Of a stretch of 44,768 nucleotides of DNA, positions 1-44,768 are shown piece by piece (within the stretch, counting starts at the first letter, position 1; each line of letters opens with the position of its first letter). A program made the translations under genes and the position numbers. This DNA comes from Bacteroidia bacterium. Lineage in GTDB: Bacteria; Bacteroidota; Bacteroidia; B-17B0; Aurantibacillaceae. The notes under the pieces are model-generated. The model saw only the letters and a program-made list of their open reading frames with translations, did not search any database and was not told where the DNA came from. The stretch lies in the NCBI GenBank assembly GCA_026415195.1, contig JAOAHO010000006.1:1-44768 (forward strand), written 5' to 3'.

Positions 1-2175
1 AGCTATAGCATCCACCCTTAATGTTTTGCTTTGGGTTACGGGCCCTGCATGCACCCTGGCCGACCAAAAACCCAATTGGGCATTTTCAGGTAAGGGAACC
101 GCAAAAGTGTAAAGCCCGTTTTCTGAATATTCTTTGGAAACACGATATACAACGTTTCCGGTAGGATTCAACAACTCCAAATGAACAGGAAGCCCGTTAA
201 AGTAATTTTTGTCCCTGGCATGTGTCATAACTCCTAGGAACACAGTATCGCCGGGCCTCCACACTCCCCTTTCGGTATATAAGAATACTTTGGCTCCTTT
301 TTTGGAATTATTTCCACCGGCTTCAAACATGGAAGTGCCCAAAGAATATTCATCAAGGCGGATATAATTCTTCAGGTGGCCTTTGGTTGCCACAATAAGG
401 GCCACCGGTTCAGGGCTGTTAAACTCTGCGTGGCCATCGCCGTCAGTTGTATTAGTACCCAGTAATTTTCGTTGAAGCGAATAGGCCTCGATGCTGACAT
501 TTTTGAGCGGTTCAGTTGTGTTAAGATCATTGGCAAAAACATGATATTTTTTTCCGGGCGTTCGCTTTACAGTTAAACCTATATTACTAACCAGAAAATT
601 TCTTGCTTTCATGGTATTATAACCGTCATAGTAACTTGAATGACAAGGGTTCTTTGCTTGCTCCCAACTGTAGGGTTCATCCTCATCATAATATGTATTA
701 TCTATATCGGAATAATATGCATAAAATTCTGCATCTTCAGATTCATCAGCTTTTAATTGCTGAATGGAAGCTTCATATACATCCGATGCTCCAATGCAAT
801 TGCATGCAGAATATTTTTTTTTGAATTTCAACACCACTCGGTATATACACCCCGGGTCGGTTTTAATTAATTCTTTTAAATTCAAAAAATGCCTCGTTTT
901 TATTTTATAATCCGCAGGATTGATAATATTTAAAGGAATGGTTTTGGATAGGACCTTTTTACCGTAATAAGTTAAATTACTATTGTCGTCCCAGTTGTTG
1001 AACAGGAAAAAGGAAACCAGGTTATCCTGAAAAATTTTGAAAATTTCCACATCCACGGCTTTCAGGTTAACGGATTCAAAGGGAATTAATATATCTTCCT
1101 TTTCAGAAGCAGGTGGAATGATATTCCCTTTGTCTGCAAAAGACACACTTGGCCTGGCATCCGGAATATCAAAATACAGAATGGTGTCTTTACCGAAATT
1201 TTGACCAAAGATGTTTTTTAGGTTTTTAAAAACAGTAAATTTTACTTTTTTGTCATAGATGTTTTCAGGAAAAATAAGTAAAACGTTGTTTTGCAAAACA
1301 TAATTAAATTTTAATAATGCCGACTCGGGAACGACAAAGGATTCAGCAGGAACTTTGTTGCTTAAAGCATCTGAAAAAACCATTCGAAGAACGGCATCGT
1401 CCCTGTTGGCAGGGATGTCGGCCGAAATTAAAGCAAAATGATTTTTACGCGGAACCAACAAATCGAAAGTATATTTTTCATCTGAACCCCAATCTTTCAG
1501 TGTTAATTGTATTACCCTGTCGAAATTTGTCCTGGGGATTCCATTGATGACGAAGCGATGCGTGCGCCCATCGGGTTCATGGCTCCAGGTGATATTTAAT
1601 TTTTCATTGGCCGTCAGCAACGGGTAAAGTTCATCGGGTTTGATTTTATCGGATGAATAAATGGTACCCGAAAAATCATACGCCGTGCCGTCTTCGTTTA
1701 TCTCGGGAACTCCGGCCTGGAATTTCAGTTTTTTTGGAACAACGCTATATGCGAACTCAAATTCCTCACAATCATCCGGAACGCCTTTAAATATGGAACT
1801 TAATTCCAATGTGCAATTAATTTTCTCACCATGCTTCATGGGTTCTTCAGGAATGATGCGGAGCGTTTTATCATCCTGCCATTCCGCCTTGAATTTGAAA
1901 GAAGGACTGAAATCCAAAAACTTTCCGGGATCTTCCGAAATTTTATTTCTGATTTCTTCTGCCGGGCTTTGATTAAACCTTACCATGACAGCCGACTCCG
2001 ACAACAACATACCGGAAGTGTGTGCCGATATCCATGGTGAATACCTGGCGCGGCTAACCAATTCATTATTTTGTGTAGCGGATTTGAAAACATTTTTTAA
2101 GCTGTTATATGCATAAGGGGCAAGAATACCCGTTCCCAATCCGCCCAAAAACAAAAAAATCTTTACTTTATTCAT
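1..2175 (-). CDS. Alpha-2-macroglobulin-like protein, N-terminal 725 codons (partial)
   Basis: Reading leftward from ATG at 2175, the frame stays open for 725 codons to the window edge. The protein begins with a hydrophobic segment (MNKVKIFLFLGGLGTGIL) that is a signal peptide or membrane anchor. Long beta-rich stretches follow, and near residues 635-655 comes the segment ERGVWRPGDTVFLGV, typical of the MG domain of bacterial alpha-2-macroglobulins (YfaS type). In that family large envelope proteins trap or inhibit foreign proteases, often beside a peptidoglycan glycosyltransferase. The bait region and any thioester would lie outside the window, so I cannot say whether this copy is of the thioester type. 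It is transcribed divergently from sucD across about 110 bp, and I see no convincing promoter for it there. The family call is firm; the detailed role is inferred. Confidence 0.85.
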   Translation of the reverse strand, partial: MNKVKIFLFLGGLGTGILAPYAYNSLKNVFKSATQNNELVSRARYSPWISAHTSGMLLSESAVMVRFNQSPAEEIRNKISEDPGKFLDFSPSFKFKAEWQDDKTLRIIPEEPMKHGEKINCTLELSSIFKGVPDDCEEFEFAYSVVPKKLKFQAGVPEINEDGTAYDFSGTIYSSDKIKPDELYPLLTANEKLNITWSHEPDGRTHRFVINGIPRTNFDRVIQLTLKDWGSDEKYTFDLLVPRKNHFALISADIPANRDDAVLRMVFSDALSNKVPAESFVVPESALLKFNYVLQNNVLLIFPENIYDKKVKFTVFKNLKNIFGQNFGKDTILYFDIPDARPSVSFADKGNIIPPASEKEDILIPFESVNLKAVDVEIFKIFQDNLVSFFLFNNWDDNSNLTYYGKKVLSKTIPLNIINPADYKIKTRHFLNLKELIKTDPGCIYRVVLKFKKKYSACNCIGASDVYEASIQQLKADESEDAEFYAYYSDIDNTYYDEDEPYSWEQAKNPCHSSYYDGYNTMKARNFLVSNIGLTVKRTPGKKYHVFANDLNTTEPLKNVSIEAYSLQRKLLGTNTTDGDGHAEFNSPEPVALIVATKGHLKNYIRLDEYSLGTSMFEAGGNNSKKGAKVFLYTERGVWRPGDTVFLGVMTHARDKNYFNGLPVHLELLNPTGNVVYRVSKEYSENGLYTFAVPLPENAQLGFWSARVHAGPVTQSKTLRVDAIA

Positions 2176-2262
2176 AGCATTAAAAATAAATGATTTTTTT
2201 CGGGTACTGATGTTCGAAACATTATTTTTCCATAATTTTTAACTAAGATAACCTACAATCCT

Positions 2263-2270
2263 TATATTTG
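2263..2270 (+). promoter_or_regulatory. Candidate -7 element (TATATTTG) for sucD
   Basis: TATATTTG matches the Bacteroidota -7 consensus TAnnTTTG. Transcription would start near 2277, about 12 nt before the ATG at 2289. A possible TTG start at 2268 lies inside this element, which argues against using it. No clear -33 TTTG is seen. Confidence 0.6.
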
Positions 2271-2288
2271 GCAAAAATTAAAAACCAT

Positions 2289-3173
2289 ATGGGGGTTTTG
2301 GTGAATAAAAACTCAAAAGTAATTGTACAAGGCTTTACCGGTAGTGAAGGCACCTTTCATGCAACGCAGATGATAGAATACGGAACCAAAGTGGTAGGGG
2401 GTGTAACTCCCGGAAAAGGAGGGAGTATGCACCTGGACAGACCGGTATTCAATACGGTATATGAAGCCGTTCAGAACACCGGGGCCGATGTATCGATTAT
2501 ATTTGTCCCGGCACCCTTTGCAGCCGATGCCGTAATGGAAGCAGCCGATGCTGGCATCAAAGTAATTGTATGTATAACGGAAGGAATTCCGGTTCAGGAT
2601 ATGGTGGTGGCCAAAGAATTTGTGAAGTCGCGCGGGGGCAGGTTAATCGGGCCGAATTGTCCCGGGGTCATCACCGCCGGCGAAGCCAAAGTGGGCATCA
2701 TGCCAGGTTTTGTTTTTAAGCCCGGCAGGATAGGTATTGTATCAAAGAGCGGCACCCTCACTTATGAAGCCGCCGACCAGCTTGTCAAAGCCGGATTAGG
2801 CGTGAGCACGGCCATCGGCATTGGGGGCGACCCCGTCATCGGTACTTCCACCAAAGAAGCCGTTGAACTTCTGATGAACGACCCCGATACCGATGCCATC
2901 GTGATGATTGGAGAAATCGGGGGCACCTATGAAGCCGATGCAGCCCGTTGGATAAAAGCCAACGGAAATAAAAAACCCGTGGTAGGCTTTATCGCAGGGC
3001 AAACTGCACCCAAAGGCAGAACCATGGGACATGCCGGAGCCATCGTAGGCGGAAAAGACGATACTGCTCAGGCCAAAATGGAAATCATGCGCCAGAACGG
3101 GCTTTATGTAGTTGAGAGCCCTGCAGAAATCGGCAAAACCATGGCATCCGTTCTTAAAGGAGTAAACGTTTAA
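2289..3173 (+). CDS. sucD: Succinyl-CoA synthetase (ADP/GDP-forming) alpha subunit
   Basis: This TCA-cycle enzyme subunit interconverts succinyl-CoA and succinate with substrate-level phosphorylation and forms a complex with SucB. The N-terminus [18 protein letters not shown] and the segment GGVTPGKGG are the CoA-binding fold. The segment [10 protein letters not shown] and the phosphohistidine loop GHAGAIVGG (His248) complete the signature. The length of 294 residues fits the family at about 290. I chose the ATG at 2289 over a TTG seven codons upstream because family members start at this point and because the TTG falls inside the predicted -7 element. sucB is not adjacent, which is common in this phylum. 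The MBL-fold gene follows after 24 nt and is probably co-transcribed. Confidence 0.96.
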
Positions 3174-3197
3174 TTTCTTTTTACCAGTTCCAACACC

Positions 3198-4034
3198 ATG
3201 CAACTATTTACGGTTCATGCCGGATTTTTCAAATTAGACGGCGGGGCCATGTTCGGCGTGGTGCCCAAAAGCATCTGGAATAAAATAAACCCTGCCGACG
3301 AAAACAACATGTGTTCCTGGGCCATGCGTTGCCTGCTGGTGCAGGACGGCAACCGAAACATTCTGATAGACAACGGCATCGGGAACAAACAAGACGAAAA
3401 ATTTTTCAGTTATTATTACCTGCACGGTAACGAAACCCTTGACGGCTCATTAAAAAAAATAGGGCTTTCAAGGAACGATATAACGGACGTGGTCCTTACG
3501 CATCTTCATTTCGACCACTGCGGCGGAAGCATTGAAAAGACAAACGACGGAAAATTTGTCCCGGCATTCCCCAACGCCCGTTACTGGAGCAATGAAGAAC
3601 ATTGGAACTGGGCAGTAAATCCGAATGCCCGAGAAAAAGCATCCTTTTTAAAAGAAAACATAATTCCCATTCAGGAAAGCGGCCAACTTAATTTTCTGAA
3701 AAAAGGGGAAAACCTCACCGAGCATCTGTCGTTCGAATGGGTCTATGGGCATACGGAAGCCATGATGTTGCCCAAACTAAAATATAAAGGCAAAACTTTA
3801 CTCTTCATGGCCGACCTTGTTCCCTCATCAGGGCATGTGCCTCTGCCCTATGTCATGGCCTACGATATGCGGCCGCTGCAAACCCTTTCGGAAAAAGAAA
3901 AAATTCTGAGTCAACTTGCAGATGAAGAAGGTATTTTATTTTTTGAACACGACCCTCAGACAGAGTGTGCCACCATTGAAAGAACTGAAAAGGGCTTTAG
4001 GGTAAAAGATAAATTCATGCTCTCAGAATTATAA
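3198..4034 (+). CDS. MBL-fold metallo-hydrolase
   Basis: A 278-residue metallo-beta-lactamase-fold protein. The zinc-binding motif THLHFDHCGG puts ligands at His102, His104, Asp106 and His107. Further ligands are plausibly the histidine in VYGHTEAM and the aspartate in LLFMADLVPSSGH. There is no signal peptide, so it is probably cytoplasmic. The central segment rich in Trp and Asn (NARYWSNEEHWNW) resembles the lactonase/hydrolase branch of the superfamily rather than true beta-lactamases or RNase Z. Substrate cannot be told from sequence. It lies 24 nt after sucD on the same strand and was probably transcribed with it, but I see no functional link to the TCA cycle. Confidence 0.85.
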   Translation: MQLFTVHAGFFKLDGGAMFGVVPKSIWNKINPADENNMCSWAMRCLLVQDGNRNILIDNGIGNKQDEKFFSYYYLHGNETLDGSLKKIGLSRNDITDVVLTHLHFDHCGGSIEKTNDGKFVPAFPNARYWSNEEHWNWAVNPNAREKASFLKENIIPIQESGQLNFLKKGENLTEHLSFEWVYGHTEAMMLPKLKYKGKTLLFMADLVPSSGHVPLPYVMAYDMRPLQTLSEKEKILSQLADEEGILFFEHDPQTECATIERTEKGFRVKDKFMLSEL

Positions 4035-4133
4035 ATTTCATTTACTAAACCGGCATTAACAGGAAAAAGTAACCATTTTTTAAACTCCCGGTAAAAAAAA
4101 TTTCAGGTAGATTTTATGACTTCACAGTAAAAA

Positions 4134-5084
4134 ATGACTGATGTTATATTATTACTCATTGCGGGACTCGTATTATTTCTCTTCGGCGTTACAAAATTAT
4201 CCGATGAACTTAAAGAAAACATTGGAAGTAAAGCAAAATTTTTAATTGAAAAATATACATCTACCGTTCTCAGCGGCTTAATATTGGGAACCATAGCCAC
4301 CATAATACTGGATTCATCATCGGCCGTAATCATCCTGGCAATCGTGATGGTAAATTCCAATGTTATTACATTTCGCCAAACGATGGGGATAGTCATGGGC
4401 GCCAACATAGGAACAACCATGAGCAGCCAAATCATTGCCATGAACATTGGAAAATACTCCCCTATCCTTTTATTTATCGGATTTCTGATAGTTTTTCTTT
4501 CAAATTCAATTAAACTAAAAAAATACGGAAATATTATTTTATTTTTCGGTTTACTTTTCTTTGGGCTCCATACCATGGAAAATGCCATTGAACCCTTAAA
4601 ACAAAAGAACACTTTTATGGAAATGCTTAAAAGTACCGAAAATCCAATTAGAGGTACACTTATCGGAGCATTCGTTACGCTCATTATTCAATCTTCTTCA
4701 GCAACAGTTGGAATGTCTATTGTATTGGCTAAAAAGGGAATAATAACTTTGAAAGGAGGAATAGCCGTAATGATGGGGGCTGAATTAGGGACATGCAGCG
4801 ACACTTTGCTTGCTACCATAAACGGAACCCGACAAGCTCTTAAAACAGGATTGTTTCATACTACATTCAATTTGTTATCGATTATTATCGGATTAATGTT
4901 TTTCAACCCTTTTCATAATTTAATTGAAAATCTGAGCGGGAATGTATCCCACGAGAGGGCATTGGCAAATGCCCATGTTATTTTTAACGTTTTGGGAGTT
5001 TTGATTTTTATTTGGTTTATACCTTTTTTTGAAAAAATTTTGAATCTGGTTATTCCTGACAAAATAATGAATATTAAATCTTAA
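4134..5084 (+). CDS. Na/Pi-cotransporter family membrane protein
   Basis: A 316-residue polytopic membrane protein with the inverted-repeat architecture of the Na+/phosphate cotransporter (NptA/PhoU-type) family. The two half-repeats carry the paired signatures DSSSAVIILAIVM with GANIGTTMSSQI, and QSSSATVGMSIVLA with GAELGTCSDTL. The canonical QSSSAT is therefore kept in the second half but is DSSSAV in the first. It ends after the membrane part, so it lacks the cytoplasmic PhoU-like domain found in the longer members. Inferred role: sodium-coupled phosphate transport, in or out. It starts about 100 bp after the MBL-fold gene, and I see no TAnnTTTG in that gap, so read-through from the sucD promoter is possible. 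Confidence 0.85.
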   Translation: MTDVILLLIAGLVLFLFGVTKLSDELKENIGSKAKFLIEKYTSTVLSGLILGTIATIILDSSSAVIILAIVMVNSNVITFRQTMGIVMGANIGTTMSSQIIAMNIGKYSPILLFIGFLIVFLSNSIKLKKYGNIILFFGLLFFGLHTMENAIEPLKQKNTFMEMLKSTENPIRGTLIGAFVTLIIQSSSATVGMSIVLAKKGIITLKGGIAVMMGAELGTCSDTLLATINGTRQALKTGLFHTTFNLLSIIIGLMFFNPFHNLIENLSGNVSHERALANAHVIFNVLGVLIFIWFIPFFEKILNLVIPDKIMNIKS

Positions 5085-5111
5085 TCCTTATTTAACTTAT
5101 CAATAGGGATT

Positions 5112-5255
5112 AGGGCGTGTCCCTGCCGCTTGCCTTCGGCAAGCGGCAGGGCCGGGCTGCTTCGGGCTTCGCTGTCGCTTCGGCACGGCGCGTGTGCGGC
5201 TCGCTTCGCTCGCCGCACCCCGCCGGTGCGCTGCGCCCCTCCGCATCCCTCACGC
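5112..5255 (+). repeat. GC-rich intergenic repeat element with strong hairpins
   Basis: A sharply GC-rich block of about 144 bp in otherwise AT-rich intergenic DNA. It begins AGGGCGTGTCCC and ends CATCCCTCACGC, so GCGTG and CACGC form short inverted ends. It contains a perfect 14-bp stem with a 3-nt loop (5121-5151) and a second stem, TGCGGC/GCCGCA (5195-5217). Open reading frames through it on both strands look like translated repeat, not protein. From memory, sequences opening with GGGCGTG and closing with ATCCCTnACGC are common between genes in many Bacteroidota; their nature is unsettled. The first hairpin may also serve as a terminator, although it has no U-tract. Confidence 0.7.
5121..5151. 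terminator. Perfect 14-bp stem-loop, possible terminator
   Basis: CCCTGCCGCTTGCC pairs perfectly with GGCAAGCGGCAGGG around a TTC loop, 37 bp after the phosphate-transporter gene. There is no run of T after it, so it is not a classic intrinsic terminator. It could stop transcription or protect mRNA 3' ends from either side, but it is also an integral part of the GC-rich repeat. Confidence 0.4.
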
Positions 5256-5267
5256 ATAAAAAATTTA

Positions 5268-5435
5268 CGGTGGCTGAGTAGGGCAAAGCCCGCATCGAAT
5301 TATCCGGTGGCTGAGTAGGACGAAGTCCGTATCGAAGCCACCGGTTACTAAGCAAAACGCAGCCCCTAACGAGACCACCGAAAAAAATATACTGCCCGGT
5401 GGCTGAGTAGGAAGGAGTCCGTATCGAAGCCGCCG
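5268..5435. repeat. Three palindromic REP-like units (GGTGGCTGAGTAGG...)
   Basis: Three units start with the identical 14-mer GGTGGCTGAGTAGG at 5269, 5306 and 5398. Unit 2 (5304-5344) has a perfect 9-bp outer stem (CCGGTGGCT with AGCCACCGG) and an inner stem GGAC-GAA-GTCC. Unit 1 has the inner stem GGGC-AAA-GCCC, a compensatory change relative to unit 2, but its right outer arm is degraded. Unit 3 (5397-5435) keeps CGGTGGCT with AGCCGCCG through one G-U pair. Between units 2 and 3, ACCACCG at 5374-5380 looks like a remnant right arm. The covariation indicates selection for, or copying of, a folded structure. It may be a REP/BIME-like or non-autonomous mobile repeat. Confidence 0.75.
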
Positions 5436-5508
5436 ATCGGTATTTAAATTTCAAAAAAAATTATTAATTTCCATTAAATGGAGTACTTGATTTAATTGAC
5501 GCAAAATT

Positions 5509-6306
5509 TCAACCTACAAAAATTTTGATTGTGGATTTATGTAAAATGCTATCATTCTTTAAAATCAGGCCGAAGTGAAAGGCATCTAAAAACAGATTTG
5601 GTCCGTTAATCTGATTGATTAATTCCGTCCATCCTTTATACATCCCCCTCGACCAGTAAATATCATCGGCAATCAGGATTTTTAAATTCCTGCACTTGTT
5701 CAATAGGAGTGAAGAATATTTCAGAAAAGGTTCTTTTTTATGATTACCGTCTATAATCACGGCATCATACTCCTCCAACGGTTGTTTTTCCAAAAAATCA
5801 TCGAAGGTTTCATGAAAAACCCTAACGTTCCCGGCTCCGTATTTGTTAAGCAAATTCCTTGCAAATTCACAATATGCACCGGCAGCATCCACCGTATCCA
5901 CCCGCACATCATCTCCCAAGCCCGACAATGCCAGTGCATTTATCCCTAAATTGGTTCCCAGTTCCAATATGTTTTTACATTTTAAATAATTCAACATTTT
6001 AAAATACAATCCCGACTTCCAATGCGGGGAGCAGGAAGCCGCATAAACCTCCTTTACTTTTCTTTGGCTCATTTTTCCCAACGTTTTGCTGCCCGCACCA
6101 AAATCCTCCACATTCAATATTTCAGTATTTGCCCTCAATTCATCCCTTACTTTCAGCATTTTGTTGAGATGATAAAAATCCGCTTTTTGATACACCGCTC
6201 CTTCCAGAAACCGATATAAAAATTCCGAATGTATGCCATGGCCCCTCTTATGCGAATGAATAAAATGCTCCAGATATTTTATCACTCTGAAAATTGTATC
6301 CTTCAT
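5509..6306 (-). CDS. Class I SAM-dependent methyltransferase
   Basis: A 265-residue protein with a Rossmann-type methyltransferase fold. Motif I is ILELGTNLGINALALS; an acidic motif VDTVDAAG follows where the ribose is bound, then YDAVIIDGNHKKEP and LKILIADDIYWS. The N-terminal segment with HKRGHGIHSEFLYRF is typical of a Bacteroidota methyltransferase family of unassigned substrate. The fold is closest to O-methyltransferases, but I cannot name a substrate. I chose the ATG at 6306, two nt after the stop of the HTTM gene, over an upstream ATG at 6330 that would overlap that gene. It is the last gene of the leftward five-gene operon and runs toward the repeat block. Confidence 0.8.
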   Translation of the reverse strand: MKDTIFRVIKYLEHFIHSHKRGHGIHSEFLYRFLEGAVYQKADFYHLNKMLKVRDELRANTEILNVEDFGAGSKTLGKMSQRKVKEVYAASCSPHWKSGLYFKMLNYLKCKNILELGTNLGINALALSGLGDDVRVDTVDAAGAYCEFARNLLNKYGAGNVRVFHETFDDFLEKQPLEEYDAVIIDGNHKKEPFLKYSSLLLNKCRNLKILIADDIYWSRGMYKGWTELINQINGPNLFLDAFHFGLILKNDSILHKSTIKIFVG

Positions 6307-6308
6307 TT

Positions 6309-7709
6309 TCACTTCAAACAATAACACCACAGTTCTTTTTCGGGGCCATTTATCCTATATCCCGGCAAATTTATTTCTCTGAAAAAAACAAGTTCAATGC
6401 CCGCCAACTTTTCCTTTTCCATTTGCTTTTTATATTTATTGATTAAATACTTGCAATATAATGGCCTTAAAAATGTATATTCATCCCTGCTCATGTTTTC
6501 GGTTAATTTCCTCCAACGGTCGGTGGGAAAGTACACATACAAATCATCGGGCTTTTGGCCGGGGCTGCCTTTCACCGGAGATTCCAAAACATAAACGCTG
6601 CCGTCTTCCCTCCTGCCCCACGCTTCATGCCAGCCGTCGGCCCTGGGAATGTTGGGTGAGAACATGCCCCAATACTGGTTCAGGCGAAGTACATTAATCA
6701 CGTACGCCAACGGCCTGTCGGGTTCAAAAGGAAAAGATTTTACTGAAGTCAAATTTAACGTCAGGATAAGAAATAAAAGAAATGCCTTAATGATTATCCC
6801 TTCCAAAAATAAATCGTAAAAAGGATACTTTCCCGAAACATAATTTTTTTTAAAAAAATCAAATTTTTTACTTAAAAATTCCCACCATGATGTTGGAATG
6901 AATATGCTTGCCGTAGCCATGGAAATAAATGGAAAAAAACCGATCTTCATGCTTATGGCAAAGCCCGTGTGAATGAAAATCAACATCAAAAAAGCCCATG
7001 TCCTGAAGAATGAAGTTTTATAGGGCATGATAATAAATAAAGCAATAAGGCATTCCATGATATAAATCGTATAACTTAAAACCCTCATCAACCCCGGATA
7101 TTCATAAATTAAATTCCCAACAGGATACCGAATTTGATCAATGCTTAAAGCATAATATACGGCTTGCCCGTCCGGTAACCAGTCGTTGCCCTGCAGCTTA
7201 AAATATACCGTAAATAAATACACCGTAAAAATCTGGAAAATGATTAAAATGTTTCCTGATGAAATGCGTTCGTAATGATAGATTCTCTTTTGGTTATTTA
7301 TCGTAAAGTATTCAAACATATCCGTAAACAAACTCAGAAATAAAAAATTTCTGATTAAATCATCCCCCGATTGCAAAATGTATAAATTTCGGTTGTGTGC
7401 CGATACCAGTATAGCCCACAAAAAAAACTGCGTTATTTTACGCCCAATGCCTGCAATAAAAAGTACCGAAAGAAATATTTGCAAAAACAGGCAAACATAC
7501 AACCAAACCTTTCCGCCTATCCATAAATGCACCGACCAATAGCCGGGTTGCCATCCGAAATTTTTAATCAGATGCGAAGGCCAGATTCCCTCATCGCTGA
7601 AAAACGGTTCGGCGTATTGAATGCGGTAAATACCATCAAGAAGCAAAATAAATCCGATGCAAATTCTTGCCAATGAGAGCGACCGTGCATCAAGCCGGGC
7701 AAATAACAT
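6309..7709 (-). CDS. HTTM-domain membrane protein (vitamin K gamma-carboxylase-like)
   Basis: A 466-residue polytopic membrane protein. The N-terminal half shows the HTTM (horizontally transferred transmembrane) signature: LARICIGFILLLDGIYR, the segment FFSDEGIWP, and HNRNLYILQSGDDLIRNFL, followed by YLFTVYFKLQGNDWLPDGQAV. HTTM domains are related to vitamin K-dependent gamma-glutamyl carboxylase; the bacterial members have no settled function. The C-terminal 130 residues are soluble-looking, with a segment rich in Trp (LNQYWGMFSPNIPRADGWHEAWG) shared by the longer HTTM proteins. The ATG at 7709 is preferred to a TTG seven codons upstream. It is the fourth gene of the leftward operon. Confidence 0.82.
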   Translation of the reverse strand: MLFARLDARSLSLARICIGFILLLDGIYRIQYAEPFFSDEGIWPSHLIKNFGWQPGYWSVHLWIGGKVWLYVCLFLQIFLSVLFIAGIGRKITQFFLWAILVSAHNRNLYILQSGDDLIRNFLFLSLFTDMFEYFTINNQKRIYHYERISSGNILIIFQIFTVYLFTVYFKLQGNDWLPDGQAVYYALSIDQIRYPVGNLIYEYPGLMRVLSYTIYIMECLIALFIIMPYKTSFFRTWAFLMLIFIHTGFAISMKIGFFPFISMATASIFIPTSWWEFLSKKFDFFKKNYVSGKYPFYDLFLEGIIIKAFLLFLILTLNLTSVKSFPFEPDRPLAYVINVLRLNQYWGMFSPNIPRADGWHEAWGRREDGSVYVLESPVKGSPGQKPDDLYVYFPTDRWRKLTENMSRDEYTFLRPLYCKYLINKYKKQMEKEKLAGIELVFFREINLPGYRINGPEKELWCYCLK

Positions 7710-7732
7710 TATTTTATGGCGAACTTCCAAGC

Positions 7733-9688
7733 TTACTTGGATATGATTTTATATTCCGTCCTTCGGTTGATGGCTTTATTTTCCGGTGTGGTGTTCGGAA
7801 CTTTAGGCCTTAAATCGGCATAACCTTTATAGATCAACCTTGAAGGTTGAATTTTTCCTTCCTGAACCAAATAGTCATACACGGCTTTTGCCCGGTTCAT
7901 GGAAAGGGTGGTGTTATGCTTTCTGTCGCCGGTATTGTCAGTGTGGCCTGATATTTCAATTTTCACGGTGTTGTTTTTTCTTAAAAACTCAATTAATTTG
8001 TTCAGTTCCGTTTTGCTTTCGGGCTTTAAGTCCCATTTGTTGACATCAAAGAAAATATTTTTAAGCACAATGGCATTTCCGGTGTCAATCGGAATCATGG
8101 GGATTTGAATGATGAAAGGTTTATCAATCGAGATATTTTCGGGTATGTCAAAGCTTTCACTGAAAAACATGTATCCCTCGCATTCGGCATGAAAAACATA
8201 TTTCTGATTGCTGTTCATCACCTGAAGAAACTCACCGTTGGAAGAAGAAAAAATTTCCCTTTCATAAGTTGTTTGGCCCGGCCTTGCAGTTCGTATTAGT
8301 GCCTGAAGGGGTTTTTGTGTTTTAGCATCAAACACTTTTCCTTTGACATAAGTAATGGATTGTGGCCGGAGGCTTTCAGGGATTTCAAAACCGTAAATAT
8401 CCAATCCGCCATAGCCGCCTTCACGATTGCTGGCAAAGAAAGCTATTTTTCCGTCGGGCCCCACCAGTAAGCTGTTCTCATCGGATGCAGTGTTAATGGG
8501 ATATCCCAGATTCACAGGTTCCGACCAGGAACCATCTTCTTTTCTTTTCGACATAAAAATATCCAACCCTCCCATACCCGTATGGCCTTCACTACTAAAA
8601 TACAACGTCTTGTTATCGGGATGTATAAATACAGATTCTTCTTTATATGGAGTGTTCACCACATCGCTCAATCTGACAGCTTCATTAAACTGGCCATTTT
8701 CATCTATGGTGCTCATGTAAATATCTTGCTGTTTGATTTCCCCCCGAACCACCATGCCCCGGATAAAGTAAAGGGTTTTACCGTCGCTGCTGAAGCTGGG
8801 TTGGGTTTCCCAGTGCTGGGTATTGATTTTTGGTCCTGCATTCCGGGGCTTCGACCATTTACCGTTCACTTTCACCGAATAAAAAATATCACAACTTCCA
8901 TAACCTTTTCTGTCGGGGCTTCCGTAATCCCCGTAGGGGGTGGCACAGGAAGCAAAAAAAAGAATATTACCGTCGGCCGATAAACTGGGCGCCCCTTCAT
9001 TTCCTTGGGAATTGATATTCATAATCGGAACAGCTTCTGTCCATTTACCATTCTGTTTTTCACTAATAAAAAAGTCTTCGTTTTTAACATCAGGATAATC
9101 CTTATATGGAATGGCCCTAGTAAACAAAAACTGATTGCCGTCGGCTGTGATGGAAGGAAAATATTCATCCATGGGCGTATTGATGCCACTGCCCAGATTT
9201 TGTGGATTAAATTTCACAGGCCTTTTCATTTGTTCGGCAGCAAAACGTGCGTTTTTGATATATCGTTCAGCCTCTGGCTTGATATCAGGATTAACTTTGG
9301 GTTGCTTCAGATACAATTGAAAATGCTTTTCGGCTTCCTCATATTTCATTAAATAAAATTGAACCAACCCCAATTCATAATACGCCCTGGGAAAAAAGGA
9401 AGGATTTATTTCCAATGCCTTTTTATATGCCAATTCGGCATCAGGAAGTTTATTTTTTTCCGCATAAAGCTGCCCCATAGCTAAGTATGCTTCAATAAAG
9501 GCAGGATCTTCTTTGATACATTTTTGTAACTCGGCCAGGGCAGGTTCATATCGATATCCCTGATAATGCCTTAATCCCTCTTCATAATATTTAATGGCCT
9601 TCTTGTTGGTTGATGTGTATGTTTTATTAATTTGTGAATAACATGCTCCAAAAATTATACCAAGAATAAATATTAATTTTATTCTCAT
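7733..9688 (-). CDS. PorE-like lipoprotein: TPR, PD40 propeller, CRD, OmpA domain
   Basis: A 651-residue protein. The start at 9688 gives a signal peptide with a lipobox-like end (LIFILGIIFGAC), so I predict an outer-membrane-anchored lipoprotein. Domains in order: TPR repeats around 30-150; PD40/TolB-like beta-propeller around 165-430, with repeated PSxxxDGxxLFFxS blades; a carboxypeptidase-regulatory-like domain around 435-530 (VKGKVFDAKTQKPLQALI); and a C-terminal OmpA domain (ISGHTDNTGDRKHNTTLSMN) that should bind peptidoglycan. This exact order is that of PorE, a T9SS component that ties the secretion rings to peptidoglycan. Bacteroidota often carry several such proteins, so it could be a paralogue. 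porT elsewhere in the window makes a T9SS connection reasonable. Confidence 0.82.
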   Translation of the reverse strand: MRIKLIFILGIIFGACYSQINKTYTSTNKKAIKYYEEGLRHYQGYRYEPALAELQKCIKEDPAFIEAYLAMGQLYAEKNKLPDAELAYKKALEINPSFFPRAYYELGLVQFYLMKYEEAEKHFQLYLKQPKVNPDIKPEAERYIKNARFAAEQMKRPVKFNPQNLGSGINTPMDEYFPSITADGNQFLFTRAIPYKDYPDVKNEDFFISEKQNGKWTEAVPIMNINSQGNEGAPSLSADGNILFFASCATPYGDYGSPDRKGYGSCDIFYSVKVNGKWSKPRNAGPKINTQHWETQPSFSSDGKTLYFIRGMVVRGEIKQQDIYMSTIDENGQFNEAVRLSDVVNTPYKEESVFIHPDNKTLYFSSEGHTGMGGLDIFMSKRKEDGSWSEPVNLGYPINTASDENSLLVGPDGKIAFFASNREGGYGGLDIYGFEIPESLRPQSITYVKGKVFDAKTQKPLQALIRTARPGQTTYEREIFSSSNGEFLQVMNSNQKYVFHAECEGYMFFSESFDIPENISIDKPFIIQIPMIPIDTGNAIVLKNIFFDVNKWDLKPESKTELNKLIEFLRKNNTVKIEISGHTDNTGDRKHNTTLSMNRAKAVYDYLVQEGKIQPSRLIYKGYADLRPKVPNTTPENKAINRRTEYKIISK

Positions 9689-9693
9689 TTTAT

Positions 9694-11565
9694 TTACCTG
9701 AATGTAATGCCCGACCATTTTTCCAAAACCCTCTTTTGTCTGTCATTTATATTTTCATCTAATCTTAAAACATTTCTTTTTAAAATATCCACTTTCATGG
9801 CTTTTGCCTTCAATTTCACATGCTTAAATTTATTTCTCTTACTGTTTTTAGGCCGCATTACCTCCAGGGTTACTAAATCTCCTTCTTTAAGGTTTTTGTA
9901 AAAATTTTGAATTATTTCCACATCCATGGTGGAAGCAGAAAAATAACTGCCGTTCAGTGCATACAATTCGTCATACTGCCTGATGCCCAGAGCCTTTCCG
10001 AATGCATCAAGCCGGGTGATATCCGAGACAAAAAAACGATTCGTCATGGGATTATATTCCATATCAAAACTTCCCAGGGTAAACCCTTTTATATATGTAC
10101 TGTCTTGGTATATGATTCCTGCATATTTCAGGCATTCCGCAAATGGCAAAGGATTTCCGTTTTCCACATATTTCCTGAAAAATCCCCTTACTTCCGGGTA
10201 GGTCAACTGCGTGATTTCATCGAAAAGCATATCATCTTTAAAGCTTTTGTTTTTGCCATACCTTTTTCCTAAATCAGACACTAACTTCCTCATGTCATAC
10301 TTTCCATCGCTAAGATGCAACAACAGTAAATCAAGGCACATATTAATCAAGGCACCTTTTTCATAAACATTAGTGTATTCTTTGTTCATTTCAGGAAGCA
10401 AAACATTTTTACTCATTTCGGTAAAGCTGAGTTTATCGTTGAAATGGTTTCTGCTGTTTTCTAATTTTTCTATCATCACACTCAGGAATTCATCGATGTC
10501 AATAATGCCTGCCAAAAGTTGGGAATGATGCGATGAATATTCCGTCAGGCCTTCGTAAAGCCAAAGATGCTTACTCATTTTGGGAAAGAGGTAATCGAAA
10601 TTTCCGATTTCCTCGGAATGAAGAGTCAATGGCGTTACCACATGAAAAAATTCATGCGCACACACATCCCTCAGGGTTTGCACCAGATATGAAGTATCAC
10701 TTTCCAGCAATGAATACATGGATGAATTATTATGCTCCAAAGCCCCCGTAGAACCGGAAAGAGGCGGCTTATCATGAAAATAAAATATAAAGGCATATTT
10801 ATCCACTGGAAGCTTGCCTCCCAAATAATCCCGTTGGGCATACAATATCTCACTGATGGTTCGGGCTATGAATTTGGAGTTTATTTTTTTATTCGGCGAA
10901 TAGCAACCAATCCAAACATCCATATTGTCCACTTTGATTTTAAGGGTATCAGGAAGGCAGTACATTGTGGGTGAATCTACCAGTTCATGGTATGAGGAAG
11001 GGTATAATGTATCGGAAAACCGATTAACCGATATGCGTTGAAGGCCCGTTATCGGATAAAAACCCTCCGGCTTATAAACCGTTATTTTGATAGGCTTATC
11101 CTCGTGTTTGTATATATATCCGAATACTCCATGATGGTTCAAAACAAAATTTTTGTCTTTTTCAAAATTAGTTCCGGCTGGCTCAAATACTTGTTTTTTT
11201 TTTTCTTTATTATCCCATGTGTCATCCACAAAGTAGGTTATATATACAGGCACATTCGTTTTAAAAGCATAAATGTTTTCATTGTAACGACGATAAGGGA
11301 TATTACTTTTCTGTTCATCAGTAATAATTAGGTTTGAAATGTATTTACCAAAATCATATTTGTCGTATGTACCAGGCACTACGGCTGGAAAGCAGAACCA
11401 TATACTGTCGGAAGATATCAGATTAATTTTTGCCCTTACAGTTAAGCGGTCGTCATTGATTTCTTTCAAATTAAGCGTATAGCTGATAATCTGGCTCTTA
11501 ATCCATTTAGCATGTAATGAAATTAAAACCCATATACTGATGCAAAAAAATTTATTTAAACACAT
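9694..11565 (-). CDS. M61 family metallopeptidase with C-terminal PDZ-like domain
   Basis: A 623-residue secreted zinc peptidase. The start at 11565 gives a signal peptide (MCLNKFFCISIWVLISLHA). The zinc motif is HEFFH with ligands His304 and His308 and catalytic Glu305; the third ligand is the glutamate in LWLYEGLTEY about 40 residues on. Family M61 (glycyl aminopeptidase-like) has exactly this spacing, with an N-terminal beta domain before it. The C-terminal part (DAFGKALGIRQYDELYALNG) looks like a PDZ domain. Its start overlaps the CPBP stop by 14 nt, and the PorE-like gene starts 5 nt after its stop, so the operon is translationally coupled. Substrate is unknown; an envelope quality-control role is inferred. 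Confidence 0.85.
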   Translation of the reverse strand: MCLNKFFCISIWVLISLHAKWIKSQIISYTLNLKEINDDRLTVRAKINLISSDSIWFCFPAVVPGTYDKYDFGKYISNLIITDEQKSNIPYRRYNENIYAFKTNVPVYITYFVDDTWDNKEKKKQVFEPAGTNFEKDKNFVLNHHGVFGYIYKHEDKPIKITVYKPEGFYPITGLQRISVNRFSDTLYPSSYHELVDSPTMYCLPDTLKIKVDNMDVWIGCYSPNKKINSKFIARTISEILYAQRDYLGGKLPVDKYAFIFYFHDKPPLSGSTGALEHNNSSMYSLLESDTSYLVQTLRDVCAHEFFHVVTPLTLHSEEIGNFDYLFPKMSKHLWLYEGLTEYSSHHSQLLAGIIDIDEFLSVMIEKLENSRNHFNDKLSFTEMSKNVLLPEMNKEYTNVYEKGALINMCLDLLLLHLSDGKYDMRKLVSDLGKRYGKNKSFKDDMLFDEITQLTYPEVRGFFRKYVENGNPLPFAECLKYAGIIYQDSTYIKGFTLGSFDMEYNPMTNRFFVSDITRLDAFGKALGIRQYDELYALNGSYFSASTMDVEIIQNFYKNLKEGDLVTLEVMRPKNSKRNKFKHVKLKAKAMKVDILKRNVLRLDENINDRQKRVLEKWSGITFR

Positions 11566-12493
11566 AATATGAAATTGAAAGTTTGAATTTATTAATGATA
11601 ATGAGAGAGAAAAATGATAATCCGGCAGTAACAAAAATCAACTCCGACCATGCATTTTGCGCAACCGTAACAAACAGGGCGTTAGTTTTTAATACGGAAT
11701 TTTCCGATGTGATTAAGATACCACTTAACAAATTGTGAATCAAATGAATTCCCCAGGCCATTTCCAATCCCTCGGTAATTACCGTAATAAATCCTAGTCC
11801 CAAACCAAATATGAAGTAAAATAGCAACATAACTTCAAAACCAAAGGCTTTTATTTCAGGGTTTGAAGCATGCGAAATAGAAAACAACAATGCACTGATA
11901 ATGATGGCCGGAATGGAATTTTTTGTTAGGAAAGTTATTCCCTGAATCAGGTAGGATCTGAATAAAAATTCTTCCACAAATGTCTGAATAGGAACGCAAA
12001 CAAACAAAACAGGTAACATATAAAAAAAATCGGGTGTTTTAAAATTAGGTATCAGATTTTCGTTTTCAAAAAACAAGCTATTTAAAAAAATCAGAATATT
12101 AAATATTCCCCATATCATGATACTATTGCAAAAAAAATTCCATCGAAATTTGGCGGAATGGCTGATAAAACTCATGAATTTTCTTTTATGTAACAAAATG
12201 GCAAGGAAAATACCCGGTAAGGTTATAATAAAAATCAAAAATTGAAGAAACATTATAAAATTAACGCTTAAATCCGTGGCTTCAGAATCAAAAAGGATTT
12301 GCTTGTTTTTTTGAATTATTTCATTGGTGAAGCCGTTTTTATGAAGACTTGAAATCAACGGCATGGTGGCAATAAGCCCTCCAATCAAATAAAACAGAAC
12401 AATTATGAATAAGCCTAAAATAAATAAGCTGAAATTATTTCTTCCCGATTGACTTGCCCGGGCAATAAAACGATTATGAAATTCGTAGTCCAT
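11552..12493 (-). CDS. CPBP-family intramembrane metalloprotease
   Basis: A 313-residue polytopic membrane protein of the CPBP/Abi family related to eukaryotic Rce1. The signature motifs are EEFLFRSYLIQG (paired glutamates and Arg), FSISHAS (His) and WGIHLIHNLLSG (His), which together form the glutamate-based metal site inside the membrane. Bacterial members process peptides or act in envelope maintenance, but the substrate of this one cannot be read from sequence. It is the first gene of a five-gene leftward operon and is coupled to the M61 peptidase by overlap, so the operon pairs an intramembrane and a secreted protease with an OmpA-type lipoprotein. Only 52 bp separate it from the divergent peroxidase gene. 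Confidence 0.87.
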   Translation of the reverse strand: MDYEFHNRFIARASQSGRNNFSLFILGLFIIVLFYLIGGLIATMPLISSLHKNGFTNEIIQKNKQILFDSEATDLSVNFIMFLQFLIFIITLPGIFLAILLHKRKFMSFISHSAKFRWNFFCNSIMIWGIFNILIFLNSLFFENENLIPNFKTPDFFYMLPVLFVCVPIQTFVEEFLFRSYLIQGITFLTKNSIPAIIISALLFSISHASNPEIKAFGFEVMLLFYFIFGLGLGFITVITEGLEMAWGIHLIHNLLSGILITSENSVLKTNALFVTVAQNAWSELIFVTAGLSFFSLIIINKFKLSISYYVFK

Positions 12494-12510
12494 TTTATAA
12501 AGTTTCTCCT

Positions 12511-12518
12511 TAAATTTG
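12511..12518 (+). promoter_or_regulatory. Candidate -7 element (TAAATTTG) for the peroxidase operon
   Basis: TAAATTTG matches TAnnTTTG. Transcription would start near 12525, about 20 nt before the ATG at 12546. It sits in the only gap between the leftward envelope operon and the rightward housekeeping run. Confidence 0.5.
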
Positions 12519-12545
12519 CTCTAAATTAATAAATACATAAATGCC

Positions 12546-13508
12546 ATGCCAAAAATAATTACCATTCAAACTTTAGCATTTTTTTTATTTCTTATTTCTT
12601 GCTCAGATCAAAAGGAACAATATGCCAATACCATTGAAAAACTGGGAGAAAAGCTATTTTTTGATCCCATTCTGTCGCGTGATAGTACGGTAAGTTGTGC
12701 AAGTTGTCATAAGCCGGAATATGCTTTTGCCGATAACACACCCACAAGCAAAGGTGTTTTTGGAAGAATGGGCGACAGGAATACCCCTTCGGCCATGAAC
12801 ATGGCTAATCGGAATCACTACTTCTGGGATGGCCGTGCTGCCACGCTTGAAGAACAGGCTTTGGGCCCCATTGAAAACCCCATTGAAATGGATCTTCCCC
12901 TGAGTGAAGCCATCCGCCGCCTGAACCGTAATCCTTATTATAAAAAATCTTTCGAATTGTTATTTAACAGCCCCCCCACTCGCGAACTCCTGGCAAAAGC
13001 CATTGCTGATTTTGAACGAACACTCGAAACCCCCGATACTCCATTCGACGACTATATCAGGCGTAAAGATTCATCCGAATTTCCCGCTGCAGCTCGAAGG
13101 GGACTTGCGCTATTCAACGGAAAAGCAAAATGCTTCGAATGCCACTTCGGCGTAGATTTCACCGGCAATGACCAATTCCGAAACCTAGGCCTTTACAACG
13201 AAAAAGATTTGAAAGACAAAGGAAGATACAATGTAACGAAAAATCCAAAAGACCTTGGAAAATTTAAAACACCCGGACTACGCAATATTGCGCTTACGGC
13301 CCCTTACATGCATAACGGAATGCACAAAACCTTAAAAGAAGTGATTGAATACTATAACGATCCGGATAAGTTTGTAAATAACAGCATCAACCGCGATACA
13401 TTGATGAAGCCTTTGGGATTAAGTGAACAGGAAAAATCTGATTTGGAAGCATTCCTTTTGACATTAACCGACCGCCGATTCAGGAAAAATAATGAACGAA
13501 AAAATTAA
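12546..13508 (+). CDS. Di-heme cytochrome c peroxidase / MauG-family lipoprotein
   Basis: A 320-residue periplasmic protein with a lipoprotein signal (FFLFLISC, Cys19) and two c-type heme motifs: CASCH at 51-55 and CFECH at 196-200. The body matches bacterial cytochrome c peroxidases and MauG-like proteins: EKLFFDPILSRDSTVSC, a conserved FWDGRAATLEEQALGPIENP, and near the end KTPGLRNIALTAPYMHNG, where a methionine may act as distal ligand. The family reduces hydrogen peroxide with electrons from cytochromes, or oxidises protein substrates. The last 17 nt overlap hpt, so the two are translated from one message. A link to purine salvage is not evident. Confidence 0.9.
   Translation: MPKIITIQTLAFFLFLISCSDQKEQYANTIEKLGEKLFFDPILSRDSTVSCASCHKPEYAFADNTPTSKGVFGRMGDRNTPSAMNMANRNHYFWDGRAATLEEQALGPIENPIEMDLPLSEAIRRLNRNPYYKKSFELLFNSPPTRELLAKAIADFERTLETPDTPFDDYIRRKDSSEFPAAARRGLALFNGKAKCFECHFGVDFTGNDQFRNLGLYNEKDLKDKGRYNVTKNPKDLGKFKTPGLRNIALTAPYMHNGMHKTLKEVIEYYNDPDKFVNNSINRDTLMKPLGLSEQEKSDLEAFLLTLTDRRFRKNNERKN
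12550..12557 (-). promoter_or_regulatory. Weak candidate -7 element for the CPBP-led operon
   Basis: Reading leftward, TATTTTTG fits TAnnTTTG and would start transcription near 12543, 50 nt before the CPBP start. It lies inside the first codons of the divergent peroxidase gene, and no -33 box is correctly spaced, so support is thin. Confidence 0.25.
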
Positions 13509-14031
13509 AATCCTCGATAAATATTTCAAACCCTATATTCCCCATGCCAAAATAGAAAATGCTGTAAACCAAATGGCATCAAAAATCAATGCCGATTTTC
13601 AGGATAAAAATCCTCTCTGTGTTTCTATTTTGAACGGTTCATTCATGTTTGCCTCCGACATTTTAAAAAAATTCAAATTTCCACTTCAATTAGAATTTTT
13701 AAAATTAAGCAGTTACTCCGGTACGGTTCAGGAAAAAGAAGTAAAACAACTCATCGGCATGCATTCTCCTGAAAGAAACCGTCATATCCTAATTTTAGAA
13801 GACATTGTAGACACCGGAAATACCCTTGAAAAAATAATCCAATCCTTGCAGGAATTCGAACCCCTTGATATCAAAATTGCCACATTGTTTTTCAAACCAG
13901 GATGCTATAAAAAATCCTATTCTATCGATTATGTGGGGCTGGAAATTGGGAATGAATTTATTGTCGGTTACGGGCTTGATTACAATGGTTACGGTCGAAA
14001 TTTGGCAGATATTTATGTGGTATGCGAATAA
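13492..14031 (+). CDS. hpt: Hypoxanthine phosphoribosyltransferase
   Basis: A 179-residue cytosolic purine-salvage enzyme that converts hypoxanthine or guanine plus PRPP to IMP or GMP. The PRPP-binding motif ILEDIVDTGNTLE is at about residues 100-113, with SILNGSFMFASDIL before it (PRPP loop) and a C-terminal VGYGLDYNGYGRNLADIYV that is the standard end of this enzyme. Length and motifs are complete. It starts inside the end of the peroxidase gene and is followed after 31 nt by adk, another nucleotide-metabolism gene, an arrangement that is sensible for purine balance. Confidence 0.95.
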   Translation: MNEKIKILDKYFKPYIPHAKIENAVNQMASKINADFQDKNPLCVSILNGSFMFASDILKKFKFPLQLEFLKLSSYSGTVQEKEVKQLIGMHSPERNRHILILEDIVDTGNTLEKIIQSLQEFEPLDIKIATLFFKPGCYKKSYSIDYVGLEIGNEFIVGYGLDYNGYGRNLADIYVVCE

Positions 14032-14062
14032 TGCCTATTTTTATATTCGAAATTACTGAACC

Positions 14063-15145
14063 ATGGAAAAATTCAACATCGTGTTGTTTGGGCCACCGGG
14101 AGCAGGAAAAGGCACCCAGTCGCAATTACTGATTGATAAATTTGGTTTTACGCATCTTAGTACGGGGGATTTGCTGCGTGCAGAAATTGCCGCTGGAAGT
14201 GAGCTCGGAAAAAAAGCCAAAGAAATCATGGATAGAGGCGAATTAGTCAGTGATGAAATCGTTATAGATATCATTGAAAAAAAAGTCCAGGAAAATATTT
14301 CCCATAAAGGCTTTATTTTCGACGGATTTCCACGCACCACGGCTCAGGCTATTGCCCTCGACGATTTATTGCAACGCTATCGTCAGTCCATCAATGGTAT
14401 GATTGCCCTGGAAGTCAAAGATGAAATTTTGCTGGAGCGTCTTTTGAATCGGGGCAGAACCTCAGGGCGTCCTGACGACCAGGATGAAACAATTATACGC
14501 AACCGTATCGAAGAATATAAGAACAAAACCCTTCCCGTTAAAGAATACTATATCCAACAAGGCAAATACCATTCCATTCCCGGAGAGGGGACCGTGGAAG
14601 AAGTCTTTAACTTGATATGCGAACGTCTGGAATTCATTAAAGCAGAAAATGAACTCACCCAACTTGAATATGACATTGAAAATCTTGACTTAACCATCAG
14701 CGACATCGACCGCCTGCCTGAAACCGACGCTATGTTTGAACTGGAAATTAAAAGCGTCAGCAGGGCTATGGATGAAGACAATCATGAAGACGAAGATGTG
14801 ATAACAAAACCTGCAATAAAAAAAATATCCTCCACCACAAAAAGTAAAATAACGAAAAAAAAATCCGCTTCTGCCAAAAAATCTTCCAAAGCAAAAAATA
14901 ATTCCAAGAAAAAATTAAAACCCAACTCATTATCCAAACGCAAATCGTTTGCCCAAAAAACCAAAACCGCCAAACCGAAAAATAAAATTTCAAAGAAAAA
15001 ATCAAACAATTTAAAAAATAAAAAGGTAAAATCGCCATCTCCAAAAAAATCAAAAGTTTCGGGTAAGAAATCAAGGACTACTTCCGCCAAAACAAAAATC
15101 AAAAGATCGACTAAAAAAGCTACTCCGAAGAAAAAGAAGCGATAA
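14063..15145 (+). CDS. adk: Adenylate kinase with long lysine-rich C-terminal tail
   Basis: Residues 1 to about 192 are a complete short-LID adenylate kinase (AMP + ATP to 2 ADP). The P-loop is GPPGAGKGT at 10-18, the AMP site is THLSTGDLLRAE, FIFDGFPRT follows, and the LID region is NRGRTSGRPDDQDETIIRNR. Most bacterial enzymes end here. This one continues through an acidic linker (about 193-245, with MDEDNHEDEDV) into a tail of about 115 residues, of which I count 44 lysines along with many Ser, Thr, Ala and Pro in motifs such as KKSKVSGKKS. That is the composition of histone H1 or bacterial H1-like proteins. The reading frame is uninterrupted to the stop just before obg, so I read it as one protein. 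The tail may bind RNA, DNA or ribosomes. Confidence 0.93.
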   Translation: MEKFNIVLFGPPGAGKGTQSQLLIDKFGFTHLSTGDLLRAEIAAGSELGKKAKEIMDRGELVSDEIVIDIIEKKVQENISHKGFIFDGFPRTTAQAIALDDLLQRYRQSINGMIALEVKDEILLERLLNRGRTSGRPDDQDETIIRNRIEEYKNKTLPVKEYYIQQGKYHSIPGEGTVEEVFNLICERLEFIKAENELTQLEYDIENLDLTISDIDRLPETDAMFELEIKSVSRAMDEDNHEDEDVITKPAIKKISSTTKSKITKKKSASAKKSSKAKNNSKKKLKPNSLSKRKSFAQKTKTAKPKNKISKKKSNNLKNKKVKSPSPKKSKVSGKKSRTTSAKTKIKRSTKKATPKKKKR

Positions 15146-15147
15146 AG

Positions 15148-16158
15148 GTGGAACATAATTTCGTTGACCAAATCCGTGTCTATCTGCGAAGCGGAAAAGG
15201 CGGAAGCGGAGCCATACATTTTCACAGAGACAAACTGACGGCATTTGGCGGCCCCGACGGCGGAGACGGCGGACGCGGCGGACATATTATTTTAAAAGGG
15301 AACAGTCACTTATGGACATTGCTTCATCTCCGATACAAAAAACATATTTTCGCCGGTGATGGTGAAAACGGAAAAGGAGGAAATTCAACGGGGAAAAACG
15401 GAAAAGACGTTATTGTGGAAGTTCCCTTAGGATGCGTGGTAAAAGATGAACACGGAAAAGTATTGGCAGAGGTATTGAATGACGGTGAAGAAATTATCCT
15501 GCTGAAAGGCGGACGCGGCGGGAAAGGGAATGCCTTTTTCAAAACCGACGTCAGGCAGTCGCCCAAATTTGCTCAGGAAGGAGAAAGCGGTACGGAAGGC
15601 TGGTTTACGCTGGAATTAAAAATTCTGGCAGATGTCGGGCTGGTAGGTTTCCCGAATGCCGGAAAATCTACATTACTGGCTTCGATCAGTGCAGCCAAAC
15701 CCGAAATTGCCGACTACCCCTTCACCACCCTTGTGCCCAATCTTGGAATTGTTCCCTACAAAGACTACCAAAGCTTCATCATGGCCGATATCCCCGGTAT
15801 CATTGAAGGTGCACATGAAGGTCGTGGTTTGGGACTACGTTTTCTCCGGCATATTGAAAGAAATTCGGTTTTGCTTTTTATGGTCAGTGCCGAAAATGCC
15901 AACGTATGGAATGAATATAAAATTCTGTTGAATGAACTTAAAGCTTACAGCCCCGAGTTAATGAAAAAAAGAAGAATTCTTGCCATTACCAAATCCGATA
16001 TCCTCGACACTGAACTGATGCGTGAAATGGAAAAAGAAATCAAAGCCAAAAACAAAGGTAAAAATAAAATCCCTTTCATTTTTATCTCTTCCGTCACGGG
16101 TTATCATCTTGATAAACTAAAAGATCTAATTTGGCAGGAATTACATGATCATTCCTGA
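15148..16158 (+). CDS. obg: GTPase Obg/CgtA
   Basis: A 336-residue ribosome-associated GTPase acting in 50S subunit assembly and stress signalling. The glycine-rich Obg fold occupies about residues 1-160 (VYLRSGKGGSGAIHFHRDK, GGPDGGDGGRGGHI). The G domain follows: G1 GFPNAGKST at 166-174, then YPFTTLVPNLG and DIPGIIEGAHEG, with TKSD as G4. It lacks the extra C-terminal OCT domain, as is usual in this phylum. The start is a GTG at 15148, two nt after the adk stop, preceded by a weak AAAGG. adk-obg adjacency is common in Bacteroidota. Its stop overlaps the next gene by 14 nt. Confidence 0.96.
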   Translation: MEHNFVDQIRVYLRSGKGGSGAIHFHRDKLTAFGGPDGGDGGRGGHIILKGNSHLWTLLHLRYKKHIFAGDGENGKGGNSTGKNGKDVIVEVPLGCVVKDEHGKVLAEVLNDGEEIILLKGGRGGKGNAFFKTDVRQSPKFAQEGESGTEGWFTLELKILADVGLVGFPNAGKSTLLASISAAKPEIADYPFTTLVPNLGIVPYKDYQSFIMADIPGIIEGAHEGRGLGLRFLRHIERNSVLLFMVSAENANVWNEYKILLNELKAYSPELMKKRRILAITKSDILDTELMREMEKEIKAKNKGKNKIPFIFISSVTGYHLDKLKDLIWQELHDHS

Positions 16159-16912
16159 ATATTTCATCAGTAAAATTAAAAATCTGGTTCAGCTTTTGAA
16201 CCGAACCGAAAACACTTGTTGCCAATTTACACAATCCTCAATCTTAAAATTATCAGGCAGCAAAGGTCATATTAACATTGTATTTTACGTTCATAATCCC
16301 CCCGACAAAAAAGAGCATGATACGTTATATTTCCCGGCTGATATTTTTCTTATGAACCCTGAGGAAAAACTAGCTGGTTATGTTGCTCAATACATTCACC
16401 CCAACAAAAGAATTTTCGCCCGTAACACGGAATTTAAGATTATTAATTCTTACGATGCCAAGCTATTTCTGACAACAAACCATTTGATGAATTACGCTAA
16501 AAGCCATGTTCACTTTTCTTTGTTTTATAAGGACATTCCTTACATGATGGTATCTGTGGGAAAAGGGAGGCAACTTGATCGATACTCAGAAAACAAAAAA
16601 TCGTATGAATTAACCCGAATTTGTACAAAATTAGGTTATACTGTAAGCGGCGGGCTAAGCAAAATCATCACAAATCTCAAAAAATACTTTCCTGATGCTG
16701 CTGATTTCGTTACCTACGTGGACTCCGGTTGGGCCGATGGCAGAGGCCTGGAAAAATGTGGTTTTCAAAAAGAACCTGAACCCATGGAGTATTATTTTAA
16801 AATTGATATTGAAAGAAAAAAAATAACTTCGGCTTCTGAAAATGAACTCGTAACCAGAGGTGAATACCTTCGCAAAAGTTTTCCGGTGTGGAAATACCGA
16901 TTGATGATATAA
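16145..16912 (+). CDS. Unrecognised protein with phage-type, GNAT-like domain
   Basis: A 255-residue protein I cannot assign to a named function. Residues about 105-220 have the pattern of a domain seen, to my memory, in phage proteins and beside phage homing endonucleases, and also recall Mom-like GNAT acyltransferases. Its landmarks are FLTTNHLM, HFSLFYKDIPYMMVSVGKGR, then SYELTRICTKLGYTVSGG, YVDSGWADGRGLEKCGF and a terminal PMEYYF. The 100 N-terminal residues match nothing I know. There is no signal peptide or membrane segment. The gene overlaps obg by 14 nt and miaA by 25 nt, so it is made with translation and tRNA-modification factors. A nucleic-acid or tRNA-directed acyltransfer role is a guess from context and fold resemblance. 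Confidence 0.6.
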   Translation: MIIPEYFISKIKNLVQLLNRTENTCCQFTQSSILKLSGSKGHINIVFYVHNPPDKKEHDTLYFPADIFLMNPEEKLAGYVAQYIHPNKRIFARNTEFKIINSYDAKLFLTTNHLMNYAKSHVHFSLFYKDIPYMMVSVGKGRQLDRYSENKKSYELTRICTKLGYTVSGGLSKIITNLKKYFPDAADFVTYVDSGWADGRGLEKCGFQKEPEPMEYYFKIDIERKKITSASENELVTRGEYLRKSFPVWKYRLMI

Positions 16913-17802
16913 AAAAAAACTTCCATTCCGTTGTTATTCTGGGTACTACGGCATCCGGAAAAACACGCCTTGCGGCCCGCTTTGCTCAAAAACTCGGTTC
17001 ACACATCATCAGTGCCGATTCCAGGCAGATTTTTAAAGAACTGAACATTGGTTGCGGAAAAGATCTGGAAATATACCGGTCTGAAGGTTATGATAAAGAG
17101 GTGTTGGGGATTAACCTTGTTTCGGTCAATCAAAAATTTCATTTACCCGATTACAGAAAATACCTGTATGAAAAGTTTCGAACACTGCGCAACCTTGGTG
17201 AAATTCCGGTCATTTGCGGGGGAACAGGTCTTTATCTTCAATTATTAACCAACCCCATGCCCCTATCGCAGGTTCCTGTAAATGCCGAATTGAGAGCACG
17301 CCTTCACACTTTAACCCGTAATGAATTAATGGAATTATTGAAAAAATACCCCCCCGAACAAACCAAATTCATTGATACTTCATCAGTAAAAAGAATGATA
17401 CGCGGCATCGAGATAGTGGAATACTTGAAATTGAACACCATCACCTCCATAGCTTTACCCGATTTCAACCCCTTTTGCATCGGAATCTTTCCAGGGAAAG
17501 AAACCTTAAAACATAACATCCGAAACCGATTGTGGGAACGATGGAAAAGTGGGATGAAAGAAGAAGTGGAAGCTTTGCTAGCCGGAATTACAAGCCCTCA
17601 AAGATTAATTGAACTGGGATTGGAATACAAATACATTACATTATACCTGACAGGAAGAATTTGCGAAAAAGAAATGTTGGATATATTGGAAAGAAAAATC
17701 AACGAATTTGCCCGAAGGCAAATGCTTTGGTTCAGGAAATTGCAAAAGCAAGGACTAGAAATTCAATGGATAACATCACCGGATGAACTCCGACTAGTTT
17801 AA
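16888..17802 (+). CDS. miaA: tRNA dimethylallyltransferase (MiaA-type)
   Basis: A 304-residue enzyme that should transfer the dimethylallyl group to N6 of A37 in tRNAs reading UNN codons. The P-loop is GTTASGKT, followed by SADSRQIFKELNIG, and GGTGLYLQ marks the catalytic region. The usual MiaA segment GTAKP is replaced by GCGKDL, and the sequence up to YRKYLYEKF is divergent, so it belongs to a variant branch of the family. The start is a GTG inside the preceding gene. It is the last gene of the packed run and is followed by about 130 bp of AT-rich DNA without a clear terminator. Confidence 0.88.
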   Translation: MEIPIDDIKKNFHSVVILGTTASGKTRLAARFAQKLGSHIISADSRQIFKELNIGCGKDLEIYRSEGYDKEVLGINLVSVNQKFHLPDYRKYLYEKFRTLRNLGEIPVICGGTGLYLQLLTNPMPLSQVPVNAELRARLHTLTRNELMELLKKYPPEQTKFIDTSSVKRMIRGIEIVEYLKLNTITSIALPDFNPFCIGIFPGKETLKHNIRNRLWERWKSGMKEEVEALLAGITSPQRLIELGLEYKYITLYLTGRICEKEMLDILERKINEFARRQMLWFRKLQKQGLEIQWITSPDELRLV

Positions 17803-17896
17803 TTTTACAAATGCTAATTTTTTACAAAACAAAAAAAATTATGAAAACACGCCCTTTTTTTCATCGTTTAAGCAGAAAAAAAGCCCAAAAAATCCA

Positions 17897-17904
17897 TAAA
17901 TTTG
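17897..17904 (+). promoter_or_regulatory. Candidate -7 element (TAAATTTG) for the giant TPR/SPOR gene
   Basis: TAAATTTG matches TAnnTTTG and predicts transcription from near 17911, 24 nt before the ATG at 17935. A TTG at 17902 in the same frame as the gene lies inside this box and is therefore rejected as the start. Confidence 0.6.
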
Positions 17905-17934
17905 AAAATTAAACGGTTTCCGTCACATAATCGA

Positions 17935-20900
17935 ATGAAAATCAGGATATTAAGCTTTTTGTTAATTCTTTTATCCACATTTACCATTGCCCAATTGGAA
18001 GAGGTGGAAAAAAAAGCCAATCAGCTTTTTGAAGAGGAAGAATATGCCGAAGCATACAAGTTATACGCTCAGTTAGTTTCCAATCAACCCAAAAATGCCC
18101 TTTATAATTATCGATTGGGAGTATGCATGATATTTTGTGAACCCGATAAGAAAAAATGTTTTTCATATCTAAACGTAGCCTATAAAAACAAAAATGAGCT
18201 CCCAAAAGATGTTCCGTTTTTCCTGGGCAAGGCCTATCATTTGAATTACCGATTTAACGAGGCACTGAAATACTACAATGAATTCAAGGATAATGCCCCC
18301 GGAAATCTGGTCAAAAAATATCAGGTGGAACGGGAAATCCGTTCCTGTGTTAACGGCAAACAACTTCTGAGTGAAATAACGGCCCTTGAAATTTTGCAAA
18401 AAAAACAACTCAACGAGTCCGATTATTTTCGTTCCTATGATATTAAAACACTGAACGGTAAGCTTTTATTGAAACCGGAAGAATTCAAAACTTCTGCCGA
18501 CAAAAAAAAGAAAGACAAATCGGTGGTTTTTGTCCCTAATGGTTCGGCTAAAATATTCTTCAGTTCCTATGGCGATAACACCTCGAATGGTAAAGATATC
18601 TATTATCGCCTTCGCCTGCCCTCGGGCGATTTCGGAAAACCTGTTCCAGTAAGTGCCATCAACACCCCTTATGATGAAGATTATCCTTACCTCTGCCCCG
18701 ACGGAAAAACTCTCTATTTTTCCAGTAAGGGGCATAACAGCATGGGCGGATACGATATCTTCAAAACAGTCTATGATGAAAACACCGACACATGGTCGGC
18801 TCCTGAAAATTTATCTTTTCCCATCAATTCTCCGGATGATGATTACTTGTTTGTCCCGACTGACGATGGAAAAACCGCTTATTTTTCCACTTCACGTTAT
18901 TCCCCGCCCAATAAAATCGATGTTTTAAAAATCAACACTGAACGCAAGCCTATCAATGTGGCCATTATGCTTGCCAATGTGGTGAAAGAAGATGCAAACC
19001 AAAGCGTGCTCAGCAAAATCACCATCAAAAATTTGGATGCCGATACTTTGGTAGGAAAATTTGAAGCCGATGCCGAAGGAAAACTGGAAATGATTTTGCC
19101 AAACGGAGCAAATTTGCTTTATACCGTCGAAACCCCCGGGCTTCCCACTCAATCCGAAAACGTCAGAATCCCCTATTCCAATTCATTGAAATACTACAGG
19201 CAAACCATTGCCTATGAAAATAAAAAACTTAGAATTATTAACCATTTCGATGAACCCAAAACCGACGACAACTACATTCAATACCTGAAAATCATTGAAG
19301 AGAAAGCCAAACTTGACCCGGAAAAATACGTTCCCGTAATTGTAAAAGAAGTGAAAGGAGAAGGCGCAAAGCCCGATGTTGTTAAAAACACACAGAATGA
19401 AACTCCTCAAATTGTAGAACAAAAAGATAACAAGTCATCAGCCAATGCGCTTTCCGCTTCCAAAAACGAACTTGCCAAAACACAAAAAAACCTGCAATTG
19501 ATTCAAAAAGAAATGAACGACTTTAAAAAATACGCCAATGATTTAAAATTGTCATCACAGGAAAAAGGCAAAAAAGCCGATGAAATTTTAAGCGCCATCC
19601 CGGAAGACAAGCGTACCGATAATCCTGAAGTCATGCATGCCATTGAACTGAAAAAGCAAGCCGAAAAAGAAGCCATGGCCGCGTTGGCAATTGAAAAACA
19701 AGCCGAAGAATTAGCAAAGCAAAAAGAATTCCTTGCCAAAACAGAATCGCTGCAGAACCAGCGCGTTCAAACCATGGAGCAACTGTTGGCAGATAAAAAA
19801 CCACGTCCCGATTTGGAAGAAAAGCTGAATCAACTTGACAAAGAATTGGCATCCCTGCCGCCCCTTGATGCCGAAACCATCTCAAAAGCCCCTTCATCCC
19901 TCAATGAAAACCTTGAAAATAAAGAACAACAAGTCGCATCGAAAGAAGCGAAGTTAAAAAGTATCGAACGGGACATGAACAGCAAAATAGAAGACATTAC
20001 CGAACTGGAAAACCAACTTAACTCCACAAAAAAGAAAAAACAAAAACAACAAATACAGGCACAAATCGACGATGCCAAAAAAGAATATAATGATTTGAAA
20101 TCAGAAAAAAGTTCACTTGAAAACGAACTTGCCAAAGAAAAGGAAGAACTTGAGAACCTGAAATTTGCCTCGGAACAAATCAATAAAGCATGGAACGAAG
20201 ACATCGTAAAAAATGAAATACCTCCTTCTTCCCCTTCCAAGCCCGTTCCCCTTGCCGAACTTGATAAAAAATATTCTTCCTCAATCAAACCGATTGACTT
20301 GCAAAATCCATCTTCTTACGACGATGCCGTAAGGGAACTGGCCAGTTATAACAACGACATTCAGAATTCCGTTAATGCGCTGAACAATGCCTTGACATCG
20401 GAAAAAAATCCCCAAAAATCAAAGGAAATTAAAGCGGAAATTGGAAAACTGGAAAACCAACGCAGGGAAAACATTCGCCTGATGGAAGAATATGCCAAAA
20501 AGAAAGAAGTGATTCTGGCTGAACGAAGCATGCAAATCAAACAATCGGAATATCTTGCTGCCAACCTTAATGAAACCGACCTGAAGAACCCTTCCAAACT
20601 AAAACAAATTGAAAACACACTGAATAACGATGATTGGATGAAAAATTACTCCGGTAACAAACAAGCCGGTTCCCTTTTGCCTGAAATGGAAAAACAAAAA
20701 GAAAAAATTTTAAACATTACACGTGAACTGCTTGCCAACGCAAATGTCAATGCCGGTTCATCTTCCGACTGGCAACTCAAAGCCGACCAGGCAATAAAAT
20801 CTGCCGACAGTTTACGAAAAATTGCACAGAACGCTCCCGACAACCAACGATTGGAAATAATGAAGCAAGCCAATGCTTTGGAAAAAGAAGCATTGAATTT

Positions 20901-23900
20901 TCAAATTAAATCATATGAAGCCAAAGCATCCGAAAATGATGCCCTGCTTTCCAAACTTCAAACCGATTTTGACAACCTGATATTAAACTCCAAAGACGAA
21001 AACGAAAAATCCGAAATGAATAACCGGTGGAATGAAATCAAAAACAACCTCAGGCAATATCAGGAACTTATGCAGGAAAGCAAATCGGCTCCCAACAATG
21101 CTGCACGGCTGGGAAGTTTGGAAAATGCTTTGGAAAAGCAACAATTGGCTCTTGAAAAGCAGCAGGAAATCGTCAAAAGTTTATCTTCAAAATATCCGGA
21201 TGTTACGTTAACATCAGCATCCGGCACAAGCCAAAATGATTCGGAAAAAGCCAATCAGCTTAATACCGAAATCCGTCAATATAATACGCTGAAAAATCAG
21301 GCATTGGAGAAAATTATAACATCACAAAAACAAGAGATTTCCAAGCTTGAAAACTCGGCCTCTTTAAGTTCATCCGTAGGGGATGCAAGGGAAAAACAAT
21401 TATTGGATAAAATCAATGCCAACAAAGAAAAAGCCAAAAACCTGGAATCTCAATTAACAACTTCATCGGAAAGCGAAAAAGCTAACATTGCCATCTCCCT
21501 TGCTGCCCTTCAACAGGACATTATCAATGATTATTCTCAACTCAATACTCACCGCCGTATTCAACCCGAAAAACAATGGCTGGCCTCGGCCGTTAACAAC
21601 AGAAATAACTTAGTAGCAGCCAATAACAGAAATAATAGGCCAAGACAAAACAATATACCGAATAACTCAAGAAATGAAAATGCCCTGGCGGCAAATAATC
21701 CGCCTCGGAATAATAACAACACCGCATCGCCCCAAAACAACAACACTCCTGCCAATAACCCTCCGCGTGAAAACAATACACCTTTACCCGCTTCCTTCGA
21801 AACCAAAGAAGTTATTTACTCAGTTGAAGTTTCGGCATCCAACAACAAAGACACCACCGTTGCCTCCATTCAAAATTTCTTGCAGTCCAACAATGTTACT
21901 TTAAGTAACCCGAATGCCGAAAGCCGAAAGAACCTGGCTTTGGAAAACCTGCAACGCATGCAGGAAGAAATTAAAATGATTTATGCCGAGGCCTCTTCAA
22001 ATACTCAGGCAAGCAGCAATGAACAGGAGAGCATCAGCGAAGCTGAAATAAAGAGCAAAAGCGAACAACTTGAAAACGAAGCCGAGAACATTGCAAAGGA
22101 ACTTTCCGAATTAAGAAAGTCGAATGCCCCTGCATCACAAATATCGGCAAAAGAACAGGAATATAATTCCAAAAAAGCGGAAGCATCCACCTTGCGTTAT
22201 CAGGTATATGCCGCATCCGACAAGGCCTATATGAATGCCATCACACAAGGGATGGAACGGCTTAAAATCCAAAACCATCCATCGTTGCAGGAAGCCCAAT
22301 CCCTGATGGACGAAATTGAAAACAAGCGAAAGAAAAACCGCGAAATCAGGGAGGAAGCCAATGCCCTGAGCGGCAATGCAAGATGGGGCGCCATCAGCAA
22401 TGCAGAAGAATCGGAAAGCGAAACCCTGCTTCTGGAAATTAAACTCATGAACATGCTGCGCAATGTTTATGAAGACCTGCCTTATTCTCCGCCTAAATTC
22501 ACCAATATTGCTTCATCTTCGGCCAACCTTTCTTCCGCACAAAAAGAAACCATTGAAAAAAAAGAAGCCCAGCAGGCATCGGAATTGTTGTCGCTGGTAA
22601 ATGCCTATATTCTTAACCTTGAATCCTTCAAGCCCGATACCCGTCGCTTCAACAATGAACAGGCCCAACGCTGGCTCGATATTCAGAAAAGGAAAAACCT
22701 GATTTTGGAACTTGCCCGTAAAGCCAACGAAAATTCCGATATCAAAGGCAAAACCAAATGGCTTTCCACGGCCGTTAAAGAAGCCGTAACGATGACCAAA
22801 GACGTGAATGCCCTTCAACAAACCATGGGAATTGCATTGGCAAATAACACGCTCCGTAATCAACGTGAAAATAATACTCCGCCTGCACGTGAAAACAACA
22901 ATCGTAACAATGAAAATAACCTTGCTGCCAATGCCCCCCGGGCACCGCGTGAAAATAATACTCCACCTGTGCGTGAAAACCGAAATAACGCTCCAACAAG
23001 AAATGAAGGAACCAACGTGCGTGAAGAAAGGGCTAACGTTCCGGTTGCAGGTACACAACGCGTATTCGTTACCGACGGCATGGAAATCCTGAACCGTCCG
23101 GCCTACTCCGATGCTAAGCCCATACCCATCGATGAACCGGCCCCACCAGGTTTAATATTTCGTGTTCAATTGGGAGCCTTTAAAACAAGGCTACCGAACA
23201 CGGCATTCCGCGGCCTCAGCCCCGTAAGCGGTGAAACTACCCCTAACGGTTTTATACGTTATACTGCCGGAAATTTCCGCCAGTTGGAAGTGGCCACAGG
23301 TGTAAAAAGGGAATTGAATCAAAACGGTTACCCGGATGCCTTTGTGGTGGCTTATTTTAACGGCAAGCGCATTTCCTTACCCGAAGCCCTGAGAATACTG
23401 GAAAATGAAGGCAAACAACCCGACCTATCCAAAGCACAAAGCATCAAAATCAATGCCGACGTTCGTCCTGAAATTTCCATAGCTGCGGCACCTCCCCCGC
23501 AGGAAGCGGAAAACGACCGAGTGGTGGTAACCGGTGAACTGGAAAGAACCAAAAAATTACTTTACACGGTTCAAATTGGTGTATATTCAAGGCAAATCAG
23601 TAAAGCACGATTGAAAAATCTTGAACCCATTTACACCGAAAAACTTCCTACGGGGCTTTACAGATATACCGCAGGTATTTACAACCAGGATAAAAAAGTG
23701 ATTGCCGACAAAAACAGAGTTATTGAAATCGGCATCAATGATGCCTTTGTAAGTGCCTACCTGGAAGGTAAGAGAGTTAATTTTAATGAAATACGCCAAA
23801 AAATCGCCGAAGGCAATGCACAATTTGAATTTGAACCTGAAAATCCCATTCGCTTCCCGGGTGGCGTAACTTCTACCCCTAACACTTCTACTGAAAATGA

Positions 23901-24270
23901 AAATACCCCTCCTCCGGATGTAACTCCTTACAAAAATAACGTTACTTCATATCCGGAAGCCACTCCAGAAAACGGCATTAAAACAAACGAAGAAGGCATT
24001 TGCTTCAAAGTTCAGATTGGCGCCTACAGCAGGCAAGTGCCGCAGGATGTGGTTTTAAAATATAATCAAATCAAAAACTGGCCGGTGGAATATAAATACA
24101 TTAATCGCTTATTCATATATAACGTCGGTAATTTTTCCGATAAGCAAAATGCACAAAAATTGAAAGATGAAATGGTGAATCTGGGAATTGTGGATGCATT
24201 CATCACAGTTTATAAGGATGGTAAAAAGCTGTTTGGGGAGGAAGCAAACCAATACTTAAGGGGAAATTAA
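17935..24270 (+). CDS. Giant envelope protein: TPR, PD40, coiled coils, three SPOR domains
   Basis: A predicted 2111-residue secreted protein with signal peptide MKIRILSFLLILLSTFTIAQ. Domains: TPR-like repeats about 25-160; PD40 propeller about 195-335 (YPYLCPDGKTLYFSSKGHNS); a regulatory beta domain about 345-420; a long Lys/Glu/Gln/Asn-rich coiled-coil region about 505-1200; an Asn/Pro-rich linker about 1219-1287; more coiled coil to about 1600; a second linker about 1637-1707 with repeated ENNTPP and PREN; and three SPOR-like domains near 1738-1818, 1875-1960 and 2021-2102, each opening with VQ(L/I)G(A/V). SPOR domains bind denuded peptidoglycan, so this could span from an outer-membrane complex to the cell wall. 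It resembles PorE in its front half but ends in SPOR, not OmpA. T9SS, gliding or division roles are possible. Confidence 0.85.
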   Translation: MKIRILSFLLILLSTFTIAQLEEVEKKANQLFEEEEYAEAYKLYAQLVSNQPKNALYNYRLGVCMIFCEPDKKKCFSYLNVAYKNKNELPKDVPFFLGKAYHLNYRFNEALKYYNEFKDNAPGNLVKKYQVEREIRSCVNGKQLLSEITALEILQKKQLNESDYFRSYDIKTLNGKLLLKPEEFKTSADKKKKDKSVVFVPNGSAKIFFSSYGDNTSNGKDIYYRLRLPSGDFGKPVPVSAINTPYDEDYPYLCPDGKTLYFSSKGHNSMGGYDIFKTVYDENTDTWSAPENLSFPINSPDDDYLFVPTDDGKTAYFSTSRYSPPNKIDVLKINTERKPINVAIMLANVVKEDANQSVLSKITIKNLDADTLVGKFEADAEGKLEMILPNGANLLYTVETPGLPTQSENVRIPYSNSLKYYRQTIAYENKKLRIINHFDEPKTDDNYIQYLKIIEEKAKLDPEKYVPVIVKEVKGEGAKPDVVKNTQNETPQIVEQKDNKSSANALSASKNELAKTQKNLQLIQKEMNDFKKYANDLKLSSQEKGKKADEILSAIPEDKRTDNPEVMHAIELKKQAEKEAMAALAIEKQAEELAKQKEFLAKTESLQNQRVQTMEQLLADKKPRPDLEEKLNQLDKELASLPPLDAETISKAPSSLNENLENKEQQVASKEAKLKSIERDMNSKIEDITELENQLNSTKKKKQKQQIQAQIDDAKKEYNDLKSEKSSLENELAKEKEELENLKFASEQINKAWNEDIVKNEIPPSSPSKPVPLAELDKKYSSSIKPIDLQNPSSYDDAVRELASYNNDIQNSVNALNNALTSEKNPQKSKEIKAEIGKLENQRRENIRLMEEYAKKKEVILAERSMQIKQSEYLAANLNETDLKNPSKLKQIENTLNNDDWMKNYSGNKQAGSLLPEMEKQKEKILNITRELLANANVNAGSSSDWQLKADQAIKSADSLRKIAQNAPDNQRLEIMKQANALEKEALNFQIKSYEAKASENDALLSKLQTDFDNLILNSKDENEKSEMNNRWNEIKNNLRQYQELMQESKSAPNNAARLGSLENALEKQQLALEKQQEIVKSLSSKYPDVTLTSASGTSQNDSEKANQLNTEIRQYNTLKNQALEKIITSQKQEISKLENSASLSSSVGDAREKQLLDKINANKEKAKNLESQLTTSSESEKANIAISLAALQQDIINDYSQLNTHRRIQPEKQWLASAVNNRNNLVAANNRNNRPRQNNIPNNSRNENALAANNPPRNNNNTASPQNNNTPANNPPRENNTPLPASFETKEVIYSVEVSASNNKDTTVASIQNFLQSNNVTLSNPNAESRKNLALENLQRMQEEIKMIYAEASSNTQASSNEQESISEAEIKSKSEQLENEAENIAKELSELRKSNAPASQISAKEQEYNSKKAEASTLRYQVYAASDKAYMNAITQGMERLKIQNHPSLQEAQSLMDEIENKRKKNREIREEANALSGNARWGAISNAEESESETLLLEIKLMNMLRNVYEDLPYSPPKFTNIASSSANLSSAQKETIEKKEAQQASELLSLVNAYILNLESFKPDTRRFNNEQAQRWLDIQKRKNLILELARKANENSDIKGKTKWLSTAVKEAVTMTKDVNALQQTMGIALANNTLRNQRENNTPPARENNNRNNENNLAANAPRAPRENNTPPVRENRNNAPTRNEGTNVREERANVPVAGTQRVFVTDGMEILNRPAYSDAKPIPIDEPAPPGLIFRVQLGAFKTRLPNTAFRGLSPVSGETTPNGFIRYTAGNFRQLEVATGVKRELNQNGYPDAFVVAYFNGKRISLPEALRILENEGKQPDLSKAQSIKINADVRPEISIAAAPPPQEAENDRVVVTGELERTKKLLYTVQIGVYSRQISKARLKNLEPIYTEKLPTGLYRYTAGIYNQDKKVIADKNRVIEIGINDAFVSAYLEGKRVNFNEIRQKIAEGNAQFEFEPENPIRFPGGVTSTPNTSTENENTPPPDVTPYKNNVTSYPEATPENGIKTNEEGICFKVQIGAYSRQVPQDVVLKYNQIKNWPVEYKYINRLFIYNVGNFSDKQNAQKLKDEMVNLGIVDAFITVYKDGKKLFGEEANQYLRGN

Positions 24271-24271
24271 A

Positions 24272-25687
24272 ATGCGCAGATTTTTTTTTCTGCTTCTTTT
24301 TTGTTTATTTTTTTATTCCCATGCTTCCGTCATTCGTGGACGTGCACACATCACGCATGCAGGTAAAGTCATTGAAGCTTATACCTATAAGGATTTCATC
24401 ACGCAAATTCCCGTCACTCTCGACAAAGACACCATTCACCACGATGGTTTTTTTGAACTGGAAGTCGGAGTTCATAAAACCCTGCCGGTTTTTCTTAAAA
24501 TACATAATGTTACGATTAAAATGTATGTTCAGCCCGACTATGTGTATGGAGTTATTATTCCTGAATTTGACGAGTCGGTTTATGTATTCAGACACCGTGA
24601 ACATTTTGTCGCGCTTAAATTAATATCGCACAAAGATGATGAGCTGAATACACTCATTCTCGACTTTGACAGCTTATATCAATTTACTTTTTTCCCCGAC
24701 AGGGAAAAATTTCTGAATAAAACCATGCTCTATCGCCTAATCGATACACTGAAAAAAAAATCGGATGAACGTTACAAAAACATTAAAAATACCTATTTCA
24801 ATCACTACAGAGAATATTTTCTGGCCAACCTCAATGTCAGCATATCCCGTGGGGAAAAAGCATTTATTCACCACTACCTTTTAAAAAGGTATATCCAACC
24901 CGACGATTATGAAATGATGGAACTGTTCCGAACATCGTTCAAAGATTATCTGAAATCCATTTCGGCATCACAAGCCGGCGCTTCGCTCTACCGTATAATT
25001 AATGAATTTGCCTCATACGAAAAACTCAACGAATGGTGTAAGAAAGACGAATTCCTGAAAAAAGACACACTCAGGGAACTGGTGATGATATACAACCTTT
25101 GGAATTTTTATTATGAACCCGAATTCGGCCAACAACAAGTGAAATCCATTCTTTCCCAACTACAAAACATCACCAAAATTCAAACCCATAAAAACATCAT
25201 TCAAAACATGATGACACTGTGGAATAAACTTCTTCCGGGTTCCGCAGCGCCCACAATATATGGCCTCGGATTAAAAAAAGAAATGCTATCGTCGGAAAAA
25301 CTTAAAGGTAAATGGATTTATTTTAATTTTTTCAGCGATAAGAACGAAAACAGCATTAAGGAAATGGGCATCATTCATCAGCTTTATAAGAAATTCGGGA
25401 ATAAAATGTATTTCATCAGCATGGCTGTGGATATGACACACGATGAATACTTACGTTTCATTAAAAAATATCCTCAATACAAATGGAATATCTGGTTTAA
25501 TGATGCTCAAGCCATTGCAAACCATGCCTCCAAAGCATTTTCCCTGACCGGAAATGAAGCATACTACCTGATTATGCCATCGGGGGAATTTGCTTTGTCT
25601 CCGGCGCCTGCACCTTCCGAAGGAATGGAGCATCGGCTGAATGCCATATTTAAAATCAAAAAAAAGCATATCACAGGAATAAGATAA
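24272..25687 (+). CDS. Secreted thioredoxin-fold (TlpA-like) protein without CXXC
   Basis: A 471-residue protein with signal peptide (MRRFFFLLLFCLFFYSHAS). An N-terminal beta domain (about 20-110) resembles the DUF4369-type domain that precedes TlpA-like thioredoxins in Bacteroidota, and a helical middle follows. The C-terminal 150 residues have the thioredoxin pattern: GSAAPTIYGLGL, then LKGKWIYFNFFSD, and a cis-Pro-like segment AYYLIMPSGEFAL. The redox CXXC expected after the WIYFNFF strand is replaced by DKNENS, so it should not be an active disulfide oxidoreductase. It begins one nt after the stop of the giant gene, which suggests a structural or chaperone partner. Fold assignment moderate; function unknown. 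Confidence 0.72.
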   Translation: MRRFFFLLLFCLFFYSHASVIRGRAHITHAGKVIEAYTYKDFITQIPVTLDKDTIHHDGFFELEVGVHKTLPVFLKIHNVTIKMYVQPDYVYGVIIPEFDESVYVFRHREHFVALKLISHKDDELNTLILDFDSLYQFTFFPDREKFLNKTMLYRLIDTLKKKSDERYKNIKNTYFNHYREYFLANLNVSISRGEKAFIHHYLLKRYIQPDDYEMMELFRTSFKDYLKSISASQAGASLYRIINEFASYEKLNEWCKKDEFLKKDTLRELVMIYNLWNFYYEPEFGQQQVKSILSQLQNITKIQTHKNIIQNMMTLWNKLLPGSAAPTIYGLGLKKEMLSSEKLKGKWIYFNFFSDKNENSIKEMGIIHQLYKKFGNKMYFISMAVDMTHDEYLRFIKKYPQYKWNIWFNDAQAIANHASKAFSLTGNEAYYLIMPSGEFALSPAPAPSEGMEHRLNAIFKIKKKHITGIR

Positions 25688-25692
25688 AAACC

Positions 25693-26133
25693 ATGAAGCA
25701 TCCGATTAACGAACACCCGCTTATTCTGAAGTATATCCGTTCAAACAGCTACGGAAAACTTCTGGGCATGCACTTTACCATTTTGGAGCCGGGAGTTTTG
25801 GATTATTTTATTAAGATAGGTTCCCAACATCTGGCCACCCCGCATGCAGCCCACGGTGGATTAATTTCATCCTTAGCCGACGGTGCACAGGGGGTGTGCG
25901 CATTGTCGGCAGTATGCGCAGACAATCAGGTAGTTAGTACGCTGCAGTTAAACATACAGTTCCTTTCCGGTCCCTCCATTGGAGATGAACTCGTGGCAAA
26001 AGCAACTATCACAAAACGGGGAAAACGTATTGCTTTTACACGATGCGAAATTTTTAACCGAACGAAAAACGAAATGGTGGCTATTTCCACGGCCACATTC
26101 AATATTTACCCTGCAGAAAAGGCGGGTTACTGA
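25693..26133 (+). CDS. PaaI-type hotdog-fold thioesterase
   Basis: A 146-residue protein with the hotdog fold of acyl-CoA thioesterases. The motif HAAHGGLISSLADGAQG holds the conserved HGG and an acidic residue on the central helix, which form the active site in PaaI-like enzymes. VVSTLQLNIQFL and KRIAFTRCEIFN complete the fold. It would hydrolyse an acyl- or aryl-CoA; the substrate is not evident. It is cytosolic. It starts 5 nt after the thioredoxin-fold gene and overlaps the next gene by the bases ATGA or fewer, so it is translated in a chain. Confidence 0.88.
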   Translation: MKHPINEHPLILKYIRSNSYGKLLGMHFTILEPGVLDYFIKIGSQHLATPHAAHGGLISSLADGAQGVCALSAVCADNQVVSTLQLNIQFLSGPSIGDELVAKATITKRGKRIAFTRCEIFNRTKNEMVAISTATFNIYPAEKAGY

Positions 26134-26969
26134 TGAAACATTTATTAGGACATTTCTTTCAGGACATCATCAAAACGGAGTATGTCGGCGGTGGTGACAT
26201 TAACCAAACAATGAAAGTAACCACAGCCGATGGCGATTATTTTGTAAAATACCAATCGAAGTGCAAGCATGATTTCTTTGAATGTGAAGCTGACGGGCTA
26301 GATTTTTTGAAAAAAAATTCATCATTCAGGATACCTAAGGTGATCGGTACATTTTATGAATACGGTGAGGGCTTATTGGTGATGGAATATATCCTGCATG
26401 GAAAACGTTCGCCTGAGTATTATGCAAAACTGGGTGAAAAGCTTGCCCGGATGCATCTTCAAAAAATGGAAAAGTATGGTTATAAACAGGACAATTACGT
26501 AGGCAGTTTAGTTCAGCAGAATAATCCATCTTCCTGTTGGGCAGAATTTTTTGTGCGGCAACGCCTTTTTCCGTTTAAAGATATTTTGTCATTGCCGAAT
26601 AAAGGCCATGAGGTTGATGTTATTATTGAAAAAATACACCAAAAAACATACCACATCCATCCTTCGCCCCTACACGGGGATTTGTGGTCGGGGAACCACA
26701 TGGCCGACGAAGAAGGTAATCCGGTGCTGATTGACCCTGCTGTGTATTGCGGCGACAGAGCCATAGATATAGCCATGTTGCAACTTTTCGGAAGTCTGCA
26801 TCCGGAATTCTATAACACCTATTTTTCGATATATCCGAAAGATGAACACTGGGAATTCAGGATAAAATTGTGTACTCTGTATCCTTTACTTGTGCATGCA
26901 AGATTGTTTGGGGGACATTACATACAGGAAGCAAAATATAAATTTAATTTATTGCTTAAAGCCGACTAA
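26133..26969 (+). CDS. Fructosamine/ketosamine-3-kinase family protein
   Basis: A 278-residue aminoglycoside-phosphotransferase-like kinase of the fructosamine-3-kinase family, which phosphorylates sugars attached to protein amino groups so that they fall off (deglycation). The motifs are an N-terminal lobe with YFVKYQSK (ATP lysine), GLLVMEYI, and the catalytic HGDLWSGNHM followed by VLIDPAVYCGDRAIDIAML. The start ATG shares its first base with the last base of the thioesterase stop. The 3' end overlaps the convergent GT-C-like gene by 21 nt, so there is no room for a terminator there. Confidence 0.9.
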   Translation: MKHLLGHFFQDIIKTEYVGGGDINQTMKVTTADGDYFVKYQSKCKHDFFECEADGLDFLKKNSSFRIPKVIGTFYEYGEGLLVMEYILHGKRSPEYYAKLGEKLARMHLQKMEKYGYKQDNYVGSLVQQNNPSSCWAEFFVRQRLFPFKDILSLPNKGHEVDVIIEKIHQKTYHIHPSPLHGDLWSGNHMADEEGNPVLIDPAVYCGDRAIDIAMLQLFGSLHPEFYNTYFSIYPKDEHWEFRIKLCTLYPLLVHARLFGGHYIQEAKYKFNLLLKAD

Positions 26970-28496
26970 TTTATATAAATGGATTGTTGAATTTTTATTT
27001 TTATAAAGTAAAAAATAATTTTTTGTAAGATCTTTTAATTCATTTAAAAGCTTTTCTCCGCAATAAACAAAAACATAATCAACATTTTTTTGGGTATGAT
27101 CAAAAGAAATATTCCAATAAAAATTTTTATACCCAAGATAACCGCTTATGTTATAAGTTGGAATATCTTTACTATTCCATAAAATCGGAAAAAATGTTTT
27201 TCCGGCTTCGTAGTTATCCAAAATAATAATGTTTTTTAAAATTCCAAGATATGAACCATAATGACATTCAACCCAATTCTGTGAATTATTGAGAACAGCT
27301 ACTGTTGAATTTTTATCAATGAAGTTAGAAGCATAAATTATTTCTTTTATTTGTTTATTTAGATAATTCAAGGTCTTTTTATGATAAAATTCATATTTAA
27401 TGACAAAGCCTAATGATAAAATCAGAATAAAATACTTTTTTATCCGGTTTTCAGGTTGACTCAGTAACCATAAAATGATAAAAAAATAAAATAAATAAAC
27501 AAACCTTACGCTCATATATCCGACGCTGTAATCTTCCGGAACAATAAACAATAATATTAAAAAAAACATTGAAATGAAAATAAAAGCATCAAATGGTTGT
27601 AAAAAAATTTTATTCTTAAGACGAAAGAAAAGAATATATGTAAAATAGATAAAAAGAGAAAACAGTAAAACTTGCGAAAATTTTGATTCGGTATCATAGA
27701 CAAACACATTAAACGGAGAAAAAGATAACAGATATGTCTTTATTTCATCTAAAGAAATTGAAACACTACCGTTTGAAAATTTAGAATATTTCCTGAAAAG
27801 GTACAGAAAGTAAAAAAAAGGGGCAGATAAAAACATCATAATTACATAATGATTAATATTTTTTTTGATATATGAATACATTTCTGTATTATAAATCCTA
27901 AACAATAAAATCATTTCAAAAATTAATATAAAAATTTGAAAAACAATAAAAGCCAATCCGTTAGTAAAATAAATAAGTATGGAAATAAATAAATATTTCA
28001 GATAATGGCTCAGTTTAAATTCCTTATTTTGACTAAACCTTAATCTGTAATAATCGCTGATTGCCAATAATAAAAAACAAACGGAAAAATTAAAGTTAAA
28101 AAATCCATAATTCATCAGAAATGTATTAAAAAATATCACGGCAATAATGGAGTAAAAAGAATATTTTTTATGATTAAAAACTTTATTAAAATAATGAAAT
28201 GAAAAAACAAACATTGCAAGTAATATAAAATAAAAAATTTTTATGGCAAGTAAATTCGGAAATAAATAATACAAAACGACTAACAGATAAGTAGAAAAAT
28301 TATTGGGAATAAAAAAATAATTTAATTGAAAATGTTGATGTACAAATTGATTTCCCTCTAATAATTCCTTAAGTATTAAACCGTTTGCAAAATGTGTCGG
28401 CCCGTCAATTGTAGCTATATAGGGATTATTCCAAAGACAATAGAAAACAAAGAAAAAAATAAATATATATGCAAGAACATTAAAGTAAAGCTTCAT
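26949..28496 (-). CDS. AT-rich polytopic membrane protein, GT-C glycosyltransferase-like
   Basis: A 515-residue protein with about ten to twelve transmembrane segments. The first loop carries IATIDGPTHFANGLILKEL; an acidic residue shortly before a histidine in this position is typical of lipid-linked GT-C glycosyltransferases. The C-terminal 110 residues are soluble. I cannot name a substrate; lipid-linked sugar transfer to an envelope molecule is inferred. The gene is visibly much richer in A and T than all neighbours and heavily uses AAA, AAT and ATT codons, which suggests transfer from another source or relaxed constraint. The ATG at 28496 is preferred to a TTG at 28517 that lies inside the predicted -7 element. 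Confidence 0.72.
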   Translation of the reverse strand: MKLYFNVLAYIFIFFFVFYCLWNNPYIATIDGPTHFANGLILKELLEGNQFVHQHFQLNYFFIPNNFSTYLLVVLYYLFPNLLAIKIFYFILLAMFVFSFHYFNKVFNHKKYSFYSIIAVIFFNTFLMNYGFFNFNFSVCFLLLAISDYYRLRFSQNKEFKLSHYLKYLFISILIYFTNGLAFIVFQIFILIFEMILLFRIYNTEMYSYIKKNINHYVIMMFLSAPFFYFLYLFRKYSKFSNGSVSISLDEIKTYLLSFSPFNVFVYDTESKFSQVLLFSLFIYFTYILFFRLKNKIFLQPFDAFIFISMFFLILLFIVPEDYSVGYMSVRFVYLFYFFIILWLLSQPENRIKKYFILILSLGFVIKYEFYHKKTLNYLNKQIKEIIYASNFIDKNSTVAVLNNSQNWVECHYGSYLGILKNIIILDNYEAGKTFFPILWNSKDIPTYNISGYLGYKNFYWNISFDHTQKNVDYVFVYCGEKLLNELKDLTKNYFLLYKNKNSTIHLYKLVGFKQ

Positions 28497-28514
28497 TATT
28501 ACTGCATATTTTTT

Positions 28515-28522
28515 CAAATATA
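28515..28522 (-). promoter_or_regulatory. Candidate -7 element (TATATTTG) for the GT-C-like gene
   Basis: Reading leftward the bases are TATATTTG, matching TAnnTTTG. Transcription would begin near 28508, 12 nt before the ATG at 28496. It overlaps a TTG that could otherwise be taken as the start. Confidence 0.55.
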
Positions 28523-28546
28523 CATTTTTTAAGTTATTTTTAGGGC

Positions 28547-29833
28547 ATGAAATACATCCTCCCCTCTTCTTCTCTTTTTATACAAAACCGTAGTAAATTC
28601 GTTTCGCATTTAAAGCCTGGTTCTTTGGCGCTGTTCGTGAGCAATGATTTACTTCCCACCAATGCCGACGGCACTTTGGGGTTCCGGCAAAATTCCGACC
28701 TGTTTTACCTGACGGGTATCCCACAGGAAGAAACCATTCTTCTATTGTTCCCCGATGCCAAAGACAAGCGTTTTTCCGAAGTGCTTTTCATTCGCCACAC
28801 CAATCCAGAAATTGCACAATGGGAGGGACAAAAACTAACGAAAGAAAAAGCCCGCGAAATCAGTGGTATTCAAACCATATACTGGTATCATGAATTTGAT
28901 AAAATACTCCAAACCATCATCTATCAGGCCGAAAACATCTATCTGAACCATAATGAACACACACGGCGTTACATTTTCACTCCCACCATGCAGGATGTGT
29001 TTAATAAAAAAATCAGGGAAAAATATCCCCTTCACACTTATTTGCGCAGCGCCCCCATCATGCATAAAATCAGAAGTATTAAAAATGTGGAAGAAATCGA
29101 AATGATTCAGAAGGCATGCAATATTACGGAATTGGGGTTCAGAAGGTTACTGAAATTTATCAAGCCCGGTGTGTGGGAATTTGAAATTGAAGCAGAACTG
29201 GCGCATGAATTCATTCGTAACCGTTCCGATGGGTTTGCTTATCAACCCATTATTGCATCCGGGAAAAATGCCTGCGTGCTGCATTATAATGAAAACGATG
29301 CTCAATGCAATGACGGGGAATTGGTGTTACTGGATGTGGGAGCGTTGTATGGCCCCTATGCCAGCGACCTTACGCGCGTGGTTCCGGTTAATGGCAAATT
29401 TACCCCAAGGCAAAAAGCGGTTTACAATGCCGTATTGAATGTAAAAAAGTTTGCCGAAAAACGCCTGGTAGCCGGCAATACTTTTGAAAAATACAACAGA
29501 GAAGTAGGCGAAGCCATGACGGAAGAACTCTTAAAACTTGGGCTGCTTAAAACAGACGAGGTAAAAAACCAAAATCCCGACTGGCCTGCCTATAAAAAAT
29601 ACTTCATGCACGGAACCTCCCACTTTTTAGGCCTGGATGTTCACGATGTAGGTTTATTCCATGAACCCATGCAGGCCGGCATGGTATTTACCTGCGAGCC
29701 CGGCATCTACATTCCTGAAGAAGGTATAGGCATCCGTCTGGAAGATGACATTCTGATTACCACCAACGGCAATCAAAACCTCATGAAAAACATTCCGATT
29801 GAAGCTGATGAAATTGAAGCCCTAATGAATTAG
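28547..29833 (+). CDS. pepP: Xaa-Pro aminopeptidase (aminopeptidase P)
   Basis: A 428-residue M24 metallopeptidase that removes an N-terminal residue preceding proline. The N-terminal creatinase-like domain (LFVSNDLLPTNADGTLGFRQNSDLFYLTG) is followed by the pita-bread catalytic domain. The five metal ligands can be placed at the aspartates in VLLDVGALYGPYASDLTR, the His in HGTSHFLGLDVHD, and the glutamates in CEPGIYI and IRLEDDILI. There is no signal peptide. It is divergent from the GT-C-like gene across 50 bp and its last 4 nt overlap the convergent helicase gene. Confidence 0.95.
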   Translation: MKYILPSSSLFIQNRSKFVSHLKPGSLALFVSNDLLPTNADGTLGFRQNSDLFYLTGIPQEETILLLFPDAKDKRFSEVLFIRHTNPEIAQWEGQKLTKEKAREISGIQTIYWYHEFDKILQTIIYQAENIYLNHNEHTRRYIFTPTMQDVFNKKIREKYPLHTYLRSAPIMHKIRSIKNVEEIEMIQKACNITELGFRRLLKFIKPGVWEFEIEAELAHEFIRNRSDGFAYQPIIASGKNACVLHYNENDAQCNDGELVLLDVGALYGPYASDLTRVVPVNGKFTPRQKAVYNAVLNVKKFAEKRLVAGNTFEKYNREVGEAMTEELLKLGLLKTDEVKNQNPDWPAYKKYFMHGTSHFLGLDVHDVGLFHEPMQAGMVFTCEPGIYIPEEGIGIRLEDDILITTNGNQNLMKNIPIEADEIEALMN

Positions 29834-31509
29834 GTTAACACACTGCTTTTTTCTCTTTTATACCGGGTTGAATGCTTTTGATTTTTATGAAAATTCGTTT
29901 TATCAACATATAAATCCCTGGCCTCCACTTTTAATATTCGGTCATTGAATTTGATTTTTTGTTTGTTTAGATTGAGAATTTCATCGGCATACTGTGACCT
30001 TACTTCCACATAAGAAAAAGTATTTTTCAATTCCCTGACATAAAAATGTTTTTCCTCAACTCTCGACCATTCCGACAATTTATGCTTCAATTCGGCATAA
30101 TCCAATCCATCCCATCGGCCTAAATTTACTCTGAAAACCACCTTGCGTGAATTCCCTTTACCGTCTGTTATTTCTTGTGTCAAATTTTCGGGCTTGCCTT
30201 CATAGGATTTTTTCAACTTATCTAATACATTCTCCAGATAGAATTGCACCAAATCTTCCTTGTCAATATTATGTAAGGCCTCTTTCATTGCCTCGGGCAA
30301 TAACGCTAAATAATTTTCTTTTTGTTCTTTTTTGTTTTTAAGCAGTTGCTCAAAGTGATATTCCGCTTGCTTCTTCAGTATTTCATTCACCGATGGAATT
30401 TTCTTTTCAATAGGCTTAAATTTACACACCCGTTGAATTTCCCGAAATTTCCCTGCATCACGGGATGAATATAAGGCCACACTGATGCCCGATTTACCAG
30501 CACGGGCTGTTCGGCCGCTTCGGTGAGTATAAACTTCGGGATTTTCGGGCAATTGATAATGGATAACGTGCGTTAGGTTACCTACATCAATACCACGAGC
30601 AGCCACATCGGTAGCCACCAACATACGAACCGATTTCATCCGGAAGCGCTTCATCACCCATTCGCGCTGGCTTTGGGTAAGGTCGCCGTGAAGGGCATCC
30701 GCACTATATCCGGCCTGTACCAATTCATCGGATAACTTTTGAGTGTCGGTCTTGGTGCGGCAGAAAATAATACCGTAACTGTCGGGGTAATAGTCCAAAA
30801 TTCTTTTCAAGACAAAAAATTTTTCCTTGGGTGAAACCATGTAGGCATGATGTTCAATGGCCGATGCGGTAACATTCACGCTTCCTGCCTGAATTTTTTG
30901 AGGGTGCTTCAGATATCTTTTAGCCAATTTTTCCACATCAGCAGGCATGGTAGCGCTGAACATCCAGATATTTTTTTTCGGATTAGAAATCTGAATAATC
31001 TTCTCGATATCTTCCCTAAAGCCCATGTTCAGCATTTCATCGGCTTCGTCCAACACCAGCACTTCAATTGCCGATAAATCAATGGCTTTGCGCTCAAACA
31101 AATCCATCAATCGCCCCGGAGTGGCACACACCACCTCGGGTGCTCCTTTCAAAGCCCTGATTTGATTTTCAATCGACGTACCTCCATAGACCGCCTCAAT
31201 TTTCAAATCATGCAGATACTTGGAAAAGTTTTTTAATTCATTCGATATTTGCAGGCAAAGCTCTCGTGTTGGCGTTAAAATCAGTCCCCTGATATGGTTA
31301 AGGCCTTTGTTACCCTCGCAATAATGTAACAGGGGTAAGCCGAAGGCAGCCGTTTTTCCCGTACCGGTTTGTGCCAGGGCAACAAGGTCGGTTTTTTCCG
31401 AAAAGAGCAATGGAATGATTTGTTCCTGGATGGGGGTGGGAGCAATAAATCCCAAATCGCGTATGGCCCTAAGCAGAGGAACTGACAAACTAAAATCTTC
31501 AAACTTCAT
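29830..31509 (-). CDS. DEAD-box ATP-dependent RNA helicase
   Basis: A 559-residue RNA helicase of the DeaD/CsdA/DbpA group. Motifs in order: Q motif (FIAPTPIQEQ), Walker A AQTGTGKT, PTREL, DEAD in VLDEADEMLNMGF, SAT, then DVAARGID and HRSGRTARAG. The C-terminal region (about 470-545) looks like a DbpA-type RNA-binding domain, followed by a short basic tail. Family members unwind rRNA or mRNA structure in ribosome assembly, often at low temperature. The predicted promoter would give an unusually long leader of about 90 nt, common for cold-shock helicases. Neighbours share no obvious pathway. Confidence 0.93.
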   Translation of the reverse strand: MKFEDFSLSVPLLRAIRDLGFIAPTPIQEQIIPLLFSEKTDLVALAQTGTGKTAAFGLPLLHYCEGNKGLNHIRGLILTPTRELCLQISNELKNFSKYLHDLKIEAVYGGTSIENQIRALKGAPEVVCATPGRLMDLFERKAIDLSAIEVLVLDEADEMLNMGFREDIEKIIQISNPKKNIWMFSATMPADVEKLAKRYLKHPQKIQAGSVNVTASAIEHHAYMVSPKEKFFVLKRILDYYPDSYGIIFCRTKTDTQKLSDELVQAGYSADALHGDLTQSQREWVMKRFRMKSVRMLVATDVAARGIDVGNLTHVIHYQLPENPEVYTHRSGRTARAGKSGISVALYSSRDAGKFREIQRVCKFKPIEKKIPSVNEILKKQAEYHFEQLLKNKKEQKENYLALLPEAMKEALHNIDKEDLVQFYLENVLDKLKKSYEGKPENLTQEITDGKGNSRKVVFRVNLGRWDGLDYAELKHKLSEWSRVEEKHFYVRELKNTFSYVEVRSQYADEILNLNKQKIKFNDRILKVEARDLYVDKTNFHKNQKHSTRYKREKSSVLT

Positions 31510-31606
31510 TTAACTTTGATTTAAATAATATGGCTTTGTCGGTAAAATCCTATCTTCTGCAATCGTGAAATTGAAAAAGTAAATTTATTTCCCGTCAAAA
31601 CACTTG

Positions 31607-31614
31607 CAAAAGTA
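31607..31614 (-). promoter_or_regulatory. Candidate -7 element (TACTTTTG) for the DEAD-box gene
   Basis: Reading leftward, TACTTTTG fits TAnnTTTG. Transcription would start near 31600 and leave a leader of about 91 nt before the helicase start. No -33 box is clear. Confidence 0.4.
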
Positions 31615-31648
31615 GGAAAAATTTTAGCATTAGGGTATGTTTTTTAGG

Positions 31649-31656
31649 TATTTTTG
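31649..31656 (+). promoter_or_regulatory. Candidate -7 element (TATTTTTG) for manC
   Basis: TATTTTTG fits TAnnTTTG and predicts a start near 31663, only about 3 nt before the manC ATG. If correct, the transcript is essentially leaderless. Confidence 0.4.
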
Positions 31657-31665
31657 TGAAAAACC

Positions 31666-32757
31666 ATGAAATCCAAATTCTATGCTTTGATACTGGCCGG
31701 TGGGGCAGGAACACGATTTTGGCCTTTAAGTACAGATAAGCACCCCAAACAATTTATGGATGTGCTGGGCCTGGGAAAGCCTTTGTTACGCATCACCTAC
31801 GAAAGAATAAAACCTCTTTTTTTAAACGAAAATATTTTCGTTATCACCTCAAAAAAATATAAACACCTGGTGGAAGAAATACTACCCGAAATTTCTAAAG
31901 AAAACATCCTGCTGGAGGAAGCCAGAAAAAATACTGCGCCGGGCGTAGCTTACGGGGCATTCAAAATTCATAAAAAAAACCCCGACAGCATCATGCTGGT
32001 CATTCCCAGCGATCATATCATTAAAAAAGAAAAAGTTTTCAGAAAAGCCATTTCATCATGCTTTCAGGTTGCGGAGCAAGAAGAATGCATTATCACCATC
32101 GGCATCCGCCCCACCCGCCCTGATACCGGGTACGGTTATATCCAGTTCCTTCCCGACAGCAATGTTTATGCCGACGAACGAATTTTTAAAGTAAAAACCT
32201 TCACGGAAAAACCCGATGCCGCCATGGCAAAATTTTTTATTGACAGCGGCGATTTTCTGTGGAATTCCGGAATTTTCATATGGAAAACATCTTACATCCT
32301 TGAATTGCTTTCTCAATTTGAACCCGAGTTATATCAAACTTTCCACGATGCCGCCCGATACCTTGATACTCCAAACGAACAAAAGGCCTTCGATGATGCA
32401 TTCATCCGTTGTAAAAACATTTCCATCGATTATGCCGTTCTTGAAAAAGCCCCTAAAGTACTGGTGCGTTCCAGCATTATCGGCTGGAGCGATATCGGAA
32501 CCTGGGGTAGCATCTACGAACATATCAATCCCGATGAAAACCGCAATGCCGTGGTGGGAAAAAACATCATGCTCTACGAAAGCAGCGGAAATATGATTCA
32601 TGTCCCCGACAACAAACTAGTGGTATTGCACGGTATTCATGATTGCATCATCGTAGAAAAAGACAATATGCTTCTTATTTGTAAAAAAGAAGATGAACAA
32701 CATATACGTTCAATGGTGAACGACATTAAAATCAAAAAGGGGGATAAGTATGTGTAA
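31666..32757 (+). CDS. manC: Mannose-1-phosphate guanylyltransferase
   Basis: A 363-residue nucleotidyltransferase that makes GDP-mannose from mannose-1-phosphate and GTP for surface polysaccharides and glycoproteins. The signature LAGGAGTRFWPLSTDKHPKQF carries the pyrophosphorylase loop. Also present are VIPSDHII, GYGYIQF, the TEKP motif in VKTFTEKPDAA, and FLWNSGIFIW. It is the single-domain form, without the isomerase half found in bifunctional ManC/AlgA. It stands alone between the divergent helicase and a gene-free stretch. It could feed the GT-C-like membrane protein nearby, but that is only a suggestion. Confidence 0.94.
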   Translation: MKSKFYALILAGGAGTRFWPLSTDKHPKQFMDVLGLGKPLLRITYERIKPLFLNENIFVITSKKYKHLVEEILPEISKENILLEEARKNTAPGVAYGAFKIHKKNPDSIMLVIPSDHIIKKEKVFRKAISSCFQVAEQEECIITIGIRPTRPDTGYGYIQFLPDSNVYADERIFKVKTFTEKPDAAMAKFFIDSGDFLWNSGIFIWKTSYILELLSQFEPELYQTFHDAARYLDTPNEQKAFDDAFIRCKNISIDYAVLEKAPKVLVRSSIIGWSDIGTWGSIYEHINPDENRNAVVGKNIMLYESSGNMIHVPDNKLVVLHGIHDCIIVEKDNMLLICKKEDEQHIRSMVNDIKIKKGDKYV

Positions 32758-33092
32758 TGATGACCTGTGAACAAATGATTTTATCCAAAACAATAAGATC
32801 AGTTTGCACCACGCAAAACTTCAATCAGCAACTTCACGATAATAACTTTTTTAATGTTATTTATGATAAACAATTTCTTTCGATTACAACTAAAATTTTA
32901 AATAATTAAAAAAACTTTAGAAATTCGAAACTCCGGAAATAAAATACAAAAGTAATCATAACAACTCCTCTTGCATACCAAAATGAAATTAACACCAAGT
33001 ATATTTTGAAAAAATACATGAGGTTACCTCGCTGGTCATGTTAAATTTTTCTGCCAAATTTCAAAAGTTGAAAAAAGGTATAAAAGATATTT
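32758..33092. other. Gene-free AT-rich gap between manC and porT
   Basis: I see no coding potential, tRNA or strong terminator here. The only structure noted is the short palindrome GAGGTTACCTC at 33020-33030. The two flanking genes converge on this gap, so a bidirectional termination zone is expected, but no GC stem followed by T-run is present. Confidence 0.6.
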
Positions 33093-33860
33093 TTAACCTT
33101 CAAAAGTAACAGTAAAAATCACCATTCTTGAATTAACCCTATCCAAGCTGTTTGAAAAAATATTATTTTCCTTTCTAAGCAAATTCCTTGTTCCTGAAAA
33201 AATTTTTATTTCAAATCCTAATTTAAAATAAGTCAGATAGAAATCCACCCCAGTTCCGCCTCCGTAAAAAAAATCATCTCGTTTGAGTTTTAAATTATCA
33301 TCCAACTGATATGCAGAACCAGATGAGACCCCAGCGGTTTTTTTTCGGGAAGCAAGATCCATAATATATCCCCCGCTGCCGATAACATAAGCACTGAAAT
33401 TTTGAAGGCGCTTGCTTTGCACTTTTAACTCAATCGGAAAAATCAAAAAAGTGCTTTCGACGGTCTTTTGAAAAATCCTGGTTGTGTCGAATGTGGAATT
33501 GGAAAGAAAATATTCAATTCTCCTCGAGGCAAAACTGATGGATGGAGTATGGCGGAGCCGAAGGTATTCATGGAGCCGGAAATCAGCCACCAGACCAATG
33601 GCAAAACCGGGTCCGGGCCGGGAATATATTCTTTTGATTTGGTACCGATTGTATTGTCCGTCGGTTTTTATCAATGTATCGGGAAAAATGGAATTTTTAA
33701 CCGTGATTACTCTGAAATCGGTTTGATTTCCGGCTAACGTAAAACCAAAATGCAGTTTCTGCTTATAGAATTTGGGAAGATTAACGCCATATCCGTCGTT
33801 TTCCTGAGAAAAAAACATCTTACATATCAAAAAAAATATGGCGAAATGAACAAAACGCAT
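33093..33860 (-). CDS. porT: PorT-family T9SS outer-membrane protein
   Basis: A 255-residue predicted outer-membrane beta-barrel with signal peptide (MRFVHFAIFFLICKMFFS). After it comes LPKFYKQKLHFGFTLAGNQTDFRV, followed by alternating strands: GPGFAIGLVADFRLHEYLRL and TPSISFASRRIEYFLS. This is the pattern of PorT/SprT, an outer-membrane component needed for the type IX secretion system and gliding in Bacteroidota. Strand-like segments end in an aromatic or Phe-containing C-terminus (MVIFTVTFEG). It has its own predicted promoter 25 nt upstream of its start and is not fused to the GH16 operon. A general PorT-like (OMP_b-brl_2) barrel is the alternative, but the N-terminal motif favours true PorT. 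Confidence 0.78.
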   Translation of the reverse strand: MRFVHFAIFFLICKMFFSQENDGYGVNLPKFYKQKLHFGFTLAGNQTDFRVITVKNSIFPDTLIKTDGQYNRYQIKRIYSRPGPGFAIGLVADFRLHEYLRLRHTPSISFASRRIEYFLSNSTFDTTRIFQKTVESTFLIFPIELKVQSKRLQNFSAYVIGSGGYIMDLASRKKTAGVSSGSAYQLDDNLKLKRDDFFYGGGTGVDFYLTYFKLGFEIKIFSGTRNLLRKENNIFSNSLDRVNSRMVIFTVTFEG

Positions 33861-33884
33861 TAGTATAGTGGTAAAACGCTAAGG

Positions 33885-33892
33885 CAAAATTA
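33885..33892 (-). promoter_or_regulatory. Candidate -7 element (TAATTTTG) for porT
   Basis: Reading leftward, TAATTTTG fits TAnnTTTG in the 63-bp gap after the GH16 gene. Transcription would begin near 33878, 18 nt before the porT start. Confidence 0.5.
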
Positions 33893-33923
33893 AAATTACG
33901 TAACCAAAAAATTGCACCTTATT

Positions 33924-35147
33924 TTAAGTTATCTTAACAATACGGGTTTGATTATGATAATTTAACCGAATTTCCCTGACCTGTCTGATATTGAAATCAA
34001 AAAAATATTCGTTTTTATTTTTATCTGGCTTTAAACGATGTTCAGTTTTGTTTTCCATAACAAACACCAAATCAGTATCAAGAGGGTTAACATTCCCTTC
34101 ATACAATACCTTCAATCCGTCTGCGGATTTAAAAATTTTAATAAAAAAATTTGTTTGTTTTATGTTTTTCTTCCTGATAAATACCTTTCTTTCGGGCTTC
34201 GTTTTGATTTTTCCGAAATAATTTGCAGATAGAGGGGATTCATCCATGTTTTTTTCAAAAACCTTAAAGGGTAATGATTCCGAGTCCCCCAGGTCATTCC
34301 AGACCCTGATGTAGTCAATGATGAAGTTTAATGAATCTTTGAAGTCGGGCTTAGGCCCCGGTGAAAAAGCCCAACCATCCTGTGCTACAGCTAAATTGGC
34401 CACCAAAAGTTTTTCCTGATGCATGATGTTCGGATACTCTCCCGACAATATTCCATTTACAAAAAATAAAATTTCCTTTTCATTCCATAATCCTGAAACG
34501 TTTACAAACTCCTGTGAATAATCGGCATTTTTCATACGTATCCATCCGCCAAAGCGAACGGATTTGCCTAATATTTTCTTTTTTCTGACTTCATTCCCCT
34601 TACCGTGGTGAAGATTGACGGAAATCCTGTCAGGATATTCGGTTTTAAGTTCCATCCAGTCAATTTCCTCGTATGGTTCGCCATCGTAAAGCCAAAAGGC
34701 AGGCCAAAAACCTTGTTCCTTTCCGGCTTTAAATTTAATTTCATAATAACCGTATTTGAATTTCCTTTTACTTTGAATAATCCCTGAAGTGTAAGGAAAT
34801 TTCCTTCTGTTCAAACCAATAAATTTTCCGTTGTGAAAAAGAGAATCATTTGGGCCTTTAAAAGTTAAGCAATTTCCAACGGTATCTTGGCGTTTAGCAG
34901 TAATTATAAGATTACCATCCATAAAACGAATATTGCCTGATTTTGTGTAATACTGCTGTTCACCATTAATTGCAATGGTGTTTCCCCAACCATACTCTGG
35001 TTGCCATAATTCGGTGTTTAAGGTCTTCTCTGAAAATTCATCTCCCCATGCGTAATAATAAGTTCTGATTTCATTTGATTTTACATGAAACATAAGTTGC
35101 CCTTTAATGAAAACAAAAAAGAAAAAAAGCAGCAGATAATTGATCAT
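33924..35147 (-). CDS. Secreted glycoside hydrolase family 16 beta-glucanase
   Basis: A 407-residue secreted enzyme with signal peptide (MINYLLLFFFFVFIKGQ). The GH16 catalytic motif EIDWME gives nucleophile Glu161, Asp163 and acid/base Glu166. Upstream are the family landmarks WQPEYGWGNTIAINGEQQYY and YTSGIIQSKRKFKYGYYEIKFK, and the aromatic FWPAFWLYDGEP. Most GH16 enzymes of this kind cleave laminarin or other beta-1,3-glucans. The C-terminal 120 residues are beta-rich and do not look like a T9SS sorting domain, so export may stop at the periplasm or outer leaflet. It diverges from the GH18 chitinase through a shared 18-bp promoter core. Confidence 0.88.
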   Translation of the reverse strand: MINYLLLFFFFVFIKGQLMFHVKSNEIRTYYYAWGDEFSEKTLNTELWQPEYGWGNTIAINGEQQYYTKSGNIRFMDGNLIITAKRQDTVGNCLTFKGPNDSLFHNGKFIGLNRRKFPYTSGIIQSKRKFKYGYYEIKFKAGKEQGFWPAFWLYDGEPYEEIDWMELKTEYPDRISVNLHHGKGNEVRKKKILGKSVRFGGWIRMKNADYSQEFVNVSGLWNEKEILFFVNGILSGEYPNIMHQEKLLVANLAVAQDGWAFSPGPKPDFKDSLNFIIDYIRVWNDLGDSESLPFKVFEKNMDESPLSANYFGKIKTKPERKVFIRKKNIKQTNFFIKIFKSADGLKVLYEGNVNPLDTDLVFVMENKTEHRLKPDKNKNEYFFDFNIRQVREIRLNYHNQTRIVKIT

Positions 35148-35153
35148 TTTTTT

Positions 35154-35171
35154 TAAATTTGGGCAAATTTA
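35154..35171. promoter_or_regulatory. Back-to-back -7 elements: divergent GH16/GH18 promoter
   Basis: TAAATTTG-GG-CAAATTTA reads as a perfect TAnnTTTG on both strands (plus 35154-35161, minus 35171-35164). The plus box predicts a start near 35168 for the chitinase (ATG 35185), and the minus box a start near 35157 for the glucanase (ATG 35147). The two cannot easily be occupied by polymerase together, so the hydrolases may be expressed in competition. It could also be an operator palindrome. Confidence 0.6.
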
Positions 35172-35184
35172 TCACTTTTAAAAC

Positions 35185-36993
35185 ATGATGATTAGAAATT
35201 TATTATTGTTGCTTATTCTTGCATATTTATTGCCTGCACAAGTGATTCGAAAAGGAATCATGCAGGAAGAACATGAGAAATACAAAATCTTCGGTGCCCA
35301 CACCGAAGAATTCTGGGACTCGATACGCACTAAGGAATTAAACCGTTTCATAGATTTTCAAAGTAAACAATCATCGGGTACCAATACCTGCACCCTCACC
35401 AAAAGAGTTTTTGGTTGGCATCCGTATTGGGTCGGTTCGGCCTATCAAAATTATCAGTGGGCTTATTTATCTGATCTGTGTTATTTCAATTATGAAGTTA
35501 ATCCGTCCTCCGGCCAAAACAGCAATGCCTCCTTTGCCTGGACCACTGCCAGTGTGGTAACCGTTGCCAAAAATCAGGGCAAGAAAATTCACATTTGCGC
35601 CACTTTATTCAGTAATCACAGCACTTTTTGGGCCAGTACCTCTGCACAAAACACATTCATTAACAACATAATCTCACTCCTTAATGCCCGTGGTGGCGAT
35701 GGGGTTAACATCGATTTTGAAGGCATGGGGGCCTCCGACAAAGTTCCCTTCGTGAATTTCATAACCAACCTGAATAATGCACTCCACAATGCCAATCCAA
35801 ACTACGAACTTTCCATTTGTTTATATGCCGTGGATTGGAGTACCACATTTAACATACCGGCTCTTGATAACCTTGTTGATTTTTATACGATTATGGGATA
35901 CGAATACTATTGGAGTGGCAGTTCTCAAGCCGGACCAACCGATCCCATGTATAACTTCGTAACCAGTTACAATTATACCCTATCCAAAACAATCACGTAT
36001 TATATTAAGCAAGGAGCCACTCCGTCTAAATTACTTATGGGGCTTCCTTACTACGGACGTGAATGGGAAGTAACTGGCACTACAGTTCCAGCGAATACCA
36101 CCGGAAATTTTAGCTCTTCCAGAACTTTGGCATACATTAACAACAATCCTACAATTTATTCCGCTTCAAACAAATTTTGGGATTCTAATTCCTTTACTCC
36201 GTTCTACAAATATGTTCAATCAGGAAACAATCGTCAATGCTTTATCAATGATGTTTACAGTTTGGGGCGTCGCTATGATATGGTTAATCAGCGGGGACTT
36301 GGCGGAATAGCCATTTGGGCTCTGGGATATGATGATGGCATGACATCATTCTGGAACCTGATTAAAGACAAATTTACGACATGTGCGTCCGATGTATGTT
36401 TGGATAGTTTGTATGATATGGGCGGACCAAACCGAAATTATTACGATAATGAAAATTACGGGTATGTTATCGGAGTGCCTTCGGGAAGTTTGGTAAAATT
36501 GCAATTTTACAGCTTTAACATTGAAAACGGTTACGACTCCTTATGGCTTTACAACGGGCCAAATCAAAGCGCACCATTGATTGGAGCTTACACCGGCACT
36601 CAAAGCCCCGGAACTTTTACGGCTGCCACCAATAAAGTTTTCCTGCGATTTAAAAGCGATGCCGCAACAAACACTTTTGGTTTCAGAATCTATAAATCAT
36701 GCGCCACGCCTAACACAACATCAATATTCAATAATGATTCGGAACTATATGATATTTCAATTTTTCCAAATCCATGCCACGATATTTTGAATGTTTCTTT
36801 TTCGAATATATTTGAATTTCCACATTTCATTGATATTTTCAACATTCAGGGACAAAACGTTAAACATATTGAACTTACAGAATCCGTAAACGAAATTTTC
36901 GTAGATACACGAAATTGGCCATCGGGAATTTATTTTTTAAAGTTCAGGAATAACAGGCAAGGAATTTTATTTAAAAAAATAATAAAAGAATAA
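35185..36993 (+). CDS. Secreted GH18 chitinase-like enzyme with CUB-like domain and T9SS sorting domain
   Basis: A 602-residue protein with signal peptide (MMIRNLLLLLILAYLLPAQ). The GH18 barrel (about 70-390) has the active-site strand DGVNIDFEG: Asp172, Asp177 and catalytic acid Glu179, with Asn175 where many members have Asp. YTIMGYEYYW and GLPYYGREWEV are other barrel strands. Residues about 405-515 (YYDNENYGYVIGV, GYDSLWLYNGP) resemble a CUB domain. The C-terminus from about 525 (ISIFPNPCHDILNVSFSN ... GIYFLKF) is a type A T9SS sorting domain, so it should cross the outer membrane and be anchored or released. Substrate is probably chitin or another N-acetylglucosamine polymer. Confidence 0.92.
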   Translation: MMIRNLLLLLILAYLLPAQVIRKGIMQEEHEKYKIFGAHTEEFWDSIRTKELNRFIDFQSKQSSGTNTCTLTKRVFGWHPYWVGSAYQNYQWAYLSDLCYFNYEVNPSSGQNSNASFAWTTASVVTVAKNQGKKIHICATLFSNHSTFWASTSAQNTFINNIISLLNARGGDGVNIDFEGMGASDKVPFVNFITNLNNALHNANPNYELSICLYAVDWSTTFNIPALDNLVDFYTIMGYEYYWSGSSQAGPTDPMYNFVTSYNYTLSKTITYYIKQGATPSKLLMGLPYYGREWEVTGTTVPANTTGNFSSSRTLAYINNNPTIYSASNKFWDSNSFTPFYKYVQSGNNRQCFINDVYSLGRRYDMVNQRGLGGIAIWALGYDDGMTSFWNLIKDKFTTCASDVCLDSLYDMGGPNRNYYDNENYGYVIGVPSGSLVKLQFYSFNIENGYDSLWLYNGPNQSAPLIGAYTGTQSPGTFTAATNKVFLRFKSDAATNTFGFRIYKSCATPNTTSIFNNDSELYDISIFPNPCHDILNVSFSNIFEFPHFIDIFNIQGQNVKHIELTESVNEIFVDTRNWPSGIYFLKFRNNRQGILFKKIIKE

Positions 36994-37447
36994 CTTATTC
37001 AAATTAGGCGTCAATATTTTTAGTATTTAAAACCTAATTTTGTTAGTTAAATCAAGATTTTTTTAATAATTCAATGTTTTAAATCGCGTTTCTACGAACT
37101 TTTATCATTAATTAATTTCATTTCAAATATACATCAAAAACATTCATATTATTGCAATTGCAAATCACTAAGAATAAAATTCACTCGAAGTTAAAAAATT
37201 TATTCAAAAACTACCCAATTAAATATGAAAATTTGAAAACGAATTTGACGTTATGATGAGATTATAACCAATGATGAATTAATTAATCGCATTTTATAAT
37301 GATCTTCCATTAACTGATTAAACAAAAGATTTTGTTTTTATTTGCAACATATTAATAAAAATTTTTTTAATATGTTTTATGAATATTTACTTTAAAAACT
37401 TACAGAATATCTTTTTACTTTGCTTGTAAATAATTTTTATAAAACAA
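36994..37447. other. AT-rich gene-free region with two inverted repeats
   Basis: No protein or RNA gene is seen over about 450 bp. It contains two neighbouring inverted repeats: AAACAAAA-GA-TTTTGTTT (37320-37337) and ACATATTAA with TTAATATGT (37347-37375). They may help end the chitinase transcript or bind a regulator of the Rrf2 gene that follows. Base composition alone makes chance repeats likely, so I give this little weight. Confidence 0.4.
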
Positions 37448-37449
37448 AA

Positions 37450-37474
37450 ATATACTACTAATTTTGTAGAAAAT
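37450..37474 (+). promoter_or_regulatory. Palindromic operator candidate overlapping the rrf2 promoter
   Basis: ATATACTA, nine bases, then TAGAAAAT form an imperfect 25-bp palindrome with the same geometry as the site upstream of the sulfite reductase operon; the 16-mer AAATATACTACTAATT (37448-37463) is identical in the two. It covers the -7 element TAATTTTG (37459-37466) of the Rrf2 gene, so a bound regulator would block its own transcription. Inferred autoregulation. Confidence 0.55.
37459..37466 (+). promoter_or_regulatory. Candidate -7 element (TAATTTTG) for the Rrf2-family gene
   Basis: TAATTTTG fits TAnnTTTG and would start transcription near 37473, about 7 nt before the ATG. It is wholly inside the palindromic operator candidate. 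Confidence 0.5.
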
Positions 37475-37479
37475 AATTT

Positions 37480-37932
37480 ATGCTACCTCAAAAAACCAAA
37501 TATGCGATTAAAGCCCTGACTTATCTGGCCAAAAATTTTCTGGAGGAAAGGCCGGTAAGTATTGCCATGATTGCCAAAGAAGAAAAAATTCCAAGAAAGT
37601 TCCTTGAGCTTATTTTGCTTGATCTTAAAAAAAAGGGATATGTCAAAAGCGCTATGGGTTCCAAAGGCGGGTATTTGCTGAGCCGCCATCCAGAGGAAAT
37701 TATTTTAAGCCACGTCATCCGATCGACCGGCGGCCCCATTTCACTTTTGTCCTGTGTCAGTGTGAATTTCTACAAACCCTGTGCAGAATGTGAAAGCGAG
37801 GAACACTGTGCCCTGAGAAAAGTGATGCTGGATGTGAGGGAAGCATGCCTGAAAATACTTTCCAAAACCTCCTTGTTTGATTTAATTCAACTTGAAAAAA
37901 AACTCAAAAGAAAAAACAAGAACTCTGAATAG
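37480..37932 (+). CDS. Rrf2-family transcriptional regulator, likely of sulfur assimilation
   Basis: A 150-residue winged-helix regulator. The DNA-binding part is KTKYAIKALTYLAKNF followed by IAMIAKEEKIPRKFLELILLDLKKKGYV and the wing GSKGGYLLSRHPEEI. A cysteine cluster follows at 92, 101, 104 and 110 (C-x8-C-x2-C-x5-C), in the area where IscR-type relatives bind [2Fe-2S]; those usually use three Cys at 92, 98 and 104. It may sense a cofactor or sulfide/cysteine status. It lies just upstream of the sulfate reduction operon, and identical 16-mers in its own promoter region and upstream of that operon suggest that it regulates both. Confidence 0.88.
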   Translation: MLPQKTKYAIKALTYLAKNFLEERPVSIAMIAKEEKIPRKFLELILLDLKKKGYVKSAMGSKGGYLLSRHPEEIILSHVIRSTGGPISLLSCVSVNFYKPCAECESEEHCALRKVMLDVREACLKILSKTSLFDLIQLEKKLKRKNKNSE

Positions 37933-37951
37933 ATAAGGTTTTTAGAAGAAT

Positions 37952-37976
37952 ATATACTATTTAATTAGTAGTATAT
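37952..37976 (-). promoter_or_regulatory. Palindromic operator candidate upstream of the sulfate reduction operon
   Basis: ATATACTA and TAGTATAT are perfect 8-bp arms around nine bases. The 16-mer AAATATACTACTAATT found over the rrf2 promoter recurs here on the opposite strand (37963-37978). The site ends 21 nt before the -33 box of the operon promoter, a position more typical of an activator than of a blocking repressor. Confidence 0.6.
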
Positions 37977-37997
37977 TTAATTTTTTTTCGAAAAAAA

Positions 37998-38030
37998 TTT
38001 GGAGCTTGGAATATTTTTTCCATATCTTTG
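37998..38030 (+). promoter_or_regulatory. Complete Bacteroidota promoter for the sulfate reduction operon
   Basis: TTTG at 37998-38001, 21 nt, then TATCTTTG at 38023-38030 match the -33 and -7 consensus with correct spacing. This is the best promoter in the window. Predicted start near 38037, followed by a leader of about 135 nt that contains a small ORF. Confidence 0.7.
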
Positions 38031-38046
38031 CGTCAACATTTACTCG

Positions 38047-38115
38047 ATGACCCAAAAATTAAATCTAAACTTTGTTCACTCAAAAAATGCCCGAATAATG
38101 CGATGTTGGGCATAA
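38047..38115 (+). CDS. 22-codon leader peptide ORF, candidate cysteine-sensing attenuator
   Basis: An ORF starting about 10 nt after the predicted transcription start encodes MTQKLNLNFV, then HSKNARIM and finally RCWA before TAA, leaving 56 nt to the sulfite reductase start. The last codons lie in a possible hairpin, ATGCCC (38087-38092) with GGGCAT (38108-38113), and the Cys codon TGT (38104-38106) is in its loop. A second weak pairing, TTGATTT (38117-38123) with AAATCAA (38153-38159), lies between the leader and the main gene. I infer that slow decoding of Cys when cysteine is scarce changes folding and raises operon expression. There is only one Cys codon, so this is a hypothesis, but position and sequence are unlikely to be idle. 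Confidence 0.5.
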   Translation: MTQKLNLNFVHSKNARIMRCWA

Positions 38116-38171
38116 ATTGATTTGCTATTTCAATATTTCATTGCTTTTAATAAAATCAAACCAAAAATCAT

Positions 38172-40277
38172 ATGCAAAGCTTCAGAAGCGAATTGGAAAA
38201 TATCAAATATCCTACTAAAGTAGTAGAAAAAGACATTATTGAACTGGAAAGAAAAATATTTGAATTCAAAAAAGGCCAAATCCATGAAGAAAAATTCCGG
38301 AGTTTGCGCCTGGCCAGGGGAGTTTACGGACAAAGACAAAAAGGAGTACAAATGATTCGGATTAAAATTCCCTACGGTAAAGTCAACACCCGCCAATTAT
38401 TCCGACTTGCTGACATCAGCGACGAATACTCGAACGGCAACTTACACATTACAACAAGGCAAGATGTACAGTTGCATTTTGTGTCTTTGGAACGAACCCC
38501 CGAACTCTGGTATAAACTGGAACAAGACCAACTGACCCTTCGTGAAGCTTGCGGAAATACCGTTAGGAACATTACTGCCTCTGCTGAGGCCGGCATCGAC
38601 CCCAATGAACCTTTTGATGTATCGCCTTATGCCGATGCTTTATTCCGCTATTTCCTCAGAAAACCCTTTTGCCAGGAAATGGGCAGAAAGGTTAAAATTG
38701 CCTTTTCCTCATCCGATGATGATACTGCCTACACCTACATTCATGATTTTGGTTTTATTCCAAAGTTAAAGGATGGAAAAAAAGGATTTAAAGTGCTGGT
38801 AGGCGGAGGATTAGGCGCTCAGCCCTTTCATGCCCAAACGGCATTTGAATTTCTGGAAACAAATCGCATCATTCCGTTTGTTGAAGCTGCGCTCAGGGTG
38901 TTCGATCGTCATGGTGAAAGGACAAACCGCCACAAAGCCCGACTTAAGTATTTAATTGCTAAAATCGGATTGAATGAATTTTTAAAACTGACAGAAGAAG
39001 AAAAAAACAGTTTGAACAGTTCAACGGTGGAAATTGAAGAGTTTCCCTATGAACCCACAACTCAAATTAAAAACCTCCCAGATCGCCTTCCAGAACTTCC
39101 GCAGGAATATCACGAATGGCTTTCAACCAACGTTATCCGTCAAAAGCAGGAAAATTATTATGGTGTTTATTTGAAAATCCGAAAAGGAAACATTTCATCG
39201 CACACCATCAGAGATTTGTGCAAGATTATTGCAAAGTGGGGTAATGAAGAAGAAATACGACTGACCATTGGACAAGGAATTCTGTTAAGGTTTATTCCCA
39301 AGGAACATCTTCCTTTTCTTTATTCAGACCTTAAAACCATCGGATTAGCGGATATTGGAGCAAACTCCGTTGCCGACATCACCTCATGCCCCGGCACCGA
39401 CACCTGCAATCTGGCTATTGCTAACAGCACACAGTTGGCCGTTGAATTGGAAAAAATTATTTTACACGACTTCAGAGAATTGATCAATAACCGTGACATC
39501 AAAATCAAAATAAGCGGATGCATGAATTCGTGCGGCCAGCATGGCCTTGCACATATCGGCTTTCACGGAAGTTCCATAAAATCGGGTGATGTGGTTATTC
39601 CCGCCATGCAGGTGCTTATGGGTGGGCAAAATGCCGGCGAGGGTAAGGGTTTCTTTGCCGAAAAAATCATTAAGCTTCCTACCAAAAGGATCCCCCTCGC
39701 ATTAAAGTTAATTCTTTCGGATTATGAAAATAATGCAAGCCCTGAAACTTATTTTCATGACTATTACAAATCGAAAGGGAAGGATTATTTCTATCGTTTA
39801 CTAAAACCATTATCGGGAACCGAAGAAATTAAAGAAAATGAACTGCTGGATTGGGGGGCTGATGAAAAATTCAAGCCCGAGATCGGTGTCGGGGAGTGTG
39901 CCGGAGTTGTCATCGATTTGGTGCAAACCTTATTGTTCGAAGCCGAGGAAAAAATCGAATTTGCCCGTGATGCCTTTCAGGAAGGCCTCTATTCCGATTC
40001 CATCTACCACAGCTACTCCTCCTTTATTCATGCAGCCAAAGCAATTTTGCTTGAAAAAGAAATTCATGTGAATACGCATCATTCATTAATCAAAGAATTT
40101 GACAAGCATTTCAGTGAAACTTTTAAAATACCCGGAACGGAGAATTTTGAAAAAACCGTTTTGCTCATAAAACAAACTCCGCCGGGCCGTGAATTTGCAG
40201 GACAGTATATGGAGTTGGCAAAGAGCTTTCTTAAACTATGCAGGGAATATAAGAATCAAGTAATTGCCACCACATGA
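38172..40277 (+). CDS. Siroheme sulfite (or nitrite) reductase fused to a C-terminal HEPN domain
   Basis: A 701-residue protein. Residues about 25-545 form a ferredoxin-type siroheme reductase with two half-repeats; the [4Fe-4S]/siroheme cysteines are C406 and C412 (CPGTDTC) and C450 and C454 (CMNSC). From about 590, EEKIEFARDAFQEGLYSD to HHSLIKEFDKHF is a helical HEPN-type domain without the RxxxxH nuclease motif. Context (siroheme genes, cysH, cysDN) makes sulfite the substrate and ferredoxin the likely donor, since no flavoprotein cysJ is seen. HEPN may bind nucleotide, RNA or a partner. First gene of the operon; the stop overlaps the next start by 4 nt. The linker before HEPN (WGADEKFKPEIGVGECAG) is distinctive. 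Confidence 0.9.
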   Translation: MQSFRSELENIKYPTKVVEKDIIELERKIFEFKKGQIHEEKFRSLRLARGVYGQRQKGVQMIRIKIPYGKVNTRQLFRLADISDEYSNGNLHITTRQDVQLHFVSLERTPELWYKLEQDQLTLREACGNTVRNITASAEAGIDPNEPFDVSPYADALFRYFLRKPFCQEMGRKVKIAFSSSDDDTAYTYIHDFGFIPKLKDGKKGFKVLVGGGLGAQPFHAQTAFEFLETNRIIPFVEAALRVFDRHGERTNRHKARLKYLIAKIGLNEFLKLTEEEKNSLNSSTVEIEEFPYEPTTQIKNLPDRLPELPQEYHEWLSTNVIRQKQENYYGVYLKIRKGNISSHTIRDLCKIIAKWGNEEEIRLTIGQGILLRFIPKEHLPFLYSDLKTIGLADIGANSVADITSCPGTDTCNLAIANSTQLAVELEKIILHDFRELINNRDIKIKISGCMNSCGQHGLAHIGFHGSSIKSGDVVIPAMQVLMGGQNAGEGKGFFAEKIIKLPTKRIPLALKLILSDYENNASPETYFHDYYKSKGKDYFYRLLKPLSGTEEIKENELLDWGADEKFKPEIGVGECAGVVIDLVQTLLFEAEEKIEFARDAFQEGLYSDSIYHSYSSFIHAAKAILLEKEIHVNTHHSLIKEFDKHFSETFKIPGTENFEKTVLLIKQTPPGREFAGQYMELAKSFLKLCREYKNQVIATT

Positions 40278-41062
40278 AGAAAAATATTGTTCATAAGCCA
40301 AAATTATACATCGTAGGCGCGGGTCCCGGAGATCCTGAATTGATAACGTTTAAGGCATTACGCATTCTAAAAAATGCCGATGTGGTCTTTTATGATGCTT
40401 TGATCGATCCCCAACTCTTGGATTTTACTAAAACGGATTGCATAAAAATTTTCACGGGTAAAAGGAAAAACCGGCATGCTTTCACTCAGGAACAAATTCA
40501 TGAACTGATCCTACACTATTCGCAAAAATATGGCACCCTTGTCCGCCTTAAAGGAGGAGACCCTTTTGTTTTCGGAAGAGGATTTGAAGAAATTCAATTT
40601 GCCTCAGACAATGGTATCGAAACTGAATATGTTCCGGGCATTTCGAGTGCCATTGCCGTTCCCGGCATTTTTGGCATTCCCTTAACGGCAAGGGGGATAA
40701 GTAACAATTTTACCGTCATCACTGCCACTTCCGGGAAGGGAGAGCTAACCTCGAACATAAGAAAAGCCATTCAGGCATCCGGTACCCTTGTTATTCTGAT
40801 GGGACTAAATAAAATCCATGATATTCTGAAAATTTATGAGTTGCTGAATAAGCATGATACACCAGTAGCCGTGCTTCAAAACGGTACATTTAAAAATCAG
40901 AAAATGATATACGGAACCGTTTCCACCATCCGGAAAAAAATTCATGAACTTGTACCGGAATGGCCTTCCATCATTATCACAGGCGATGTGGTGAAAGCGG
41001 GCATGGATATTTTGAAAAAGAAAAAATTACCTCGTCAACAAAAAACCCTTGAATTACTGTGA
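40274..41062 (+). CDS. cobA: Uroporphyrinogen-III C-methyltransferase (SUMT)
   Basis: A 262-residue SAM-dependent enzyme that makes precorrin-2 from uroporphyrinogen III, the first step to siroheme. The signature VGAGPGDPELITFKALRIL begins the protein; VRLKGGDPFVFGRG, VPGISSAIAVPGIFGIPLT and VILMGLN follow as in the family. Its length is standard. It overlaps the sulfite reductase stop by 4 nt, and the next gene starts within or just after its stop, so it belongs firmly to the operon. The product is the substrate of the dehydrogenase domain encoded by the next gene. Confidence 0.95.
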   Translation: MKKNIVHKPKLYIVGAGPGDPELITFKALRILKNADVVFYDALIDPQLLDFTKTDCIKIFTGKRKNRHAFTQEQIHELILHYSQKYGTLVRLKGGDPFVFGRGFEEIQFASDNGIETEYVPGISSAIAVPGIFGIPLTARGISNNFTVITATSGKGELTSNIRKAIQASGTLVILMGLNKIHDILKIYELLNKHDTPVAVLQNGTFKNQKMIYGTVSTIRKKIHELVPEWPSIIITGDVVKAGMDILKKKKLPRQQKTLELL

Positions 41063-42570
41063 CTATGGCTTCAAAAGAGGTATTGGATATTGAAAATAAA
41101 AATCTGCTTTTTCCTGTTTTTTTGAAGTTGGAAGGGCGGGAAGTGCTGATTATAGGGGGCGGACAAGTAGCATTGGAAAAAATCAACACTTTGTTAGACA
41201 ACAACCCAAATACGTCCATCAAAGTTGTATCTAAAGACATTATACCAGAAATTACGGAATTATCCAACGCATATCCTAATCTAAAAATCATCAAAAAAGC
41301 TTATGAACCCGCCGACCTCGAAGGCATCGACTTAGTCATTACGGCAACCGATGATCTTTCGGTTACCGCCGGAGTCAGGGAAGATGCCCGAAAAAAAGGC
41401 ATATGGATGAATTCGGCCGACAAGCCGGAATTATGTGATTTTTATTTGGGGTCGGTGGTTCAAAAAGGACATCTGAAAATTGCCATATCCACCAACGGAA
41501 AATCGCCCATCATGGCAAAAAGAATCAAAGAATCGCTTTCCTATGCTTTCCCGGGAGAAATTCACGAAGTGTTGGAAAACTTGTATGAGATAAGAAAAAA
41601 TCTGAAAGTAGATTATCATCAAAAAGTCAAAACCCTCCGGAATATCACAAAAAGTTTTTCCGAACAACAAAAAAAACATACACTGCTCAGACAAATCAGG
41701 CGTACCTCTCTGTATTCCTTATGTATCTTACTGATTATGGTATTGGGGCATTTACTTTTCAGCGCCCTGACTTTTCAGGAAATCTGGACTGCCATCTCAG
41801 GAACCCTTAGCACGGAAATTTTGATTTACATGGGCGGTGGCTTCATGGCACAAATGATCGACGGTGCCCTGGGCATGGCCTATGGCGTGAGTGTTACCAC
41901 TTTTCTGCTTGGTCTTGGAATACCATCCATCACTCCTGCCATTGCCAGTGCGAGCATGCATGCCTCTGAAATTTTCACCACCGGCACATCCTCGTTGGTG
42001 TATATGCGATATAAAAACATCAATAAAAAACTATTCAAAAGTTTGGTTATCCCGGGTATTTTGGGCGCCATGGGTGGAGCATTGTTTATTTCCATCCTGA
42101 GCAAAAAATACGTTACCTATGTCCGGCCGCTAGTGGCCGTTTATACACTCACATTGGGAATTATCATCATTAAAAGGGCCATGGGCAGTTCCATTCACAT
42201 CAAAAATAAAATCAAAAAAATATTTCCTATTGCTTTTTTCGGCGGTTTTCTTGATTCGGTAGGAGGAGGCGGATGGGGCCCGATTGTTACTACTTCACTG
42301 ATTGCCGGCGGACGCGACCTAAGGAATACCATCGGATCCTCGCACCTGGCAAAATTCTTTGTGGCATTGGTGAGTACCATAACTTTTGTAGGTATTATCG
42401 GGCTGAGCCATTGGAAAATTATTTTCGGACTGATTGTAGGAGGAATGCTGGCCGCTCCCATATCTATTTACCTTTCACAAAAAATACCCACAAAAAAAGG
42501 GCTTATATTGGTGGGTTCCCTGGTTATTCTGATAAGCTTAAAAATTTTTGTTCAGTCCCTGTTTAAATAA
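41059..42570 (+). CDS. Fusion of siroheme synthase (precorrin-2 dehydrogenase) and TSUP/TauE-type transporter
   Basis: A 503-residue fusion. The N-terminal ~210 residues are the NAD-binding precorrin-2 dehydrogenase/ferrochelatase of siroheme synthesis (CysG N-terminal or Met8 type): VLIIGGGQVALEKINTLL, VITATDD, and GKSPIMAKRIKESL. After a linker come about eight transmembrane segments of the TauE/SafE (TSUP) sulfite/sulfonate transporter family, with GGFMAQMIDGALGMAYGVS near residue 255 and GGFLDSVGGGGWGPIV. I infer coupling of siroheme supply to movement of sulfite or sulfate, perhaps sulfite export or anion uptake. The start may be GTG 41059 (overlapping the SUMT stop by 4 nt) or ATG 41065. 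The next gene follows after 6 nt. Confidence 0.88.
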   Translation: MTMASKEVLDIENKNLLFPVFLKLEGREVLIIGGGQVALEKINTLLDNNPNTSIKVVSKDIIPEITELSNAYPNLKIIKKAYEPADLEGIDLVITATDDLSVTAGVREDARKKGIWMNSADKPELCDFYLGSVVQKGHLKIAISTNGKSPIMAKRIKESLSYAFPGEIHEVLENLYEIRKNLKVDYHQKVKTLRNITKSFSEQQKKHTLLRQIRRTSLYSLCILLIMVLGHLLFSALTFQEIWTAISGTLSTEILIYMGGGFMAQMIDGALGMAYGVSVTTFLLGLGIPSITPAIASASMHASEIFTTGTSSLVYMRYKNINKKLFKSLVIPGILGAMGGALFISILSKKYVTYVRPLVAVYTLTLGIIIIKRAMGSSIHIKNKIKKIFPIAFFGGFLDSVGGGGWGPIVTTSLIAGGRDLRNTIGSSHLAKFFVALVSTITFVGIIGLSHWKIIFGLIVGGMLAAPISIYLSQKIPTKKGLILVGSLVILISLKIFVQSLFK

Positions 42571-42576
42571 AAATGT

Positions 42577-43290
42577 ATGAACGAAGAAAGGAAACACATA
42601 ATCGAACTCATTAAAGATAAAATAAAAAACAAAAATGCATTTGAAATATTGGAATTTATCAGCAATTTGAAAGAGGAAAAACCGGCATTTTCCAGTAGTT
42701 TGGGGATGGAAGACCAGGTGATTACGCACATGATTGCCAAAGGAAAATTCAATATTGAAATTTTCACCCTGGATACGGGAAGAAATTTCCCGGAGTTTTA
42801 TCAGGTACTGAATAAAACCATAAAAAAGTACTCCATTCCCATAAAAACTTATTTCCCGGATACCGAAAAAGTAGAAGCGTTGGTAAATGAAAAAGGGCCT
42901 TTCAGTTTTTATGAAAGCATCGAGAACAGAAAAGAATGTTGCCAAATTCGAAAAGTGCTTCCCCTTAAAAGGGCCCTCAAAGGAAAAAGCATCTGGATTA
43001 CCGGTATTCGTTCGGAACAATCCGACAAAAGAAAAAATTTTGAACAGGTAGAATGGGATGAACACAATCAAATCATTAAAATTCATCCGCTGCTGCACTG
43101 GACATGGGAAGAAGTGAAGCAATATGTGAAAGAAAATCAGGTACCCTATAACATACTCCACGATAAAGGATTTGTGAGTATTGGTTGCCAACCTTGCACA
43201 AGGGCCATTGCAGAAGGAGAACATTTCCGGGCAGGGCGCTGGTGGTGGGAAGACACAGAAAAAAAAGAATGTGGATTACATAACCGATAA
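42577..43290 (+). CDS. cysH: APS/PAPS reductase of the iron-sulfur type
   Basis: A 237-residue adenylyl-sulfate reductase that releases sulfite using thioredoxin as donor. The substrate loop is SSSLGMEDQVIT with TLDTGRNFPE after it. The two cysteine pairs C121-C122 (KECCQIRKVLPL) and C204-C207 (SIGCQPCTR) mark a [4Fe-4S] cluster and point to APS, rather than PAPS, as substrate; the catalytic Cys is in the C-terminal ECGLH (C232). That removes the need for an APS kinase. It starts 6 nt after the transporter fusion and ends 11 nt before cysD. Confidence 0.93.
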   Translation: MNEERKHIIELIKDKIKNKNAFEILEFISNLKEEKPAFSSSLGMEDQVITHMIAKGKFNIEIFTLDTGRNFPEFYQVLNKTIKKYSIPIKTYFPDTEKVEALVNEKGPFSFYESIENRKECCQIRKVLPLKRALKGKSIWITGIRSEQSDKRKNFEQVEWDEHNQIIKIHPLLHWTWEEVKQYVKENQVPYNILHDKGFVSIGCQPCTRAIAEGEHFRAGRWWWEDTEKKECGLHNR

Positions 43291-43301
43291 ATGAATATCG
43301 T

Positions 43302-44207
43302 ATGCCAAAAACAGATTATCTGGATTATCTGGAAAATGAAGCCATCTATATCCTGAGGGAAGTGGCCGGGCAATTCGACAGGCCAGCATTGCTTTTCAGT
43401 TGCGGTAAAGACAGTATTTGCCTTTTGCATTTGGCGCTTAAGGCATTCCGTCCCGGAAAGTTTCCTTTCCCGTTGGTGCATATCGATACCGGGCATAATT
43501 TTCCGAGTGTTTTGGAATTCAGGGACCGGTTGATTGATAAAATAGGTGAAAATTTAATTGTAAGAAAAGTTGAAGACACCATCAGGAAAAGAAAACTTCA
43601 GGATGCAAAAGGGAAATTCCCAAGCCGCAATGCCCTGCAAACCTATACTTTGTTGGATACCATAGAGGAATTTGAATTTGATGCCTGCATCGGGGGTGCA
43701 CGGCGCGACGAGGAGAAAGCCCGTGCCAAGGAAAGGGTCTTTTCCGTGAGGGATGAATTCGGACAATGGGATCCAAAAAATCAGAGGCCCGAGCCCTGGA
43801 TCAACTATAACGGTAAAATACATAAAGGAATGAACGTCAGGGTATTCCCCCTGAGCAACTGGACCGAACTGGATGTATGGAATTATATCAAAAGAGAAAA
43901 TATATCAATACCGGAAATATATTTCGCTCATGAAAGAAAAGTGGTTCAGGCCGAGAATGGCCAACTGATGGCATGGTCGGAATTTTTAAATCTGGATGAA
44001 AACGATATTATCCTAACCAAACGGGTCAGATACAGGACCGTTGGCGATATGACCTGTACGGCTGCCATTGAAAGCAACGCACGAACCGTTGATGAAATCA
44101 TACAAGAACTTCTGGAAAGCAAGATCAGCGAAAGGGGAGCAACCCGTATGGACGACCGCATCAGCGAGGCAGCCATGGAAGATCGTAAAAAACAAGGTTA
44201 TTTTTAA
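43302..44207 (+). CDS. cysD: Sulfate adenylyltransferase subunit 2
   Basis: A 301-residue ATP sulfurylase catalytic subunit that makes APS from sulfate and ATP together with the GTPase subunit CysN. It belongs to the PP-loop superfamily; the loop is SCGKDS, and ICLLHLALKAF, PLVHIDTGHNFPSVLEFRD and FDACIGGARRDEEKARAKER follow. The C-terminus with RGATRMDDRISEAAMEDRKKQGYF is standard. It is preceded by cysH and followed after 6 nt by cysN, in the usual order for this pathway. There are no oddities in length. Confidence 0.96.
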   Translation: MPKTDYLDYLENEAIYILREVAGQFDRPALLFSCGKDSICLLHLALKAFRPGKFPFPLVHIDTGHNFPSVLEFRDRLIDKIGENLIVRKVEDTIRKRKLQDAKGKFPSRNALQTYTLLDTIEEFEFDACIGGARRDEEKARAKERVFSVRDEFGQWDPKNQRPEPWINYNGKIHKGMNVRVFPLSNWTELDVWNYIKRENISIPEIYFAHERKVVQAENGQLMAWSEFLNLDENDIILTKRVRYRTVGDMTCTAAIESNARTVDEIIQELLESKISERGATRMDDRISEAAMEDRKKQGYF

Positions 44208-44213
44208 ATTATT

Positions 44214-44768
44214 ATGGAACTCTTAAGGTTTTTCACAGCAGGCAATGTAGACGACGGTAAAAGCACCCTGATTGGCAGGTTGCTCTTCGACAGCAATGCC
44301 CTATCAACCGATATTATTCAAACCCTGACAAGGCAGAGTAAGGCCAAATCAGCCGATACCAACATAGACCTTGCACTGATTACCGATGGGCTGCGTTCAG
44401 AACGCGAACAGGGAATAACCATTGATGTGGCGTATAAATACTTCAGCACCCCAAAAAGGAAATTTATCATTGCCGATACCCCCGGTCATGTTCAATATAC
44501 CCGAAATATGTTTACGGGCGCTTCCCTGTGTGATGTGGCCGTTATTCTGGTGGATGCTCGTAACGGCATAACCGAGCAAACCAAACGCCATACGATGATT
44601 TCATCCCTGTTGCGCATTCCGCACATTGTGGTATGCGTGAATAAAATGGATATGTTCGATTACGATGAAAAAGTTTTTCATAACATCGTATCCCATTTTC
44701 TAGAATTCACCAAAGAACTTCAAACCGGATGCGTTACGTTTATCCCCTGCAGTGCATTGTGCGGCGAC
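44214..44768 (+). CDS. cysN: Sulfate adenylyltransferase subunit 1 (partial, N-terminal 185 codons)
   Basis: The N-terminal GTPase domain of CysN, which uses GTP hydrolysis to drive APS synthesis by CysD. The G1 motif is [15 protein letters not shown]; then comes [17 protein letters not shown] (G2), [12 protein letters not shown] (G3) and NKMD (G4). The frame is still open at the window end, so the elongation-factor-like domains II and III, and any C-terminal APS-kinase fusion (CysNC), lie outside. Given the iron-sulfur type CysH upstream, I expect plain CysN. Confidence 0.95.

Follow-up and report, generated by a model that had tools for sequence, protein, structure and literature searches.

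The window, by which we mean the whole 44,768-nucleotide stretch of DNA analysed here, ends in a sulfate-assimilation operon on the forward strand. Its first gene (38172..40277, +) encodes a sulfite reductase hemoprotein (PF01077, PF03460) whose C-terminal part is a HEPN domain (PF05168). The remaining operon (40274..44768, +) encodes uroporphyrinogen-III methyltransferase, a CysG-N/TauE fusion, CysH, CysD and CysN; these genes were assigned by profile matches, except for CysN, which was read from an ORF that runs off the window end. In the fusion protein (41059-42570), a CysG N-terminal (precorrin-2 dehydrogenase-like) domain is joined to a TauE/SafE exporter domain. Upstream of the operon, at 37480..37932 (+), lies the gene of an Rrf2-family transcription regulator that is CymR/IscR-like (Pfam PF02082, E = 1.4e-35; TIGR00738 above cut-off). 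The protein carries a cysteine cluster (C..C.x.C..C) and scores 73 bits with the CymR model, below that model's cut-off of 195. We regard it as a candidate repressor of the adjacent sulfate-assimilation operon. Behind its gene, we read from the sequence an operator-like palindrome, TATACTATTTAATTAGTAGTATA (37953..37981, no strand assigned). Half-sites resembling it also occur upstream of the Rrf2 gene, at about 37450-37470. By eye, relatives show CTACTA/TAGTAG or CCTAT/ATAGG sites upstream of the operon promoter, even where the leader ORF described below is missing.

Between the palindrome and the reductase gene lies a TTTG-N21-TATCTTTG element (37998..38030, +; TTTG at 37998-38001, a 21-nt spacer, TATCTTTG at 38023-38030), which we take, going by the known consensus, to be a Bacteroidota-type promoter. 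A sigma-70 promoter scan, a method unsuited to Bacteroidota, did not detect it. Transcription is predicted to start at about 38034-38038. The leader ORF follows at 38047..38115 (+), where relatives have their Cys-run leader, and encodes MTQKLNLNFVHSKNARIMRCWA: it starts with ATG at 38047, stops with TAA at 38113-38115, and has 22 codons ending in R-C-W-A, the sole Cys codon being 38104-38106. An earlier note on this DNA had described just such an ORF behind a well-formed promoter, and the sequence bears it out. Counted from the first base of the -7 box, the ORF lies 24 nt downstream; relatives have the same type of box at a similar distance, mostly 16-19 nt, in a few cases 12-28 nt or further.

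The end of the ORF is covered by a hairpin without a U-tract (38087..38113, +), in which ATGCCC (38087-38092) pairs with GGGCAT (38108-38113) and the Cys codon sits in the loop, again as the note had it. This hairpin has a folding energy of -10.2 kcal/mol, and an equally stable 34-nt piece was found in 1/300 dinucleotide shuffles. The second pairing claimed by the note, TTGATTT/AAATCAA before the reductase start codon, is present but weak (-3.4 kcal/mol). It falls in the spacer at 38116..38171 (+), where relatives have a terminator; a terminator scan found no intrinsic terminator between 38047 and 38172, from the ORF to the sulfite reductase. The window leader likewise has none of the RNA pairing found in relatives (see below): no region-2/3 pairing, no region 3 and no antiterminator partner. 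An Rfam search of the window gave no match at gathering score, and no second Cys leader was found upstream of the window's Rrf2 gene.

Dinucleotide shuffles of 38031-38171 served to gauge how much of this arrangement chance could produce. In 23% of the shuffles an ORF starting with ATG reaches 22 codons or more; one of 15 codons or more that has Cys among its last six arises in 9.5%, and a 6-bp hairpin of some kind in 76%, so that the window ORF, taken alone, is thin evidence. The whole 5' leader of the window is not more stably folded than its shuffles (z = +0.65), and in the window alone the stability of the hairpin is the only unusual feature. When a leader HMM trained on 24 leaders of the family was run against all 601 short ORFs of the window, the window ORF ranked 12th, with no significant similarity to the leaders of relatives; a match to this model was dropped as evidence of homology. 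The position of the ORF, close behind the promoter and at the head of the operon, agrees with that of the relatives' leaders, and its sequence is not above chance.

Homologues of the reductase were found in 34 of 87 family genomes (an order-level search gave the same 87 genomes). A class-wide sample of 396 genomes yielded them in 94, and all but the weakest-scoring of these class matches were followed up. The family comparison set consists of the 28 loci besides the window with enough upstream sequence. In 28/28 of these, a short leader ORF rich in Cys and Met heads the operon, as in MMCCWMMQRCC and MCCLMMLRCGG (both ending at the stop codon), MMMWMCCCK, SNMMCCKMWM and MWMCCKRKRC. The upstream comparison that the note had proposed thus does find a recurring short ORF with Cys codons, but the KNAR and C-terminal Cys motif expected there does not recur; what is conserved is a run of Cys and Met and, behind it, the region-2 sequence described below. 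The leaders have a median length of 25 codons. Compared with shuffle expectation they are enriched 2.9-fold in Met and 1.9-fold in Cys, the latter figure being partly circular because the leaders were picked for Cys. Some loci have genes added before the reductase (by eye, aldo/keto reductase-, peroxiredoxin-, metX- and homoserine dehydrogenase-like), and there the leader precedes the first added gene, which is where a control element of the operon should stand.

An intrinsic terminator stands behind the leader in 26/28 of these family members, a count that includes L011 (MCLMC) and L137, both judged by eye. The remaining two loci, L135 and L136, show no GC-rich terminator in the 70 nt shown. 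At both, a SAM riboswitch (RF00162; L135 1209-1336 and L136 2010-2137, both on the minus strand) lies about 13 nt upstream of the Cys-run leader ORF (MKHTKSK...MMACCMCCC...), which itself is upstream of a metX-like gene; a two-signal control of sulfur genes is possible there. Rfam models, run on 16 loci with leaders, matched only tRNAs and two SAM riboswitches.

Beyond the family, the leader with terminator was found in 11 other Bacteroidia families, 12 in all. The automatic scan recovered both elements in 24/28 loci of f1, 9/15 of f40, 7/7 of f37, 4/6 of f21, 3/3 of f10, 2/2 each of f43, f44 and f16, and 1/1 each of f19, f45, f25 and f20; it recovered them at 0 loci in f53, f15, f12, f6, f36, f4, f2, f34 and f67. 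The Chitinophagaceae-type loci L037-L040 and L042-L043 have operator-like motifs only and no Cys leader. A scan of all loci that reached as far as 1300 nt 5' of the reductase found 91 intrinsic terminators, of which 72 were preceded by an ORF with a Cys run (CC or CxC). Shuffles of the upstream 200 nt give an expected 4.6, and among control terminators at other places in these loci the figure is 3 of 84. One locus judged a chance match, L082, is still counted in these 72/91 and in the duplex permutation test below, and was left out of the leader HMM and codon, spacing and by-family statistics. Across the family, strict-pattern matches of Cys leader and terminator fall mostly at the sulfate-assimilation operon; those at L118, L119 and L124 were dismissed, as they come without a matching Cys leader. 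Elsewhere in the window's genome, the strict pattern gave no match and a loose version gave 7 matches, compared with 3 in the control.

In the relatives, leader and terminator are connected by a further pairing. A segment at the leader stop codon, 3' of the Cys run and extending partly past the stop codon (region 2, often GCGGAAGG or ACGGAAGG), is the complement of region 3 (CCTTCCGC, CCTCCGTT), which makes up the terminator's 5' arm. The region 2/3 duplex reaches -13.4 kcal/mol within a locus, compared with -10.2 kcal/mol when segments are swapped between loci (0/5000 permutations) and -7.9 kcal/mol with shuffled segments, and the native pairing beats the swapped one in 12/12 families. From the first Cys codon to region 2 the median distance is 20 nt (IQR 18-22), and region 2 lies within 15-25 nt of that codon in 80% of cases, versus 28% for shuffles. 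Covarying antiterminator, terminator and Cys-run leader together make up the layout of a trp-type cysteine attenuator. At 11 loci (L045, L047, L048, L052, L053, L059, L060, L062, L063, L065 and L093), and probably also at L051, two complete leader-terminator units stand in series; no gene of at least 60 codons was seen between the units, and a clear promoter box generally precedes the first unit alone.

The recurrence of these elements, their position, the terminators, the covarying region-2/3 pairing and the spacing were all established by computation. For the relatives, we infer that they work by ribosome stalling. The transcript would start a few bases upstream of the short leader ORF. When Cys-tRNA is scarce, the ribosome would stall at the first Cys codons and leave region 2, about 20 nt further on, free to pair with region 3, the 5' arm of the terminator, so that the operon would be read. 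When cysteine is plentiful, the ribosome would reach the stop codon and cover region 2, the terminator would form and transcription would end. Methionine is perhaps sensed as well. The note's proposal of cysteine-sensing attenuation at this site finds striking support in the relatives (28/28 in the family, and 11 more families), but not in the window copy, which is without terminator and antiterminator.

We interpret the window site as the leader position of a cysteine-sensing, trp-type attenuator, and the window's own copy as a decayed or rebuilt descendant, with a probability of about 0.6. The window copy lacks the Cys run and the terminator. If it descends from a full attenuator, both would have been lost, leaving a single Cys codon and a hairpin that has no U-tract. 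That the copy is derived, and probably decayed, is suggested by its leader position, its single Cys codon without a terminator, and a graded series in f40. The f40 loci range from a full Cys run through one Cys with a terminator (L070) to an operator only; L057 has a short one-Cys ORF with terminator, and L079, L085, L088 and L096 have no leader at all. With Cys run and terminator lost, the window operon would probably be controlled mainly by the adjacent Rrf2-type candidate repressor. The operator-like site and the promoter are intact in the window.

The ORF could instead be a chance ORF, the ancestral attenuator having been wholly lost and only operator and promoter left, which we hold possible though less probable. 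An ORF of equal length in 23% of shuffles, the leader-HMM rank of 12/601, the missing terminator in the window and the operator-only forms in f40 (L079, L085, L088, L096) would all fit; yet the window ORF starts at the expected leader position, its M-R-C-W end resembles several family leaders (MLRCGG, WMRCC), and an unusually stable hairpin is present. Chance ORF and decay overlap as explanations, as the attenuator is no longer working in the window under both. It is doubtful, on the other hand, that the window leader is a working cysteine sensor that does without a terminator. Here ribosome stalling at the only Cys codon would open the ATGCCC/GGGCAT hairpin, and the opened hairpin would alter access for Rho or else translation of the reductase, which lies 57 nt downstream. 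The poly-Cys leaders of mycobacteria, which likewise work without terminators, would be the parallel. A hairpin that exceeds chance (1/300 shuffles) and holds the Cys codon in the loop argues for such a sensor, as do the one-Cys leader kept by L070, albeit with a terminator, and the Cys leaders without terminator known in Actinobacteria (PMC1262725); against it stand the single Cys codon, the weak pairing near the reductase start (-3.4 kcal/mol), a leader that as a whole folds no more than shuffles, and relatives that offer no comparative support for this form. We consider unlikely a broader reading in which many Bacteroidia govern sulfate assimilation by a dedicated near-leaderless Cys/Met attenuator, often doubled and sometimes behind a SAM riboswitch, and the window lineage has turned this into a working terminator-free version that relies on one Cys codon and the hairpin over the end of the ORF.

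A different question is whether the Cys-rich peptide of the relatives is made for its own sake, as a small protein that binds metals or thiols, and is not part of a sensor. Small Cys-rich peptides can, as is generally known, bind metals or thiols; but these peptides diverge outside the Cys/Met run, the terminator comes after the leader ORF, regions 2 and 3 covary at the RNA level partly past the stop codon, and tandem copies precede the same operon, all of which makes this explanation very improbable.

A cysteine attenuator in 12 families of Bacteroidia, often in tandem, provides a testable account of how sulfate assimilation may be tuned to the charging of Cys-tRNA, and its leaders add a class of unannotated small ORFs. 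The full, one-Cys and lost forms offer a natural series for the study of attenuator decay, and the window operon is probably without a control layer that is present in its relatives. Our literature search, which took in few subscription journals, found no cysteine leader or attenuator described for Bacteroidota, and we provisionally regard a cysteine attenuator with terminator as new for Bacteroidia. The suggestion of a previously undescribed Bacteroidota device is borne out, again provisionally, by the relatives but not by the window copy, whose ORF is not above chance. In those parts of the literature that the search covered, Cys-run leaders are described in Actinobacteria only, and without terminators. 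Seliverstov et al. (2005) predicted them before actinobacterial cys operons, with no obvious terminators (PMC1262725), and the mycobacterial ones were shown by Canestrari et al. (2020), as cited in PMC13236596. These leaders, too, are short ORFs with a Cys run near the end, upstream of sulfur assimilation genes; they have no intrinsic terminator and use another route, whereas the Bacteroidia elements have a terminator and a covarying antiterminator, and we do not claim homology between the two. Poly-Cys leaders of Actinobacteria have their Cys run near the stop codon, whereas the window copy has a single Cys codon. Like the CymR/IscR-type Rrf2 repressors of sulfur genes, which act on transcription initiation, the window has an adjacent Rrf2 gene and an operator-like palindrome, though the window protein falls below the CymR model cut-off. 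Within the same phylum, leader-peptide attenuators of the same general mechanism have been reported for amino-acid operons of Flavobacterium psychrophilum (PMC9723704), where the main text mentions none for cysteine. The classical trp, his, ilv and thr attenuators of Proteobacteria and others have a leader peptide, a 2:3 antiterminator and a 3:4 terminator. The window copy is without these RNA parts. The elements of its relatives share all three, and differ in that they would sense cysteine (with Met), have a very short 5' end and often come two in series.
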